A stretch of DNA of 64,000 nucleotides from positions 124,001 to 188,000 of the forward strand of contig BPGT01000004.1 of the NCBI GenBank assembly GCA_026003175.1, given 5' to 3'. Of the stretch, positions 1-64,000 are shown piece after piece; the stretch's first letter is position 1, and each line of letters opens with the position of its first letter. The DNA comes from Armatimonadota bacterium (lineage in GTDB: Bacteria > Armatimonadota > HRBIN16). The notes beneath the pieces were generated by a model, which saw only the letters and a program-made list of their open reading frames with translations, was not told where the DNA came from and ran no database searches. The position numbers and the translations under genes are program-made.

Positions 1-7
1 TCAGGCA

Positions 8-1081
8 TTGCAAACACTATTTTATTTTCTGCTCACTATCGGTGTGCTGGTAGTCGCACACGAATTCGGCCATTTTATCGTTGCCAAATGGTGCGGGATG
101 CGCGTGGAAGAGTTCGCCTTCGGCTTCGGGCCCAAGTGGATTGTGCTGGCACGTCAGGGCGACACTGAGTACACTATCCGTCCCTTCCCGCTTGGAGGAT
201 TCGTACGCATCGCCGGTATGGAGTCGCACGATGACGACAACCCGCCCCCCGGCACTTTCTTCTCCAAACCGATATGGCAGCGCAATGCAGTGGTGCTTGC
301 TGGACCTGTCATGAGCCTGTTGCTGGGCTACGTGATTTTCTCCATCATGGGCATGACCGTCGGGCTGGACATTGGCAAGCCGATGAACCGCGTGGCGCAG
401 GTACTCCCCGGCACCGAAGCGGAACGTATGGGGCTGAAGATGGGCGACGTGATTGTAGAGATTAACAAACAACCCATCCGCGACGGCGAGCAAATGATGA
501 AGGTCATTCACAGCAGCCCGGGCAAAAAGCTCTTTATCCGCGTCAAGCGGGACGATGAATATATCCTGCTGAGCGGCGTTCCCAAGCAATATGAGGTTGA
601 AGAGGTTGAGAACGGCAAGAAGGTTGTCAAGAAGCAGGGGCGCCTGGGGTTCATTCCTGCCCAGCAGGTGCAGCGTTTGTCGCCCTGGCAGTCGCTGGTA
701 GCGGGCACGCGCATCACGAAGAACCTCATCATGGCCATTCCCGAACAACTGTTCACGAAGAACGTGAAAGATAACGTGGGCGGTCCGGTAGCCATCGTGC
801 AGATGACGCATGTCGCCGCGAAAGAGGGGTTGCACCGCGTGCTCAGCTTCATGGCGGCGCTGAGCATCAGCCTGGGTATCCTGAACCTCTTCCCCATCCC
901 GATTCTGGACGGGGGGCATCTGGTGCTCTACTTCATCGAGTGGCTGCGGAGAGGACGTCGCCTCACCGCGAAACAGCAAATGGCGGTGCAGATGGTAGGG
1001 CTGGCGATACTGCTCTCCATTCTGGTGCTGGTGACCGCCAACGACATCACCCGCCTGATAGCAGGAAAGCTGCCGCAGTAG
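8..1081 (+). CDS. rseP: RseP-type site-2 zinc metalloprotease (M50)
   Basis: This is an intramembrane protease of the RseP/RasP family, which cleaves membrane-bound anti-sigma factors or signal-peptide remnants. The zinc motif HEFGH lies at residues 18-22 in the first membrane helix. A PDZ domain covers about residues 125-190, and the second metal motif LDGGH is in the C-terminal membrane part. At 357 aa the length is normal for the family. The TTG at position 8 gives the usual N-terminus for the family, but the window edge hides any ribosome site, so an earlier start cannot be excluded. The acetyltransferase gene follows after 16 bp and is probably co-transcribed. Confidence 0.93.
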   Translation: MQTLFYFLLTIGVLVVAHEFGHFIVAKWCGMRVEEFAFGFGPKWIVLARQGDTEYTIRPFPLGGFVRIAGMESHDDDNPPPGTFFSKPIWQRNAVVLAGPVMSLLLGYVIFSIMGMTVGLDIGKPMNRVAQVLPGTEAERMGLKMGDVIVEINKQPIRDGEQMMKVIHSSPGKKLFIRVKRDDEYILLSGVPKQYEVEEVENGKKVVKKQGRLGFIPAQQVQRLSPWQSLVAGTRITKNLIMAIPEQLFTKNVKDNVGGPVAIVQMTHVAAKEGLHRVLSFMAALSISLGILNLFPIPILDGGHLVLYFIEWLRRGRRLTAKQQMAVQMVGLAILLSILVLVTANDITRLIAGKLPQ

Positions 1082-1097
1082 GTGTAAGGACAACGAT

Positions 1098-1562
1098 ATG
1101 AGTGCTACCGTTCGGAAGGCGCGCACGACGGACGTTCCGGCGATGCAGCGCCTTGTGAACTTTTTTGCCGACCGCGGGGATATGCTTCACCGCTCGTTAG
1201 CGCAGTTCTACGAGAACCTGCGCGACTTCTTCGTGGTGGAAGAGGAAGGTCAGGTGGTGGGGTGTGTTGCCCTGCATGTGGTATGGCGCGACCTTGCGGA
1301 GATTAAATCGCTTGCGGTTGCCGAGGAGGCGCAGGGTAGGGGATACGGCAAGCAGCTGGTTGTGGCGTGCCTGCAGGAGGCGCCCTGCCTGGGCGTAGAG
1401 CGGGTGTTCGCCCTCACCTATAAACCGCAGTTCTTCGAAAAGCTGGGCTTCCGCGTATGTGATCGCGCCGAACTACCCCGCAAAGTGTGGACAGAGTGCG
1501 TGCATTGCCCCAAATTTTATGATTGCCAGGAAGTAGCGGTGATTATTGAGATACATCCGTAG
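1098..1562 (+). CDS. argA: Short-form ArgA-like N-acetylglutamate synthase (GNAT)
   Basis: A 154-aa GNAT acetyltransferase. The acetyl-CoA loop is seen as EAQGRGYGKQL (about residues 75-85). The C-terminal segment with two cysteines (ECVHCPKFYDCQE) is characteristic of the short ArgA-type N-acetylglutamate synthases, which carry out the first step of arginine synthesis without an amino-acid-kinase domain. The start lies 16 bp after rseP and is preceded by GTAAGGA. No other arginine genes are nearby, so the substrate rests on family resemblance; a general GNAT enzyme is the alternative. Confidence 0.75.
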   Translation: MSATVRKARTTDVPAMQRLVNFFADRGDMLHRSLAQFYENLRDFFVVEEEGQVVGCVALHVVWRDLAEIKSLAVAEEAQGRGYGKQLVVACLQEAPCLGVERVFALTYKPQFFEKLGFRVCDRAELPRKVWTECVHCPKFYDCQEVAVIIEIHP

Positions 1563-1647
1563 GGGGGCATTGAACCCATCACTGTTAACCTGATTGCTGG
1601 GATATGGAACAACCGGTACAGCAGAGCTGAAGCAGCGAGGAGTCACG

Positions 1648-2433
1648 ATGAAGATACGAACGGTGTGTGTGGTGATTATCTGGTGGCTGTGCTGCGATTC
1701 TGTCTGGGCAATTGGCGGCAGTGTACAGTTGATTGCCACCACCGTGCAAAATATCCCTGTGAAAATCATCCGCGTGGACATGAACGACGAAGAGGTGAAA
1801 GTAACCGGTATGCTGGCGAAGCAGCGTCGAGGGCGCACCGAGCCGCTGCAAAGCATGGTGGCGCGAGCGCGTCCCACTGCGGCGGTTACCGGAACCTTCT
1901 TCGGCACGCGCAACTACCTGCCGGTCGGTGACATCGTGATAGAGGGGAAGATGGTACACTTCGGCGGTATCGGCACCGCGCTGTGCATCACGCCCGACAA
2001 TCAGGTGGAGTTCGTGGATGTGAAGCGCAACCGTCGCGAGGACTGGAGTGCATACGACTTCGTGATCCGCTCGGGACCACGCCTGGTCACCGCAGGTAAA
2101 ATCGGGGTAGACCCTCGCGCAGAGGGCTTCCGCGACAGACACCTGCTGCGTCCGGCGTGGCGATTGGCGGTAGGACTGACTCGCGATAATCACTTGCTGT
2201 TCGTGGGCACGCGCAAACCTATCACGCTTAGCCAGATGGCGATTGTCATGCACCGGCTGGGCTGTGTGGATGCCATCAATCTGGACGCCGGTTCCTCAAC
2301 GGGTATGTATTATCGGGGCAGAGTTCTGATGCGCCCTCTGCGTCGTCTGACAAACCTCGTGCTGATATACGAGCAGCGCGAGTACTACGAGCGCCGCAAG
2401 TATTCTATCCTGCCGGTGCACATCCGGCGGTAA
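1648..2433 (+). CDS. Exported phosphodiester glycosidase family protein
   Basis: A 261-aa protein with an N-terminal signal peptide (a basic start, a hydrophobic stretch rich in W/V/I, then a cleavage-like VWA). The body matches the phosphodiester glycosidase (NAGPA/DUF2233) family: an internal GTFFG motif, a later FVIRSGPRLV segment, and the C-terminal INLDAGSSTGMYYRG motif. Members cleave phosphodiester-linked sugars, often in the cell envelope. The frame is open from TTG 1594, but ATG 1648 is chosen because GAGGAG sits just upstream and it starts the signal peptide. The substrate is unknown. Confidence 0.75.
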   Translation: MKIRTVCVVIIWWLCCDSVWAIGGSVQLIATTVQNIPVKIIRVDMNDEEVKVTGMLAKQRRGRTEPLQSMVARARPTAAVTGTFFGTRNYLPVGDIVIEGKMVHFGGIGTALCITPDNQVEFVDVKRNRREDWSAYDFVIRSGPRLVTAGKIGVDPRAEGFRDRHLLRPAWRLAVGLTRDNHLLFVGTRKPITLSQMAIVMHRLGCVDAINLDAGSSTGMYYRGRVLMRPLRRLTNLVLIYEQREYYERRKYSILPVHIRR

Positions 2434-2590
2434 TACCGCTGTGCCTTCGCGTCGAGATGGTTCCCTCATCGTAACAGGACTCCATACCCTGTACAAAGAA
2501 AATACTCATTAGAATGCCGCGGCTATGGCTCGGCAGGAGCCTTGCTTTCCAGAGGCGAGGTGCAGCAAATTTGCGACGAGGGCAATCGGC

Positions 2591-4102
2591 ATGGTAGAAG
2601 CGGTGGTAGCAGCTCCTCCTGTACTGCAGATGCGAGGCATCAGCAAGCAGTACCCGGGCGTGCAGGCTCTGGACAATGTGGACTTCGAGGTACGCGCAGG
2701 CGAGGTGATGGCGCTTGTAGGGGAAAACGGCGCGGGTAAATCCACCCTGATGAAAATCCTCGCCGGGGCAGAGACGCGCGATAGGGGCGAAATCCTGCTG
2801 GACGGTAAGCCGGTACACATCACCAGCCCGCATGAGGCAATGGACCTCGGTATCCGCATCATCTATCAGGAGTTTAACCTGGTGCCCTACCTTAGCGCAG
2901 CAGAGAATATCTTTCTGGGGCGTGAACCGCGTGCCAGGGTGCCCGGCTTTGTGGATTTTCGTACCATGTACGGGCGCGCCCAGCAGCTGATAGACGAGCT
3001 GGGAGTGCAGATAGACGTGCGTACCCCCGTGCAGTACCTCTCAGTAGCGCAGCAGCAGATGGTGGAAATCGCCAAAGCCATCTCCCAGAACGCGCGCGTG
3101 CTGGCGATGGATGAACCCTCCGCTACCCTCACCGAACATGAGCTGCAGAACCTCTTCCGGCTCATCCGTCGGCTAAAGGAGCAGGGTGTCGGCATCATCT
3201 ATATCTCGCATCGGCTGGAGGAAATCTTCGAAATTGCCGATCGGGTAACCGTACTGCGCGACGGCAAGCTGGTGGGCGTACGGCAGGTGGCGGAGACCAG
3301 CCGCGATGAACTTATCCGCATGATGGTGGGACGCGAAATCACCGAGCAGTTCCCTGCCCGCCAGACGCAACGGGGCGAAGTGGCTCTGGAGGTACGCGGT
3401 CTGAACCGCAAGGGTGTGCTACACGACATCTTCCTGAAGGTGCATAAAGGCGAGATCGTCGGACTGGCGGGACTGGTGGGAGCAGGACGTACCGAGCTCG
3501 CGCGTGCCATCTTCGGGGCAGACCCTATCGACAGCGGTGAGATACTGCTCGAGGGTAAGCCGGTGCGCATCCGCTCTCCACAGGACGCTATCCGAATGGG
3601 TATCGGCTTGATGACTGAAGACCGCAAGACATTAGGGCTTATCCTCAACATGACCGTGCGTGAGAACAACACACTGGCGAACCTGAAGGCTTTAACACGA
3701 CTGGGTTTCGTGCAGCTGCGTCGGGAACGACAGGTCGCCGAGCAGTACGTGCGTGACCTGATGATACGAACGCCTTCTATCGAGCAGGCAGTGAAGAACC
3801 TCTCCGGCGGCAACCAGCAGAAGGTGGTGCTGGCGAAATGGCTGTTCACTCGCTCGAAGGTGCTGATATTCGACGAGCCAACGCGCGGTATCGACGTCGG
3901 TGCGAAGGCGGAAATCTACCAGCTGATGAACCGCCTCGCCGAGCAGGGAGTAGCGATCCTGATGATTTCCAGCGAGCTGCCGGAGGTGCTGGGCATGAGC
4001 GACCGCATTCTGGTGATGCATCAGGGGCGGATCGCAGGCGAGCTCTCACGCGAGGAAGCTACCCAGGAGCGCATCATGCATCTGGCTACTGGTGGTGGGT
4101 AA
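2591..4102 (+). CDS. Two-domain sugar ABC transporter ATPase (RbsA/MglA/XylG type)
   Basis: A 503-aa cytoplasmic ATPase with two tandem ABC domains that energises sugar uptake. The N-terminal domain has a canonical Walker A (GENGAGKST) and Walker B (VLAMDEPSA). The C-terminal domain has the degenerate Walker A GLVGAGRTE typical of this family, followed by signature LSGGNQQK and Walker B VLIFDEPTRG. ATG 2591 is preferred because homology begins shortly after it; the frame is open from 2525, but the extra 22 residues look unrelated. No RbsC-type permease or RbsB-type binding protein is adjacent, so it is an orphan subunit. The nearby MalF/MalG-like permeases normally use a different ATPase type. 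Confidence 0.88.
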   Translation: MVEAVVAAPPVLQMRGISKQYPGVQALDNVDFEVRAGEVMALVGENGAGKSTLMKILAGAETRDRGEILLDGKPVHITSPHEAMDLGIRIIYQEFNLVPYLSAAENIFLGREPRARVPGFVDFRTMYGRAQQLIDELGVQIDVRTPVQYLSVAQQQMVEIAKAISQNARVLAMDEPSATLTEHELQNLFRLIRRLKEQGVGIIYISHRLEEIFEIADRVTVLRDGKLVGVRQVAETSRDELIRMMVGREITEQFPARQTQRGEVALEVRGLNRKGVLHDIFLKVHKGEIVGLAGLVGAGRTELARAIFGADPIDSGEILLEGKPVRIRSPQDAIRMGIGLMTEDRKTLGLILNMTVRENNTLANLKALTRLGFVQLRRERQVAEQYVRDLMIRTPSIEQAVKNLSGGNQQKVVLAKWLFTRSKVLIFDEPTRGIDVGAKAEIYQLMNRLAEQGVAILMISSELPEVLGMSDRILVMHQGRIAGELSREEATQERIMHLATGGG

Positions 4103-4361
4103 AAACCATGAACCAGCATAATTCTCCTGCTGGAGCAAGCCGAGCGTCGGCTGCAGGAGGGTGATGAAGGCATGTAGATTCGCGTGAGGGTACTTCGGGC
4201 GATTTTTTCTCTCACTTCGCGTCGGTGCGTCGGGTGTGGCTTTCGGGTGTACGCGCGACAGATATCGCCGTCATTTCTCCCGAAATGTCCCCGCCTGCAT
4301 GCAGGAATCTGCTCACCGGGCACGAAACAGAACATCACAGACCGACCACAGGAGGAACAGC

Positions 4362-5132
4362 ATGGCGTTCAAACAGTCTTTCTCGTGGTGGTGCTTTGCC
4401 GGACGCCCGGATATCGGAGGAGATGCTGTCAAACTGCTCAAGGGTGCGAAAGCCATTGGCTACGAGGGAGTAGACCTTGTTCCCGGCGACATCCTGAACC
4501 TTGTCAAGGAGCATGGTCTGGAGATAGCCAGCTACGTAGGGCACGCTTCGCTCACCGACGGGCTGAACCGCCGTGAGAACCATCAGCGTATCGCCGACGA
4601 GCTGCACCGCAATATCGAACTGGCGAAACAGTACGGCATTCCCAACCTGGTGTGCTTCTCCGGCAATCGCAGCGGATTGGACGACGAACGCGGCGCAGAG
4701 ATTACTGCCGAAGGCTTGAAACTGGTGGCAAAAGCGGCGGAGGAAGCGGGGGTGTTGCTGGTGGTGGAGCTGCTCAACTCCAAAGTAGACCACAAGGACT
4801 ATCAGTGCGATCACACCGCATGGGGCGTGAAGGTGTGCCAGATGGTAGGCTCGCCAGCGGTAAAGCTGCTGTACGATATTTACCACATGCAGATTATGGA
4901 AGGAGACATCATCCGCACCATTCGCGAGAACATCCAATGGATTGGGCATATCCATACTGCAGGTAACCCGGGGCGCAACGACATGGACGAGACGCAGGAG
5001 CTGTACTATCCCGCCATCGCTCGTGCGATTAAGGACACGGGATACGACCGCTGGGTGGGGCACGAATTTATCCCCAAGGGCAACGATACCTTCGCTGCTC
5101 TGCGCCGCGCATACGAGCAGTTTAAGGTGTAA
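4362..5132 (+). CDS. Hydroxypyruvate isomerase-like TIM-barrel protein
   Basis: A 256-aa sugar-phosphate isomerase/epimerase (AP endonuclease 2 fold) resembling hydroxypyruvate isomerase Hyi. Family segments include an internal [11 protein letters not shown], the [12 protein letters not shown] metal-site strand, and [13 protein letters not shown]. Such enzymes interconvert hydroxypyruvate and tartronate semialdehyde or act on related ketoses. ATG 4362 has GGAGG 7 bp upstream; the frame is open from 4236 but without homology there. The 259 bp before the gene hold only a small CCTGCATGCAGG palindrome near 4292. The gene is convergent with the permease genes downstream. Confidence 0.8.
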
Positions 5133-5141
5133 GTACGACGT

Positions 5142-5158
5142 GGGCGCGGAACGCGCCC
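5142..5158. terminator. Hairpin between convergent genes
   Basis: GGGCGCG, loop GAA, CGCGCCC lies between the convergent stops of the isomerase gene and the permease gene. The U-tract is weak in both directions, so it is a likely but imperfect bidirectional terminator. Confidence 0.5.
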
Positions 5159-5162
5159 CAAT

Positions 5163-5984
5163 TTACCCTTTCACTGCACCTGCAGTCAGCCCCGCGATGA
5201 ACTCCTTCTGTAATAGCATGAACAGGATAATCACCGGCAGTACGCTCAGGAACGTGCCTGCCATGAGCGTACCATACTGCTGCTGGTATAAACCCACCAG
5301 CTGGTTGAGCGCGATGGGCAGGGTGAATCGCTCCGTCTTGTGCAGGATAATCTGGGGCCAGAGGAAACTGTTCCACGTGCCCATGAAGGAAATCAGGCAG
5401 AACGCACCAATCATCGGACGGGAGACGGGCATCACGATGTCCCAGTAGATGCGGAACTCCGAACAGCCGTCGATGCGCGCCGCGTGTAACAACTCGTCGG
5501 GAACCTGTAGGATGGACTGCCGAAACAGGAAGATACCAAACACGCTGACCGCGCCAGGTACTACCAGTCCCGCGTAGCTATCCACCAGTCCCATGCGGTA
5601 GATGAGCTCGTACAGTGGCGCCATCAGCACCTGGCTGGGCAGCATCATAGTGGAGAGCATCAGAATCATGATAGGCTTTTTACCTTTGAACTCGTACTTC
5701 GCCAGTGCGAACCCCGCCAGCGAGGAAAAGAAGAGCTGTACGACGACCATCGTGCTGGCGACGAAGATGCTGTTTATCATGTAGCGATGGAAGGGCACGG
5801 TGCTGAACAGGTCGCGGAAGTTGAAAGTGCTGATTCGCGGCGCGAAGAAGGTGTAGCTGAACAGGTCGTCGGGCGATTTGAGCGTCGCCGCCAGCAGCCA
5901 CACCATGGGCGTCAGCGTGAGCGCAGCAAACGCCAGCAGAAACAGATTGACCACAAAGCGAACGATTCGGTGAAAGATGCTCAT
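5163..5984 (-). CDS. Carbohydrate ABC transporter permease, MalG type
   Basis: A 273-aa inner-membrane permease with six predicted helices. The cytoplasmic EAA loop is visible as HAARIDGCSEFRIYWDIVMP, which contacts the ATPase. The start at 5984 is set by a TAATG overlap with the preceding permease stop and by the purine-rich GGAAGGGGGG just upstream; an in-frame ATG at 6002 lies before that ribosome site and is less likely. It is the last gene of a three-gene binding-protein/permease operon. No ATPase is encoded in the operon, so it probably shares an MsmX/MalK-like ATPase encoded elsewhere. Confidence 0.9.
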   Translation of the reverse strand: MSIFHRIVRFVVNLFLLAFAALTLTPMVWLLAATLKSPDDLFSYTFFAPRISTFNFRDLFSTVPFHRYMINSIFVASTMVVVQLFFSSLAGFALAKYEFKGKKPIMILMLSTMMLPSQVLMAPLYELIYRMGLVDSYAGLVVPGAVSVFGIFLFRQSILQVPDELLHAARIDGCSEFRIYWDIVMPVSRPMIGAFCLISFMGTWNSFLWPQIILHKTERFTLPIALNQLVGLYQQQYGTLMAGTFLSVLPVIILFMLLQKEFIAGLTAGAVKG

Positions 5985-6931
5985 TAGTCGCCCCCCTTCC
6001 ATGCGCCTGTGACCCGCATCTGGAACAGGCTAATCATCAGCACGCCCAGCGCCAGCGTCCAGCCAACAGTGGAGGCATAACCCAGGTCGCCTGTAACGAA
6101 GCCTGTCTGATAGAGATACATCACGATAGTCAGCCCTGCCTGGTCGGGACCGGCGGAGTTGTTCAGCATAATCCAGGGTAGTTCAAACAGCTGGAACGAG
6201 CCGATGGTGCTCATTACCAAAACAAACACCGCCACTGGCTTGATGCCGGGCAAGGTGACCGCCCAGAATTGATGCCAGGCGTTCGCGCCGTCCACCGTTG
6301 CTGCTTCGTAGAGGTCTTTATCTACTGCCTGCAACGCTGCGAGGAAGTAAATCATGTTAAAACCCACATACATCCACAGCGAGGTCAGCACCAGAGCAGG
6401 CATCACCAGGTTGGGATTCGCCAGCCACTTGGTGTCCAGCGGTACGCCCGCGACGAAGTGCAGGAAACGGTTGACCAGCCCGTACTGCGGGATGAACAGC
6501 ACGCTGAACAGCACGCCGACGAACACCTGCCCCAGCAGGTTGGGCGAGAAAAACGCCAGACGCAGCAGTTCACGCCCGCGTACCCAACGGCTGTTCAGTA
6601 GCAGTGCCAGCCCCAGGCTCAACGGCAGCTGCAGAAACACCGACCAGAAGGCAAACACGGCAGTATTCCACACTGCTTTGTGGAAATCGCTATCTGAAAG
6701 CAGGAAGCGAAAGTTTTCCAGTCCCACGAACACCGCGCTTTTCGGACCGTTCGTGGCGTAGAAGGCGAGTATCAGGCTCTTGACAATCGGGTATGCGCCA
6801 AAGGTGAAGAACAGTATCAGGAACGGCGAGACGAACAGATAAGGTGCCATCTTGTACTGCAGCACGAACCAGCGCGAGGTACGCGCGGCTCGCGTGGGTG
6901 TCAGGGAGATATCAGTCGGTCGGGTGGCCAT
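5984..6931 (-). CDS. Carbohydrate ABC transporter permease, MalF/UgpA type
   Basis: A 315-aa membrane permease, partner of the MalG-like subunit. The EAA loop reads YEAATVDGANAWHQFWAVTL. The first roughly 30 residues are cytoplasmic and polar, followed by the first membrane helix. Its ATG overlaps the stop of the binding-protein gene (TGATG), and its own stop overlaps the next start, showing tight translational coupling. The substrate is a sugar or glycoside by family, not determinable further. Confidence 0.9.
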   Translation of the reverse strand: MATRPTDISLTPTRAARTSRWFVLQYKMAPYLFVSPFLILFFTFGAYPIVKSLILAFYATNGPKSAVFVGLENFRFLLSDSDFHKAVWNTAVFAFWSVFLQLPLSLGLALLLNSRWVRGRELLRLAFFSPNLLGQVFVGVLFSVLFIPQYGLVNRFLHFVAGVPLDTKWLANPNLVMPALVLTSLWMYVGFNMIYFLAALQAVDKDLYEAATVDGANAWHQFWAVTLPGIKPVAVFVLVMSTIGSFQLFELPWIMLNNSAGPDQAGLTIVMYLYQTGFVTGDLGYASTVGWTLALGVLMISLFQMRVTGAWKGGD

Positions 6932-8256
6932 CAGTACGGGTTCCTCCGCATGAGTCTTCGCACTTCGTCTGCGCTCTGTTTCAGGCGTTTGCGCACGAAC
7001 TCTTCAAAACCTTTATCACCGTGCTGCTTGTAGTATTGTACGCACGCCACCAGCGCTTCACTGAGCTTGCCCTTCGCGGTGCCCACAAAGGGGCTGGTAT
7101 ACTGAAAGGGTACGTCTGGGGCAAGCTGCGCGTACAGCCTGCCCAGCGGCTGGTTGCTCCAATAGGGGCGTGGCTCATCATAAGCGGGATGGTCCCATGC
7201 CTCTTTGAGAGCAGGCAGGATGTTCGTATCGCGAAACCGCTGGGCAAGGTCGTCTTTATTCAGATACAGATGCAGTGCCAGTTCCCAGGCGAGGTCGGGG
7301 TACTTGCAATGCTTGGTGATGCCTATCATCGTGCCGCCCCAGGTGCTGGTACGCCTGCCTCCCGGGTACACAGCAGGCAGAGGCATCAACGCCATTTTGC
7401 CGCGCATCTTGGGAACGTCTACCTCTATAGTTTTGGAACGCCAGTCGGGGGCAATCATACACAGGAAGTAGCCGTCCTCCACCGCCCGGGTGAAGATTTG
7501 CCCACCTCCCAAATCGCTGGCGATGCGGTTGGGACCGGCTACCAGAGGTACGTAGAAGAGCATGGTTTGCACCGCGATCTCGTTGTCCATTGTGCAATTG
7601 CCCTGTGGGTCAAACAGTCCGCCACCTCTCTGGTAAAGCAGAGGCTCGAAACGGCTGGATTCACTGTCGGGCAGCTCCAGCATGTAGCGTTTGCCCGGGA
7701 TGGTCACCTTGCGCCCGATGGCGATGAAGTCGTCCCACGTGTGGATTTTGCTCACGTCGATACCCAGCTGGTCGAAGATGTCGCGACGGTAGGCGATCAT
7801 CACCGGGTGCACATCATGAGGCAGTCCGAAGATATGTCCGCGGCTGGTATAAGGGGCAAAGCGTGCCCGCACCATGCGGTCGTACAGTCCCGATTTTTTG
7901 ATGCGGTCGGTCAGGTCGAGAAAGCCAACATCCTTGAGCGGTCCGCGGAAGAAGCTGCCCGCCGCGCTGATTTCCACTTCCACCAGGTCGGGCACATCGA
8001 GGTCGGACAGGAACGCCGCCTGCAAACGCGAGGTCACTGCCTGCCATGATACCAGCTGCAGGTCTACCTTTACGCCCGGGTGTTTGGCTTCGAAGGAGGG
8101 TATCGCCTGCTTGTAGGCGTCGTAATGCGTCTTGGCGAACGTCCACATCACCAGTGTGGCTTTCTTCGGCGGAACCGGATTGAAAGCCAGCCATACCCCC
8201 GAAAGAATCGACAGGATGAGCATACTCAGCGCCGCGGGTCCATACGGAAAGCGCAT
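6931..8256 (-). CDS. Extracellular solute-binding protein, family 1 (sugar ABC transporter)
   Basis: A 441-aa periplasmic or membrane-anchored binding protein, first gene of the operon that continues with the two permeases. An N-terminal hydrophobic segment (about residues 9-27) serves as a signal or anchor; no lipobox cysteine is visible. The mature part has the family-1 pattern beginning [20 protein letters not shown] and the later [11 protein letters not shown] and [12 protein letters not shown] segments. The upstream GGAG is somewhat far from the ATG. Confidence 0.88.
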
Positions 8257-8461
8257 GATCTTCTACACTCCAGAAGAGTATTGCACCCCTGGTATTCTAC
8301 TTCCGCTGATGAAAATCCTTCCCTTAAACGATTTAGATGCACTGGACAAGGAACGCGACCTACTCCTTATACCAGTTCTTGGTTTCTCTTTGGCGTTCTC
8401 GCATCGCAGGGGCTGTTCTTGGTATACTTGTAACGCCACTCTTAACACAGAAGGAGGAGAT

Positions 8462-8878
8462 ATGCAACGAACATTTGTGATGATTAAGCCCGACGGAGTG
8501 CGTCGGGGACTCGTTGGCGAGTGTATTCGTCGCTTCGAGCAGCGTGGGCTGAAGATAGTGGGCTTGAAAATGCTGGTGCCTTCGCGCGAGCTGGCGGAGA
8601 AGCACTATGCAGTGCACCGTGAGAAGCCGTTTTACACGGAACTGGTGGAGTTTATCACTTCGGGTCCGGTGGTGGCGATGGTGGTAGAGGGTCCAAGCGC
8701 TATCCCTCTGGTGCGCACGATGATGGGTGCGTTAGACCCACTTCAGGCGCAACCGGGCACCATCCGCGGCGATTTTACCTGCGACAAACAGATGAACATC
8801 GTTCACGGCTCCGACTCGCCCGAAACCGCCGAGAGCGAGATTGCGCTGTGGTTCTCACCGGAGGAGCTGGTTTCGTAG
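8462..8878 (+). CDS. ndk: Nucleoside diphosphate kinase
   Basis: A 138-aa NDK that transfers the gamma-phosphate between nucleoside triphosphates and diphosphates through a phospho-histidine. The catalytic histidine is in NIVHGSDS, and the N-terminal [13 protein letters not shown] is diagnostic. Length is normal. ATG 8462 follows AAGGAGGAG. The frame is open far upstream (from 8132), but without homology. A TATACT at 8423 could be a -10 box, although no good -35 is spaced to it. Confidence 0.97.
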
Positions 8879-8944
8879 CTCCGCGTGGGCAGGGAAGCCC
8901 TTTTGCTTCGTCAAAACTCTATTAGAGGAGAGGAGGTGGCTATC

Positions 8945-10357
8945 ATGAACCGCTACCGTATCGAGCGCGATTCCCTCGGTGAGGTGCGGGTGCCTGCTGA
9001 TGCCCTGTATGGGGCGCAAACGCAGCGAGCAGTGGAGAACTTTCCCATCAGTGGTATTCGTTTCCCGCGCGTATTCATCCGTGCGCTGGGGCTGGTTAAG
9101 GGTGCTGCTGCCGAGGTGAACCATGAGCTGGGACTGCTGGATGAACAGAAGGCGCGAGCCATTCAGCAGGCGGCAGAGGAGGTTGCTGAGGGTAAGTGGG
9201 ACGAGCATTTTCCGATTGACATCTTTCAGACCGGCTCTGGCACCTCCACCAACATGAACGCCAACGAGGTTATCGCCAACCGCGCCACGCAGATTCTGGG
9301 TGGCGAAATCGGTAGCAAGCTGGTGCATCCCAACGACCACGTGAACATGGGGCAGTCTTCTAATGACGTAATACCTACCGCCATCCACGTGAGCGCGTAT
9401 TTGGAGGTGCAGGAGGTACTGCTGCCAGCCCTGCGCCACCTGTACGAGGTGTTGCTGAGGCGCGCTGCTGAACTGGACGATGTGGTCAAGACAGGCAGAA
9501 CACACTTGATGGACGCGATGCCGGTACGCATGAGCCAGGAGATAGGCGGCTGGGCGTATCAGGTAGCGCAGAGTATCGAGCGCATCGAAAACTGCTTGCC
9601 CAGACTGGCAAAGCTCGCGCTGGGTGGCACGGCGGTCGGCACGGGAATCAATGCCCATCCCGAGTTCGCTTCGCGCGTCATGAAGAAGCTGGCACAGCGT
9701 ACCGGTATCCCCTTTGTAGAGAGTGATAACCACTTCGCAGCGCAATCGGCGATGGACACCGCCACCGAGCTCAGCGGTCACCTGAAAACTGCTGCCACCG
9801 CGCTGATGAAAATCGCCAACGACCTGCGCTGGATGAACAGCGGTCCCATCGCCGGATTGGGCGAAATCGCCTTACCTGCTCTGCAGCCGGGTAGCAGCAT
9901 CATGCCCGGCAAGGTGAACCCGGTTATCTGTGAATCGGTGATGATGGTATGCGCGCAGGTGATGGGTAACGACCTGGCAGTATCCATCGGTAACGAGCGA
10001 GGCAATTTCCAGCTGAACGTGATGCTGCCTTTGATTGCGCACAATCTATTGCAGTCCATCACGATTTTGGGCAACGTGGCGCGCATCTTCGCCGACAAAG
10101 CGGTAGCCGGATTCACCGTGAACCGCGAGCGCATCGCCGAGGCGGTCGGCAAGAACCCAATTCTGGTCACCGCCCTGAACCCCGTCATCGGCTACGATAA
10201 GGCGGCACAAATTGCCAAACGCGCATATGCGGAGGGACGTTCGCTCAAAGAGGTCGCACTGGAGATGACCGACCTTACTGCCGAGCAGCTGGAGCAGCTG
10301 CTGGACCCGCGCCCCATGACCGAAGGCGGTATCGTGGGGAAGATGGATGGAGGATAG
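8945..10357 (+). CDS. fumC: Class II fumarate hydratase
   Basis: A 470-aa enzyme of the aspartase/fumarase superfamily that hydrates fumarate to malate in the TCA cycle. The signature GSSIMPGKVNPV is at about residue 317, the active-site GRTHLMDAMPVR at about 183, and GTSTNMNANEV at about 98. The start ATG 8945 follows GAGGAGG; the frame is open from 8885. The sequence fits FumC better than aspartase, but the assignment within the superfamily is by resemblance. Confidence 0.93.
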   Translation: MNRYRIERDSLGEVRVPADALYGAQTQRAVENFPISGIRFPRVFIRALGLVKGAAAEVNHELGLLDEQKARAIQQAAEEVAEGKWDEHFPIDIFQTGSGTSTNMNANEVIANRATQILGGEIGSKLVHPNDHVNMGQSSNDVIPTAIHVSAYLEVQEVLLPALRHLYEVLLRRAAELDDVVKTGRTHLMDAMPVRMSQEIGGWAYQVAQSIERIENCLPRLAKLALGGTAVGTGINAHPEFASRVMKKLAQRTGIPFVESDNHFAAQSAMDTATELSGHLKTAATALMKIANDLRWMNSGPIAGLGEIALPALQPGSSIMPGKVNPVICESVMMVCAQVMGNDLAVSIGNERGNFQLNVMLPLIAHNLLQSITILGNVARIFADKAVAGFTVNRERIAEAVGKNPILVTALNPVIGYDKAAQIAKRAYAEGRSLKEVALEMTDLTAEQLEQLLDPRPMTEGGIVGKMDGG

Positions 10358-10360
10358 GGT

Positions 10361-10389
10361 TTGTTCTCTCTTGAGCCGCGCGGTATACT
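10361..10389 (+). promoter_or_regulatory. Sigma-70 type promoter for the restriction-modification genes
   Basis: TTGTTC, a 17-bp spacer and TATACT lie just after fumC and about 50 bp before the methyltransferase start. The -10 matches the consensus in five of six positions, the -35 in three. Confidence 0.5.
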
Positions 10390-10440
10390 GTTGGTAGAGG
10401 AGTGTTTCAAAATCACCGATGGGGGAGGCGAGTGTGCCTG

Positions 10441-11811
10441 ATGGGTGCACTTCCGCTGGAGTTGGCATATAACCTGGAAAGCAGCGAGATTGTAGAGCGA
10501 CTGGAAAGGCTGGGCAAGCTTCCCGCGGACACAGACCCCAGTCCGCTGATGCAGCTGGCACAGCATCCTAACCCCAAGGTGCGTACGGCTGCCGCAAAGA
10601 ATCTTGCCAAGTTGGAGAATCTGTCTTTGCTCGCCTTCCTCGTAGAATGCGCCCAAAAAGAGCCAAACACCATGGCTCGCCGCGAGTTCGTCTCAGCGAT
10701 AGGGCGGCTGCGTCATCCCTCTGTGATACCGCACCTGATCACTTTTTTGCAGGATGAAGACCCTAAAGTGGTGCTACAGGCAATTAGAGGGCTATTATGC
10801 TTTCGGCAAGATGCAGAGATAATCACGCATCTTCAGAAACTGCGTTATCATCCCAACGAGCTGATACGCAAAGCAATCAGCACAGAGCTGGATGGGGGAC
10901 GCAGTTCACGGCAAGAAAAGCGCGATCATGTACACAGCCCCGATTGGCTACATAATGTGCTGGTGAATGCGGATGTACTGGACGTGCTGCGCCATGTTCC
11001 CGATGAGTCGGTACATCTCACCTTTACATCGCCTCCATACTACAACGCACGAGACTATACCATTTACCGCAGCTACGAAGAGTACCTGCAGTTTCTGGTT
11101 CGCGTATTTACCGAGGTGCACCGTATCACCAAGGAAGGGCGTTTCTTTGTATTGAACACGTCGCCTGTTCTCGTACCACGTATGAGCAGACAGCATTCCA
11201 GCACGCGCTATCTGATTCCTTTTGACATTCATCCCCTGATCACCAAAATCGGCTTTGATTTTATCGATGACATCATCTGGCTGAAGCCAGAACCCAGCGC
11301 TAAGAACCGCAACGGGGGCTTTTACCAGCACCGCAAGCCGCTAGGATATAAGGCAAACTCGGTAGTGGAGTACGTTATCGTCTACAGAAAGCACACGAAC
11401 AAACTGATCGACTGGAACATGCGCCAGTACGACCCGGAAACTATAGAAGCCAGCAAAGTGCTGGGTGATTACGAGAAGACCAACGTCTGGCGGATTGCAC
11501 CCTCTGCGGACCCGGTGCACCCGGCGGTCTTTCCTGTGGAACTGGCAACGCGCGTTATCGAATTGTACTCCTATCGGGGAGACCTGGTGTTTGACCCCTT
11601 CGCAGGACGTGGAACCGTTGGTGTTGCTGCGCTACAAACCGGAAGATTCTATTTCCTTGTGGAAAAAGACCCGCAGTATGCCTCCTATGCCAAAGATCTC
11701 CTGAGCGAAGGCACTCTGTTTGGTGGCAACTCCGTTCGGATGATGACGCTGGATGAATTCGTCCGTTGTGAACATCATCCTTACCATCAAGTTCAACAAT
11801 GTAGCAATTGA
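10441..11811 (+). CDS. HEAT-repeat/DNA methyltransferase fusion (SPPY type)
   Basis: A 456-aa protein with two parts. Residues about 15-155 are alpha-helical HEAT-like repeats (RTAAAKNLAKL, REFVSAIGRL, KVVLQAIRGLL). Residues about 175-445 form a beta-class amino-methyltransferase with the catalytic motif TSPPYYNARDY and, later in sequence, the AdoMet motif FDPFAGRGTVGVAA. SPPY is typical of N4-cytosine methylases. The downstream endonuclease-like gene overlaps by 59 bp, so the pair looks like a type II restriction-modification system. Start is uncertain: ATG 10441 is 12 bp from GGAGG, while GTG 10432 is too close. HEAT repeats on such methylases are unusual and may mediate DNA or protein contact. 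Confidence 0.85.
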   Translation: MGALPLELAYNLESSEIVERLERLGKLPADTDPSPLMQLAQHPNPKVRTAAAKNLAKLENLSLLAFLVECAQKEPNTMARREFVSAIGRLRHPSVIPHLITFLQDEDPKVVLQAIRGLLCFRQDAEIITHLQKLRYHPNELIRKAISTELDGGRSSRQEKRDHVHSPDWLHNVLVNADVLDVLRHVPDESVHLTFTSPPYYNARDYTIYRSYEEYLQFLVRVFTEVHRITKEGRFFVLNTSPVLVPRMSRQHSSTRYLIPFDIHPLITKIGFDFIDDIIWLKPEPSAKNRNGGFYQHRKPLGYKANSVVEYVIVYRKHTNKLIDWNMRQYDPETIEASKVLGDYEKTNVWRIAPSADPVHPAVFPVELATRVIELYSYRGDLVFDPFAGRGTVGVAALQTGRFYFLVEKDPQYASYAKDLLSEGTLFGGNSVRMMTLDEFVRCEHHPYHQVQQCSN

Positions 11812-12394
11812 CCTGGACATCAACGAGAGCCTGATTGTTATCAACGCCCTTGCGGTTGCTCGTGCTGCTCTGCGTGGCGGTATTTGGAGCACTGCGGGCA
11901 AGCAGGTGGAAAAGCCGCTGATGATGACGCTATGTGCCTTGCACCAGGTGCCCCTTCGTCACTTCATGTTGTCCTCACCGGTTGGACACAAACGCGAGGT
12001 AGATTTTTATCTGGTGGACAATCAGGGTAAGCCCTATCGATGCGAGGTAAAGTTGATGGGCAAGGGCAACCCCGAGAGCGCCGATGCCGCCTTCGCTCGC
12101 GATGCAGAGGTCTTCATCGCAGACAAACTGTCAGATAAAAATAAAGCACAGTTAACCGAGTGGGGCATTTTGTGGATGGAGTTGCGCGGTGCAGCCGACC
12201 TTTCCCAGTTCTCAAACATCTTGACCAGGCTTGGCATCCAGCATAAGCCCATCAAGGGCAATCTGAGGAACAAACTGGAAAAGGTACTTCAAAAGATACT
12301 GGAGGAACCTGTCGCTCCTTCCCCGAACCCTTTTATACTCCGTGAAAGCATAGAAGACTACGAGTCTTCAGAGTATCTCGTAGAACTCGAGTGA
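11753..12394 (+). CDS. Putative type II restriction endonuclease (CfrBI-like, PD-(D/E)XK)
   Basis: A 213-aa protein overlapping the end of the methyltransferase gene. A nuclease-like core is visible: GKQVEKPLM, then KREVDFYLVD followed by YRCEVKLMGKGNPE, fitting the E...D...ExK pattern of PD-(D/E)XK enzymes. The pattern recalls CfrBI, which cuts CCWWGG and is paired with an N4-cytosine methylase, but I identify this from memory of the family and not from a search. The overlap fits coupled expression of R after M. It could be another nuclease family with the same fold. Confidence 0.65.
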   Translation: MNSSVVNIILTIKFNNVAIDLDINESLIVINALAVARAALRGGIWSTAGKQVEKPLMMTLCALHQVPLRHFMLSSPVGHKREVDFYLVDNQGKPYRCEVKLMGKGNPESADAAFARDAEVFIADKLSDKNKAQLTEWGILWMELRGAADLSQFSNILTRLGIQHKPIKGNLRNKLEKVLQKILEEPVAPSPNPFILRESIEDYESSEYLVELE

Positions 12395-12496
12395 AATTCA
12401 TAGCTTCCTGCGCGTCCACCATAGGCAATATAGGATTTACTCACTGAAGTACGTAAATTATCTCTGTCGAGTAGAGTTCTTGTCAGGAGGTTTATC

Positions 12497-13333
12497 ATGG
12501 AGCACCCCCGTAAACCGGTTACGGAAATGGTCTACTCCTCGCCGGAGGAGATGGTTTTCGGTTCGGCAGCGAAGCCGCTTGCGTGCGGAAATGGAGTGCT
12601 TATCGGCGCAGGAGAGGTGATCCCCGAGGTGAACTTTACCTTGCCGCCGATGGCCATACGCGAGGAAACCTTACCCGATGTGCGCCAGCGGTTTCGCGAG
12701 ATGGTGGAACGTATCCTCACCCGTGCAGTGCAGCAGGGGCTATCTGCTCTTGTGCTGGAGCTGGAGCATCTGTACGAGCTGACCCTGCATCCCGACTGGG
12801 GGGCACTGGTGACCGCAGACATCAAGAGGGTGATGGAAGAGTTTGGGCAGCGTTACGGGCTGCGCTCCGCTCTGCGTGTGACCGTCGCCGATATCCGCGA
12901 CCAGCAGCGTCCCCCCCACATGCGTACCGGTGAGCAGTTCGCTACCATGTTACAGGCTTTCGAACGTTGTGCAGAAGCTGGCGCGGATATCCTCTCCATC
13001 GAAAGCACCGGTGGTAAAGAGGTCAACGACCACGCACTGGTGCAGGGCGATATGGAGGGCATCGCTTTTGCGCTGGGTGTGCTCGCGCCGCGCGATATGG
13101 AATCGTTGTGGGGAGCGATTGTAGACATCGCCCATCGCTACAAAGTGGTACCCCGGCGGCGATACCGCTTGTGGCTTTGGCAACACGGCGATGCAGCTGG
13201 CGCATCAGGGGTTACTGCCCAGGGTGCTGGCGGCGGTCGTTCGGCTGATGACCGTGCCTCGTTCGCTGGTGGCGGTGGAAATGGGCGCAACAGGTCCACT
13301 GAAGGACTGCGGCTACGAGAACCCCGTGATTAA
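12497..13333 (+). pseudogene. mtaB: Methanol:corrinoid methyltransferase-like MtaB, N-terminal part (frameshifted)
   Basis: The first 219 codons match MtaB of methylotrophic methanogens and acetogens, the enzyme that moves a methyl group from methanol to a corrinoid protein: EMVFGSA, VLELEHLYELTLHPDWGA, ADILSIESTGGKEV. After the CCCC run at 13151-13154 the frame changes and the remaining codons are unrelated. Removing one C restores GGDTACGFGNTAM, which carries the expected zinc-ligand cysteine. The start has GGAGG upstream. Corrected, the protein would be about 463 aa, the family length. No mtaC corrinoid gene is in the window. Confidence 0.8.
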
Positions 13334-13889
13334 AGCCATTAGCGGCGTGCCTATCAGCATGGAGGGCAAGTCCAGCGCGTGCGCGCACTCCTCTCCGCTG
13401 GGCAATATCGCTGCGGCGACATGTGACCTGTGGAGCAACGAGTCGGTGCAGGACGTGCGTCTGCTCGGCGGTTACGCGCCCGCCGTGTTCACCGAAATCC
13501 TCGCCTACGACTGCCGACTGATGAACACCGCCCTTAAACAGGGGCAGGGGAAGGCTCTGCGCGACCTGTTTGTGGTTTCCGACCATCACCGCGACCCGCA
13601 GGCGTTGATGCTTGACCTGCGCGTGGTGCATGAGGCAGGCAAGCGTGTCGTGGAAGCGGGAGAAGACCATTACGCTCGCACGCTGGCGATGGCGCGCTAT
13701 GCCACAGAGGAAATACGCCGCGCCGTTCGTGAGGGAAGCATCGCTTTGGAGCAGCGTGAGGAGCGATGGCTGGGCATGATAGAAGATGCCCTCACCGACC
13801 TACCCGAAGACGCCGACGCACTCCGCCGACGGGCAGACCTGAACTACGGTTCGCTGTACATTCCTGCGGAATACGGATTGGAACCATGA
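13191..13889 (+). pseudogene. mtaB: MtaB-like methyltransferase, C-terminal part
   Basis: This frame continues MtaB after the shift near 13154. Family segments include KDCGYENPVIKAISG, SSACAHSS (the second zinc-ligand cysteine of MtaB) and ETLAYDC-like EILAYDCRLMNTAL. The true junction is about 13155; ATG 13191 is only the first in-frame ATG and has no ribosome site. The stop overlaps the next start as ATGA, so the operon was built for coupling to the UroD-family gene, which argues that the break is recent or a sequence error. Confidence 0.78.
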
Positions 13890-14956
13890 ACTCGCGCGAA
13901 CGCATCCGAATCACCCTGGCGCGTGGTATCCCTGACCGCGTGCCCATGCTCGACATCACCTTCTGGCCCGACACCTTGGTGCGCTGGCAACAGGAAGGCT
14001 TTCCCGAAGGCGCAGACCCGGTGGACTATTTCGGGCTGGACAGGATTGAGCGCTTCGGCTTTGATGGCTCGTTGGATCTGCCGGTAGAGATGATAGAAGA
14101 GACCGACCGCTGGCGCATCTATCGCAATGCCAATGGGCTGGTGGTCAAAGAGTGGAAAGATTCGTACGCTCCCCCGGCTCGTCTGGAATGTACCGTACAG
14201 AGCTGGGATGAGTGGCTTCAGGTCAAACCGCGCCTGCAGGTGAGCCCCGACCGTATTCCCGATTCGATGATACAGAGCTACCGTATCTGGCGCGAGCAGG
14301 ATTGGTTTGTAGTGGCGGAGCCAGTAGAGCCAATGTGGTACGTGCTCGACCACCTGATGGGGTTTCAGAACGCCCTGCCCCTGATTGCCGAACAGCCCGA
14401 CCTCATCGCCGACATCCTGAGCACCTACACCGACTTCCTTTTAGGGATGTGCCAGCTGTGCGTGGAGATGGGCATCACCTTCGATGGGCTGTGGTTCTTC
14501 TCCGACCTGTGCTACAAGAACGGGATGCTCTTCTCGCCGCGTACCTACCGCGAGTTGCTAATGCCCTGCCATCGCAAAGTGAAGGCGTGGTGTGAGGCGC
14601 AGGGGATACCGATGCTGCTACATTGCGACGGCGATGTGAGACAGTTCATTCCCTTGCTGATTGAAGCGGGCTTCGACGCCATCCAGCCTCTGGAGGCACG
14701 GGCAGGCAACGACGTGCGCGAGCTGAAAAAGCTCTACGGCACGCAAATCGTCTTCTTCGGCAACATCAGTGCGGACGTGATGGCATACGGCAGCGAGGAG
14801 CAGCTGGAGGAGGAGATACGCAGCAAGCTCGCGGTGGCGATGGAGGGTGGCGGTTACATGTACCATAGCGACCACTCCATCCCACCAACGGTCAGCCTCG
14901 CTCGCTACGCGCAGGTGGTGGAACTGGTGCGGAAGTACGGAAGGTATCAGCCGTGA
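13886..14956 (+). CDS. Uroporphyrinogen decarboxylase-family protein (methyltransferase-like)
   Basis: A 356-aa UroD-fold protein. Next to mtaB it is likely a corrinoid- or methyl-transfer partner and not a haem-pathway enzyme. In MtaA the zinc site is HxC...C; here the matching positions read LHCDGDV and, near the C-terminus, YHSDHS, so the thiolate pattern is replaced by H/D residues. The N-terminus SRERIRITLARGIPDRVPM is typical. The ATG overlaps the mtaB stop. The downstream paralogue at 15299 shares the same altered motif. The actual substrate is unknown. Confidence 0.8.
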   Translation: MNSRERIRITLARGIPDRVPMLDITFWPDTLVRWQQEGFPEGADPVDYFGLDRIERFGFDGSLDLPVEMIEETDRWRIYRNANGLVVKEWKDSYAPPARLECTVQSWDEWLQVKPRLQVSPDRIPDSMIQSYRIWREQDWFVVAEPVEPMWYVLDHLMGFQNALPLIAEQPDLIADILSTYTDFLLGMCQLCVEMGITFDGLWFFSDLCYKNGMLFSPRTYRELLMPCHRKVKAWCEAQGIPMLLHCDGDVRQFIPLLIEAGFDAIQPLEARAGNDVRELKKLYGTQIVFFGNISADVMAYGSEEQLEEEIRSKLAVAMEGGGYMYHSDHSIPPTVSLARYAQVVELVRKYGRYQP

Positions 14957-14973
14957 ATATTTCTCCATCGGCT

Positions 14974-15159
14974 GAGGGTGTTCGAGAATTGTTGAGAAGT
15001 TGGTTGTAGCGCAAGGAGAGAGGCGTTCTTGCTATCCCTGCCTTACCTCACCCCCGTCCCCTCTCCTACGAGGAGAGGGGCGTTCCCCCTTCCCTTGCAG
15101 GGAAGGGGGCAAGGGGGTTAGGTTATCTATCCATTCAACCAGCAATTTCGAACACCCTC
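14974..15159 (+). mobile_element. 186-bp MITE, copy 1
   Basis: A non-coding element with inverted ends GAGGGTGTTCGA and two internal perfect hairpins at 15058-15080 (10-bp stem) and 15085-15109 (11-bp stem). The flanks carry a perfect 9-bp target duplication CCATCGGCT at 14965-14973 and 15160-15168, and the right one is followed by TGACA. It fills most of the 342-bp gap between the two UroD-family genes. Near-identical copies lie at 24700 (inverted), 49031 and 49226. Short open frames inside it are translations of the hairpins and not genes. Confidence 0.92.
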
Positions 15160-15298
15160 CCATCGGCTTGACAGATCTCTGAATATCCCTGGTTTTTGCC
15201 CCAGCGATTGAAGATCGTGGGAAACAGGGAACGTAAGAGGACAAACCTCGTCGTACCAGCGAAATCGTAAGTAACACCATACGGGAGGTGTTGCTGCG

Positions 15299-16360
15299 AT
15301 GACGCCACGAGAACGTGTGCTGAAAGCACTGCGCCGCGAACAGCCGGACCGCGTGCCTATCCATGATGGCTTGTGGGCGGAGACCGTCCGCCGATGGCAG
15401 CGTGAGGGAATGCCCGCCGAAATCCCCGCGGAAGACTACTTCGGCTACGAAATAGTGGGCATCGGCTTCGACGCCTCCCCCATGTTCGAGGTGAAGACGC
15501 TGTACAAGGACGATCATGTCATTGTACAGACCACTTCCTACGGCGGCGTACGCAAGAACTTCCGCACCTATGCCAGCACGCCGGAGATTATCGACTGGGC
15601 GGTGAAGAGCAAAGAGGATTGGCTGCGCATCAAGGAACGCCTGCGCCCGGACTATACCCGTGTGGACTGGGTATCTCTGCGCCAGCGCTACCAGCAAGCT
15701 CGCTCGGAGGACAAGTGCATTGTGCTGACCGCAGCTGTTGGATACGACCATCTGCAGTCCTACGTGAAGAGCGAAGAACTGCTGGTTATCATGCATGACG
15801 ACCCCGACTGGTTCCGCGATATGGTGCAGACCCACGCTCTGTTGGTGCTGGAGATGGCGCGGATGATTCTCGATTCAGGCTACCCGTGCGACGCCGCCTT
15901 CCTGTTCAACGACATGGGCTACCGCAACGGACCGCTCTTCTCGCCGAAGATGTATCGCGAGTGCATTCTGGAATCGGACAAGATGCTGTGCGATTTCTTC
16001 CACAGCCGGGGGATGCCGGTCATCTACCACACCGATGGCGACGTGCGCCTGCTTATCCCCGGCTTGATTGAGGCGGGTGTTGATTGCCTGCAGCCCCTGG
16101 AGGCAAAGGCGAACATGGACGTGCGCGAGCTGAAGAGACAATACGGCGACCGCCTCGCCTTCATGGGCAACATCGATACGCGCAAAATGGCAGACCCCGA
16201 CCCCAGCGTGATTGAGGAGGAGATACGCAGCAAGTTCGAGGTCGCCATGAAGGGAGGTGGTTACATCTACCACAGCGACCACTCTGTGCCGCCCAGTGTG
16301 AGCTTTGAGCAGTACTGCCGCACCATCGACCTGGTGCGCAAATATGGACAGTACGGATAA
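15299..16360 (+). CDS. Uroporphyrinogen decarboxylase-family protein (methyltransferase-like), paralogue 2
   Basis: A 353-aa UroD-fold protein, paralogous to the product of 13886-14956 (shared LFSPKMYRE, DGDVRLLIPGLIEAG, LQPLEA, YIYHSDHSVPP). The metal-site region reads YHTDGDV, again without the cysteine pattern of MtaA. ATG 15299 follows GGGAGG. It was probably in one operon with mtaB and the first paralogue before the MITE inserted between them. The function is likely methyl or one-carbon transfer; this is inferred from context. Confidence 0.8.
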   Translation: MTPRERVLKALRREQPDRVPIHDGLWAETVRRWQREGMPAEIPAEDYFGYEIVGIGFDASPMFEVKTLYKDDHVIVQTTSYGGVRKNFRTYASTPEIIDWAVKSKEDWLRIKERLRPDYTRVDWVSLRQRYQQARSEDKCIVLTAAVGYDHLQSYVKSEELLVIMHDDPDWFRDMVQTHALLVLEMARMILDSGYPCDAAFLFNDMGYRNGPLFSPKMYRECILESDKMLCDFFHSRGMPVIYHTDGDVRLLIPGLIEAGVDCLQPLEAKANMDVRELKRQYGDRLAFMGNIDTRKMADPDPSVIEEEIRSKFEVAMKGGGYIYHSDHSVPPSVSFEQYCRTIDLVRKYGQYG

Positions 16361-16385
16361 TGGTCTCGGGGGATGACGAGAGTAG

Positions 16386-16409
16386 GGGGCAGACCTCTAT
16401 GTCTGCCCC
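16386..16409 (+). terminator. Hairpin after the UroD-family operon
   Basis: GGGGCAGAC, loop CTCTAT, GTCTGCCCC is a perfect 9-bp stem 25 bp after the stop. It lacks a U-tract, so termination is only probable. The remaining sequence to 16590 holds no gene I can support. Confidence 0.45.
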
Positions 16410-16593
16410 TGTAGTCTTGTGCTTCATCCCGCCCAAAATAGATTGGGCACAAGCACCTTCACTGTGCCAGGGAAGGCAATCGCGGACTGGCGACGCTCAC
16501 CTTTACCGATGGTCATGAAAACCTGCTCGACGGCTTCGATCCTGGCTCAGGGTCGGGCGCAAGCCTGCCGTAGCGCTTTCGCTAAGCGGGCAG

Positions 16594-16623
16594 TTGGCAA
16601 CACGCGCAGTTTTATGGTATAAT
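16594..16623 (+). promoter_or_regulatory. Promoter of the initiator tRNA
   Basis: TTGGCA, an 18-bp spacer and a perfect TATAAT end 12 bp before the tRNA 5' end. This supports the left copy as the expressed tRNA gene. Confidence 0.8.
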
Positions 16624-16635
16624 AAGAGACGATGG

Positions 16636-16711
16636 CGCGGGGTGGAGCAGCGGTCAGCTCGCCGGGCTCATAACCCGGAGGTCGAGGGTTCAAATCCCTC
16701 CCCCGCACCCA
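16636..16711 (+). tRNA. tRNA-fMet (CAT)
   Basis: A 76-nt cloverleaf with an encoded CCA end. Acceptor strands are CGCGGGG and CCCCGCA, giving the C1-A72 mismatch of initiator tRNAs. The anticodon stem CCGGG/CCCGG has the three consecutive G-C pairs of initiators, and the loop is CTCATAA. The T arm is GAGGG TTCAAAT CCCTC. The base before CCA is C, not the common A. The 3' part from position 11 onward is duplicated at 24428, so this gene is the attachment site of the island that follows. Confidence 0.93.
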
Positions 16712-16719
16712 AGACCGCT
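16646..16719. repeat. attL, 74-bp direct repeat
   Basis: This sequence covers the tRNA from its D-stem to the end plus 8 bp beyond (through GACCGCT). It is identical over 74 bp to 24428-24501. The left copy keeps a complete tRNA because the island brought its own 3' part. Confidence 0.92.
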
Positions 16720-16804
16720 ATATGTTGTGTGCCTGACCTCTCAAACAGCAAAGACCCCACTACATGTTGTGCCTCCACCCAAAACACAAACGGGAGGCAA
16801 AAAC

Positions 16805-17731
16805 ATGCAGACCGCCGGATTCGTCATCACTGACACAAACCTTCGGGCAGCATTGGAGGTATGGCTGGAGTCACTGCAAGCACGTAAACTGTCCACCCGC
16901 ACCGTGCAAAGCTACCGCGAACACGTCACCCCCTTCGTGGCTTTCCTGCAACAGCAGGGTTGTGCAGACTTTGACGACGTGCAACCCTTCCACATTCGCC
17001 GGTGGCTACTCTACCGCCAGCAGCAAGGCATCAGCACACACACGCTGTTTAATTGCTACCGCAACCCGCGAACATTCTGGAACTGGTGCATCCGTGAAGG
17101 CTTGACTACACACAACCCCTTCGCGAAGGTGGAACCGCCCAAGCGCGAACAGGTGCTTAAACCTGCCCTGACGCCTGAGGAGGTGGAGAAACTGCTGCAG
17201 GCGTGTGAAGGCAAGCACTGGCTGAATCTTCGCGACAGGGCGTTGATTCTGCTGCTGCTGGACACGGGACTGCGCATCCACGAGTGTCACCAGTTGCGTG
17301 TGGGCGACGCCATGCAAAACACGCTGGTCATCAGGGGCAAGGGCGGTAAGCATCGCGTGGTGGTGCTGAGTGCAGAGGTGAGGCTTGCCCTGCACCGCTA
17401 CCTGAAGGCTTATCAAGCACAGCGGGGAGTGAAACTGCAGGCAGACAGCCCGCTGTGGCAGGGGGACAGGGGTACACTCACCTTAGAGGGGCTGAAGGTA
17501 GCGGTGCGCAAGGCAGGCAAGCGTGCAGGCTTGCGGTTAGGTGCGCACCAGCTACGGCGCACCTTCGCCACATGGTCTCTGCGCAACGGCATTACGCTGG
17601 AACACCTGAGGCTTCTCATGGGACACAGCGACCTCAAGACAACGCTGCAATACCTGGCGTTGGTGGAGGACGACCTGAAGGCTGCCCACGAAGCGCATTC
17701 GCCGTTGAATCTTCTCAGGGGACGCAGGTAG
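16805..17731 (+). CDS. int: Tyrosine-type integrase of the island
   Basis: A 308-aa XerC/D-like recombinase. The N-terminal SAM-like DNA-binding domain covers about residues 15-100 and the catalytic domain 120-300. The active-site set is complete: R in TGLRIHE, K in KGGKHR, HQLRR, GHSDLKTT and the nucleophile Y in LQYL. ATG 16805 follows GGGAGG with 8-bp spacing; the frame is open from 16727. It lies 85 bp inside attL and should act at the tRNA-fMet att site. Confidence 0.93.
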   Translation: MQTAGFVITDTNLRAALEVWLESLQARKLSTRTVQSYREHVTPFVAFLQQQGCADFDDVQPFHIRRWLLYRQQQGISTHTLFNCYRNPRTFWNWCIREGLTTHNPFAKVEPPKREQVLKPALTPEEVEKLLQACEGKHWLNLRDRALILLLLDTGLRIHECHQLRVGDAMQNTLVIRGKGGKHRVVVLSAEVRLALHRYLKAYQAQRGVKLQADSPLWQGDRGTLTLEGLKVAVRKAGKRAGLRLGAHQLRRTFATWSLRNGITLEHLRLLMGHSDLKTTLQYLALVEDDLKAAHEAHSPLNLLRGRR

Positions 17732-17736
17732 AGGAG

Positions 17737-17764
17737 GAGGCGGGCGTCACGACGCGCCCGCCTC
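17737..17764. terminator. Hairpin between int and the convergent gene
   Basis: GAGGCGGGCG, an 8-nt loop and CGCCCGCCTC form a 10-bp stem at the convergent stops of the integrase and the minus-strand gene. It could end transcription from both sides. Confidence 0.55.
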
Positions 17765-18337
17765 GCCGTAAAAAGCGAAGACCAGTTCCAACACATAATC
17801 CGTCACGGCGACCCAACCGCCTCGCCCGTCGGGCAAGAGTCCTGCCACTGGTTCATCATCGTCTTCGGACATCTCCCTCAATTCCGCCAGCATTTGACGC
17901 AGGGGAAACTGCGCAATGTAGCGTAGCCACCGCCAGACACGACGGCGCACCCGTGCTGGCGGTTCGCCACGAAGGCGGGCGAACTCGCGGACTGCTTCCT
18001 CCAGCGTGCATCCTCGCGCCGACACAATGGCGCAAACCTGTTCAAAGTCAGCGAACCAGGCGATGCGCGGCGGGCGGTATTCGCGCGTTCCGCAATACGC
18101 CTGAAAGCAAGCCGCACCAGCATCAAGGCTACCCGTGTTTTGGAAAACGCGCAGTGCCATCTCAATCGCAGCCACAACGTCCTTGCCTGGGATGCGCGCG
18201 GACAGGGCGACTTTTCGCCTCAACCACGAGGTAGTCCGGGCTGCGAAGCGACGCGCTTCCTCTGGCGACAAACTTCCCCAGATGAAATCCTCCGCCCTCT
18301 CAATCTGCTCGTAAAATTGCTTTCGTGTGTATTTCAT
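17747..18337 (-). CDS. Island protein of unknown function, divergent from the excisionase
   Basis: A 196-aa basic, arginine-rich, mostly helical protein I do not recognise. A region rich in R and W (GEPPARVRRRVWRWLRY) could bind nucleic acid. In phage satellites this divergent position is held by the master repressor, but no clear HTH is seen. Start 18337 is the more family-like MKYTRKQFYEQ; an in-frame ATG at 18379 would lie exactly at the predicted transcription start and give a leaderless mRNA with 14 more residues. Confidence 0.65.
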   Translation of the reverse strand: MKYTRKQFYEQIERAEDFIWGSLSPEEARRFAARTTSWLRRKVALSARIPGKDVVAAIEMALRVFQNTGSLDAGAACFQAYCGTREYRPPRIAWFADFEQVCAIVSARGCTLEEAVREFARLRGEPPARVRRRVWRWLRYIAQFPLRQMLAELREMSEDDDEPVAGLLPDGRGGWVAVTDYVLELVFAFYGEAGAS

Positions 18338-18385
18338 TCCAGACCTGTGACGTTTCGAAAATGGTCGCAAAAAAGCCATCGCCCC

Positions 18386-18414
18386 ATTGTAACATGAAAG
18401 TGGACTTCGGTCAA
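18386..18414 (-). promoter_or_regulatory. Minus-strand promoter in the divergent control region
   Basis: Read on the minus strand: TTGACC, 17 bp, TACAAT. The spacer contains the small inverted repeat AAGTGGACTT. The plus-strand gene starts 18 bp beyond the -35, so one bound regulator could control both directions. Confidence 0.7.
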
Positions 18415-18431
18415 TGGAGGGAGAACGACCT

Positions 18432-18638
18432 GTGAAGAACCTGCTTTCGTGCGGAGACGTTGCTGAAATGTTGGGCGTGACGCGACAGCGCGTTCACATT
18501 TTGCGCCTGACCGGCAAGCTTCGTGGCACGCGACTACGGTCGGGCTGGGTTTACCGGCGCGATGAGGTGGAACGTTACCAGCAGCAACGCGAGGCGTGGC
18601 TGCGAAAGCGAGGGCGACGCAATGAGAACCGCCGTTGA
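18432..18638 (+). CDS. Excisionase/MerR-like helix-turn-helix protein
   Basis: A 68-aa DNA-binding protein of the excisionase type. The winged HTH is clear: SCGDVAEMLGVTRQRVHILR, then GWVYRRDEVERYQQQRE. GTG 18432 is preferred because GGAGGG sits 8 bp upstream; ATG 18414 would precede that site. It overlaps the primase start by 17 bp. In phage satellites such AlpA-like proteins control excision or activate replication genes. Confidence 0.8.
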   Translation: MKNLLSCGDVAEMLGVTRQRVHILRLTGKLRGTRLRSGWVYRRDEVERYQQQREAWLRKRGRRNENRR

Positions 18639-19635
18639 CGCTGCTACCCAATATGCCTCGTTGGGCTACCGCGTCCTCCCCCTGCACGGCACCCGCGACG
18701 GGCGTTGCACCTGCGGGAAAACAGACTGCCCGTCGCCGGGCAAACATCCGCGAACTGCGCACGGGGTAAAGGACGCCTCCGACGACCCAAACGTTATTCG
18801 GCACTGGTGGTCGCGCTACCCCGACGCGAATGTAGGCATCGCCGTGCCTCCCTGCGTGGTGGTGCTTGACATCGACCGCGGCAAAAGAGGTTTGGACAGC
18901 ATTCGCGGAAAAGCGCTGCCCGATGCCGCGCCATGTTGCCGAACCGGCGGTGGTGGTTGGCACTACTGGTTTCGGTCGCCGGACGGTGTCGCGACGAAGA
19001 ACAGCGCCAACATCATGCGAGGCATTGACATCCGCACCGCCGGCGGCTACGTCGTAGCACCGCCAAGCCGACACCAGACGGGACGGAACTACGAGTGGGA
19101 ACAGCCTCTGGTGCCACCGGACGAACTACCGCCAGCACCGGATTGGTTGGTGCAGCTACTTGCTGCGAAAAGCGAGACGGCAAAAACAATCAAGCAGGCT
19201 GCGGTTGCGTCGTGGGGCGAAGGAACACGGCATGAGACGGCGCTGGCGTTAGCGGGTGTGCTTCGCAAACGAGGCGTGCCCCAACCGGAAGCAGAAGCAG
19301 TCATCACAGAGATTGCTTGCGAAGCGCGTGACCCCGAACTGGAAGACCGGCTTCGCGCTGTGCGGGACACTTACGCGAAGCCACCGGAAGCTGTTGCTGG
19401 TTTCTCGCGTCTCCCGCAGCAGCTGCGCGAGGCTGTGGATGCGCACCTGCGCAACGGAAAAGACCACATGCAGGTGATGACAAAGTTTGTGCCACGTCGG
19501 TTCGCAGAGAAGGTTCTGCACCAGCACCGATTCTACTCGTGCGGTGACCTGCGCACTGGCGACTTCTACCGGTCACCACGAAGACGGTGTGTGGCGCGAA
19601 GACGGCGAAGCGTTTCTCGCCAATCTGCTTCGTGA
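18622..19635 (+). pseudogene. Primase-polymerase/helicase, N-terminal part (frameshift 1)
   Basis: A bifunctional primase-polymerase (PrimPol) domain starts at ATG 18622: zinc-like CTCGKTDCPSPGKHPR, catalytic VVVLDIDRG, and GGGGWHYWF. A helical linker follows. The true reading leaves this frame near 19570 (TACCGG): one extra base changes the continuation, which resumes as HHEDGVWRE in the next frame. The whole gene (18622-21013) would be a PrimPol-SF3 helicase replication protein of about 800 aa, the island's replication initiator. Confidence 0.8.
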
Positions 19636-20512
19636 AGGCAACATCTTGCCCGAAGAGTGGAAGCGCGAAAGCCACGTGCGCGAAATTGTGGCGGACATCC
19701 GCGAGTTGTGCTGGCATGAGGACCCGCTACCGACGCCACCCCCGACACTCATACCGTTTGCCAATGGCGTGTTCGACCTGCACACCGGCGTGCTGCGAGA
19801 CTACACACCCGAAGACGGCTTCACCGCCAAACTGCCCTGGCGGTACGACCCTGACGCGCACAGCGAGTTGCTGGCAGTGCGTCTTGGCGCGTTCCCCGAA
19901 GCGGTTCGGACACACTTCTGGGAGTTCCTGGCTTATTGTCTGTGGCGCGGCTACCCCTTGCAACGCGCGTTCTTCTGGATTGGCAAGGGGAGTGCAGGCA
20001 AGTCGTATCTGCTGAAACTGTTGATGTCAGCATTAGGCGCGGAGAACGTGGCGAACGTGACGCTTCATGATTTAAGCGAGAACCGGTTTGCCGTCGCGCA
20101 GTTGCACCGCAAGCTGCTGGCGTACTCCGGCGAACTTCGCTATGACGACCTGGCACAGACGGACGCGCTGAAGAGTTTGACCGGCGGTGACCTTTTGACT
20201 GCTGACCGGAAGTACCGAGACCCTGTCACATTCCGGAACTATGCGAAGTTACTCTTCACCGGCAACGCCCTACCAATGACACACGACCGGACGGACGCTT
20301 TCTACAGACGCGCCTTCATTGTGCGGTTTGAACACCAGTTCGCCGAAGACCCCAGAATTGAGACGGAACTGGACCTGCTGCCACCGGACGTGAGAAGCAC
20401 GCGAGTTCAGCTGGCTTCTCACACAAGCGGTGGCGGTGCTTCAGCGTCTGTTGGAAAATGGGTTCCAGATGACCGGCGACGCGTCGGTTGCAGAGAAGCG
20501 CAGGATGTATGA
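19487..20512 (+). pseudogene. Primase-helicase, D5N/SF3 helicase part (between frameshifts 1 and 2)
   Basis: The real protein uses this frame from about 19571 to 20392. It contains the SF3 helicase core with Walker A (GKGSAGKSYLL), the B-region (KLLAYSGELRYDD) and motif C (KLLFTGNALP), plus the preceding D5N region (LIPFANGVFDLHTG). The frame is lost near 20393, where one extra base breaks the continuation into EAREFSWLLTQAV. No usable start exists for this fragment alone, so it would not be made as a separate helicase. Confidence 0.78.
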
Positions 20513-20615
20513 ACAGCTGTCCGACCCCATACAGCAGTTCATCGAAGAATGCTGCGAACGGACACGCCGGACGGATGATTATATGTGTTCAAGTACGACT
20601 TCACCGCCCGCTTGA
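20430..20615 (+). pseudogene. Primase-helicase, linker fragment (between frameshifts 2 and 3)
   Basis: This short frame (real part about 20394-20582) continues the helicase as VAVLQRLLENGFQMTGDASV and EKRRMYEQLSDPIQQFIEE, a typical helix bundle after an SF3 domain. It is lost at 20583, where a missing base sends the reading to the next frame. Confidence 0.7.
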
Positions 20616-21013
20616 CCGAGTGGCTACAATCACGCGGAATGAACCAATACCAGGCAAGGCGCCTGAATCAGAGAATGCGGGAACTCGGCTTTGAAGAAAG
20701 TCGCAAGGGACCCGAAAAATACTGGGCATGGATTGGCTTGAAATGGCGCGAAGTTCCAGAAGTTCCAGAAGTTCCAGATTCTATAAACCGCCTTAGACTT
20801 GCTTCTAATGAGGTTGTAAATATTGGAACTTCTGGAACTCTTGGAACTGAACCCCGCCAACCGGCAAGCACACAGGCGAACGGACAGGTGGGCTGGTGTG
20901 GCGTGTGTGGCACGACGACCGTGCACCGCCCCTACCGGCTGATGACCGGCGACTGGCACTGGGAGTGCGTCGTGTGTGGCGGCATCCGTCCGGAGGTGTT
21001 GGACGATGGGTAG
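20585..21013 (+). pseudogene. Primase-helicase, C-terminal winged helix and zinc ribbon (after frameshift 3)
   Basis: The frame begins with FKYDFTARLTEWLQSRG, the winged-helix end of D5-type primases. A repetitive linker EVPEVPEVPD follows, then a four-cysteine zinc ribbon (CGVCG and CVVCG). The GTG at 20585 has no ribosome site. The DNA of the linker carries an inverted repeat (see 20752-20847). The stop overlaps the RNase H start. Confidence 0.7.
20752..20847. repeat. Tandem and inverted GTTCCAGAA repeats
   Basis: GTTCCAGAA is repeated in tandem at 20753-20778. About 50 bp downstream, GGAACTTCTGGAAC at 20825-20838 is its reverse complement, followed by a degenerate further unit to 20847. 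The stretch could fold into a long hairpin inside the primase C-terminal coding part. Confidence 0.65.
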
Positions 21014-21467
21014 GAAGCTGGTGCTTTACACGGACGGCAGTGTGCGCAGTGGTGGGCGTGCTGGCGTCGGTGTGGTGGTGGCTACTGAAGACGGCTACCC
21101 GCTGAAGCGACTGGGCGAACCGCTGACGGAACCGGTGACCGTGAACGAGTGCGAGTATATTGCGCTGTTGACCGGACTGCGCGAAGCGTTGCGTCTGGGC
21201 GCGGACAGCGTAGAGGTGTGTCTGGACAGCGAGCTGGTGCGCCAGCAAGTGCTGGGGAACTGGCAGTGCAACCACGAACACTTGCGCCGACTGCGTGACG
21301 AAGCACGGGCACTGCTGGCGCAGTTTCAATCGTGGACGCTTCAGCGCGTGGAAAGCCGGTTCAATCCTCTGGCGCACACTTACGCCAACATTGCAAGCAC
21401 GCAGAACAGACGACGGTTCTTTTGGCAACACCCGCGAAAACACGGCAAAGGAGGTAAACGAAGCATG
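21006..21467 (+). CDS. RNase H-like protein, 3' end probably frameshifted
   Basis: An RNase HI fold with the first three acidic active-site residues visible: D in YTDGS, E in NECEYIALLTGL and D in CLDSELV. The fourth aspartate position reads NPLAHTYAN, so histidine replaces the usual D. ATG 21006 overlaps the primase stop. The open frame runs on to 21722, but a strong AAAGGAGG and ATG at 21465 mark the next gene in the same frame. One frame over, the end would be DGSFGNTRENTAKEVNEA with an ATGA overlap at 21464-21467, so an indel near 21408 is likely. Confidence 0.7.
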
Positions 21468-21904
21468 ATTATTGAGTTCGCAGAACACAGTCCCCTGCCC
21501 ACTGGCAGCTACCCCGCCCGTGGTGGTGGGCGTGGAACCCAGGAGCGGACAGTACGGCGAACAGCTGCAATTCACCTTAGAGGTGACCAACGGCGAACAC
21601 GCTGGGCGTCGGTTGCGGGCGTGGTGCAACCCGTCCACCAGCACCAACGGCAAAGCTCTACCGCTGGGCGCGTGCCCTGCTGGGCGAAGCCCCCACGAGG
21701 TTGGACACTCGCGAGCTGGTAGGGCAAGCGAGTGTCTGGCGCAGGTCGTGCTGCAGCAGTCCGCCTACCGGCACCGTCTACTCGCGTGTGCAAGACCTGC
21801 TGCCCGCTGATGCGCGTACGACCCCTTCCTGGAAGAAGACTGAACCGGCACAGCGGACTGGTGGGCAGCACCCCACCAGTCCCAAAAGGAGTTTCGGAAC
21901 ATGA
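21465..21904 (+). pseudogene. SSB-like/phage recombination-associated protein, multiply frameshifted
   Basis: From ATG 21465 (AAAGGAGG upstream) the protein reads MIIEFAEHSPLPTGSYPAR, then one frame over VVGVEPRSGQYGEQLQFTLE and RRLRAWCN, then another frame LYRWARALLGEAPTRLDTRE, and ends GTVYSRVQDLLPADART with a stop at 21904. The parts fit a small phage-type single-strand-binding-like (OB-fold) protein. At least two indels, near 21523 and 21655, separate them. The stop overlaps the next start (ATGA), so the original gene length is clear. Confidence 0.55.
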
Positions 21905-22008
21905 ACGCGATTCAACAGACCGGCACTGTGCACCTTCTGCTGGCTGACGGGCGTGCTGGAGCAGGGCAGGCTGTTCTGATTGACAAACCTCAGCGCGATT
22001 TCGTATAG
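21901..22008 (+). CDS. 35-aa small protein in the island operon
   Basis: ATG 21901 overlaps the previous stop and has AAAGGAG upstream. The product (MNAIQQTGTVHLLLADGRAG and then QAVLIDKPQRDFV) is not recognised. The overlap and ribosome site support it as real. Confidence 0.5.
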   Translation: MNAIQQTGTVHLLLADGRAGAGQAVLIDKPQRDFV

Positions 22009-22029
22009 TAAACCAGGAGGTAATCACCT

Positions 22030-22281
22030 ATGACGCTTGAACAGCAAATCCAGATTCTTCAGATGGTCGCCGACGCACAGCCCACCTTCAGTGCGGTGGT
22101 CAACGACGTGGCGATGGTGGTTTCGCGCATCGAGCTTGCCCTTCGCGAGATGGAGGGCAGCAGTGACCCCTTCACTCAGTGGCGTGCAGGCAAATTGCGC
22201 AGACGCTTCGCGGACACACTCGCCGCGTTGGCAGCAGCTGGCGTGTCCGTGCCTCTGCCGGTTGAGGGGGTGACGTTATGA
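22030..22281 (+). CDS. Small island protein, 83 aa
   Basis: An unrecognised, mostly helical acidic/amphipathic protein. ATG 22030 is preceded by AGGAGG, and its stop overlaps the next start as ATGA. Conserved coupling suggests it acts with the coiled-coil product that follows. Confidence 0.65.
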   Translation: MTLEQQIQILQMVADAQPTFSAVVNDVAMVVSRIELALREMEGSSDPFTQWRAGKLRRRFADTLAALAAAGVSVPLPVEGVTL

Positions 22282-22769
22282 ACTACCAGCAAGCGGTAGA
22301 ACGCGCGTCGGCACTCATTGCTTCGTGGCGCGAGCTGCTGCAAGATGAGGCGAGACTGCTTGCGAGTGGTGACCGCGAAACCGTGCTTGCCACAATCACA
22401 CGAAAGCACTCGTTGCCCGCCCAGGTGCACTGTGCCATCCTGCAGGCAGCGGAGGCAGCAGCGCAATGGTACGCGCAGTTGGCGCAAGATGAAGAACAGC
22501 GCATCGCCGAGTTGGACGGCGAGTTGCAGCCTCTGCTTGACGAACTCCGCCAGTTGCAGCAGCGTGTGGACGAACTCGTGCGCGAACGGCGTGGTCGCGA
22601 ACACCGGCTGACCGTCCTGCAGACCTGCCAGCGTTCGGCTGCGCAGTTGACCTCGTTGTCCAGCGACCGTGTGACAACGCCAACCGACGCCGAAGCGTGG
22701 CTTGCCAAACTGCCACCCTGCGAGGAGCCACCACCAGCGGAGCCAGCGAAACGCCTCACGGAGGTTTAG
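22278..22769 (+). CDS. Coiled-coil island protein, 163 aa
   Basis: The middle (about residues 60-120) is a long heptad-like coiled coil (ELDGELQPLLDELRQLQQRV). I do not recognise a family. It is coupled by ATGA to the gene before and ends 8 bp before the GTG of the terminase-like gene. A structural or scaffold role is possible, but only inferred from the coiled coil. Confidence 0.65.
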   Translation: MNYQQAVERASALIASWRELLQDEARLLASGDRETVLATITRKHSLPAQVHCAILQAAEAAAQWYAQLAQDEEQRIAELDGELQPLLDELRQLQQRVDELVRERRGREHRLTVLQTCQRSAAQLTSLSSDRVTTPTDAEAWLAKLPPCEEPPPAEPAKRLTEV

Positions 22770-22777
22770 CGACAAAG

Positions 22778-23590
22778 GTGACACTTAAAAAAGGGCGCGA
22801 TTGGCGTGAGAAGTTTCTGGCTGCCCTCGCGCGTGGTTGCAGCGTCAGCCAGGCAGCCAGGCTGGCAGGCGTTTCCAGACAGCACGCCTACCGGTGCAGG
22901 CAGCGCAGCAATACCTTCGCCCAGCAGTGGGAGGACGCTTGGGAACAGGGCACAGACGCGCTGGAGGACGAAGCCGTGCGCCGCGCACTTGCCGGCAGCG
23001 ACACGTTGCTGATGTTCCTGCTGAAGGCACGACGCCCAGAGAAGTACCGCGACAACGTTCGCGTGGAACACGACACTGGGCAGGCGATGCTTGATGCGTT
23101 GGAAGAAGCAATACGCGTGTCAAGGCTAGCTGCCAATAGTGTGGGTTGTTCGCCTGACCCCTCCGATGACGAAGGTCGAGCGTCATCGTGGGGGGATTTT
23201 TTTCTCCACCACGACTGGTTCCCTGTATGCAGCCTTCGCCGTGTGGTGGTGCACAGCGCGCCCGTGTGCGAACCCCTTGACGACCTGCTGCCGTGCTACC
23301 ATTTTCTGATTGCCAGGTCAGGCGCAGTAGCACGCGGGCTGTTCACCCTGGGTGACAACGCCTCACCAGCAACGAGGACAGGGCTACGCGAGGCACACAA
23401 GGAGATTCAACATCGGCAGCGCAGGCGTGCTGGTGGTGGGCACACAGCCCAACGAACGCCAATGGAACAGTCTGGTGCACCTGTGTCGGCGTGCTGTGTT
23501 CGCGCTACCAGCTGGATGTTCGCGACGTGCAGACACACGGCGAACTGGAACCCGACACGAACGACCTTGTGGGGTGGGGCGACCGCTTGA
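22778..23590 (+). CDS. Small terminase-like HTH protein running into an amidase N-terminal half
   Basis: The first about 115 residues match phage small-terminase-like HTH proteins: GCSVSQAARLAGVSRQHAYR, then ALAGSDTLLMFLLKARRPEKY. From about 23190 the same frame reads VVVHSAPV and CYHFLIARSGAVARGLF, the N-terminal half of an N-acetylmuramoyl-L-alanine amidase (endolysin type). The amidase frame is lost near 23380 and resumes in other frames to 23892, so the apparent fusion may itself reflect a lost stop. GTG 22778 is chosen by homology start; GGAGG is 13 bp upstream. Confidence 0.6.
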   Translation: MTLKKGRDWREKFLAALARGCSVSQAARLAGVSRQHAYRCRQRSNTFAQQWEDAWEQGTDALEDEAVRRALAGSDTLLMFLLKARRPEKYRDNVRVEHDTGQAMLDALEEAIRVSRLAANSVGCSPDPSDDEGRASSWGDFFLHHDWFPVCSLRRVVVHSAPVCEPLDDLLPCYHFLIARSGAVARGLFTLGDNASPATRTGLREAHKEIQHRQRRRAGGGHTAQRTPMEQSGAPVSACCVRATSWMFATCRHTANWNPTRTTLWGGATA

Positions 23591-23892
23591 GGGAAGCCAT
23601 CGCCAGCGCACCGCTGCCAGAGTGTGAACCCGAAGAACCGCCAGCCTACGTCAACGTGTTCGTGGGCGACACGAAGCTGCTGGCGAGGCAGGACGGAGGC
23701 GACCTGTGGGTTCCCCGAGCGCAGTTGCGAAGCAGGTCGGCTTGGCTTCCTGAGTTGCCGATGGAGAAGCACGTCATTTACGGCATGGAGTTGGTTTGCG
23801 TACCTTTGCGGTTGGTGCTGTCATCGCTGCACCGGCACGTTGTGTGGGACACCCGCCTTCGCGCCTTGAAACTGGAACCCCTTGAGGAATAA
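23491..23892 (+). pseudogene. Amidase (endolysin-like), C-terminal part
   Basis: The amidase continues in a third frame after an intermediate piece (NIGSAGVLVVGTQPNERQW, 23412-23470). Here it reads QLDVRDVQTHGELEPDTNDL and GWGDRLREAI, the end of an amidase_2 domain. A C-terminal extension of about 80 residues of unknown role follows. The stop is followed at once by the palindrome array. At least two indels break the gene. Confidence 0.55.
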
Positions 23893-23920
23893 AAAAACCG
23901 CTTGCCGTCCACACCGATGC

Positions 23921-24190
23921 TGTCTTGCGATTGTTGCATCAGGTCGCCGAAATTTCGCCGACCTGATGCAAGTTTTGCAATCCAATTGTCTTGCAATTGT
24001 AGCATGAGGTCGCAAATTTTTGCGACCTGACGCAATTTTTGCAATCCAATTGTCTTGCGATTGTGGCATGAGGTCGGCGATTTCGCCGACCTGATGCAAC
24101 TTTTGCAATCCAGGCCAATCAGAACTGTCTCGCAATTGTTGCATCAGGTTACAAAAATTTGTGACCTGACGCAATTTTTGCAATCTAACT
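23921..24190. repeat. Four tandem palindromic units with covarying stems
   Basis: Four units start with TGTCTTGC (or TGTCTCGC) at 23921, 23987, 24051 and 24126. Each carries a stem based on AGGTCG...CGACCT and ends with GCAA-TTTTTGCAATC-like sequence. The tips differ but stay paired: CCGAAA/TTTCGC, GCAAA/TTTGC, GGCGA/TCGCC and TACAAA/TTTGTG. This is non-coding and AT-richer than its surroundings. Possible roles are a replication origin, a structured RNA, or a packaging or regulatory site. Confidence 0.85.
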
Positions 24191-24196
24191 GGTCGC

Positions 24197-24340
24197 TTGA
24201 CACACTTTGCTAGAGAATGCTAAGATGAAAATGACGGCGCGTAGCCGGAACTACCGCCGTCGTGGCGTCCAGCAGGGGCGGTGCTGAACGCGGTTAGATT
24301 GTAGCACCCACTTTTAACCGCTGTCAAGCCCCCTGTTGAG
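24197..24340 (+). ncRNA. Candidate small RNA (or 20-aa peptide) from a strong promoter at the island's right end
   Basis: TTGACA, 18 bp, TAAGAT at 24197-24226 is one of the best promoters in the window. Only a 20-codon basic frame from ATG 24224 follows. The downstream sequence folds: GGTGCT...AGCACC and GCGGTTA...TAACCGC (24278-24322). A small RNA is the likeliest reading; the peptide is the alternative. Confidence 0.4.
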
Positions 24341-24427
24341 ACCGCCGGATTCCTGAAAATTGTCAGTCTGTGGAACACAACATGTAGTGGTTCACGTTCA
24401 GCGGGCACACAACATATTGTGTTTTGA

Positions 24428-24501
24428 AGCAGCGGTCAGCTCGCCGGGCTCATAACCCGGAGGTCGAGGGTTCAAATCCCTCCCCCGCACCCAAGACCGC
24501 T
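24428..24501. repeat. attR, truncated tRNA-fMet copy
   Basis: Identical over 74 bp to 16646-16719. The first ten bases of the tRNA and its promoter are missing here, so this copy is not functional. It marks the right end of the island. The 190 bp after it contain no supported gene. Confidence 0.9.
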
Positions 24502-24699
24502 GGATTGCCCCCTGAAACCGCAGAATCACTCCAGCATCCTGTGCCTCTACCGACCTTGCAATGACACGGGGTTACTGACGTCATCGAAAGTCTCGTCGTT
24601 CGCCATTCATCCGCTTGTCGCGGAACGCTCTTTGCTGGAGGAAGAGGTGGTGAATCAGGTATTTTCAAGAGATTTCTCGAAAGACCTTCATTTCCCTCT

Positions 24700-24885
24700 G
24701 AGGGTGTTCGAAATTGCTGGTTGAATGGATAGATAACCTAACCCCCTTGCCCCCTTCCCTGCAAGGGAAGGGGGAACGCCCCTCTCCTCGTAGGAGAGGG
24801 GACGGGGGTGAGGTAAGGCAGGGATAGCAAGAACGCCTCTCTCCTTGCGCTACAACCAACTTCTCAACAATTCTCGAACACCCTC
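24700..24885 (-). mobile_element. 186-bp MITE, copy 2 (inverted)
   Basis: Reverse orientation of the copy at 14974, with the same two hairpins. Its left flank is TTTCCCTCT (24691-24699). Its right flank is the 9-bp TCGAGCTCT, which separates it from the IS that starts at 24895. The TTTCCCTCT duplication is found again only after the IS, at 25884-25892, so MITE and IS moved as one composite. Confidence 0.9.
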
Positions 24886-24894
24886 TCGAGCTCT

Positions 24895-25883
24895 GAGGGT
24901 GTTCAAAAAATCGGTTAGTATCGGGTATACCGATTCCATGAAACGACGATACCTACCACAAAGCAGACTCACTACCCTGTCGGTGAAGGTCATCTTCACC
25001 ATCGTCCAACGCTTCTGCCAAATCCATCCTCTGCCCCCACGCCGCGGGCGACCCTACAAATACCCCGAAGCGCTCATCCTCACCCTCCTCTTGCTGGGAG
25101 TGCGCGAAAACGCCTCCTACCGACGCCTACTGTTCGCCCTCGCCCCAGAACTGCTGCCCGACCAACCCCTGCCTGTTGCAGCATCTTGCAGACGAACGCC
25201 TGCACCAACTGCTCACTTGGCTTGCCCAGCAGGGCATCGCGTCAGAGACACCGACCCGTGAAACGCCGTGTGTGTTTGTGGATGGCACGGGCGTGGGGTA
25301 TGCCTCACCGTTTTTGGCGCAGTATTTGCGTGGGGCACAGGTACGTCAGCAGCGGTCGCATGTGAAGGTGGTGGCGTTGGGGTGTTGGCAGGGGGGTCGG
25401 GTGTGGGTGATGGGGTTATCGTGTGGGGGGGCATATGCGGATGAGGGGCGTCTGTTGTGGGAGTGGGTGGAGCGTCATGGGCTTGGTGGTTTGTCGTGTG
25501 GCACTTTATTAGTTGGGGACGGGTTGTATGGTTATCGGGCGCAGTTATTGGTTGCGTTGGAGCGTGCGGGTTGGTTGCCTGTGGCAGTGGTTCGGGATGG
25601 CGTGTGGCAGCAGGTGCGTGCGGATGCGCGGTTGCGTGCGCGTGCACGTGCGCAGACATATGGTTGGGCGTTGCGGGAGCGTTATCGGATAGAGCAGGTG
25701 TTTGGTAGTGTGAAGGGAGCTTATGGGAGTGTGTGGCGAGCGCGTTCGTGGGTGGTTGCACGGGTGTGGGTGTGGGGCATGTTTGTGTTGTGGAACATGG
25801 TGGGTGTGGTGCAGGTGGCTGGTAGCGGTTGTTTTGTGTGTTGGTGGTGGGTGTGGGGTCTATGCGATTTTTCGAACACCCTC
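24895..25883 (+). mobile_element. 989-bp insertion sequence with MITE-like ends
   Basis: The left end GAGGGTGTTCAAAAAATCGG and right end (reverse complement) GAGGGTGTTCGAAAAATCGC match in 18 of 20 positions. The first ten bases are the same as the MITE ends. The IS encodes a DDE transposase in two frames. Its right end touches TTTCCCTCT and then TGACA, the -35 of katG. The family is not certain; 9-bp duplications and the DDE layout suggest an IS4/IS5-related group. Confidence 0.9.
24938..25261 (+). CDS. Transposase, N-terminal part (first frame)
   Basis: The start MKRRYLPQSRL at ATG 24938 opens a helical DNA-binding region (PRRGRPYKYPEALILTLLLL). The real protein leaves this frame near 25175, where reading continues one base later as LQHLADERLHQLL. 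Whether this is an indel or programmed +1 frameshifting, as known for some IS elements, cannot be decided here. The frame is open upstream to 24845, but that part translates the MITE and is not transposase. Confidence 0.75.
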   Translation: MKRRYLPQSRLTTLSVKVIFTIVQRFCQIHPLPPRRGRPYKYPEALILTLLLLGVRENASYRRLLFALAPELLPDQPLPVAASCRRTPAPTAHLACPAGHRVRDTDP

Positions 25884-25895
25884 TTTCCCTCTTGA
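25176..25895 (+). CDS. Transposase, catalytic DDE part (second frame)
   Basis: The catalytic domain shows FVDGTGVGYA (first D), LVGDGLYGYR (second D) and RIEQVFGSVKGAYGS (E). The frame has no stop inside the IS: it passes through the right end, uses the 9-bp target duplication as three codons and stops at the TGA of the target's TTGACA (25893-25895). From about 25258 the coding strand turns strikingly G/T-rich, unlike the A/C-rich first part. Start is given by the frame, not by a ribosome site. Confidence 0.75.
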   Translation: MQHLADERLHQLLTWLAQQGIASETPTRETPCVFVDGTGVGYASPFLAQYLRGAQVRQQRSHVKVVALGCWQGGRVWVMGLSCGGAYADEGRLLWEWVERHGLGGLSCGTLLVGDGLYGYRAQLLVALERAGWLPVAVVRDGVWQQVRADARLRARARAQTYGWALRERYRIEQVFGSVKGAYGSVWRARSWVVARVWVWGMFVLWNMVGVVQVAGSGCFVCWWWVWGLCDFSNTLFPS

Positions 25896-25921
25896 CAAAA
25901 TAATCTGATAAAGATTATCAT
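25892..25921 (+). promoter_or_regulatory. katG promoter with overlapping Fur/PerR-like box
   Basis: TTGACA, 18 bp, TATCAT. The 15-mer TGATAAAGATTATCA at 25906-25920 overlaps the -10 and differs from the Fur core TGATAAT-N-ATTATCA at one position. A Fur or PerR repressor released by peroxide or iron status would fit katG. The composite insertion ends exactly at the first T of the -35. Confidence 0.75.
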
Positions 25922-25950
25922 TATTAAAAAGTTGTACGAAGGAGGAGTAG

Positions 25951-28152
<2,202 letters not shown>

Positions 28153-28180
28153 ACGCCTGTGTGCGTCTGGAAGACAGGAT

Positions 28181-28206
28181 CACGGCAGGAAGCGCTTCCT
28201 GCCGTG
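28181..28206 (+). terminator. katG terminator
   Basis: A perfect 13-bp stem (CACGGCAGGAAGC and its complement) with no unpaired loop in the drawn pairing, followed by GACTTTTTC. It is a strong intrinsic terminator for the plus strand. Confidence 0.85.
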
Positions 28207-28299
28207 GACTTTTTCAAGACTGAGTTCGCTGAGTAATAGATGAAACCCCTCTATGCTCTCGGCGTCCTCGGCGGTTTGTTTTTCACAGCGGGCTACAAA

Positions 28300-28578
28300 T
28301 CACGCTATCCTGTCGATTTGCTGAGCCAGCTCAAAATCCTTTTCGGTGAGTCCCCCTTCCGAATGGGTGCTCAGGTTGAGCACGACCGTCTTATAGTGGA
28401 TGGCGATGTAGGGATGATGGTTCATTCTCTCTGCCAGCAGAGCCACCTGCACTACGAATCCGACCGCTTCGCGGAAGCTGTTGAAGTTTATCGTTCGGGT
28501 AATCTCCTTGCCCAGCCGCTTCCACTGGGGAGTTTTTTGCAACATCTGGGCGATTTGCTCGTCGCTCAACAGAGCCAT
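28300..28578 (-). CDS. Pterin-4a-carbinolamine dehydratase
   Basis: A 92-aa dehydratase that recycles pterin cofactor after aromatic hydroxylation, or related small-molecule dehydration. The catalytic motif is AERMNHHPYIAIHYK, followed by NLSTHSEGGLT. Start 28578 has AAAGGAGG upstream; the longer frame to 28623 overlaps the MscS stop region. It lies 19 bp after mscS and is probably co-transcribed. Confidence 0.92.
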   Translation of the reverse strand: MALLSDEQIAQMLQKTPQWKRLGKEITRTINFNSFREAVGFVVQVALLAERMNHHPYIAIHYKTVVLNLSTHSEGGLTEKDFELAQQIDRIA

Positions 28579-28597
28579 CTCAGTACACCTCCTTTTG

Positions 28598-29389
28598 CTA
28601 TACCAGTGGCACGTTCGCCTCACGTAGACGCTGCAGGAGCAATGCCTTCATCCGCAGTTCACGCGCCTCGCGCTCGTGTGCTGGCACCTCGCCGGTCAGG
28701 CGGAGGGTGATGGAGGCGGCATCGAAGGCTGCTACTCCCACTATCACCTGCTTTATGCCTGCCTCGCTTGCGGCAGCTTGCAGCACATCTGTTACCACCT
28801 GCTGGTCAGCGGTGGAAGCAACGCGCACCTCCACGCTCAGCCGTACACCCCCAGCACGCGAGTGGTTAATCACCAGATTGACATCGCCGTTGGCGATAAT
28901 TACCATCCGCCCCTGTTCGTCTCGCAGACGAGTGGTGCGCATCCCCACCTCTTCCACGACGCCGTTAATGCCACTGATAGTCACCACCTCGCCTACCGCG
29001 AACTGGTTCTCCGCCAGCAGGAAAAAACCCGAAATCATATCCCTAACCAGCCTCTGTGCCCCAAAGCCCACAGCCAAGCCTGCTACTCCCGCCGTTGCCA
29101 GCAGAGGGGTAATGTCCATTCCCACTGCGCGCAGTGCCATCAGGATAGCGACAATCAGCACAGTATATTCCACGATACTGCGTATGAGGTTGCCCAGCGT
29201 ACGAATGCGCGGTTTTTGCGCAGCAATGCGCTCCATACTTTCCAGGCGATTCACCGTTGAACGCCCTAGCCGCGCAACCAGAAAACGCACGACGAAGTAG
29301 AGCAGCGCAATTTTGAACAGCTGCAATCCCGCGTCCACGCTGCGCTGCAAATGTTCCTCCAGCCTTATTGCGTTCCACCAGCCATGCAT
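28598..29389 (-). CDS. Mechanosensitive channel, MscS family
   Basis: A 263-aa membrane channel that opens under tension. Two to three N-terminal helices precede the pore helix region PLLATAGVAGLAVGFGAQ and the beta domain (ISGINGVVEEVGMRTTRLRD). The soluble C-terminal domain is complete. GAGAGG precedes the ATG. A Crp-type operator 69 bp upstream of the start (29458) may control it from the far side. Confidence 0.92.
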   Translation of the reverse strand: MHGWWNAIRLEEHLQRSVDAGLQLFKIALLYFVVRFLVARLGRSTVNRLESMERIAAQKPRIRTLGNLIRSIVEYTVLIVAILMALRAVGMDITPLLATAGVAGLAVGFGAQRLVRDMISGFFLLAENQFAVGEVVTISGINGVVEEVGMRTTRLRDEQGRMVIIANGDVNLVINHSRAGGVRLSVEVRVASTADQQVVTDVLQAAASEAGIKQVIVGVAAFDAASITLRLTGEVPAHEREARELRMKALLLQRLREANVPLV

Positions 29390-29457
29390 GATTTCACCTC
29401 TCGTGCATAGAATATCAGCTCGAATACCACCTGCGCAAGATGCAGGCTCAGGTGCGT

Positions 29458-29471
29458 GTGATTTGAGTCAC
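29458..29471. promoter_or_regulatory. Crp/Fnr-type operator 1
   Basis: GTGATTTGAGTCAC lies between the divergent mscS and Crp/Fnr regulator genes. It shares GTGA-N6-TCAC with operators 2 and 3 at the ferredoxin genes. It sits about 49 bp before the likely start of the regulator transcript (TACAAT at 29502) and about 62 bp from a possible mscS start. Confidence 0.65.
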
Positions 29472-29538
29472 CATACGGCGCGCCTACCTGCCTGGAGCAG
29501 GTACAATAGGGGCAGGTATCACTGGCACGGGAGAGGTA

Positions 29539-30210
29539 ATGGAGGCACTGGAAGCGCTCAGGCGCGTACTGTTCTTGCGCGATGCGGACGAGCAGGTTCT
29601 GCGCAGTTTGCTCGCTCGCGCTCGCACAATCAACGTTGGGCGTGGCGAGGTACTGTTCCTGCGCGGCGAGCCGTGTCATGGGCTGTACGTCGTCCTGCAG
29701 GGCGCGATTCGCCTGTACAATAGCAGCTCCAGCGGCAGGGAACAAGTTATCGGTGTAGAGCGCAGTGGCTCGCTCATCGGCGAATTGCCACTGTTCGATG
29801 GGGGGAATCAGCCTTGCTCGGCAGAAGCGATGATACCCTCCCGCCTGCTCTTCATCCCCCGCGAGCACTTTCTTGCCATACTCCATGCACACCCCGAGCT
29901 GATGCAGGCTGCACTGCGTGCGCTGGCTATTCGAGTGCGCCGATTGCTTCATCTGGTAGAAGAGCTTTCCCTGCACGAGGTACCCGAGCGAATCGCCCGC
30001 TACCTGCTCACACAGGCAAAAGAAAGAGGCGCGTGCTTCACCCTCGACTACACCCATGCCGAGCTGGCGGCACAACTGGGCACAGTGCGTGAGGTAGTCA
30101 CGCGCACTCTGAATCGCTTCCGCAAAGCGGGCTGGATTACCATACAGAACGGGCAGATTACCGTCACAGACCCGGAAGCCCTGCAAGCGCTAGCTTGTAG
30201 CGATAGCTAG
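29539..30210 (+). CDS. Crp/Fnr family transcription regulator
   Basis: A 223-aa regulator with an N-terminal cyclic-nucleotide-like beta barrel (residues about 15-120), a dimer helix and a C-terminal winged HTH ([20 protein letters not shown]). No N-terminal Fnr cysteine cluster is visible, so it is not an oxygen-sensing Fnr of the classic type. GAGAGG precedes ATG 29539. Three GTGA-N6-TCAC sites nearby, one before its own gene and one before each ferredoxin, point to a local regulon. Confidence 0.92.
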
Positions 30211-30485
30211 CCCCCCACCTGCCCGCTCGTGAACGCCTCGCGGTTGATGCGGATAAAGTGCTGCCACTGGCTGGGCACGTCCGTCTCCGCGAAAATCGCG
30301 CTAACGGGGCACTCCGGCTCGCACAGCCCGCAGTCGATACACTCATCCGGGTTGATGAACAGCATGTCGTAGCTGGTACCGTCGTTGTCAGTGAAAACGC
30401 CTTCCTTGATGCAATCTACCGGACACACTGCGACGCACGCTTTGTCTTTCACGCCAATACAGGGTTCGGCAATCACGTATGCCAT
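30207..30485 (-). CDS. 7Fe-type ferredoxin 1
   Basis: A 92-aa electron carrier. The [3Fe-4S]/[4Fe-4S] pattern is [17 protein letters not shown] and [12 protein letters not shown]. It ends in the 4-bp overlap with the convergent regulator gene. A GGAGGTT ribosome site precedes the ATG. Operator 2 lies 41.5 bp from the predicted transcript start, the class II activator position. The partner enzyme is unknown. Confidence 0.93.
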
Positions 30486-30568
30486 CTTGAGTTCTCAACC
30501 TCCTTTGGAAAGCTCGTGGAGTGCTTGTGGCACTGCTTTTATCCTATCCGACGCGGGCGGAAAGTGCC

Positions 30569-30582
30569 GTGATTTAAGTCAC
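30569..30582. promoter_or_regulatory. Crp/Fnr-type operator 2 (ferredoxin 1)
   Basis: GTGATTTAAGTCAC. The -10-like TAGGAT (minus strand, 30541-30546) puts the site centre at about -41.5. Confidence 0.7.
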
Positions 30583-30636
30583 AGTGGATAGAAGGAGGCA
30601 ACGGGGGCAGATTTATCTGCCCCCCTTCTGGCAGCG

Positions 30637-30906
30637 TTACCCAACTTGCCCACTGGCAAAGGCTTCGCGGTTGATGCGGGCGAAGTGCTTGAGATCATCA
30701 GGCAGGTTCGTTTCGGCGAAGATGGAGCTCGTGGGGCACTCCGGCTCGCATACACCGCAGTCGATGCACTCGTCCGGGTTGATGAACAGCATATCGTAAA
30801 CTTTACCGTCGCCGTCGGTAAAGACACCTTCCTTGATGCAGTCTACAGGGCAGATATCAACACAGACCCGATCTTTGGTGCAGGTGTCCACAATGACGTA
30901 TGCCAT
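30637..30906 (-). CDS. Ferredoxin 2, close paralogue of ferredoxin 1
   Basis: An 89-aa ferredoxin with CTKDRVCVDICPVDC and CIDCGVCEPECP clusters, very similar to ferredoxin 1, so the two arose by tandem duplication. A GGAGGTT ribosome site precedes the ATG. Each copy keeps its own operator, so both respond to the same regulator. The first cluster has one residue spacing different (shorter by two). Confidence 0.93.
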   Translation of the reverse strand: MAYVIVDTCTKDRVCVDICPVDCIKEGVFTDGDGKVYDMLFINPDECIDCGVCEPECPTSSIFAETNLPDDLKHFARINREAFASGQVG

Positions 30907-30983
30907 CGCTAACCTCCAATGGTGAGATTGAGATCTCTGCTAAATCAGCAATTTTATTGTATTTGATGAACCTATCAAGTGCA

Positions 30984-30997
30984 GTGACTTAAGTCAC
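30984..30997. promoter_or_regulatory. Crp/Fnr-type operator 3 (ferredoxin 2)
   Basis: GTGACTTAAGTCAC, a perfect palindrome. With TACAAT (minus strand, 30956-30961) as -10, its centre is at -41.5, the same as operator 2. Confidence 0.75.
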
Positions 30998-31046
30998 AAA
31001 AAATGATACAAAAACACACACGGAGTTAGAGTCCCCCTGCAACTTC

Positions 31047-33227
31047 CTAACGAAATGTTCTGACCACGGCGTTCAATACCAGCAGCACAGCAAAGGCGAT
31101 GCCCAGTGGGAGGAAGGTAGCTACCCACGTCCACTTTGCGCTCTTGGTCTCGCGCCATATCGTCAGGATGGTTGTGGAGCACGGGTTGTGCAGCAGAGAG
31201 AAGAGCATCAGGCTGATGGCGGTCATGGTTGTCCAGCCGTGTTGTTCCACCAGCAGGCGACGCAGGTCGTTCAGGCTCTCCAGCTCGGTTATCATGCCCG
31301 CGCCCATGTAGGTCATGATGATCGTAGGCACAACAATCTCGTTGGCGGGGATAGCGATAATGTACGCCAGCAATACCACACCATCCAGCCCGATAGCACG
31401 TCCAACCGGGTCCAGCCAGCCGGAAATCCATTGCGACAGGCTCTGCCCGCCCGCGTGGATATTCGCTAGCAACCAGATAACTCCTCCTGCCGGTGCTGCC
31501 ATGACCACCGCCCGCCACAATACCAGCAAGGTACGGTCGATCAGCGAGGTATACAGCACCGCCAACACATTGGGCTTGCGATATGGGGGTAGCTCCAGCG
31601 TAAAGCTGCTGGCTTCGCCTTTCAGCACGGTACGCGATAGCACTGCGGATACGATGAAGGTGGTCAATACACCGATTAACACCACAGCAACCAGGGCGCC
31701 GGCTGCCACTGCTGCGGCAAACGCGGGCGGAAACGCTGCCGCCACAAACAACGCGCTCATAGTAATCAACAGCGGCCACCGCCCGTTGCAGGGCATGAAG
31801 TTATTGGTGAGAATAGCTATCAGTCGCTCGCGCGGCGAGTTAATAATGCGCGTTGCCACCACGCCCGCAGCGTTACAACCCAAGCCCATCGCCATTGTCA
31901 GCGCCTGCTTGCCGTGCGCGCCTGCCTTCTTGAAGAAGCGGTCCATGTTGAACGCCACACGCGGCAGATAGCCCATGTCCTCCAGAATGGTGAATATCGG
32001 GAAGAAGATTGCCATCGGCGGTAACATCACGGAGACCACCCATGCCAGCCCTCGATACACACCATGCCACAGAAAGCCGGTGAGCCACCATGGCATGCCC
32101 AGCGTATTGAAGAGTGCACTACCCTTCGCCTCTATCCAGAATAATCCTGTAGCGATGAATTCGGAAATCACGTTTGCGCCCTGGATGGTGACCCAGAAAA
32201 CGCCCATCAACAGCAATCCCATAATGGGCAGTCCCCATACGCGCGAGGTAAGGATGCTGTCCAACCGCTGGTCCCAGTCCCAGCGGCGGTCACCCTTCCG
32301 GTGCACTACTTTGCGGGCGATGGCTTCCGCTTCAGCATATAGCGATTCTACCATGCGGTCACGGAAGGAACCCTCCAGATGACGCTGTAGCATCTCGGCG
32401 TGTGAGAGGATATGGCTGGCGTACGTGCGCGCTCGTTCTACCTCTTCCTCGCTGGCGTCATTTCTGGCGAGGCGTAGCAGATCGCCGTTTTCCAGCGACC
32501 GACGCACGTTGTAGTCGCCGTCCAGCAAGCGCATGGCTACCCAGCGTGCGTTCGGGAGGTCAGGATAGGCTTGCCGTATCACGGGTATCAGTTCCCCTAG
32601 AGCCTGCTCTACCTTTTCATCCACCTTCACCCGGCGCGGCGAAGTGCGGAGCCTGCCCTGCACCAGTTCCGCTACCGTTTGCATGAGCAATCCCAGCCCA
32701 ACGCCCTGACGCGCCGCCGTCGGCACGACAGGCACACCCAGCTCGCGTGACAGAGCACGATGGTCTATCTCGATACCCTTACGCTCTGCTTCGTCCATAA
32801 GGTTCAGGCACACCACCACGCGGTCGGTAATTTCCAGCACCTGAAGCACAAGGTTCAGGTTGCGCTCCAGAGCGGTCGCATCCACTACCACCACGACCGC
32901 ATCGGGTTTGGTAAACAGCACGAAATCACGAGCGACCTCTTCATCTACCGAAGCGGAGAGCAGGGAGTAGGTGCCCGGTAGGTCAACGATTTTGTATCGC
33001 TTGCCGTTAAACTCGAACGCGCCCTCCATGCGAGTGACCGTCTTGCCGGGCCAGTTGCCGGTGTGCTGGCGCAAACCGGTGAGCGCATTGAACACGGTGC
33101 TTTTGCCGGTGTTCGGATTGCCCGCCAGCGCCAGCACGTAGTCGAACGAGTCCACCCGTACGCCCATCTGCACCAGGTGCTCACGTAAAGCGCACGATTC
33201 ACAGGCGTGACCGGCTGCTTTTCTCAT
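31047..33227 (-). CDS. feoB: Ferrous iron transporter FeoB
   Basis: A 726-aa Fe(II) transporter with an N-terminal GTPase (Walker A GNPNTGKST, then DLPGTYSL, NLMDEA) and a C-terminal membrane core with the Gate repeats (GLGCNAAGVVATRIINSPRE). A cysteine pair at the very N-terminus (CESC) precedes the G domain. It starts 30 bp after the DtxR-FeoA gene and is probably in the same operon, under the iron-box promoter. GGAGGAAC precedes the ATG. Confidence 0.95.
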   Translation of the reverse strand: MRKAAGHACESCALREHLVQMGVRVDSFDYVLALAGNPNTGKSTVFNALTGLRQHTGNWPGKTVTRMEGAFEFNGKRYKIVDLPGTYSLLSASVDEEVARDFVLFTKPDAVVVVVDATALERNLNLVLQVLEITDRVVVCLNLMDEAERKGIEIDHRALSRELGVPVVPTAARQGVGLGLLMQTVAELVQGRLRTSPRRVKVDEKVEQALGELIPVIRQAYPDLPNARWVAMRLLDGDYNVRRSLENGDLLRLARNDASEEEVERARTYASHILSHAEMLQRHLEGSFRDRMVESLYAEAEAIARKVVHRKGDRRWDWDQRLDSILTSRVWGLPIMGLLLMGVFWVTIQGANVISEFIATGLFWIEAKGSALFNTLGMPWWLTGFLWHGVYRGLAWVVSVMLPPMAIFFPIFTILEDMGYLPRVAFNMDRFFKKAGAHGKQALTMAMGLGCNAAGVVATRIINSPRERLIAILTNNFMPCNGRWPLLITMSALFVAAAFPPAFAAAVAAGALVAVVLIGVLTTFIVSAVLSRTVLKGEASSFTLELPPYRKPNVLAVLYTSLIDRTLLVLWRAVVMAAPAGGVIWLLANIHAGGQSLSQWISGWLDPVGRAIGLDGVVLLAYIIAIPANEIVVPTIIMTYMGAGMITELESLNDLRRLLVEQHGWTTMTAISLMLFSLLHNPCSTTILTIWRETKSAKWTWVATFLPLGIAFAVLLVLNAVVRTFR

Positions 33228-33257
33228 CCTGTTCCTCCTGTCGTGGTGCTTTAACCA

Positions 33258-34313
33258 CTACGCCGTCCGTTGTTCGACGCTATCCCGCTCCCCTTGTGAG
33301 GTAGCTTCATGTCCATCGCGTCTCACCCATATCCAGTCTGCCTGCTCACGCCGCAGGGCGATCAGGGTATCACGTACCCGATACGCCACAGGGTCGCCAA
33401 ACGCCGAGCGCATAACCACCTCGATTTCCGCACCGGGAGTAATTCCCAGGTCCAGGAACCGGCGGCGCGTAAGTCCCTGGCAGGCATCGTCGATACGTAA
33501 CACGGTTGCCTTCTCGCCCGGTTCCAGCGAGCCTAACCGTTCCCCCAGGGCAATGCGCGCCGCAGGCAGGGCTTCGCGTACGGTGATGTTCGCTGCAACC
33601 ACCGGCGCGAGCACATGCTCATCGGTATCGCTCTCCAGCACGATTCGCGTCGGCGAGCGTTCAACAACCCGCACCACCATGCCCGGGCGCAGCCCTTCTG
33701 CCACAATCTGTGCGTACACATGCGGAGGCTCATCCTCTACGTGTACGATTTGCGCGGGCTTGTCCAGCGGAAACTCCACCAGCGACTGTCCCTCTATCTT
33801 CGGCATCTCACCGCTGGCAGAAGGGATGGGGTCGCCATGCGGATCTAAGGTAGGATGTCCCATGTAGGCGTCCAGCTGCTCTATCTGCTGGGGCGTAAGG
33901 GAGTGTTCCATACGGTGCGCAAAATCGTGCACCTCAGCCGGCGCAACGGAAGTTTCATAGGCAAGATAACGCTCGAACAGACGATGTGCCCGCACCACCT
34001 GAATTGCTAGACGATGTCCTTCTGGGGTCAAACTTAAGCCGTTTGCCGTGGCACGTAACAGCCCTTGGTTTTCCATCCGCTGCACCAGCATCGCCGCTAG
34101 ACGTGTGGGTACTCCCAACGCACCCGCCAGAGATTCCACCGATGCCAACCGTCCGTTGTGCTCACGCTGGTGCAGGTGCATCAGGGCATCTTCAATCGCC
34201 TCGCGGGACCGCAGCCACTGCTTTCGCCTCCAACGGGAAACCGCTCCCCACTGTGGCGCGAACAACAACAGCATTGCGACAACCAGCGCAACCAGATAAC
34301 CGTTTTCAAACAT
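33258..34313 (-). CDS. Membrane-anchored DtxR-type regulator fused to FeoA domain
   Basis: A 351-aa fusion. Residues about 5-22 form a membrane helix, about 35-110 an iron-dependent-repressor winged HTH (SVESLAGALGVPTRLAAMLVQR), about 110-170 a dimerisation/metal region (EVHDFAHRMEHSLTPQQ), and about 190-335 FeoA/SH3-like domains ending CQGLTRRRFLDLGITPGAEI. It is the first gene of the feo operon. A membrane helix before a DNA-binding domain is unusual and suggests a repressor held at the membrane near FeoB. Two TGAGAA...TTCTCA sites around its promoter suggest autoregulation. Confidence 0.85.
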   Translation of the reverse strand: MFENGYLVALVVAMLLLFAPQWGAVSRWRRKQWLRSREAIEDALMHLHQREHNGRLASVESLAGALGVPTRLAAMLVQRMENQGLLRATANGLSLTPEGHRLAIQVVRAHRLFERYLAYETSVAPAEVHDFAHRMEHSLTPQQIEQLDAYMGHPTLDPHGDPIPSASGEMPKIEGQSLVEFPLDKPAQIVHVEDEPPHVYAQIVAEGLRPGMVVRVVERSPTRIVLESDTDEHVLAPVVAANITVREALPAARIALGERLGSLEPGEKATVLRIDDACQGLTRRRFLDLGITPGAEIEVVMRSAFGDPVAYRVRDTLIALRREQADWIWVRRDGHEATSQGERDSVEQRTA

Positions 34314-34327
34314 ACTCTATACCTTTC

Positions 34328-34399
34328 TGAGAATCATTCTCAATAACATTATACCTGTCAGGTGCATCTTCTATCAAGCAAGATGAGAAAAGATTCTCA
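34328..34399 (-). promoter_or_regulatory. feo operon promoter with two iron-box-like operators
   Basis: On the minus strand: TTGATA, 18 bp, TATAAT (34377 down to 34348). Box 1, TGAGAATCATTCTCA, is at 34328-34342 over the transcript start. Box 2, TGAGAA-4-TTCTCA, is at 34384-34399 just before the -35. Both match the inverted-repeat plan of Fur/DtxR sites. Confidence 0.75.
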
Positions 34400-34463
34400 C
34401 CGACTGCGCCTCCTCTCCTGCATGAACAGGCAATGGATGCGCACCCACGCACTGTCAAGGTAC

Positions 34464-34501
34464 ATACAAAAAAGTGGGCTGAGGAACCCCTCAGCCCACT
34501 T
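34464..34501 (-). terminator. Terminator of the CHRD genes
   Basis: AAGTGGGCTGAGG, a 4-nt loop and CCTCAGCCCACTT, followed on the minus strand by TTTTTTGTATG. This is a strong intrinsic terminator. Confidence 0.88.
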
Positions 34502-34518
34502 GCTTCGCGAAATCTCGG

Positions 34519-35052
34519 CTAGATTCGCCGCCGTCGGAGCGCTAGCAGTCCCACACCGATGCCCAACCCAGCCATCGTAGCGGGCTCCGGCACCACCGGC
34601 AAAGCGGTAATCTGTCCGCGAATCTCACCGCCCGGATAAGCGGTAGTGTGGATATTGATGTACGTGTTACCGCTCAGCAGGTTTGCCTCTTCAGCTGCGG
34701 GGAACGACGCGCCATTGATTACCTTGATAAGCTGGCTGCCGAGCGAGGCGTAGCTGCTCCCGCCACCAATGGGGAAGATGACAGGTCCGTTGACACCCAC
34801 AGGGGCGCGGTGGATGTGTGAAGCGGTAAGGTCGCTTTGCAGGATGCCGTTCACTGTGATAGCCAAGTTGATGGTCTTGGTGACATCATCATAGCTGCCG
34901 AAGAGCACGCCATTAGCACTGGTAGAGACCGGTGGTACCTCTTGCGAACCAGTCAAGGTCGCTTGCAGGTACCACAATCCTGCGCTGGATGGCAATGCTA
35001 CCGCTGCTACCAGTACCGCCAGCAAAGCGAAGCGCAATCCAAATCTGCTCAA
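34519..35052 (-). CDS. CHRD-domain PEP-CTERM protein 1
   Basis: A 177-aa exported protein: signal peptide, CHRD domain (TGSQEVPPVSTSANG, ASHIHRAPVGVNGPV, YPGGEIRGQI) and a PEP-CTERM tail (VVPEPATMAGLGIGVGLLAL then RRRRI). The tail is the sorting signal for exosortase, which is encoded at 53112. Start TTG 35052 is chosen because AAGGAGGG lies 9 bp upstream; the frame is open to 35094. It follows the paralogue below by 54 bp in one operon. Confidence 0.9.
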   Translation of the reverse strand: MSRFGLRFALLAVLVAAVALPSSAGLWYLQATLTGSQEVPPVSTSANGVLFGSYDDVTKTINLAITVNGILQSDLTASHIHRAPVGVNGPVIFPIGGGSSYASLGSQLIKVINGASFPAAEEANLLSGNTYINIHTTAYPGGEIRGQITALPVVPEPATMAGLGIGVGLLALRRRRI

Positions 35053-35106
35053 AAGACTGTCCCTCCTTTCAATGGGCGAACTGTGCGCATGCACCCTCCT
35101 TGCATT

Positions 35107-35631
35107 CTACACCTTGCGTCGGCGCAACAGGAGCAACCCCAGTCCTGCAGACAAGCCAGCTAGCGACATGGGTTCGGGCACGGGGATGAGCTGCCCTCGG
35201 ATTTCGCCGCCGGGATGAGCAGGGGTGTGGATGTTGATGTAGGTGTTGCCCGCCAGCAAGTCGGCTTCATATGCGGTGGGGAATAACGCTCCCGTGATGA
35301 ACCGCGAGAAAATCACTCCGCTGCCGCTCCACGAAGCGCCGCCGTCCAGATTGTAAATGACGGGCCCGTTTACACCCGGTGCGCCGACGTGGATATGAGC
35401 GCCTACGATATCGCTTTGCGAGATTCCAACCTCGTACACCGCCAGATTGAACAGCTTGGACACGTCATCGTAGCTCATGATCGCTTGTCCATATGCGGAC
35501 GTACTAACAGGTGGAACCTCCTGACTGCCGGTGAGGCTTGCAGTCAGTACCCAAACTGTAGCGCTGGAAGGCAGAGCTACCGCTACGAGCAATGCTGCAA
35601 ACAGCCCGAACCGTAGCGTTATTCGGTACAT
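35107..35631 (-). CDS. CHRD-domain PEP-CTERM protein 2
   Basis: A 174-aa paralogue of the neighbouring protein with the same signal peptide, CHRD motif (TGSQEVPPVSTSAYG, HIHVGAPGVNGPVI) and PEP-CTERM tail (VPEPMSLAGLSAGLGLLLLR). ATG 35631 has AAAGGAGGAAGG upstream. Its own promoter at 35706-35734 probably drives both genes. The function of CHRD domains in such surface proteins is not known. Confidence 0.9.
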   Translation of the reverse strand: MYRITLRFGLFAALLVAVALPSSATVWVLTASLTGSQEVPPVSTSAYGQAIMSYDDVSKLFNLAVYEVGISQSDIVGAHIHVGAPGVNGPVIYNLDGGASWSGSGVIFSRFITGALFPTAYEADLLAGNTYINIHTPAHPGGEIRGQLIPVPEPMSLAGLSAGLGLLLLRRRKV

Positions 35632-35705
35632 ACTCCTTCCTCCTTTCATCGTCATGGACGTGTACAAAACACCTTTCGTGTGAGCTGAGCTCCCACTGTG
35701 CTTTT

Positions 35706-35734
35706 AGTATACACCTCACGTGCAGGGCTGTCAA
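35706..35734 (-). promoter_or_regulatory. Promoter of the CHRD operon
   Basis: TTGACA, 17 bp, TATACT on the minus strand: a near-consensus sigma-70 promoter, unlike the sigma-54 promoter of the exosortase operon. Confidence 0.75.
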
Positions 35735-35822
35735 GCGTTTTTACGGGGCAAGGAAAGATTTTTTTCGGAAAAGTTGCTTTTTTGCGGTCCATCCTCGGGA
35801 TCGGAGTATACCCAGACCGGTA

Positions 35823-36584
35823 TTATCCCTGAAAATACTTCTCCAGCAACCCCTGTGCCCGGGCGATTTCGGCGTCGCTCAGCCGCGCCTGCTGCCACTG
35901 TATACCAAACTCGGCGGCGAAGCCTTCTACCAGCGCACCAGTCAGTTCACCTCGCGAAACCCCCTGCAGAGGCGAGGGGGCAGGCTCGTTCCACGGTTGC
36001 AAGCAACCGTGCAGCACGTCAGGCAATGGCTCGATGGGGATGCTCACCTGTTCCATCACCGTATCCGCCCGCCGGTACTGCGCACCGCCTGCCAGTTTGA
36101 CCCCTTCGGGCGTTGCCAGGTCGCCGGGTAGGGCATACTCGAAACAACCGGCGTGCGAACCTCGCAGGGTGCGGGCGTCGGTGCGAGAGACAGGGCGTGC
36201 GTCGATGCCCAGAAGCCGAAAGCCCTTCGCCAGAGCGTGCACCAGCTGAAGATGCACCTCCAGCACGCGATGTGCCGGGGCGAAAAAGCGCAGAGGGACC
36301 ACTACACACAGCGTCAGATCGTGTCCGTGTAGCACCGCCTTACCACCGGTTAACCTCTGCACCAGCTGGATACCTCGTTCGCGGCACAAAGCGAGGTGCA
36401 GCACTCTCTCCCTCTGCTGAAAACGCCCCAGCGACACGGAGGGTTTTGCCCAGTGATAAAACCGCAGGGTAGGGGGCTGTTCGCCTGCTATGACGGACTC
36501 CAGAACCGCCTCGTCCACTGCCATATTCCATGCTGCATCGCCTGCTTCGTCGCGAATCAATCGCCAGGTTGCCAGCACACGCAC
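35823..36584 (-). CDS. lplA: Lipoate-protein ligase A / octanoyltransferase family
   Basis: A 253-aa BPL/LPL-fold enzyme (LplA/LipM type) that attaches lipoyl or octanoyl groups to carrier proteins such as GcvH. Family motifs are [42 protein letters not shown] (the GG-K active region) and [11 protein letters not shown]. Its start overlaps the gcvPB stop by 28 bp, which ties it to the glycine cleavage system that needs lipoylated GcvH. LplA versus LipM cannot be separated from sequence alone. Confidence 0.8.
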
Positions 36585-38014
36585 AGCTCCTTCGCCGCCT
36601 TTGCTTCGTCCAGCCGGCGCACTGGGGTGTGATGTGGCGCATCATGGAGCAGTTCAGGGTTGTCGCGTGCCTCTTCGGCAATGCGGTACAGGGCGTCTAC
36701 GAAAGCGTCCAGCGTCTGCATGCTCTCGGTCTCCGTGGGCTCAATCATCAGCGCCTCGGGCACGATCAACGGGAAGTACATGGTGGGCGGATGAAAGCCG
36801 TAATCTATCAGTCGTTTGGCGATGTCTAGCGCACGCACGCCGTACTCCGCTTTGTAACGCTGGGCGGTTAATACGCACTCATGCATGCATGCCCGGTCAT
36901 ACGCGGCGGGGAAGATGCCCTGCAGTCTGACACGTAGATAGTTGGCATTGAGCACGGCGTGCTCGGCGACGGCACGCAGTCCATCCGGTCCAAGCGTGCG
37001 GATGTAGGCGTAGGCGCGTAGCGCATTCAAGAAGTTGCCATAAAACGAGTGAATGCGCCCGATGCTGTGCGGACGGTCGTACTGCAGTGCGAAACTGCCG
37101 TCAGTGCGGCGGGTGACCACCGGCACGGGCAAGAACGGCTCCAAAAAGGCTTTGACCGCAATGGCGCCTGCGCCCGGGCCGCCTCCGCCATGTGGTGTGG
37201 AGAAGGTCTTGTGGAGATTGAAGTGCACGGCATCGAAGCCCATATCGCCCGGTCGCGCGATGCCCAGCAAGGCGTTCATGTTCGCGCCGTCGCAGTACAC
37301 CAGCCCGCCTGCCTGGTGCACTGCCTCGCACACCTCACGCACCTGCGTCTCGAACAGCCCCAGCGTGTTGGGGTTGGTCAGCATCAACCCGACGGTATCC
37401 GGTCCCACCGCCTCGCGCAACGCTTTCAGGTCGATGCATCCACGCTCGTCGGAGGGAAGAGTCCGCACCGTAAAGCCGCAGGATGCCGCGGACGCCGGGT
37501 TCGTGCCGTGTGCCGAATCGGGCACCAGCACCACTTTACGTTGCGTCGCCTCGCCTCGGCTGGCATGGTACGCCTTGAAAATCATCAGGCTGAGGATTTC
37601 GCCATGTGCGCCCGCCGCGGGTTGCAGGGTAACTGCCTCCATGCCCGCGATCTCGCCCAGATACTGTTGCAATTCCCACAGCAGTTGCAAAGCGCCCTGC
37701 ACGGTGGACTCGGGTTGCAGCGGGTGCAGCTGGGTGAAGTTCGGTAGGGAAGCCACCTTTTCGTGCACACGCGGATTGTACTTCATGGTGCACGAGCCGA
37801 GCGGATAGAACCCCACCTCGATACCGTAATTACGCTGAGAAAGACGCACGAAGTGCCGAACGACATCCAGTTCGCTCACTTCAGGAAGGGGCAGGTCTTC
37901 GCGCAGGTTTTCTGCACCCAGCAACTCCTGCACCGGGCGTTCCGGTACGTCACACTCTGGCAGGTTCACCCCACACCTGCCCGGTGAGGAGATTTCATAT
38001 ATCAGAGGTTCCAT
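36557..38014 (-). CDS. gcvPB: Glycine dehydrogenase (decarboxylating), subunit 2
   Basis: A 485-aa subunit of the split P-protein of the glycine cleavage system. The PLP-lysine is in [16 protein letters not shown] and the N-terminal segment [14 protein letters not shown] is diagnostic. gcvPA, gcvH and gcvT are not in the window, so the pathway genes are scattered. No glycine riboswitch is seen upstream. Confidence 0.95.
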
Positions 38015-38082
38015 TGCCTGCTCCGTTGATGCAAGATGCTACCGCTTTATGATAACACAGTGCACACGGAGAAGGCAACGGT

Positions 38083-38472
38083 TTACGGCTCGAACGGTGG
38101 CGGTGGAGGTGAAATGCGCGTCTCCTCCGTCTGTGCCACGTTGCCTGCACGGTCTTGCGCTTTTACTTGCACCCGCGCGGTAGGGTCGGCGATGGTGATG
38201 CGATAGGTGCTGGTGCCTGAGACCGGCTGCATCTCCACCTCGCTCTGCGAAGCGTTCAACCCCTTGCGCACCACCCATGCCCGCAGCACGCCCGTGTCGG
38301 CATCCACGATATCCGCCTGCACCACCAGCACATCGCCCTCGTAGCGCGTTTGCAGGTTGCTGATGGCAGGAGGCGTGTTGTCCGATACGCCGCCGCCTCC
38401 ACCCCCGCCACATGCGGCAAGCAGGCAGGTTGCCAGCACACACAGCCCGAAAAACGCCCTCAACCTTTGCAT
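38083..38472 (-). CDS. Small lipoprotein with an Ig-like region
   Basis: A 129-aa lipoprotein with lipobox LLAAC and a glycine run after the cysteine (a flexible tether), followed by a beta-rich domain (NTPPAISNLQTRYEGDVLVV, DRAGNVAQTEETRIS) typical of extracellular Ig-like proteins. ATG 38472 follows GGAGGAG by 8 bp. It starts 12 bp after the giant protein's stop and likely belongs to the same operon. Confidence 0.7.
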   Translation of the reverse strand: MQRLRAFFGLCVLATCLLAACGGGGGGGVSDNTPPAISNLQTRYEGDVLVVQADIVDADTGVLRAWVVRKGLNASQSEVEMQPVSGTSTYRITIADPTARVQVKAQDRAGNVAQTEETRISPPPPPFEP

Positions 38473-38484
38473 TGCCACTCCTCC

Positions 38485-40080
38485 TTACCGCGTCAGTACG
38501 ATGGGCACGCTCACCCGTGCTACCTGACCGTCCGCACCCATTGCCTTCACTTCCACCATGTATGCCCCGGCGGGCAAAGCCACACCGCTGGCGTCGCGAC
38601 CGTCCCAGCTCACCTGTTGCACGCCTGCGGAGCGCGTCACCGTCTGCATCAGCTTGCGCACAGGTCTGCCTGCAGCCAGCACGGTGACCTCTACCTGCGC
38701 ACCCGCGTTCACGTTGAAGGCTATGGTGTAGCTACCCTGCGACCGCCCGCCGCTCACGCGCACGCCCGTGATGCGCAGCAGGTCACCTGCGGGCAGCAGT
38801 TCCACGCGGAAGCGGTACACGCCGCCTTGCCTGCTCACGGCGAAGGTATACGAGCTGGTGTGGCGCAGGAACTTGCGCTCGCCCGTTTGCAGATCGACCA
38901 GCACCGGGTTCACCCCTCGTGGTGCGCGGTGCACGTCCTGCCACCAGAGAGTAGCGCGTTCGTCTTCGCCGGGCGGTACACGCACCTCGATATCCCACAC
39001 CTCGCCGGCGATGCGCGCGCCGCTGCGCAGGTCTGCAGCCAGAGGCTGTCCGTTACGAACCGCCACTATCTGTACACCCTCCACTGCGCCGGGTGGTAGA
39101 GGTGGTATGCCCACGCTCAAGCCTCGCCCATTGGGCATAGAGCCGATAATCGCCTCACTGGTGCTGCCGTTTACCCTAGCTCGCAACGCGAGGCTCCACG
39201 ATCCGGCAGGTATAGTGCCCCGCTTGCGGGTAATCTCGGCGGCGATACCTTGAGGCACAGGCAAAATCAGCTCGCATGGCTGATATGCGAACACCCACGC
39301 GCCCGACCATGCTGGTAGCGTCTCGTCCACATTGGGTAGCGGCACACCTGCACTGTAAACCAGTCGGTAAGCGCTACCATCCCATCGCCAAGCGTAACTT
39401 TCCACCCACCCCTGTGTCTCCGCCTGCGCCAGAGGCAGCTCCACATTGTCTTTGCGCACGCGAACCGCATTAACATCCCACAGCACCGGCTCAGTGTAGG
39501 GGTTGCCTATCATATTCCAGCCGGGACGTAGGGTAATTGCGTAAGGTTGGAACTCCACAGCGGGCACATCGAGGGTAACAGGTGTGCTGCGTTGCAGCTT
39601 CATCCAGTATCCCGCGCCGCGCCGTGCTGTACTGGCGTATGGGTAAGGGAATAGCTCATACTTGCTGTTGCCCGGCTTATCAGGGTTCCAGCGAGCAGCT
39701 TGCCCTTGTTCCAGCAACGTTGCCATCGGCGTCTCCTGACTCATCACAGGCAGCGCCACTAGCTGCAAGCCTGCTGGCAGTACCGCAGACCGTATCTGGC
39801 TGATAGATTGGGTAGACGCTGCCAGAACCTGCTGACTGTTGGTGTCAGGATATACCGTGTTCCCGTTAGCATCCTGTAAGGCGGGGACGTTGCCGGTCGG
39901 GTCTATTTGCAAAGTGGCTTGCCCTCCTCCCTGCCGCCCGAAGGAGGTTACTTGCACATCCTTGTAAAACACTAGGTGTCCTCTGCCTTCCGAATCCCTC
40001 CAGCTGACGAACAGGTCTGTCGTGGTTACATCGGGGTAAAGGGGGTACCAGCTGGATCCGGTAGCTACGAGGTGTATCAC
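38485..40080 (-). pseudogene. Giant secreted protein, C-terminal part (after frameshift 3)
   Basis: The last about 530 residues of a protein that would be about 2,930 aa. They contain a long beta-rich part with repeated LRPGWNMIGNPYTEPV and VALPVMSQETPM-type segments, and a C-terminal FlgD-like Ig domain (WDGRDASGVALPAGAYMVEV). A frameshift near 40050-40080 separates it from the previous part. GTG 40080 has a stop directly before it and no ribosome site, so it is not a separate gene. Confidence 0.75.
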
Positions 40081-43000
40081 CTAGCATACCAACGTAGCAT
40101 ACGCGACTGCTGGTTCCCGGTTTACCCAAGGTCAGATTCGCATATAGACCAAAGTCGTTGACTACTTCACGCGGGCTGAGGAAACCTGCTCTTCGACCAC
40201 TTTCATCAGATAGCAAGATGCCTACCCCACTTGTGGCTACAGCGACGAAGTGGAATCGTGAGGTGAGATATGGATTATTATTACTCGGCTGTTGACGTAT
40301 CTTAGGAGGTATCCAGTAGGAAGGTCTTCCGTTTTCGAAATCCCACCGATCACCATGAGCCGAGTAGTCAAATTCGCCCAGATTGGCGGCTCTCCACTGT
40401 TGCAGGTCGAAAGTGCGCATATCCTGGTCATACCATGGGTCAATGACTATACCGTTAATGTCGGGACGAATGGACAGGTCATCCCTAAATGGTGTGGCTG
40501 CCCCCACACGTTCTAACTCGCTTCTGTCGATTACCATCACAGCGTGATGCCCAAAACTAAAACCCTGAACAGGATAATATAGCAGCCTGGGTTTTCCGTT
40601 CTCATCTAGCAAACATTTTGACAGAGCAGGGTCCTTTTTTTCCAGTTCGAGTAAGTAATCAATAACCCTCTTCTGGTATCCGCCGCAAGTATATGCACCT
40701 ATTTCATCAGACTGAAGCAAAGTTAACAAGTCAGAAGCATTGACAATGGTTCCAGGCACTGAATAAACGTCCTGTATGGGTGCCTCTTCTATAGGTACTC
40801 CTATCTTGGAAGCAGCCCATGGGTTGGTTGTAACAGTCGCCGGGTTGTACCAAGGTCGCCCATCATTATCGGTAGTACTGGATAGCAAAGCTTGCTCGAG
40901 TTTTCCTAGACAAGGGTCGTTGTGCTGCTTAAAGAAAGGTTGGTTTTGGGCGATACGTAGAGCCTCTTCCTCGCTTTCAGCAGCGACATACTGCACCATC
41001 CGCTTAGCAAAGATGACCAGCTTGACGTTTGCCACCTGCAGAAAGTGTCCGCCATTGGGCAGATTCCAGCTCATCGTCACGGTGTTCACTGTCGGGAAAT
41101 CACCCAGCTTCAAATACTTCGCTGGCACATCAAAGGTATACAGCCCGTTGGGTACCGTATTCTCCAGTTTACCCACCAGATAACCATTCACGTAGAAGTA
41201 AGCACTCTGGGGGGCGATCTGATCCCAGGACCATCCCTTAGCAGGACGCATATCCACCAGCAGGAAGGGATCGCCCGGCTCGTTGGGCTGCACCGAGAAG
41301 GGGATGTCAATGCGTCCCTGATTGCTGCAAGATGCCACCTGGTTCAGGTATTCCAGGATGCGGTTGTCCAGTTGCACGGCATACAGCTGCTTGCCCGCTG
41401 GCGGGGTGAAGTCTACGTTGAATAGCTCCGCCCGAACCCGATTGGCGTTGTCCACTACGCGCACGCTGCCTTGTCGCTGCCGATGCAGTTGCTGGCGCGC
41501 CTCAGGGATATCCAACAACACCGCTCGTCCAGGAGCAAGGCGCGATTGAATCTCCGGATAACGGCTAATCTGGATAGCAAAGGTTGGTTGAATGTGCACC
41601 GTTATCGACTCGTAGGGTCTGAGACGGAAACCCTGCAGTTCTTTATCCAGCGCCACCTGACCCTGTAGCGACTCACTCAATTGCAGCGTGAGCCCTGCTA
41701 CTGGCTTATTGCGCCGATTGACAACACGGATGGTCTTCTGGAGCGTGACGGGGTCAGTGCCCAGGTCCTGCACCTCAATGTCTACCGTGTCGTCTACAGT
41801 AACCTGCACAGGCACCTCATCTATGGAAGCATCCGCACCTTCCCCGCTATGCAGGCGGGCAACGAAGGTGTACTGGTTTCGCGTAGCGGTCTGAAAGTGC
41901 AGAGCGAGGGTTACATCGCGCGTACTGTTCGCGTCCAGATTTATCGGCACATCTCCACCTGCGCCGATGAAGCCTGCGGGAACGTCCTCGTATGGATTAA
42001 CCAGCTCCACCCGAGCTGTTTGCGGATTACTAGACAGGTTGCGCACTTGCAGCCGCACTCGCTGATCAAAGTCCTTGTCGACAGTGAACCGGTATTCTCT
42101 CTGTGCAAAGGCCACTGCTTCGGTAACGCTAAGCCCACGCTCTTCGCTCTGGGCGGTACCCTGCGGCGTACGGCTCACCACATAAAAGCGATAGGTTTTG
42201 CCGCGCTGCAATCCGTCTACCCGCACCTGATGTTCGGTGCCGTCTGCTCCCGTGAAGGAACGGTAGCTTGTTTCGTCCTCTGCACGCAAAAACACCTCGC
42301 TGCTGGAGAACACATCGGTACGCCATGTGAACACCACGCTGGTGTTGCCCGTGCGCGTGCCACTAGCAGGCAACAAGTCCTCAATCTGTGGCTCGCGGGT
42401 AACCTCTAGCGAGGCAGAGCGTTCCGTCACCACGGTGTCATCTTCGTTGGTAAGACGCAGGGTAAACTCGTGTACGCCAGCGGAGGAGTCGGCGGGTACC
42501 TGCACTTGCAGAACATGCTGCGAACTTGCCCACGGTTGCAGGGTTACTGCTGCAGGCTGCAAGGATATCTGCAAGCCGTCCAATCCCAACACCTGCAGAC
42601 GCAAGGCACGTGACTGGTTACTGCGGTTGCGCACCGTAATGCGGTATGACGCGGTTGCACCAACTGCCACACGCAGGCTCAATGGCTGTATCTGTGGTTG
42701 CACCTCGGAACGAACAACAACGCGCACAGGCATCTCGCGCGAGAGCGCATTGTTGGTTTCGTCCGATTCGGGTACGTTGTCTGTGGAGTCCACTGCCGCC
42801 CGAACAGTGAGGCTGTCGGCACGGAAGGCGTTCCAGGTGAAGTCCAGGTCGCGGCTCTGTCCGGCTGCCAGGCTATCTATCTGCCGTTGACCGACCCAAA
42901 CGTCGTTGACAAAGAGAGTAACCTCGACTGGCAGGTGCACGTCTCCGCTGCCGACATTGCGCACGCGCACCCGTGTCGTTACCGAGTCACCCTCTATCAG

Positions 43001-43459
43001 CTGCGAGGGCAAGGAATCACTGATTTGCTCCACCACAAGGTCTACAGGTTGCACCTGCATCGGCACGGTTACCTGCATCGTATTGTTTTGTTCATTTACC
43101 TCCCAGGGATGCTTTGCCAGTCTAATACGGACAACGTGCGCCGCACCGGGCAAAGCTTGCCATGTGAACTCCGCCTGTTTCTCCTCTCCAGAACGCAGAC
43201 TGACCGTTTGAACGCCAATGTACCGACCATCCACGTAGGCTGCAACCTGCAGATCGGTCAACCCATCATATACACCGCCCACGCTGGCCACCGAGGTGCG
43301 AATAGTGACCGGGTCCCCTACGTTCAAATTGGTTGTCGGCGATACCTGGATATCGGTAACCGCAAAGTCTGGGGCAGATAAGCGTGTAGCCATCGGCTTG
43401 CGCAGGGTGTTGTTGCTCTCGTTCGATTCGGGCAGCCAGTCCGCTGAGTCGACCGTCAC
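39866..43459 (-). pseudogene. Giant secreted protein, CARDB repeats and C-H-D protease-like region
   Basis: A long open part of the same protein. It starts with CARDB/APHP-type repeats (WLPESNESNNTL, VPESDETNNALS) and a fibronectin-like unit. Later it holds a papain/transglutaminase-like set C...H...D: TCGGYQKRVIDYL, FGHHAVMVIDRS, VIDPWYDQD. The frame is separated by indels at about 43470-43500 and 40050-40080 from its neighbours. The true start is not here; the first in-frame GTG lies inside a repeat. Confidence 0.75.
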
Positions 43460-43472
43460 CGTTACTTCCGGA

Positions 43473-44792
43473 TTATCTATCGGGTGAGCCGCCCAGGGTA
43501 TCTGTACCGTCTGTGACGCGCCTCGGCTGCAGTACGCCCACCAGCTGCTGAACTGCTACTATCTCACTGCCGATGGATAGGGATACAGGTATTCGCTGTT
43601 GCTGTCCGCCCCACGCTACAATGCCATACCGTCCCTCACCACGGTTGCGCACAGTGACGTTGAAGGTAACCGTCTGCCCCACGCGAAACTCCTGTGGCGT
43701 CCAGGTAACATCTACCACCTCTAGGTCCGGTAACCTCCATTGAGGAATAGGAGCCGTTTTCTCATTGTCCTGTTCATTAGGCTCCAGCAATGCATTATTG
43801 ACGTCTGCTACCACGCGTAGCTGCGATCTGCCAATGAGATTGCGTAAGGGAGTATATACCTCTATCTGCTGCTGCTCGCGCCCGGCAAGTGCAATGGTAC
43901 TCCCTGCTATATAACTTCCGTCGGCAAAGATTCCGACAGCGATGATTCCGGTTCCTACATCGCTGTTGTTGCGCACGGACACGCGCACGGGTACTTGTCC
44001 CGTCAAAGGATATTCGCCTACGACCAGGTCAAGATCCGCAGCCGAGGGTAGCTGAACCGATTCGACAGCCACATCTGCCGTGGGCACGTCCACTGCCACA
44101 GAACGAACGTTGTTGTCCCGCTGCGGATCAGCAGTTTGCTCATCGGGATCTACCACCACCTTCACCTCGCGCGTCCCCGCACGCACTTCCCAGCTCGCTT
44201 GTACCACGACAGGCGCTGAGCGACTAATTCGGGCGACAGTCTGGGTACTAATCAGGGTACCGTTCACCAAGAACTGCACCTTGACATTGCGTGCAGTGCC
44301 GCCGTTGTTTGCAAGTTCGGCAAGTGCTGTTTGCCAAGTGCCTGCCTGCATGGGCTGGGCGAAGGTAAGACTGCGTACCTCTAGTTCCGGCGCGAGCGGC
44401 TGAGGCAAAGGTACAGCACGTGTGTTGTTATCTTCGTTATTCTCGAGTATCTGGTTTGCAGGGTCTACCACCGCTCGCAGCTGGCTCGATCCGGGGGTAA
44501 AGGTAAAGTGTTGGCTCACTTCCATCTCCTCGCCAGTACCCAAATTGGGCAGAGGCGAAGGCTCGTTGTAAATGAGGCGGTCATCCACATAGAACGCTAC
44601 TACGAAATTGCCCTTGAGGGGTGCCCCGTTATTGCGCACTTTGGCGGTGGCGCGTACGGTATCGCCCTCATCAGGTTGCGCCGGGGCGAAGGTAAGGTCT
44701 ACTATTTCCAGGTCGGGTACCCGCGATGGAAGGTGTGTTCTGGACGACTTCGTTGTTGTCCTCCGCGCTTTCCTGGATGCTGTTATCCGCAT
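43473..44792 (-). pseudogene. Giant secreted protein, CARDB repeats (between frameshifts 1 and 2)
   Basis: About 400 residues of tandem CARDB domains (DLEIVDLTFAPAQPDEGDTV, ILENNEDNNTRAV, ALLEPNEQDNEKTA). CARDB domains are adhesion modules of secreted or surface proteins. The correct reading enters near 44720 from the N-terminal part and leaves near 43500. The first 25 residues of the open frame are not homologous and have no ribosome site. Confidence 0.75.
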
Positions 44793-47283
44793 CTACCTTA
44801 ACTCGCACCTGTGTCTGTCCTGACACAGCAGTGAAGGTCGCGGCAACCGTCTCCTGCGCCCCCGCGCGTAAACCATTGATGGTGCTACGGACAGTCTGGC
44901 CCGCGTACTCCATTAGGACGCTGAATGGACGAGCTACTCCTCCTCCCACGTTGCGCACCAAACCACGTACGCTAAACTCCTCACCGTGTACCAGACCCGT
45001 CTGCGGTTGAACCTGCACCTCTGCCACCGCGAGGTCGGGAAGACTGAGATCAGGGAAGGGAACGGTCATGGTGTTGTTGGTACGGATAGGATCGTTGATC
45101 TGTTGTCCCGGGTCTATCGTTGCTTGCAACACACGTCCACTACCAGCGTGCGCCACGAGTCGGGCTACTGCCGTTGACGATTCGCCGGAAGCGAGGCTTA
45201 AACGCCTCACAGACGCATCTACACTTTGGTCTCCAAGTATGAAACGTACCACAGGAGCTACTGTCGAGGCGGGTCCAGCGTTGAACACTTCTGCTTCTAC
45301 TTGTAATGTGACACCTTCCATCAGGTCCTCAGGTGCTGAGGGGCTAAAGCGCAATGAGCGAATCTGAAGGTCAGAGCTACCTTCCGGCAGACTGTGTATC
45401 ATCGTATACAACCCACCTACACCAGCTGCCACGTACACAATATCTCCGGAGGCGACCGCTTCGCGGGCAGGTCCTTCCCACACCGCGACGGGAGCGAAAG
45501 CCGGCAGACGCGACAGGTCAAACGCCGTCAGGGACTGCCCATCGCTGACGTACGCCATGTTGCCGCTGATGCGCACGCGCGGAGAAGCCATCGCGGTGCG
45601 AGGATTGTCCCAATTGGCCACAACGCGCGGCTGCGATGGGTCGGAAATATCTACCACCACCGCATCGCCGCTACTGAGCATCACGATAGCCACACTGCCC
45701 GAAGCATCTACGTCGGCGACATACGAAGAAGAAGCCACACTAACCTGCCCGCGAAGGACAGGTGCAGCCGGATTCGAGAAGTCGTACACCCGCAGCACCC
45801 GGTCATAATCGGCACTTAACAGTAAGCCTCCAGTCACAGCCACTCCCACAGGATAGTCTGACCAGCTGCTGCTCTTACGGTATACCCGAACCGGCGCCAG
45901 ACGATTGCTGATGTCCACCACATCGAAACCACCCAGATGCGCTACCACCAGCCAGCTACCTTGCAAAGCGATGCCAGATACGTTGGTGTTGGGTGTATAG
46001 TGGCTGAGAATGGAAGGATAACGAGGGTTACTCACGTCAAGGAGTGTCACCATGCCGATATAATAAGAGACCACCGCCAAACCACTCTGCACCCGCACGC
46101 GAGGACCGTTGCTCGGGGCGTCAGGCAGAGGTAAAGTGGCTACCCCCATGATGTTGGAGGGGTTGTTCACATCGTACACGCCAAACAACCCCTCTTCTGC
46201 AGTGAAAGCAAACCCCGAGCCATACGCTACCGCCTGAGGCACTCTTTCCAGAAACGCCACCACCGATGTGGGGTGGGTGCGGTTCGTAATATCCCAGATG
46301 TCGAGGCGGGCAAGCCTGTAGCTGACCGCACGGTTCGCGCCGATATTTGCGCCCCCTATCATACCATCCAGCGAGCCGCGGATACCGGGAGAAGCGGGAT
46401 TGGAGATGTCGATGACGAGGCTATAACCCGAGAAGTCCATAATGGGCATATACAGGTAGTTGTCTACCCGGACAAGCGGAAAGGTGGGATTATTTCCCTC
46501 GGACACCTCGGCGACGACGTTCATGCTGGCAGGATTAGAGATGTCGATAACGCGCATACCCCCCTGAATACCACCAACCCACTCTCCTGCAGCCACAAAG
46601 GCGTAGTTACCGGATACATGCACGGAACGTACCACGCCCAGATTACCCAGGATGCCCAATCGCTGCGGATTATCGGGCTGTGAGATGTCCCAGACGCTCA
46701 ACCCCGACGGACCCTCGCAGAGGTACAGGCGATTGCCTACCACAGTGCCTCCGTCGCCAGCCAGAGGGCTTGTCAAAGAAACGGTACGAATCAACCGGGG
46801 AGAGGCAGGATTGCTTAGATCCAACACCTGCAGCTGTTCTCCACTGCTCACATAGCCGAGGTTGCCATGCACGATGAGCCCGTCGTAGCTGGTGTTGCCA
46901 TAACTACCTACCACGCGCAAGGATGCAGGATTGGAAACATCCAGGATCTTTATCGCACCCCCGGGCAAGCCTTTGCGTGCGGTTAACACGTAGGCGTAGT
47001 TGCCCGCTAACACCACCTGATAGCCGAATACGTCCGGTGAATCCGTCCGGATGCGTCCCACTGGTTGCCCGTTGGTCATGTCGAACACGGATAGCAGGTA
47101 TCCTTCGCCTGTAGCATAAACGTAGTTGTCGCGCACTGCCACGGCATCGAAAGAGCCACCCGGCAACTGCCCCAGAGTTTGAAAGTTGATCTGCGCTTGC
47201 ACCGGAACAAGGCAACAGGTGAAGAGTAACAAGAGTACCCCGTACGTGAACCCTGCAGATAGTTTGTGCACTTTCCCAAGCAC
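44671..47283 (-). pseudogene. Giant secreted protein, signal peptide and LVIVD propeller (before frameshift 1)
   Basis: The true N-terminus of the protein. GTG 47283 has AGGAGG 6 bp upstream, followed by a signal peptide (VLLLLFTCCLVPVQA). About 600 residues of LVIVD-type beta-propeller repeats follow (VLDLSNPASPRLI, VIDISNPASMNVV, VFDMTNGQPVG) and then two CARDB domains. Near 44720 an indel shifts the frame. The combined domain plan suggests a large cell-surface or secreted adhesion protein. Confidence 0.8.
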
Positions 47284-47358
47284 TGGCAACCTCCTAAACA
47301 CGGTTTTGTGGCTTGATTGAACCTTCTTGTTTTAATACAGACCTATGTACACCGCCGG

Positions 47359-48951
47359 CTATTTGTTGGGAAAACCTTCCAGGGATTCTTGCATGCGTCG
47401 CCAGCCCTCGGTTTTCAGCAACTCTTCCAACTTGCTTCCCTCACGCACCCCGCCCAGCAGCACATCGCCGAAAACAGGCTCTCTCCAGAAACCTCCCGTC
47501 TCCCACGACTGCTTGTACACGCGCGAGATTTCGCTGGTCTGAGGGTCTTTGACGTAGGTCTGGTCACTGAGCAGGTTGCTCCAGGTAGCAGCCATCTTGC
47601 TATTGAACTCGCGATGCTCCTGAGTCATCTGGCGCACCAGGTCGTTCAGCTGCTTGTTCTCGATGGTCCAGCGTTCCAGGGCAGAGAGGACTTGAGCGGG
47701 GTTACCCCGCCAGCTGTTCTGAATCCCTACAAAGAGGGCAAAAGAGGATTCGAACTCCGAAATCGGAGCCTGCCACAGGTGCACTATGAGGGACACATGC
47801 CCCATCTGGCTACTTGCTACCCAGTCCGAGCGTCCCGAAGCACCAAAACTGCCCTGAATCATCGCCCAACGCCTCAGTGAGCCGTTTTCCGCCGTGATGA
47901 CGAGCTTGAGTGGGGTGGATACCGTCTGTGCGCCCATTGCTGCCATTGTCTGCGCACCCATCTGCTGTACTTGAGCAAACTGCTGCGCCTCCTCCTGAGT
48001 CAAAGGCACCTGTTTTTTCTCCTTCAGCGTCCAGCTCTGCCCCGTTTCACCCTGCCAGATCGCCAGCAGCAGTTGCACGACGTCATCCTCGGACTGCGCA
48101 AAAACAGGCTGCTGTATTTGCATACTCTGCTCATTTATCGTAATCAGGCTGGAACCACTGCCGCCAAAACCTGTCTGCAGCGCCAAACTCTGCACGGCGA
48201 TGTGGTCTATACGCCCCATCGTATCCCCTTTTTGGAGCATCATCACCGGTAATCGCTTGGTGCCCTGGCGGATGACCGTGCCTTGGAATTGAAAACCTTC
48301 GGGCACATGCAGGGTTGCCGCCTCCATACCCACTTCGGGGTCGATGATACGCTCCGTACGCCACTTCACCATCTGCTGCGGAGGCAGGAAGCGCAGGGAA
48401 CGCAACAAAGCGGTCATTTCATCCAGCTTGGATTTAGGAGTGCCATCGGGGAAGAGGAAGGTCACCACCAGCGCGAACTTCTCGCCGGGCAGGATAGAGG
48501 TCACTTCGCGATAGTTGCTGGGAGGCGTCTTTTGCAGCAAGCCAAAGTTTACCGCCATCATCGGCAGTAGTGCGTATGGATAATCCAGCCCTTCGCCCAC
48601 CAGCACAATGCCTTTACCCACCTTCTTGTAGGCATATCGGCTTGCGTTGAAGCGCGTCTCCGTCGCTTTGCGCTCCTCTATCCACGACTTCGCCGCTTTT
48701 TGCAGGTTGCCATCATGACGCACCGCACGGATGAGCACAAAATGGTAGATATCGTGAAACAGGATGGCGTTTCCCAGAGCTACAGCACTCCAGCCCTCTC
48801 GGGGCATGCAGGCAAAGCCGTGCAGGCGGTCTACCACTTCCTTCTCGTTCGCTGCCCACGCGGGGCGAATTATACCGCTGCTCAGCAGGATGACCAGCAA
48901 TAAGAGCTGCAGTACACCAAAGAGAAACGTTATCCGAGATGGCTTTCGCAT
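47359..48951 (-). CDS. Secreted protein of unknown function
   Basis: A 530-aa protein with a signal peptide (residues about 10-33, PAWA cleavage) and no family I recognise. The body is mixed alpha/beta, with a region rich in Q/M near residues 310-340. ATG 48951 has AAGGAGAG upstream. The frame is open to 49071 only because it reads into the MITE, so the longer form is not real. A consensus promoter lies at 48994-49022. It precedes the giant protein gene by 75 bp in one direction. Confidence 0.75.
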   Translation of the reverse strand: MRKPSRITFLFGVLQLLLLVILLSSGIIRPAWAANEKEVVDRLHGFACMPREGWSAVALGNAILFHDIYHFVLIRAVRHDGNLQKAAKSWIEERKATETRFNASRYAYKKVGKGIVLVGEGLDYPYALLPMMAVNFGLLQKTPPSNYREVTSILPGEKFALVVTFLFPDGTPKSKLDEMTALLRSLRFLPPQQMVKWRTERIIDPEVGMEAATLHVPEGFQFQGTVIRQGTKRLPVMMLQKGDTMGRIDHIAVQSLALQTGFGGSGSSLITINEQSMQIQQPVFAQSEDDVVQLLLAIWQGETGQSWTLKEKKQVPLTQEEAQQFAQVQQMGAQTMAAMGAQTVSTPLKLVITAENGSLRRWAMIQGSFGASGRSDWVASSQMGHVSLIVHLWQAPISEFESSFALFVGIQNSWRGNPAQVLSALERWTIENKQLNDLVRQMTQEHREFNSKMAATWSNLLSDQTYVKDPQTSEISRVYKQSWETGGFWREPVFGDVLLGGVREGSKLEELLKTEGWRRMQESLEGFPNK

Positions 48952-48993
48952 AGCATCTCTCCTTGGGTGGACAAGGTAATTTAACTTGTATAA

Positions 48994-49022
48994 ATTATAT
49001 TCGGAATGTTCATTGTTGTCAA
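48994..49022 (-). promoter_or_regulatory. Consensus promoter touching the tandem MITEs
   Basis: TTGACA, 17 bp, TATAAT on the minus strand, a perfect match. The first T of the -35 is the last base of the MITE target duplication, as at katG. Confidence 0.9.
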
Positions 49023-49030
49023 GAAGGGTA

Positions 49031-49216
49031 GAGGGTGTTCGAGAATTGTTGAGAAGTTGGTTGTAGCGCAAGGAGAGAGGCGTTCTTGCTACCCCTGCCT
49101 TACCTCACCCCCGTCCCCTCTCCTACGAGGAGAGGGGCGTTCCCCCTTCCCTTGCAGGGAAGGGGGCAAGGGGGTTAGGTTATCTATCCATTCAACCAGC
49201 AATTTCGAACACCCTC
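49031..49216 (+). mobile_element. 186-bp MITE, copy 3 (tandem, first)
   Basis: Almost identical to copy 1 (one C/T difference, TACCCC for TATCCC, in the visible part). It is flanked by AGAAGGGTA at 49022-49030 and 49217-49225. The 543-bp gap between the genes is mostly this element and copy 4. Confidence 0.93.
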
Positions 49217-49225
49217 AGAAGGGTA

Positions 49226-49411
49226 GAGGGTGTTCGAGAATTGTTGAGAAGTTGGTTGTAGCGCAAGGAGAGAGGCGTTCTTGCTACCCCTGCCTTACCT
49301 CACCCCCGTCCCCTCTCCTGCGAGGAGAGGGGCGTTCCCCCTTCCCTTGCAGGGAAGGGGGCAAGGGGGTTAGGTTATCTATCCATTCAACCAGCAATTT
49401 CGAACACCCTC
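49226..49411 (+). mobile_element. 186-bp MITE, copy 4 (tandem, second)
   Basis: Follows copy 3 after one 9-bp AGAAGGGTA, and is followed by a third AGAAGGGTA at 49412-49420. It differs from copy 3 by CTGCGAGG instead of CTACGAGG in the hairpin loop, so the two copies are not a fresh exact duplication. Confidence 0.93.
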
Positions 49412-49495
49412 AGAAGGGTAGAAGCCAAATTGGTAGGCGTGCATGAAGGTATCAGGCGCTTCAAAGATTGGTACATATGTGGTAGCTACGCCATA

Positions 49496-50263
49496 TTATG
49501 CCTCTACTCTGTCCACCTGATTGTACTCATCCGGTGGATGCCTATGCAGGAACTCGACTTTGTCGATGGCGGGAGCAGGCGATGGTTTCTGCTCCTCATC
49601 CTCTGTCGGAGGGGGAGGTAGCAGGTCGTTCTTGTTTACTTCGGCGTAACCGTGCTCCCTGCGCAAGGTGTTTAGTCGAGCCAGCAAGTCGTTGACCAGC
49701 TTGTCGGGCACGCCTGCCTGGATGTCCAGCTTCACCGCCGTCTCCAGTGCCTGCAGGATAGCGTCGGCATCCCCCGCGTGTTTCAGCAGTTCACGTTCTA
49801 TTTGCTCAGCAAGGTGATCTCGCCATGACCATACTTTATGGATGGGAACCAGTACCACAAGGTGAAAGAGCCAGCGGTGCGCTTCTTTAGAGAACCGCTC
49901 GCCCACAATGTAAGCTATAGGCGAGACGACAAGGATAATAGCTACCGTCAGCAGGATGGATTGTACGGTGTATCTCCTGCTCGTGACCGCTTCTATATAA
50001 TTGCGTACAGCCAGCAAGGCGAGGGGACGTGGTGGAATTACCTCCAGCACGTGCTGAGGCAAGAGCAGATGTGTTCCTTTCCAGCGCAATTGCTTCAACA
50101 CAGGCTCTCGGGCGGGAGGCGAGTGAGCAGAGGTGCGGATAATCTCTACCGTCGGTGTAATCACCGTGTGCGTGTACAGCATGTAAGTGCATAGCCACTG
50201 GTAAAACTGTGCAAGGTCACTATGCATCGCTACCTGTTGCAGATGGTCTGTCAGCCGTTCCAT
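49496..50263 (-). CDS. Membrane protein of unknown function
   Basis: A 255-aa protein with a cytosolic first half, one or two membrane helices (about residues 105-130, VQSILLTVAIILVVSPIAYI), a helical part and a proline-rich acidic tail (LLPPPPTEDEEQKPSPAPA). I do not recognise it. ATG 50263 is chosen because the longer frame to 50308 lies in the hppA terminator. No convincing ribosome site is visible. Confidence 0.6.
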   Translation of the reverse strand: MERLTDHLQQVAMHSDLAQFYQWLCTYMLYTHTVITPTVEIIRTSAHSPPAREPVLKQLRWKGTHLLLPQHVLEVIPPRPLALLAVRNYIEAVTSRRYTVQSILLTVAIILVVSPIAYIVGERFSKEAHRWLFHLVVLVPIHKVWSWRDHLAEQIERELLKHAGDADAILQALETAVKLDIQAGVPDKLVNDLLARLNTLRREHGYAEVNKNDLLPPPPTEDEEQKPSPAPAIDKVEFLHRHPPDEYNQVDRVEA

Positions 50264-50270
50264 TTTGACC

Positions 50271-50300
50271 AAAAAGGGCGAGCAGCGGAGCCACTCGCCC
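50271..50300 (-). terminator. hppA terminator
   Basis: On the minus strand: GGGCGAG, an 11-nt loop, CTCGCCC and TTTTT, 16 bp after the hppA stop. Confidence 0.85.
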
Positions 50301-50315
50301 TGTGTCATCGGGGTT

Positions 50316-52745
50316 TTAGCGGTCGCCTTTGCCGGCAGGTACCGGTTCGGCGGTAGCGGTTGTCAGCTCCACCTGGTCTACGATGGAGCCTCGCTTGCTC
50401 CAGTAAACAGCGAAAGCCAGTGCCGCCAGCGCAACCAGCACAATCGCCAGACGGGCAGCAGGAGCAATCGGCTGGATTACCACCGGTGCGATCAAGATGC
50501 CCACTAGGTTCATCACCTTGATGAGCGGGTTCAGCGCGGGACCGGCGGTGTCCTTGAACGGGTCGCCAACGGTATCGCAGATGACGCCTGCCTTGTGATA
50601 CTCGGTGCCCTTACCGCCGAACAAACCGTCCTCTATCTTTTTCTTGGCATTATCCCACGCACCGCCGGAGTTTGCCAGCAGCACCGCCATCAGCTGTCCG
50701 GTGAGAATGGCTCCTGCTAGATAGCCGCCCAGAGCCTGTGCGCCCTTCACTGGGTCGCTGAAGCCCATACCGAAGCCTACCAGCACCGGCAAAGCGATTG
50801 CCAGCACACCTGGTCCCAGCAGCTCCTTCTGCGCGGCAGCGGTAACGATAGCCACGCTGCGTCCGTAATCGGGCTTTTCGGTGCCTGCCATGATACCCGG
50901 ACGCTCGCGGAACTGTCGGCGCACCTCTTCAATCAGCTGGAACGCGGCACGCCCTACCGCCTTGATGGAGAACGCCGAGAACAGGAACGGCGCTGCACCA
51001 CCGATCAGCAAGCCGATGAAGATTTCCGGCACATCCAGGGGCAATCCTTTGCCTACCAGCTTTGCGTCCTCCACGAAGGAGTGGAACAGCGCGGTTGCTG
51101 CTACTACTGCAGTCGCGATGGCAAACCCCTTCGTCAACGCCTTGGTGGTATTGCCCACCGAGTCGAGACGGTGCACGATGCGGTCGCCGCTCAATTGACC
51201 CGGCACCACCTTTTGCTCCTTCAATGCGCCAGACATCTCAAAGATGCCATTAGCGTTGTCGGAGATAGGACCGAACGTATCCATCGCCAGGATGAAGCCT
51301 GTGGTGGCGAGCAGTCCCAAGCCCGTCAGCGCGATGCCGTAGAACGAAAGGATAGCACCGCCGAACTGCTCGGGCGGGAAAATGAACAGCGGCGTCAGCA
51401 GAGCTACCACGATTGCGCCCACCGCCCACACACTGCTCTCCAGACCGGTTGCGAAGCCTTCGATAATCATCGTGGCGGGACCGGTCTTGGAGGAGTAGGC
51501 GATTTCGGTGACGGGTTTCTTCTCGGTAGAAGTAAAGTACTCGGTGAGGCGTTCGATGAGCATCGCCATCACCAATCCGGCCGCGTTGGCAAGGAAGAAC
51601 CTCCACCACTCCACCTGACGTCCGCCATGTTCTGGCTTCAGAGTGATGTCGTTCATCAGGAAATAGCTGACCGCGGCGAAACCTGCCAGCGCCACCCACC
51701 ACGAGATATTGAACCCCACGGTGATGGGGCGCATGGGGTCAAGGTCTTCACGGTCGGCTCCACGCACGCCCAGCACGCCGATAATGGAGGCGATAACACC
51801 CACCGCACGCACCAGCAGAGCGTACACGATGAGCTTCAACACAGCCGCGCCCGTTAAAACACTGGCGGTAGCTGCGCCAAGGATAATCGCCGCAACCAGC
51901 GTGACCTCGTAGGACTCGAACACGTCCGCCGCCATGCCAGCGCAGTCGCCTACGTTATCGCCCACGTTATCGGCGATGGTGGCAGGGTTGCGTGGGTCGT
52001 CTTCGGGGATACCGGCTTCCACCTTACCGACGAGGTCCGCACCCACATCGGCGGCTTTGGTGTAGATGCCACCGCCTACACGCATGAACAGCGCGGCAAG
52101 GCTACCACCGAACCCGAAGCCTACCAGGACCTTCATCGCATCTTCCTTAAAAAGCAGGAAGATGGTGATGGCTCCCAGCAATCCCAGACCGACGGTTGCC
52201 ATTCCCGACACCGCGCCCGCGCGGAAGGCGGTTTCCAGCGCGCCCTTAAAGGTGGTAAGCGCCTGATTGGCGGTGCGCATGTTGCCCTTGACCGCCATAT
52301 CCATACCCACCACGCCGGCGAAGTAAGACGCGGCGACGCCCATGAAGAACGCTATCGCCACGCCAACGGCAAGAACGGGTTTATCCGAGTAGACGGGTGT
52401 GTACAGCAACCACAGACCGACCGTGATGAGTAGCACGAACCATATCATAGTCTTCGCCTGCCGCTTCAGGTAGGCGTACGCGCCGTCCTGAATAGCACGC
52501 CCGACCTCTTGCATCTTTTCGCTTCCAGGGCTTTGCTTCAACGTCCACGCGCGCAGCCACAAACCGAATCCCACCGCCAACAGTGCGAACAGCAGCACCA
52601 CCCACAGCACCATGCGCTCGGTAGGACCGAATGGGGGGAGTTCGATGGCTTCGGCGGCATGCGCCCGTGAGACGCCCAGCAACGCAAACAGCATGAACGC
52701 AAGCAACACGAAACTGCCGCGCCCTGCCTGTTTTATCAAAAGCAT
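50316..52745 (-). CDS. hppA: Membrane-bound H+-translocating pyrophosphatase, K+-independent type
   Basis: An 809-aa ion pump that couples pyrophosphate hydrolysis to cation export. The substrate-binding motif is DVGADLVGKVEAGIPEDDPR, followed by NVGDNVGDCAGMAADVFE. The sequence GNTTKALTKGFAI carries lysine where K+-dependent pumps have alanine, which indicates a K+-independent enzyme. An N-terminal signal-like segment precedes the first helix. AGGAGG precedes the ATG, and its own promoter and terminator make it monocistronic. Confidence 0.95.
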   Translation of the reverse strand: MLLIKQAGRGSFVLLAFMLFALLGVSRAHAAEAIELPPFGPTERMVLWVVLLFALLAVGFGLWLRAWTLKQSPGSEKMQEVGRAIQDGAYAYLKRQAKTMIWFVLLITVGLWLLYTPVYSDKPVLAVGVAIAFFMGVAASYFAGVVGMDMAVKGNMRTANQALTTFKGALETAFRAGAVSGMATVGLGLLGAITIFLLFKEDAMKVLVGFGFGGSLAALFMRVGGGIYTKAADVGADLVGKVEAGIPEDDPRNPATIADNVGDNVGDCAGMAADVFESYEVTLVAAIILGAATASVLTGAAVLKLIVYALLVRAVGVIASIIGVLGVRGADREDLDPMRPITVGFNISWWVALAGFAAVSYFLMNDITLKPEHGGRQVEWWRFFLANAAGLVMAMLIERLTEYFTSTEKKPVTEIAYSSKTGPATMIIEGFATGLESSVWAVGAIVVALLTPLFIFPPEQFGGAILSFYGIALTGLGLLATTGFILAMDTFGPISDNANGIFEMSGALKEQKVVPGQLSGDRIVHRLDSVGNTTKALTKGFAIATAVVAATALFHSFVEDAKLVGKGLPLDVPEIFIGLLIGGAAPFLFSAFSIKAVGRAAFQLIEEVRRQFRERPGIMAGTEKPDYGRSVAIVTAAAQKELLGPGVLAIALPVLVGFGMGFSDPVKGAQALGGYLAGAILTGQLMAVLLANSGGAWDNAKKKIEDGLFGGKGTEYHKAGVICDTVGDPFKDTAGPALNPLIKVMNLVGILIAPVVIQPIAPAARLAIVLVALAALAFAVYWSKRGSIVDQVELTTATAEPVPAGKGDR

Positions 52746-52842
52746 CGCTGCCTCCTATCCTCCTGTGTCTCTCAACGAAGTGATACCTTGTTGGAAAAGG
52801 GGTGAGTTTGTGGCTGTGGCAGGCAAACAAACTCACGATGTT

Positions 52843-52871
52843 ATTATATGCCCAGTTTGGCTGGATGTCAA
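52843..52871 (-). promoter_or_regulatory. hppA promoter
   Basis: TTGACA, 17 bp, TATAAT on the minus strand, a perfect consensus. The leader to the ATG is about 90 nt. Confidence 0.88.
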
Positions 52872-52988
52872 GCAGGCATAACAAATAGGACAAGAGAAGG
52901 CAAACAACGCCAACTCCCCGTGATTTTACCTGTTTTCACCGAAAAATTTGCAAAATTCTCCATTCAAAAAGATGTGTACCTTTAGAAG

Positions 52989-53004
52989 TGGTACGATTCT
53001 TGCA
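52989..53004 (+). promoter_or_regulatory. Sigma-54 (RpoN) type promoter of the exosortase operon
   Basis: TGGTACGATTCTTGCA matches the -24/-12 consensus TGGCAC-N5-TTGCW with the correct spacing. It lies about 108 bp before xrt. The leader contains a small hairpin ACGAGG...CCTCGT. The 366 bp between hppA and xrt hold this promoter and the hppA promoter. Confidence 0.75.
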
Positions 53005-53111
53005 TTATATACAAGTGGGGGGACGAAACGAGGCGGTAGACCTCGTGTGGAATAAAAAGGTAGACTTATGGGGGTTCGCTCGTCCATGATGCGAATGAAG
53101 GAGTGAAGTAT

Positions 53112-53972
53112 ATGGAAGTAGAGATGGCTACTCAACAGCAGGCGGCGTCTTCGGTAGACCGTCGACAGGTGGTGTTACTTTTTGCCTCGGTCGTTCTTTT
53201 CATTGCCTTTTTTGCACCCAGCTTTGCTTTTCTGGTTGACCGATGGTCGCACAGCGATGAGTTCTCGCATGGGTTTTTAGTGCCGCTGGTTAGCTTGTTC
53301 TTACTCTGGCAAAAGCGGGAGGTGATTCGCCGCACGCCTTTGCAGGTATGCTCTTGGGGATTGCCAGTTCTGGCTCTGGGCTTGCTGATGCAGGTTGCCA
53401 GCGAATGGGCGTCGGTCACGTTTCTTAAGGCGCTGGCAGTTCCGGTGGCGATAGGAGGGCTGGCGTGGTATCTGGTCGGCACGCGTATGATGCGGGTGGT
53501 GTTCTTTCCGTATCTCTTCCTCTATTTCGCGGTGCCATGGCCCGACTTTGCTATCGAGATGCTCAGCGTGCCATTGCAGCACTTCAGCGCGGCGGCATCC
53601 ACGATGTTGCTTGGGCTGGCTGGCGTGCCCATCGAGCGGGAAGGGGTGCACATGTGGACACCTCGCTTCGATGTGGAGGTCGCGGTGCCGTGCAGCGGCA
53701 TCCGCTCGATGGTGGCGATACTGGGTATTGCTGCTCTGGTAGGCTACTTGACGCAGGGCAAGTTGTGGGCGAAAGGCGTGGTGTTTCTTTCGGGCATACC
53801 GATAACAATGCTGGCGAACGTCTTACGTATTGCCGCCATCGTGGTGATGGGGCATTATGTGAGCCATGATTTCGCGATGACCTTTTTCCATGACTACTCC
53901 TCACCGTTTCTGTTTTTTATCTCGGCGTTAAGCCTTTTAGGCGTCAAAAAACTGGTGGAGAAGGTACAATGA
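53112..53972 (+). CDS. xrt: Exosortase (XrtA/EpsH-like)
   Basis: A 286-aa integral membrane transpeptidase-like protein that processes PEP-CTERM proteins. The catalytic cysteine is in VAVPCSGIRSM, the arginine in MLANVLRIAAIV and the histidine in FHDYSSP. About eight membrane helices are predicted. ATG 53112 follows AAGGAG by 8 bp. It is coupled to epsI by an ATGA overlap, and the whole run to 64 kb reads as one operon. The CHRD proteins at 34.5-35.6 kb carry the matching tails. Confidence 0.93.
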   Translation: MEVEMATQQQAASSVDRRQVVLLFASVVLFIAFFAPSFAFLVDRWSHSDEFSHGFLVPLVSLFLLWQKREVIRRTPLQVCSWGLPVLALGLLMQVASEWASVTFLKALAVPVAIGGLAWYLVGTRMMRVVFFPYLFLYFAVPWPDFAIEMLSVPLQHFSAAASTMLLGLAGVPIEREGVHMWTPRFDVEVAVPCSGIRSMVAILGIAALVGYLTQGKLWAKGVVFLSGIPITMLANVLRIAAIVVMGHYVSHDFAMTFFHDYSSPFLFFISALSLLGVKKLVEKVQ

Positions 53973-54655
53973 GAAGAGACTATCGTCCCAACTACTGGGT
54001 AGTGATCGCGATGCTGCTGCTGGCATGGGGCATGGTAGTGTATGCCCGGCAGGCGGAGAACCACGTCATCACGTTCCCGATAAATACGAATCAAGTACCT
54101 GAGACCATCGCTGGCTTTCGGATGGTGGAACAACAGGATTTGGATGATCTGTCTAAACAGATGCTAACGCCTGACGCCTACATCGTGCGCAACTACGCGA
54201 ATGAGGCAGGGTATCCTGTTAACGTTCTGGTGATATACGGGCATCAGAAGAACACTTTCCACTCGCCAGGTTATTGTCTGCCGGGCGGCGGCTGGGCAAT
54301 ACAAAAGAAAGAGATCGAGAAAGTACCCGTAGTTGCACCGGATGACAGACAGTATGAGGCGGAAATGAACCGCTTTCTACTGCAGAAAAACGAGCAGAAG
54401 CAGGTGGTGTTGTATTGCTTTATCGAGGGTGGGCGTGTGACGCCGAGCATCTTTCGGCATAACTGGTATCTTCTGCAGGACAGGTTACTGCATCGTCCCG
54501 CGATGGGTGCGCTGCTGCGAATCATCGTGCCTGTTGCCGATAATGAGGAACAGGCAGCGGGAATCGCGCGGTCATTCGCGCGCGAACTGGTGCCCATCGT
54601 GCAGCACCAGCTGGTCGGGAAGCAAGCGAACGAAAGCAAACGAAGGAGTGAGTGA
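53969..54655 (+). CDS. epsI: Exosortase-associated EpsI-family protein
   Basis: A 228-aa protein with one N-terminal membrane helix and an extracytoplasmic DUF3485/EpsI domain (HSPGYCLPGGGWAI, with the conserved CxPG region). It is regularly found with exosortase and probably helps exosortase or EPS function. The start overlaps the xrt stop (ATGA). Confidence 0.88.
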   Translation: MRRDYRPNYWVVIAMLLLAWGMVVYARQAENHVITFPINTNQVPETIAGFRMVEQQDLDDLSKQMLTPDAYIVRNYANEAGYPVNVLVIYGHQKNTFHSPGYCLPGGGWAIQKKEIEKVPVVAPDDRQYEAEMNRFLLQKNEQKQVVLYCFIEGGRVTPSIFRHNWYLLQDRLLHRPAMGALLRIIVPVADNEEQAAGIARSFARELVPIVQHQLVGKQANESKRRSE

Positions 54656-54660
54656 GGCGT

Positions 54661-57063
54661 ATGAATTCGGTCATCATGAGCGAAGCGAACCAGAATCAGT
54701 GGGATTTCTGGCGGATATATCGCATCCTGCGCAAGCGAATCTGGTTGATACTGGCGGCTGTCATCATCACCGTCGGCACGGCGGCGATTGGCTTGCAGTT
54801 CTTCGGGAAGCAATACGTTGCCTACCGCTACGTGCAGCCGTCGGAGAGTATTTTACGTCCTCCTGGCGATACGAAGTCATCCGAAGAACGTGGAGCACGT
54901 GACCGCAAGCTGGCAACACTACTGCAGCTGGCGAATTCGCCGGGTGTGGTGGAGATGGCGATGGCTCAGACCTACGCAGACGTCGCCATGCCTGGTGAAA
55001 CAGTGTCTCCGGAAAAGGCAAGTGTCAGCGTCCTGAGCGATGTAGGTATCACTCGCGAGGAAATTGCTCAGATGCGCCAGAAGGGGCAAATTGAGGCACA
55101 GATCAACAGCGCTCCTGGCGAAGGCGGGCGCGTCAACACCGATCTCATCGTGTTCACTGCCAAAGCCCCGAAAGCAGAGCAAGCGAAGGCAATCGTCGAT
55201 ACTTTCACTGTCGCTTTCAAAAAGTTCTACGAGGAGTACAGCCGTCAGAGTCTGCGTAGTAATGTGAACTTCCTCCAACGCGAGATGGAGAACGCTCGTA
55301 AGCAGCTGGAAGCGAAAGAGAGAGCGCTGAAGGAGTTGCGAAAGCAGAAGGGGATTGTGGATTTGCAATCGGCTGTACAGGGTGACTATTCTGTACTCAC
55401 TCCGCTTCGCCAAAAGGTGGAGGAGCTGCAGACTCAGCTTGCCTCTACCCGTTCACTCCTGGCGGAAAAGCGCAGGCAGTTTGCTCAGACACCGGAGACG
55501 CTTCCCGACCCCGTGGCGAAGACCGCTGCTGCTCAGGCACTGGAGAAGGAGCATGCCGACCTCTTAGCCCAGTATTACAGTTTCAAAGGCACCTACACGG
55601 AAGAGAACCCGATCATGCAGCAGCTGCAGCGGCGCATCCGCGAGGTGGAGCGCAAACTGCAAGAGGAAGAACAAAAGCGTCCGCGTATCGCGAATGCGGC
55701 TTATGTCTCATTACGGGACGAGATTCGAACGCTCGAGGCAAAGGAGCGAGAGCTGGCAACTGCATTAGCAGAGGCGAACGCACAGGTTGCCAAATACGAG
55801 CAACGCCTGTCGAACTACCAGGGTTTGGACGTGGATCTGCAGGCGGCGACGGCAGATTATCAGCTGGCTCTGGATAGCTACAACCGCTTGTTCAATCAGT
55901 ATCAAGCTGCGTTGCTCAACCTCAACGCGAACACGGAGAGCTTTATTACCCTGATGGGGGAAACCGCTGTCGAAGGACCCGTTCGCGCCGGACCGAACCC
56001 GATGCAGGTGATCATTGCGGCGATACTGCTGAGCCTGTTCCTGGGCATCGGTATCGCGGTGGGTCTGGAGGTGGTGGATAACACCGTCAAGACCACCCAC
56101 GATGCGCAGCAACTAATCGGCTTGCCGGTGACGGGTGTCATCCCGCGTCTGGAGAGCGGAGACAGGAACCTGTTGCCCAAGATTACGCATGTGGAACCCG
56201 CCTCGCCACACGCGGAGTCGTACCGCTTCGTCGGCGAAGACCTGTTGCTGACCCTGGAGGAGCACCCGGATATCCGTTCCATCATGGTCGCCACGGTGCG
56301 ACCGGGGCAGGGCGGTACGTCCACTATCACTAACCTTGCCATCACCCTGGCGCAGGGCGGCAAGCGGGTGATTCTGGTGGACGGTGATATGCGTCGCCCT
56401 TCCCTGCACAAGGTGTTCAACGTGAGCAACGACATCGGTCTCAGCTCGGTGCTGGCGAACGGGTTGCAGATAGCAGAGGTGCTTCGCCCAACGGAGGTAG
56501 ACAATCTGGTGCTGGTGCCTGCGGGTCCCGCGCCGAAGAACCCCTGGCAGTTACTGCGCTCGCAGAAGATGCAGGAGGTAGTAGAAGCGTTAGAACAGAG
56601 CTGCGACATTGTGCTCTTTGACACGCCCAGTGCAGCGGTGTTTGCGGACGCTTCGGTGATGGCATCGCTGGTGGACGGTGTAGTGGTGGTTGTTCGCGCC
56701 AACCACATCCCGCGTGGCAGCGAGCTGCAGGTAAGGCATCTGCTCAACAAGGCGAAGGTCAAGCTACTCGGGGTCGTTCTCAACGACGCCGCGCCGGAGA
56801 TGGTGGACAGCTATTATTACCACAGCCACTACTACCACCACACCAACGGCAAAGGCGAGTTGCCTCCGCCCAACGCGGCTAAGCCGTCCGGTGCGAAGCC
56901 AGTGGCGGTGCGTCCATCCAGAAGCAAGGGTACGAGCACTCCGAAAGGCGCTCAGGCGAAGGAGGCGGAAAAGACCCACATCGTGCCTGTAGACCCCAAC
57001 GCGCGCGTGGAAGTGCGTCGGGAAGATGTGCTGGGGAAGGGAGATAGCGGAGGTAACGGATGA
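54661..57063 (+). CDS. Wzz/BY-kinase-like polysaccharide copolymerase lacking the Walker A lysine
   Basis: An 800-aa protein: Wzz-type N-terminal membrane helix, periplasmic coiled coil (residues about 180-400), second membrane helix near 445 and a cytoplasmic BY-kinase-like domain. Walker A' (VILVDGDMRRP), Walker B (IVLFDTPSA) and a C-terminal tyrosine cluster (YYYHSHYYHH) are present. The Walker A segment, however, reads RPGQGGTSTITN, so the invariant lysine of PGxGKST is missing. Start is uncertain among GTG 54652, ATG 54661 and ATG 54676. It controls chain length or export of the polysaccharide. Confidence 0.85.
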   Translation: MNSVIMSEANQNQWDFWRIYRILRKRIWLILAAVIITVGTAAIGLQFFGKQYVAYRYVQPSESILRPPGDTKSSEERGARDRKLATLLQLANSPGVVEMAMAQTYADVAMPGETVSPEKASVSVLSDVGITREEIAQMRQKGQIEAQINSAPGEGGRVNTDLIVFTAKAPKAEQAKAIVDTFTVAFKKFYEEYSRQSLRSNVNFLQREMENARKQLEAKERALKELRKQKGIVDLQSAVQGDYSVLTPLRQKVEELQTQLASTRSLLAEKRRQFAQTPETLPDPVAKTAAAQALEKEHADLLAQYYSFKGTYTEENPIMQQLQRRIREVERKLQEEEQKRPRIANAAYVSLRDEIRTLEAKERELATALAEANAQVAKYEQRLSNYQGLDVDLQAATADYQLALDSYNRLFNQYQAALLNLNANTESFITLMGETAVEGPVRAGPNPMQVIIAAILLSLFLGIGIAVGLEVVDNTVKTTHDAQQLIGLPVTGVIPRLESGDRNLLPKITHVEPASPHAESYRFVGEDLLLTLEEHPDIRSIMVATVRPGQGGTSTITNLAITLAQGGKRVILVDGDMRRPSLHKVFNVSNDIGLSSVLANGLQIAEVLRPTEVDNLVLVPAGPAPKNPWQLLRSQKMQEVVEALEQSCDIVLFDTPSAAVFADASVMASLVDGVVVVVRANHIPRGSELQVRHLLNKAKVKLLGVVLNDAAPEMVDSYYYHSHYYHHTNGKGELPPPNAAKPSGAKPVAVRPSRSKGTSTPKGAQAKEAEKTHIVPVDPNARVEVRREDVLGKGDSGGNG

Positions 57064-58109
57064 GAGAAACCCGTGCGGAGGCGGCAGTCTGGAAGCAGCA
57101 ACCCTTGACGGAGGAGGAGCGACTGCTTTCTGTGCAATCACAGGAGAGCGACATGGTGCGCAAGCGAAGAGTGCTTATCGTGGGGGCTGGTGAAGTGGGA
57201 CACATGCTCGCTCGCAACCTGCAGGAGGCTGGCTACGAGGTTATCGGCTTCGTAGATGATGAGATAGAAGCCTCTGTTACTGGATTGCGAGTGCTGGGTT
57301 CGCGTGCGGATATAGAGCGCATCGTGGATAAGTATCAGGTGGACGAAGTGATGATTGCCTATGCTCCCACATGGCAGCAGCGTCTTGCGGAGATGCTGGT
57401 GAGCAACGGACATCGGCATGTGAAGATAAAAGTGGTGCCGAACATTGTGGAAGTGGTGCTGAGCGGTCCCGTTGCAGACAGGGTGGGGGATGTTCCAGTA
57501 GTGGATATTACCCCGCGCCTTCCTTCCGGGCGCTTGCTTATTGCGAAGCGAGTGTTTGACATCGTGTTTGCCTCGCTTGGACTACTAGTCAGTTTTCCGT
57601 TTCTACTGCTCGCGGCAGCAGCGATTAAGTTGACGTCGCCGGGGCCGATTATCTACAAGCAAGAGCGCGTGGGTAAAGACGGTAAGGTGTTCTATATCTT
57701 CAAGCTACGTACGATGGTACGCGATGCGGAGAAAATCACGGGTCCGGTGCTGGCAAGCAAAGGAGACCCGCGCATTACCACAGTGGGACGTATTTTACGC
57801 GCCACGAAACTGGACGAAGTGCCGCAGTTTATCAACGTACTATGGGGACACATGAGCATTGTGGGACCACGCCCCGAGCGTCCGAATTTTGTGGAAGAGT
57901 ACAGGGAGCGCATCCCACACTACGATGAGCGACACCGTATTAAACCGGGCATCACGGGTTGGGCGCAGGTGATGGGCGGGTATCACACCACCGTTTACGA
58001 CAAGCTGCGCTACGACCTGATGTACCTGTATCACATGTCGCTGTGGCTGGATCTGAAGATTATCTTATTGACCATCTGGACGGTGCTTAAGCGTCGGGAG
58101 GGATGTTGA
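57060..58109 (+). CDS. Polyprenyl-phosphate sugar-1-phosphate transferase (EPS priming enzyme)
   Basis: A 349-aa protein. Residues about 35-160 are a Rossmann/CoA-binding-like domain (VLIVGAGEVGHMLARNL), then one hydrophobic segment and the bacterial sugar-transferase domain (SPGPIIYKQERVGKDGK, LDEVPQFINVLWGHMSIVGP). It puts the first sugar phosphate on the lipid carrier. The usual four N-terminal membrane helices of WbaP-type enzymes are absent. The start overlaps the previous stop (ATGA). Confidence 0.88.
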   Translation: MRETRAEAAVWKQQPLTEEERLLSVQSQESDMVRKRRVLIVGAGEVGHMLARNLQEAGYEVIGFVDDEIEASVTGLRVLGSRADIERIVDKYQVDEVMIAYAPTWQQRLAEMLVSNGHRHVKIKVVPNIVEVVLSGPVADRVGDVPVVDITPRLPSGRLLIAKRVFDIVFASLGLLVSFPFLLLAAAAIKLTSPGPIIYKQERVGKDGKVFYIFKLRTMVRDAEKITGPVLASKGDPRITTVGRILRATKLDEVPQFINVLWGHMSIVGPRPERPNFVEEYRERIPHYDERHRIKPGITGWAQVMGGYHTTVYDKLRYDLMYLYHMSLWLDLKIILLTIWTVLKRREGC

Positions 58110-59455
58110 TGGAAGTGCAGGCAGGCGTCTCCACAGTACGCCGAGATGCACTGGTGTGGACTGTTACTGCGGGCGTTGCGCTGACAGCGGGGATCGCCCT
58201 ACTGTTAGTGCCTGCTGAAATGGTCTTTGGTGCGGTAATAGCGCTGCTGGCTGCAAGCGTTTTCCTTGTAAGCCCATATGCTGGGGCTCTGGCGTTTATT
58301 GCCCTGTACTACATGCGCCCGATGGACTTCTTTCCTCAACTGGCACTCTTGCGTATCCCCTTGTTTATCGCCAGCATCACCTCGACCGGGTTGTTTGTGC
58401 GCTTGATGCTTACCAGGCAAAAGTTGATAGAAGGCTGGTATGTGAAGTGGTTTCTGGCGCTGTGGGGGGTCATATTGCTTTCGGTGCCTTTATCGCTCTA
58501 TCGCTCGCAGTCTTTTTCTGGAGCACAGGACTTCTTGAAGAGTGTTGCTATGGTGTGGATGATCTATATGGCTGTGCGCAGCGAGAAGCAAATCACCTTC
58601 GCTGTGCGAATGCTGGGTTGGATGGCACTCTGGTTAGCAGTATCTACTATCTATAACTACAAAACGGGTAATGTGGAAGTGAGCGGTCAGTTGCAGCGCG
58701 CCGGAGCAGAGTCTTCCATGCTCGGCGACCCCAACGATCTGGCGGCGTATGTTTTGATGCTCTTCCCGCTGTGCTACTACCTGTTTTTTAACGACCCGAA
58801 AAAGTGGCTGAAGATAGTGTATGGCTCCGCAATGGTTATGATTTTGGTGGCGGTAGTGTTGACCGGGTCGCGTGGTGGGTTCTTAGGGCTGGTCTTTCTA
58901 CTCTTCCTGCTATGGCTGTTCTCCAAGAGGAAGGTGCTGGGGGCTCTGATCGGTCTGGCGGTGTTTGGTGCTCTGTGGTTTACTGCGCCTGCGGAGTATC
59001 GGGAGCGTATCCGTTCCATTACGAACTACGAGCAAGATGAGTCCGCGATGAATCGCGTGGAGTATCGCAAGGCGGCGGTGCGTATGTTCAAGCACAATCC
59101 TTTTACAGGTATTGGCTTCAAGAACTATGCAGATTTTGCCCGCGAGTTCGGGGCGCCTGCATCTCAAACGGCACACAACATGTATTACCTCGTGCTGGCT
59201 GAGCTGGGAGGACTGGGGCTTATTGTCTTTCTAACCATCTGGCTGAAAAGCCTAAAAGCAGCAAGACAGCTGGCTCGCGCTCCGAACTGGTTGTTGCATG
59301 CGCTGGGGATGGGAGCATTTATCGGCCTACTTGACCTAATGTTAACGGGGTATTTTCTTTCTATCTCCTACTATCCCTACCATTATATTCTGATGGCTCT
59401 GGTAGCAGCAGCGCAAGCGCACCTGCTGCCGCAAGTGCGGGAGGCAAGGGCTTGA
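58109..59455 (+). CDS. O-antigen ligase/Wzy-type polymerase
   Basis: A 448-aa membrane protein with about ten to twelve helices. The Wzy/WaaL region has the large periplasmic loop with TGSRGGFLGLVFLL and MFKHNPFTGIGFKNYADFAR. It would polymerise EPS repeat units. ATG 58109 overlaps the previous stop (TGATG), and GGGAGGG precedes it. Confidence 0.82.
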   Translation: MEVQAGVSTVRRDALVWTVTAGVALTAGIALLLVPAEMVFGAVIALLAASVFLVSPYAGALAFIALYYMRPMDFFPQLALLRIPLFIASITSTGLFVRLMLTRQKLIEGWYVKWFLALWGVILLSVPLSLYRSQSFSGAQDFLKSVAMVWMIYMAVRSEKQITFAVRMLGWMALWLAVSTIYNYKTGNVEVSGQLQRAGAESSMLGDPNDLAAYVLMLFPLCYYLFFNDPKKWLKIVYGSAMVMILVAVVLTGSRGGFLGLVFLLFLLWLFSKRKVLGALIGLAVFGALWFTAPAEYRERIRSITNYEQDESAMNRVEYRKAAVRMFKHNPFTGIGFKNYADFAREFGAPASQTAHNMYYLVLAELGGLGLIVFLTIWLKSLKAARQLARAPNWLLHALGMGAFIGLLDLMLTGYFLSISYYPYHYILMALVAAAQAHLLPQVREARA

Positions 59456-60642
59456 TGTGGTGGGTGGTAGCCGGTTGCCTCGCGTTTGTCGTTTACACCT
59501 ACGCAGGTTATCCGCTTCTGTTGAAGTTGTTGGCGAAGCGGCGTTGCGGGCGGTACACCATGCGGGCTACTCGCTCATCAGAAGACCTACCGTCTGTCAG
59601 CGTGTTGATAGCTGCACATAACGAGGAAGCGAATATCCGCAGGCGCATTCAGAATCTGCTTGCCTGCGATTATCCGGCTAACAGGATGTCCGTTGTGGTC
59701 TCTTGTGATGGGTGCACCGATCGAACCGCGGATATCGCACGAGGATACGAAGGCGTTCGGGTAGTGGAGGTCTTTCCACAGCGGGGTAAGGCGTTTGCTC
59801 TAAACAGAGGTGTTGAGGTCGCTGAGGGCGAGGTGCTCGTGTTTACTGATGCGCGGCAACAATTTGCTCCAGATGCCATCTATCAGTTAGTGCAGGCATT
59901 GTACACTGAGGGCGTTGGGGTTGCTGGAGGCGAACTTGTACTGCTGGATGATCGGGGCGCCCCTAGAGAAATAGGCGCATACTGGCGATATGAAAAGTGG
60001 TTGAGGCATCTGGAGGCAAAGGTGGATTCACCTCTGCAGTGCAGCGGAGCTATTTATGCTATCCGCCGTGAACATTTCACTCCTATGCCCGAAGGATTAA
60101 TACTGGACGACATGTGGATTCCTTTGCACATTATGCGCAAAGGCTACCGTATCGCTTTCGTTAGCGAGGCGAAAGCGTACGACACGGTGACCCCTTCCTA
60201 CGACAGGGAGTTCAAGCGCAAGGTGCGCACGCTGGCGGGCAACTACCAGCTTATCTGGGCGGCGCCCTGGCTGCTGGTGCCGTGGAAGAATCGTCTCTGG
60301 TGGCAGTTCATGTCGCACAAAGTGTGTCGGCTGCTGGTGCCGTATGCGCTGATAAGCATGTATGGGGCATCGTGGATGCTACTGCACCAGCCTTACGGCG
60401 CCGCGCTGGTGGTGGCGCAAACAGGCTACTACTTGTTAGGCGTGCTGGCGTGGGCGCTACCTGCACTGGCGCGGCGGTTCCGCCTCGCGGGGCTGGCGGG
60501 TTCGTTCCTTAGCCTGAATGCGGCGGCGGCGGTAGCACCGATTGCTTTTATCCGGGGCAGGGGACGTGTGCGCTGGGATCGCTCGCCCATGCTTTCCCCG
60601 CAGGCAGCCGGTGACGAAGGACAGAAGGTGAGGACGTACTGA
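59455..60642 (+). CDS. Membrane-associated family 2 glycosyltransferase
   Basis: A 395-aa GT2 enzyme. The nucleotide-binding start is PSVSVLIAAHNEEANI, the metal motif region VLVFTDARQQF, and the acceptor region LILDDMWIPLHI. N- and C-terminal helices anchor it to the membrane. It adds a sugar to the lipid-linked unit. ATG 59455 overlaps the Wzy stop. Confidence 0.88.
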   Translation: MWWVVAGCLAFVVYTYAGYPLLLKLLAKRRCGRYTMRATRSSEDLPSVSVLIAAHNEEANIRRRIQNLLACDYPANRMSVVVSCDGCTDRTADIARGYEGVRVVEVFPQRGKAFALNRGVEVAEGEVLVFTDARQQFAPDAIYQLVQALYTEGVGVAGGELVLLDDRGAPREIGAYWRYEKWLRHLEAKVDSPLQCSGAIYAIRREHFTPMPEGLILDDMWIPLHIMRKGYRIAFVSEAKAYDTVTPSYDREFKRKVRTLAGNYQLIWAAPWLLVPWKNRLWWQFMSHKVCRLLVPYALISMYGASWMLLHQPYGAALVVAQTGYYLLGVLAWALPALARRFRLAGLAGSFLSLNAAAAVAPIAFIRGRGRVRWDRSPMLSPQAAGDEGQKVRTY

Positions 60643-60644
60643 TT

Positions 60645-62096
60645 ATGCTCAGGAGCCTCGTGAAAGACTCCGCGGTGTATGCCGTCGGCACTATCGCCAG
60701 CAGGTTGGTGGGGTTCATCATGATACCCGTGTACACACGGGTGCTGACGCCAGCAGACTACGGTATCATTGAAACCATCGTTCGCCTTGTGGACATTATC
60801 GGTCTATTTCTGGCTCTTGGTTTGGCTGAAGCACTGTTGCGTCATTACTACCTGGCGAAGGACGAGGAGGAGCGCCGGCGTCTGATTGGTACGGTGTTCA
60901 ACATCAACCTGATGGTGGTCATCCTGGGCAGCCTGTTCACTTTACCTGCTTCGCCGTATCTAGCACGTCTTGCTTTCGGGCATGAGCGATACACCCATTA
61001 TGTGATCATTTCACTCATCAGTATGCTCGTGGGGAACCTGATAGAACTGCCACTGACACTATGGCGTGCAGAGGGCAAAGCATGGCGGTTTACAGCCGTT
61101 TCGCTGAGTAAGCTCTTCTCGCAACTGATGTTAAATATCGTTTTGGTCGTCTGGCTCCGCTGGGGCGTATGGGGAGTAGTGCTGAGTGGACTCATTAACG
61201 CGAGTGTCTGGTCCCTTGTACTCGGAGTGCTGGTGCGGCTGCGGTATGGCGGTGCGTTCGACATGCGGTGGGTGAAACCTGTGTTGCGCTACGGGTTGCC
61301 ACTGGTTCCTGCCAGCCTTTCACAATTCATCCTGCACTTCAGTGACCGCTTTTTTCTCACTCGCTATGCTACCGAGAGCGAACTGGGCTTATATTCGTTA
61401 GCGTATCGGTTTGGGATGCTGGTCAGTGTGTTCTTTGGAGTGTTGAGCAGGGCATGGTGGCCCTGGGTGTTCCGAGTGGCGGAGGAGGAAGAGGGCACCA
61501 GACATCTACGTCGAGGAGGGGCATTGATCCTGTTATCGGGAGCAGCGTTTTGTAGCGCTGTCATACTTCTGTCATCGCCCGTGATTCGAGTAATTGCGAG
61601 CCCCACCTTCTGGGACGCAAGCTACTACGTTACTCCTATTGCGATTGCCTACTGGTTCTTCATCTCTAGTTCATCGTTGCGGATAGGTGCGTTGATTGCT
61701 CATCGGACGTCTTTGTTTGCCATAGCCAACGTTGTCTCTGCAGTCCTCTGCCTTGTCCTGAACGCATGGCTGATTCCAAACTACTCTGCTTGGGGAGCGG
61801 CGTACGCCACAGCTACCTCCTTCGCGGTTTTCGCTATCCTCGTCTGGTTTGCCTCACAACGAGTCAATCCGCTGCCACATGACTACGGGGCGATTGTCCT
61901 ATCTTTCGTGGTAATCTTGGTGGCGAGCTGGTTGGACCGGCATCTGCGTTTTGCGCTGTGGATAGACTTGTTTGCTCGGGTGTGGATATGGATGGGATTG
62001 GGTGTTGTGCTACTGTTGTTCTTTGCCTGGAATCACAAGGTACGCCTACCTGTACTATCTACCTGGTGTAAGAGAGAATGGACACGGGGGTCTTGA
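60645..62096 (+). CDS. Polysaccharide flippase, Wzx/MATE-like
   Basis: A 483-aa membrane protein with about 12-14 helices. The N-terminus (DSAVYAVGTIASRLVGFIMI, VYTRVLTPADYGI) is typical of Wzx/RfbX-type flippases that move lipid-linked repeat units across the membrane. It follows the GT2 gene after 2 bp, with GAAGGTGAGG upstream. Confidence 0.88.
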   Translation: MLRSLVKDSAVYAVGTIASRLVGFIMIPVYTRVLTPADYGIIETIVRLVDIIGLFLALGLAEALLRHYYLAKDEEERRRLIGTVFNINLMVVILGSLFTLPASPYLARLAFGHERYTHYVIISLISMLVGNLIELPLTLWRAEGKAWRFTAVSLSKLFSQLMLNIVLVVWLRWGVWGVVLSGLINASVWSLVLGVLVRLRYGGAFDMRWVKPVLRYGLPLVPASLSQFILHFSDRFFLTRYATESELGLYSLAYRFGMLVSVFFGVLSRAWWPWVFRVAEEEEGTRHLRRGGALILLSGAAFCSAVILLSSPVIRVIASPTFWDASYYVTPIAIAYWFFISSSSLRIGALIAHRTSLFAIANVVSAVLCLVLNAWLIPNYSAWGAAYATATSFAVFAILVWFASQRVNPLPHDYGAIVLSFVVILVASWLDRHLRFALWIDLFARVWIWMGLGVVLLLFFAWNHKVRLPVLSTWCKREWTRGS

Positions 62097-63640
62097 AGAG
62101 GGCGAGCCTAATATTTCCTGCCACTACAGCTGCGGGATATGTGCTGGTGGCAACGTATCCGCACGGCGCTGGTATTACTTCCGACTCAATACACTACCTT
62201 ACCGCAGCACGCCACTTAATAGATGGGGGCACATTGACAACCTACACAGGCGAACCTCTTGTTTCGTATGCGCCTCTGCTGTCGGTAGTATATGCGTTGT
62301 TGGGGCTGACGGGGATCGGCTTGCAGCTGGGCGCGCGGCTGGTTAGTGCATTCTCTTTCGCAGCGGTTGTGTGGGTTACGTGGCACTGGCTAGGTGAGAT
62401 GCAGGCAGGCTCCAGAGTAGTTTGGGTGGCGACGATATTGGTCCTGTTTGCGCGTCCCTTAATGTGGTATGCTCCGTATGCGCTGAGCGAGTTGCCGTTT
62501 GTTGCGCTGACTATGTGTGCGTTGTGGCAGGCGTGGCATTACGTCAAGGAGGGGGGACAAATACACCTTGTTGCCTCTGGTGTTTGCACTGGACTGTCGG
62601 CGCTAATGCGCTGGATAGGAGTCACGACAGCAGGTACGATAGCGATTTTTATATTGCTAGCTTGTCACCGGTCATGCAAAAAGAGATTTGCGCTGGCGGC
62701 AGGGTATGTCCTGGTAACGCTGATGCCGTTTGTATTATGGATATCGCGCAACCGCCTTCTGACAGGTACCTTCTTTGGCGTACGTGAGCCTTCAGACTAT
62801 CCGCTACGCCAGATGGTGTTCGATACCCTGTGGAGCTTGCATCGCTGGATGATCCCTGTCACTTTTGAAAACAGTGTGCCTTTGTTTGGTGTGTTGGCAG
62901 CACTCTGTATACTACTATTGGTTGCGGCGCTTCGCCTGCAATGGCGTCACGGTGATACAGATTGGAAAAGAGGAGTGCTTTTGCTGTTCCTCTATATCGG
63001 GTTGTATGCCTTTGCGCTGGTCATCATGACCAGGGGGGCGAAGTTCGAAGCGTTATCGGAGCGTCTATGGAGCCCTATCGCGGTTCCTCTGGTATTGTGT
63101 CTGGTTCTGATGTGGACTCTATTGCAATCTTCGAGTTACCTCATGCGGCTCGCAAGAGGGGCCTTGATTCTTGTCGGCATCGGATGGTGTCTTTCAGGAT
63201 CCGCGTTCGGGGTGGAAATGCTGGGCAAATGTTTCCGAGACGGCCCCGGCGTCTTTAACACCTCTGCATGGCGTGATTCGGATACACTGCACTGGCTTCG
63301 TGGGCATCCCTTAAAAGGGCGAGTATACACCAATTTCCCAGAACCCCTCTACTACTTCACCGGTATCGTTAGCGAGCACACGCCGCACAAAGGACCGATG
63401 CGCGTGGCGTCCGAAACCCATCCACGAAACCTGCAACAGTTTCTGCAGGAGTTGCAGGATGATTGGAAGAGAGGACATCAAGTGTACATCGTTTGGCTGC
63501 ACGACCAGTCTCGTTCCGAGTACCTGTATAGCCTATACGAACTCAAAGAGCGTCTATCTCTGCGCCCGGTGAAGAAATCATCGGACGGTGCTGTTTTCGA
63601 GGTGTATCCGCATACTACGAGTGGTAGTGGTGGGCAATAG
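62078..63640 (+). CDS. Integral membrane glycosyltransferase-like protein
   Basis: A 520-aa protein with about ten membrane helices, resembling GT39/GT83-type (ArnT/PMT-like) transferases (TSDSIHYLTAARHLIDGG near the N-terminus, with an acidic residue after the first helix). It ends in a soluble C-terminal domain. It overlaps the flippase gene by 19 bp. The donor would be a polyprenyl-phosphate sugar; the acceptor is unknown. Confidence 0.65.
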   Translation: MDTGVLKRASLIFPATTAAGYVLVATYPHGAGITSDSIHYLTAARHLIDGGTLTTYTGEPLVSYAPLLSVVYALLGLTGIGLQLGARLVSAFSFAAVVWVTWHWLGEMQAGSRVVWVATILVLFARPLMWYAPYALSELPFVALTMCALWQAWHYVKEGGQIHLVASGVCTGLSALMRWIGVTTAGTIAIFILLACHRSCKKRFALAAGYVLVTLMPFVLWISRNRLLTGTFFGVREPSDYPLRQMVFDTLWSLHRWMIPVTFENSVPLFGVLAALCILLLVAALRLQWRHGDTDWKRGVLLLFLYIGLYAFALVIMTRGAKFEALSERLWSPIAVPLVLCLVLMWTLLQSSSYLMRLARGALILVGIGWCLSGSAFGVEMLGKCFRDGPGVFNTSAWRDSDTLHWLRGHPLKGRVYTNFPEPLYYFTGIVSEHTPHKGPMRVASETHPRNLQQFLQELQDDWKRGHQVYIVWLHDQSRSEYLYSLYELKERLSLRPVKKSSDGAVFEVYPHTTSGSGGQ

Positions 63641-63654
63641 GAGGAAGGGCTACA

Positions 63655-64000
63655 TTGAGGCAGCCTTACGCTATCATCCCAGCACGTGGAGGTTCTAAAG
63701 GCATCACGCGCAAAAACCTCCAGCCGGTGGGCGGGGTACCGCTGATTGGGCGGGCGATACTGGCGGCACGAGGAAGTCAGCACGTGCAGGGTGTTTTTGT
63801 CTCCACGGACGACGCAGAGATCGCAGAAGCGGCGAAGCGATATGGTGCGGAAGTCATCTGGCGACCTGCTGAACTGGCTACCGATACTGCCAGCTCGGAA
63901 GCTGCCCTGCTTCATGCATTACACTATTTGCGCGAAGAACGCTCGCTGCGGGTGGACCTGCTGGTATTCATCCAGTGCACTTCCCCCTTCATCGAGTCAA
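63655..64000 (+). CDS. CMP-acylneuraminate synthetase-like cytidylyltransferase (partial)
   Basis: An open frame that runs off the window, 115 codons seen. It has the NeuA-type start YAIIPARGGSKGITRKNLQ and the nucleotide-binding VFVSTDDAEIAEAAKRYGAE. The enzyme activates a sialic- or legionaminic-type sugar with CTP. TTG 63655 is the likely start, with AGGAGGAAGG 8 bp upstream. It suggests that nonulosonic acids enter this exopolysaccharide. Confidence 0.85.
   Translation, partial: MRQPYAIIPARGGSKGITRKNLQPVGGVPLIGRAILAARGSQHVQGVFVSTDDAEIAEAAKRYGAEVIWRPAELATDTASSEAALLHALHYLREERSLRVDLLVFIQCTSPFIES

Follow-up and report, generated by a model that had tools for sequence, protein, structure and literature searches.

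Phage satellites of the PICI, P4-like and PICMI types (PMC10803314) are elements of 7-8 kb integrated at tRNA genes, with an integrase, a primase-helicase and terS and without capsid genes. The island analyzed in this study shares these features, but its host group is not that of the satellites in the literature found (PMC10803314). Four tandem palindrome units stand near its right end. Tandem intrinsic (rho-independent) terminators resemble this array in placing a stable stem after a late gene with a U tract on one strand; unlike them, it comprises as many as four near-copies whose long arms are conserved, and a further copy lies within a gene of a phage. Small mobile palindromes such as Rickettsia palindromic elements (RPE; PMC2229807) can likewise be intergenic or sit in frame in a coding gene; the units, however, are 54-56 bp and not 105-146 bp long, stand in tandem, show no chromosomal dispersal and are confined to satellites and one phage-like contig. 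Integron attC sites have the outer box, internal loop, inner stem and variable tip seen in the units, but no cassettes lie between the units, and an attC array was rejected because neither the own genome nor five relatives have an integron integrase (TIGR02249) that passes its cut-off. Neither the array nor the structured RNA next to it is described in the phage-satellite literature found, as far as it was searched (PMC10803314).

The array sits in a 7.8 kb phage-satellite island within the window (the whole stretch of 64,000 nucleotides analyzed). A tRNA-Met gene, the integration target, marks the left end (16636..16711, + strand), and a partial tRNA-Met copy of 77 bp marks the right end (24425..24501, +), 98.7% identical to 16643-16719. 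On the + strand between them were identified a tyrosine integrase (16727..17731; PF00589, E 4.6e-28), a Prim-Pol with D5_N/DUF5906 helicase (18622..20512), a TerS-like (terminase small subunit) gene of the late module (22772..23125) and a probable amidase/endolysin-like gene (23077..23892; start approximate, weak match to phrog_822), which closes the late module and whose stop codon is about 28 nt upstream of the array. Other island genes encode an HTH_17 protein and an RNase H-like protein. The island copy in the window shows partial decay: a frameshift splits the Prim-Pol/helicase, the amidase gene is frameshifted and the TerS-like frame continues into it. The Prim-Pol/helicase homologue at L045 has 829 aa in one frame, and an intact TerS homologue matches phrog_4044 (E 5.5e-24). 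The integrase with an att duplication at a tRNA, the island's own replication genes (Prim-Pol, D5 helicase) and the lack of any capsid family match among its scanned proteins are as in a PICI-like satellite, which a helper phage would mobilise.

The palindromic motif ACAACATRTWGTG is found at two places at each island end (16716-16771 and 24376-24421), with eight matches in the window against 0.2 expected, and probably represents arm-type sites of the integrase. The palindrome units were rejected as such sites, being present only at the right end and different from the motif that marks both ends. The window island (16636-24501) is one member of a modular satellite family of 6-8 kb in one little-studied genus, documented here, with members at tRNA-Met, -Lys, -Thr, -Gly, -Arg and -Leu sites; the replication, late, array and promoter/RNA/att modules are shuffled among the members.

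A sequence-only reading of this DNA had reported the four-unit palindrome array, and our analysis confirmed that observation. Direct repeats start at 23920, 23986, 24050 and 24125 (spacing 66, 64 and 75), and the units were placed on the + strand at 23925..23982 (unit 1; cmsearch 74.5 bits), 23991..24046 (unit 2; 78.2 bits), 24055..24110 (unit 3; 79.1 bits) and 24130..24185 (unit 4; also a cmsearch match, with a terminator-like pattern flagged at 24144-24169). Each unit is a dyad of about 54-56 bp extending from the outer box TTGCRA/TTGCAA through to the centre, longer than first described, and the approximate consensus is TTGCRATTGTnGCATSAGG-tip-CCTGAYGCAAyTTTTGCAATC. The stem AGGTCG/CGACCT, originally attributed to all four units, is exact in units 1-3; unit 4 has AGGTTA...TGACCT with one T.G. 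The tip GGCGA/TCGCC belongs to unit 3, and a C.C mismatch was seen in unit 1 (CGCCGAAATTTCGCCG). Near-complete symmetry is confined to the tip, the arms showing recurrent mismatches (A.C, G.G), and stem energies range from -25 to -41 kcal/mol. At a threshold of 20/27 arm matches, the only palindromes in the 64 kb are the four units and one inter-unit dyad, compared with none in each of 10 shuffles of the window.

Comparison of 12 distinct units at 22 scored pairs revealed 93.6% of the pairs formed (86.0% in shuffles) and 23 double-sided changes (9.2 in shuffles), all but one of which fall in five tip pairs; slid structures failed the test. Homologous arrays with kept stems thus exist, as the sequence-only reading would need, and its covarying tips are borne out. 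Its further statement that structure, not sequence, is selected was upheld for the tips, which vary in pairs, but not for the arms (20+20 nt), which are 95-100% identical between same-slot arrays while the tips differ and the neighbouring genes are 87-91% identical. Non-Watson-Crick cells comprise seven G.T on the + strand, which fit + RNA only, and seven A.C on the + strand, which fit - RNA only; with this even split the data do not favour RNA over DNA. The amidase genes of L043 and L044 are 99.8% identical over their final 400 nt, yet the two have three units and one unit respectively, with unit arms only 33-35/40 alike. Arrays are replaced or lost as whole blocks between islands, and simultaneous two-sided tip changes could come from unit exchange or hairpin-templated repair with no stepwise compensation. 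With no strand preference and with array turnover, covariation alone is no proof of RNA; that paired tip changes can spread in this way is a warning for tandem palindromes in general. The suggestion of a repeat RNA also found no Rfam support, the array matching no family at the gathering threshold and its low-threshold matches scoring far below gathering scores; a strongly covarying RNA instead adjoins the array at 24225-24345.

The units were found only in satellites of the own genome and of the congener G004, and in one phage-like contig, with 0, 1, 3 or 4 copies per satellite. In the own genome a second satellite, type B, integrated at tRNA-Lys with a different replication module, has four units; it was seen at three contig-end places, which probably represent fewer real insertions. 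Its array DNA is 98% identical to that of the window, and the shared right-hand block of 2.4 kb is 90% identical. The G004 satellites L042, L043 and L044 have three, three and one unit, respectively. The remaining unit (L047:8609-8666) occurs in a 34.6 kb G004 phage-like contig (C8), which encodes a large terminase, a tail protein and an O-like initiator; it is in frame inside an open ParB-methyltransferase gene, 5.7 kb from the contig's small-terminase candidate. Dispersed copies are present in neither the own nor the congener chromosome, and no other convincing unit was found among 291 genomes of the phylum, where weak matches in G047, G148 and G211 (30-33 bits) were judged to be chance. Scanning IMG/VR and GTDB contigs for the unit pattern yielded 27 loci with best scores of no more than 32 bits, also judged to be chance because the search pattern itself selects arms. 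Viral-contig relatives of TerS carry no unit, and for neither the amidase nor the ParB-methyltransferase was a viral-contig relative found. Sister islands with homologous TerS and amidase, namely X1 (own genome, tRNA-Leu, L145) and X2 (G003, L146), lack units, and the units are therefore accessory: the array is an accessory tandem hairpin set of one phage-satellite lineage.

Most genomes of the genus encode a large terminase about 450 aa long (G000:C6:140266-141537 and relatives). It is 31-36% identical to the terminase of C8 and may be part of a prophage or gene transfer agent that has been conserved.

We tentatively favour the reading that the units are terminator-like hairpin barriers that separate the late operon from the promoter that follows, although we hold it at less than even probability. 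The array lies 28 nt after the amidase stop codon and 11-13 nt before the promoter P+ (window, type B, L042 and L044), and its orientation is identical in all five distinct satellite arrays. In all 11 satellite units, 5-6 of the 10 nucleotides after the stem are T on the + strand, compared with 1-3 on the - strand; the U-rich run begins directly behind the stem and counts 4-5 U in most units. This placement and the U-rich + strand tail make a transcription barrier the simplest reading. The + strand of each unit would fold into a hairpin of about 16-18 bp, with a tract of 4-5 U behind it; together the units would end or block late-operon transcription, and the barrier would insulate the side of P+/P-, the structured RNA and the integrase. 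Tip variation with pairing kept is allowed for a terminator stem, and a unit number of 0-4 is as expected of a dispensable barrier. We infer termination from the observed position, structure, orientation, tip covariation and copy number of the units and from their absence in sister islands. A simple terminator scan flagged unit 4 as well as a dyad at unit 2, in keeping with the barrier, but two is near the 1.0 expected by chance, which counts against it. Three further points count against the barrier: the arm identity exceeds the need of a terminator, unless exchange homogenises the arms; the phage-contig unit lies inside an open reading frame and lacks a U tract; and X1 has no barrier between its amidase stop codon, 3-4 nt before the -35 box, and P+.

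The arm conservation and the phage-contig unit make a DNA recognition site common to satellites and a phage nearly as likely, a doubtful but serious alternative in which a putative phage or satellite protein binds the dyad and the 1-4 satellite copies attract or titrate it; possibly, barrier units double as such a site. The dyad to be bound has four TTGC boxes with 10 bp spacing within each arm and an AGGT core; arm conservation goes beyond pairing, the lack of strand bias in the mismatches fits a duplex site, and in both genomes the units are confined to satellites and the one ParB-methyltransferase gene. Satellites using another helper would then lack the unit; nevertheless, islands with homologous TerS/amidase and with near-identical Prim-Pol are without it, C8 is only a putative helper with a single unit, and a plain binding site needs no palindromic tips of changing sequence. 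We consider improbable the stronger form of this idea, a new class of hairpin-forming recognition site common to satellites and a specific helper phage and multiplied to outcompete that phage; if true, the presence of the array would mark helper specificity. The in-frame copy in a coding gene, as in Rickettsia palindromic elements (PMC2229807), the presence or absence of units at one site and the CCGCTTG direct repeat flanking the array would also suit a self-spreading RPE/REP-like repeat that entered the satellite lineage and the phage gene and multiplied in tandem. This is unlikely, as neither chromosome has copies elsewhere and no transposase is linked; the phage gene has about nine extra residues compared with homologues, so that an insertion of 18 codons is not proved.

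All five array-bearing satellites carry TerS and the array lies within the TerS module, as a packaging (pac) site bound by TerS would require, but the TerS proteins of X1 and X2 are 77-80% identical and occur without any unit, and the phage-contig unit is far from its small-terminase candidate; such a site is quite improbable. Least probable by far is a replication origin recognised by the island's primase-helicase. Multiple dyads close to an island end would be in keeping with an origin, and the sequence-only reading had proposed one; module shuffling contradicts it, since L045 in the own genome shares a Prim-Pol block of 2,974 bp (94.7% identical) and has no unit, and the four units of type B accompany an unrelated primase/ATPase module. 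With no co-occurrence of the units and that replication module, the obvious origin reading was ruled out.

The region next to the array is a stronger candidate than the array itself for a new regulatory RNA. P+ (TTGACA-18-TAAGAT; 24197..24226, +) starts 11 nt after unit 4 and is conserved in sister islands, both those that have units and those that lack them. Downstream of it lies a structured RNA region with hairpins P1, P2 and P3 (24225..24345, +; z = -4.9) and a possible GGGG/CCCC pseudoknot, which is overlapped by a convergent promoter P- (TTGACA-18-TACAAT; 24298..24327, -). Fourteen satellites of the genus have the structured region, whether or not they carry palindromes. Across the 14 homologues, 99.6% of the pairing at 19 scored pairs is kept, and double changes number 31 against a shuffle maximum of 15, counts that lean towards structure as the alignment was made by hand to fit it. 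No Rfam family matched the structured RNA, and this strongly covarying RNA with its conserved convergent promoter is previously unreported. The integrase gene is downstream of the structured RNA in type B and L043; in the window island it would be reached only in the circular form. As a guess, the RNA may be an antisense-controlled integrase leader. The P- form TTGAC[AGT]-17/18-TANNNT occurs in 14/14 homologues.

Follow-up and report, generated by a model that had tools for sequence, protein, structure and literature searches.

The locus considered here raises the question of what a DtxR-type protein does when it appears to start with a membrane helix, ends with two FeoA domains and is encoded just ahead of the ferrous iron transporter FeoB. 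An earlier reading, made from the sequence alone, had suggested that it may be an iron sensor-repressor held at the membrane, which would bind two palindromes around its own promoter and thereby regulate the transporter directly. We have examined this proposal with the window, that is, the whole 64,000-nucleotide stretch of DNA that was analysed, and with the relatives of the protein in other genomes.

Domain architecture and translation start

The gene lies at 33258–34313 on the minus strand, as do the domains listed below, and codes for 351 residues. According to the open reading frame, Pfam, the AlphaFold model and the family alignment, the protein consists of a membrane helix, a winged helix-turn-helix (wHTH), a DtxR metal-binding and dimerisation domain and two FeoA domains; this is the domain order that the sequence-only reading had described, and Pfam and AlphaFold bear it out. 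The predicted N-terminal membrane helix comprises about residues 2–22 (34248–34310), with a Kyte-Doolittle hydropathy of 2.17 over 19 residues. It is followed by the wHTH at residues 36–97 (34023–34208; Pfam and alignment), which is without the DtxR DNA-binding signature; no Pfam match to the DtxR DNA-binding domain (PF01325) was found in the 351-residue protein. The metal-binding and dimerisation domain PF02742 matches residues 96–164 (33822–34028) with an E-value of 2.9e-23. The first FeoA/SH3-like domain, at about residues 178–247 (33573–33782; Pfam, AlphaFold and structure superposition), occupies the place of the SH3 domain in soluble DtxR, and the second, at residues 259–331 (33321–33539; Pfam), has sequence matches to FeoA chains such as PDB 7r7b and 2k5f. 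The FeoA model PF04023 matches the two stretches with an E-value of 3.8e-28 and 97.8 bits, the curated cut-off being 23.

The AlphaFold model, built from a nine-row alignment, has a mean pLDDT of 83.7 and a pTM of 0.72. It shows the N-terminal helix at residues 2–18, a second helix at 24–34, the wHTH with helices 37–52, 59–66 and 70–82 and a short wing, and past it the dimer-domain helices and two strand-rich, barrel-like FeoA parts. Fold searches matched mainly residues 33–248, which superpose on the DtxR-family structure 5zr6 with Z 25.2 and an rmsd of 2.0 over 206 residues; for the DNA-bound DtxR-family structure 8pw0 the values are Z 20.3 and 1.8 over 136 residues. In the model the wHTH fold is intact and contact with DNA would be possible. 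This speaks for a membrane-tethered one-component repressor, the DtxR part of which would bind both palindromes when iron is plentiful and so silence its own operon.

The sequence-only reading had named a start codon downstream of the helix as what would overturn it. In a check covering ATG, GTG and TTG, in-frame codons of this kind were found at residues 1, 14, 16 and 17 and then at 45, and there is an in-frame stop two codons upstream of residue 1. Since none lies between residues 17 and 45, skipping the helix would cost part of the HTH, and an untranslated helix is thus ruled out. Directly after the helix there is a basic stretch, RWRRKQWLRSR, which suggests an orientation with the N-terminus outside and the C-terminus inside.

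Distribution, membrane helix and linkage to feoB

With the window protein as query, an ortholog matching from residue 1 is found in 9 of 10 genomes of the genus. Within the window's phylum as a whole, at least 14 of 291 genomes, from five genera, have the protein, and a strong full-length match (E-value of 1e-79 or better; in G684 it is split over two contigs) is present in at least 31 of 297 genomes of the phylum of an Acidobacteria MAG and at least 16 of 400 of that of an Anaerolineae MAG. These counts are lower bounds, as scoring was limited to the few best candidates of each genome. We read the three phyla as Armatimonadota, Acidobacteriota and Chloroflexota. The genome-by-genome search covered these three, and one wider contig scan with a single protein gave 8 loci. 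Of the 61 loci, 60 were read, namely 14 from the window's phylum, 30 of 31 from that of the Acidobacteria MAG (G816 being without a locus) and 16 from that of the Anaerolineae MAG.

A family search for the same domain order had been proposed together with the original reading, and its outcome agrees with it. A hydrophobic helix, defined by a hydropathy of at least 1.5 over 19 residues before the HTH, is present in 54 of the 60 relatives; three loci (L103, L122 and L142) run off their contigs, so that 54 is the count among 57 relatives with a full 5' end. The helix as a quirk of one genome is thereby ruled out. In 52 of the 54 the C-terminal flank of the helix has the higher net charge, and taking the positive side as cytoplasmic this suggests that the N-out, C-in orientation is general in the family. 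No helix was found by this criterion in L039, L041 and L043, which have complete 5' ends and come from other genera of the window's phylum. Two of these, L041 and L043 (G216 and G215), keep the metal site, the FeoA domains and feoB although the helix is missing, and L043 has in addition lost a large part of the region made up of helix 2, recognition helix and wing; the pair is a natural test case for a role independent of DNA.

A feoB gene, recognised by its P-loop, lies downstream in 59 of the 60 loci. By a simple rule that takes the first ATG or GTG of FeoB, the median distance is −4 nt, with an exact 4-nt overlap in 27 of the 59. The exception is L024, identical in sequence to L062, where a sugar-isomerase-like and then a methionine-synthase-like gene follow, both named from a look at their sequences.

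The flanks of the 60 loci, which on the 3' side reach into feoB and stop there, yielded no stand-alone feoA, and the sole additional match to the FeoA model there is a DtxR's own domain, in L083. With FeoA in the same chain and no other feoA detected nearby, the protein might be a constitutive assembly factor, in which the FeoA domains and the anchor would serve the folding, stability or GTPase of FeoB while the metal site would be structural. A precedent is FeoC, a small protein of feo operons (feoABC) that is described as protecting FeoB from the protease FtsH (PMC10710835; FeoC is treated also in PMC8749426).

Metal site and DNA-binding signature

To compare the family with soluble DtxRs, near-duplicates above 0.9 similarity were removed, which reduced 60 family rows to 51 and 40 soluble rows to 33. 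The soluble set used (n=32, L086 being left out as a neighbouring membrane protein) is mixed and was gathered by similarity to the membrane family, not randomly.

The metal ligand positions of the window protein, in a register set by phmmer and MAFFT alignments, are D42 (inside the wHTH), H110, E114, H129, H133, E136 and H137; the DtxR/MntR ligands are taken here to be numbered D8/M10, H77/79, E83, H98, E102/105 and H103/106. Among the 51 non-redundant rows the conservation is 46 of 49 for D42, 50 of 50 for both H110 and E114, 51 of 51 for H129, 50 of 51 for E136 and 51 of 51 for H137. Position 133, the cysteine of DtxR (C102), is E in 23 rows, H in 16, Q in 7, D in 3 and another residue in 2, so that E/H/Q/D account for 49 of 51. 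In our judgement, ligands of the DtxR regulatory site that are this close to invariant are more than would be expected of a scaffold. This argues against the assembly factor with its structural metal site, which we consider quite improbable.

The DNA-binding part presents the opposite picture. PF01325 is matched at an E-value of 0.001 by none of the 51 family rows (among them L103, a fragment without the HTH) and by all 32 soluble DtxRs, whereas at the same threshold PF02742 and FeoA are matched by all rows of both sets (51/51 and 32/32). The recognition-helix combination S/T74 plus M76 occurs in 0 of 50 family rows against 29 of 32 soluble ones, and H/Y88 of the wing in 0 of 49 against 32 of 32. 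The absence of PF01325 and of S/T74 plus M76 speaks against the one-component repressor. Other differences are smaller and leave contact with DNA possible, which counts against the FeoB-directed reading given below: the R79 position is K/R in 33 of 50 family rows and in 27 of 32 soluble ones, and the recognition helix has a mean net charge that is modestly lower, +0.4 compared to +1.4.

The same part of the protein also changes in a different manner. At a dimer-domain identity of 40–50% the identity of the recognition helix amounts to 19% in the family (239 pairs) and 46% in the soluble proteins (254 pairs), while helix 1 is 56% identical in the family and 42% in the soluble set, and helix 2 is alike at 35% and 34%. 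The recognition-helix values are 26% against 43% in the 50–60% bin, approach each other at 60–70% (34% against 39%) and 70–80% (48% against 51%), and separate again above 80% (70% against 87%). Taken with the missing signature, this indicates that the wHTH domain is constrained, but not where DtxR reads DNA. A fast-changing recognition helix could also result from operators that themselves change, which, like the small contrast in the middle bins, is a point against the FeoB-directed reading.

A tree built from the metal region and the first FeoA region, without the HTH and the membrane helix and with L103 and L122 dropped, sets the family (49 rows) apart from the soluble DtxRs (32 rows) with a support of 100/100. 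Soluble proteins with a second FeoA-like region (L105, L106, L109, L110 and L115, all from the phylum of the Anaerolineae MAG) group with the soluble DtxRs.

Another option considered was a dual function, that is, DNA binding in some lineages combined with control of FeoB in all. In its favour, some lineages in the phylum of the Acidobacteria MAG have basic recognition helices. In 8 orthologs of the genus, however, the recognition helix is less conserved than the dimer domain (73% against 87% identity), the reverse of what is found for the soluble DtxRs of the genus (81% against 76%; 7 rows, of which L033 is a distant paralog). We consider a dual function very improbable.

Promoter boxes and the FUR-family protein

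Upstream of the gene there are two palindromes. The box TGAGAATCATTCTCA at 34328–34342, a conserved element of the FUR 7-1-7 type located by palindrome search and in orthologs, lies over the expected transcription start, and an imperfect 16-nt palindrome, TGAGAAAAGATTCTCA at 34384–34399, was found by the same search upstream of the −35 hexamer. Between the two sits a sigma-70-type, promoter-like TTGATA-18-TATAAT (34348–34377, minus strand; 11 of 12 hexamer matches), and similar promoter hexamers are visible in the orthologs. The two palindromes are the only TGAGAA..TTCTCA pairs with 0–14 nt between them in the window, the mean of 100 shuffles being 0.02, and both are beyond chance. It was therefore correct that two such palindromes bracket the promoter. 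As a conserved device, the double box is ruled out: the box at the transcription start is exact in 7 of 9 genus orthologs and has one mismatch in the other two (L027 and L029), but the second box is present in only 1 of 9, namely the window's own.

The box at 34328–34342 agrees at 12 of 14 positions with the Fur/PerR consensus, which we take to be a 7-1-7 inverted repeat near TGATAATnATTATCA, and none of 200 mononucleotide shuffles is as good. The genome has a single exact copy of the TGAGAATnATTCTCA box, that of the feo promoter; there is no other site below two mismatches and there are four at two. A single exact box is also what a dedicated local regulator would give; it favours the one-component repressor and counts against the reading in which the protein acts on FeoB. 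With TGAnAATnATTnTCA and at most one mismatch, 5 sites are found in the 4.1 Mb genome, two of which are the feo and katG promoters, both in the window. The other three (L072, L147 and L149) are without a clear iron-gene promoter, the L149 site falling inside the FeoB G-domain ORF of a second Feo system. With so few sites, a wide regulon is ruled out.

The katG promoter carries a near-perfect Fur/PerR-type box, TGATAAAGATTATCA, at 25906–25920, the gene itself being at 25954–28152. This box is present in 5 of the 6 katG promoters of the genus that could be read, with none in L157; L155 is cut by a contig end, L156 was not extracted, and two genomes of the genus have no katG match.

One FUR-family match is found in each of 9 of the 10 genus genomes and none in the tenth, which is 77% complete. 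The gene in the window's genome (L076, G000:C2:421004-421354) is followed by a peroxiredoxin-like gene, and the protein has an SRFDG..HQH pattern that we read as PerR-like. In the L076 promoter there is a motif close to GTGAAAATAGGAACGAATACTATT, seen in the 8 genus sequences read (L079 was not extracted). As the box at 34328–34342 is of the FUR 7-1-7 type, resembles that of katG, and one PerR-like FUR is encoded, we infer from these sequence features that it belongs to the FUR-family protein.

Outside the genus, 3 of 48 loci (L043, L097 and L101) have an upstream Fur-consensus match that is reached by at most 5% of shuffles, which is about the number expected by chance; the count concerns Fur-consensus boxes only, and L103, L122 and L142 are without upstream DNA. 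A FUR box upstream of the relatives outside the genus is thus ruled out, and the protein family and the Fur box do not travel together. In addition, 10 of the 60 loci have a gene for a canonical soluble DtxR at a distance of at most 1.5 kb (7 upstream on the same strand and 3 upstream on the other), so that in these a DNA-binding DtxR is at hand.

Taken together with the absence of PF01325 and of S/T74 plus M76, the type of the box, its likeness to that of katG, the single ortholog with the second box, the chance-level occurrence outside the genus and the nearby canonical DtxRs make the one-component repressor unlikely, even though transcription regulators bound to the membrane do exist as a class (PMC10269533). 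Of the original proposal, the membrane-anchored, DtxR-type sensor architecture with FeoA domains and linkage to FeoB is supported, but a repressor that binds both boxes is not. The statement that the protein regulates the transporter directly may nevertheless be right in a protein–protein sense.

Proposed function

Since the metal site is kept and the DNA-reading signature is lost, the protein is probably an iron sensor at the importer and not a switch of genes. The reading that we somewhat favour is that of an iron sensor, tethered to the membrane and equipped with FeoA, which would act on FeoB, while the FUR-family protein would repress the operon. The protein would then be a regulatory subunit of the Feo importer. 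Its N-terminal helix would anchor it in the inner membrane, with the remaining domains in the cytoplasm, where the DtxR-type metal site would read Fe(II), or Mn(II). A change in the dimer could be relayed via the FeoA domain to the FeoB G domain, and in the iron-replete state the importer would be slowed or destabilised. The winged helix would have kept its fold but been freed from a DNA operator, and could serve in protein contacts or as a hinge. The operon's transcription would be controlled separately, and in the genus this would fall to a PerR-like repressor of the FUR family, acting at the TGAGAATnATTCTCA box that covers the transcription start.

In broader terms, a DtxR repressor fold may have left DNA, kept its metal switch and absorbed FeoA, to become a membrane-anchored, post-translational iron gate of FeoB found in several phyla. 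We put this broader view forward tentatively, as slightly less likely than not. Besides the points already raised, the three relatives without a helix and the L024 locus without an adjacent feoB speak against the favoured reading of a sensor acting on FeoB.

If this scenario is true, FeoB activity would be set at once by cytoplasmic Fe(II) and not via transcription, by a well-understood Fe(II) switch fused to FeoA and tied to the membrane beside FeoB. Point mutants of the known ligands would allow a direct test of metal-gated control of FeoB. The protein would moreover be a clear example of a bacterial repressor fold that has left DNA to control a transporter, and a caution against annotating its kind as metal-dependent transcriptional regulators.

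Relation to known systems

The nearest described relative that we found is PgMntR of Porphyromonas gingivalis, reported as a soluble DtxR-family protein with twin C-terminal FeoA domains; it binds both Fe(II) and Mn(II) and also promoter DNA, that of its own operon, which includes the FeoB-type manganese transporter FB2 (PMC4805248). Compared by description, the two share the order wHTH, metal/dimer domain, FeoA, FeoA and an operon with a FeoB-type transporter. They differ in that the main text on PgMntR mentions no membrane helix (the word "transmembrane" occurs 0 times) and gives Cys108 as a predicted ligand, where the window protein has H133 and the family E/H/Q/D. For a protein of the PgMntR type one would expect a canonical DtxR HTH and no anchor, in contrast to the predicted membrane helix and the complete lack of PF01325 seen here.

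With DtxR, IdeR and MntR (PDB 5zr6, 8pw0, 1u8r and 1c0w) the window protein shares the wHTH-dimer-SH3 fold over residues 33–248, with Z 20–25, and the ligand positions. It differs from them by the membrane helix, the second FeoA domain and the missing PF01325 match and recognition-helix and wing signature.

Regarding FeoA itself, the FeoA of Bacteroides fragilis FeoAB is described as contacting the FeoB G domain in a nucleotide-dependent way, and the same source states that FeoA-DtxR fusions were removed by hand from its FeoAB survey (PMC8980893). As in FeoA and Feo(AB) fusions, a FeoA domain is here brought to FeoB, the second one being that with the matches to 7r7b and 2k5f; the difference is that FeoA rides on a DtxR metal sensor with a membrane anchor.

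The FeoC fold is a winged helix. The likeness to FeoC would be one of function: FeoC is small and regulator-like, is encoded in the feo operon and acts on FeoB at the protein level. The window protein is, however, much larger and has a DtxR metal site, and no FeoC match is among its listed Pfam matches up to an E-value of 10, where the HMMER filters drop most of those above about 0.1.

Membrane-bound one-component regulators are reported to be widespread, those of the ToxR/CadC type responding to extracellular information (PMC10269533). The window protein resembles the latter in combining a predicted membrane helix with a putatively cytoplasmic winged helix, the fold of which is kept, but it would sense in the cytoplasm and has no DNA-binding signature; the main text of the cited survey does not contain the word "DtxR". 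In the literature searched, which was largely without subscription papers and without preprints, we found no description of a membrane-anchored, feoB-linked DtxR-FeoA protein. As DtxR-FeoA fusions and soluble twin-FeoA DtxRs are already known, what is new is the membrane-anchored, feoB-linked form of the DtxR fold.

Gene neighbourhood

As the sequence-only reading had it, FeoB is encoded next to the sensor gene. The feoB gene (31047–33227, minus strand; 726 residues; Pfam and TIGR00437) begins 30 bp downstream and matches TIGR00437 over its whole length with an E-value of 8.2e-129. The N-terminus of FeoB carries a CxxC motif, CESC at 33192–33203, ahead of the G domain, and a CxxC before the P-loop is present in 53 of the 59 FeoBs partnered with family members. 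The motif might be a metal or redox site in communication with the sensor.

Upstream of the feo operon are two tandem ORFs of secreted type (34519–35667, minus strand). A CHRD domain and a PEP-CTERM sorting signal were recognised in the first, and the second is assigned to the secreted type by its sequence similarity to the first alone. A strong hairpin of 13 pairs that resembles an intrinsic terminator (34472–34501, minus strand) lies between the CHRD gene and the feo promoter.

Finally, the window's genome has a second Feo-type system on another contig (L001/L031, G000:C7, about 29.2–32.4 kb), composed of a canonical DtxR, a short FeoB G-domain ORF of 193 residues and a stand-alone FeoA, the latter being the only stand-alone FeoA match of the genome. 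This system is possibly a split FeoB together with a manganese importer.
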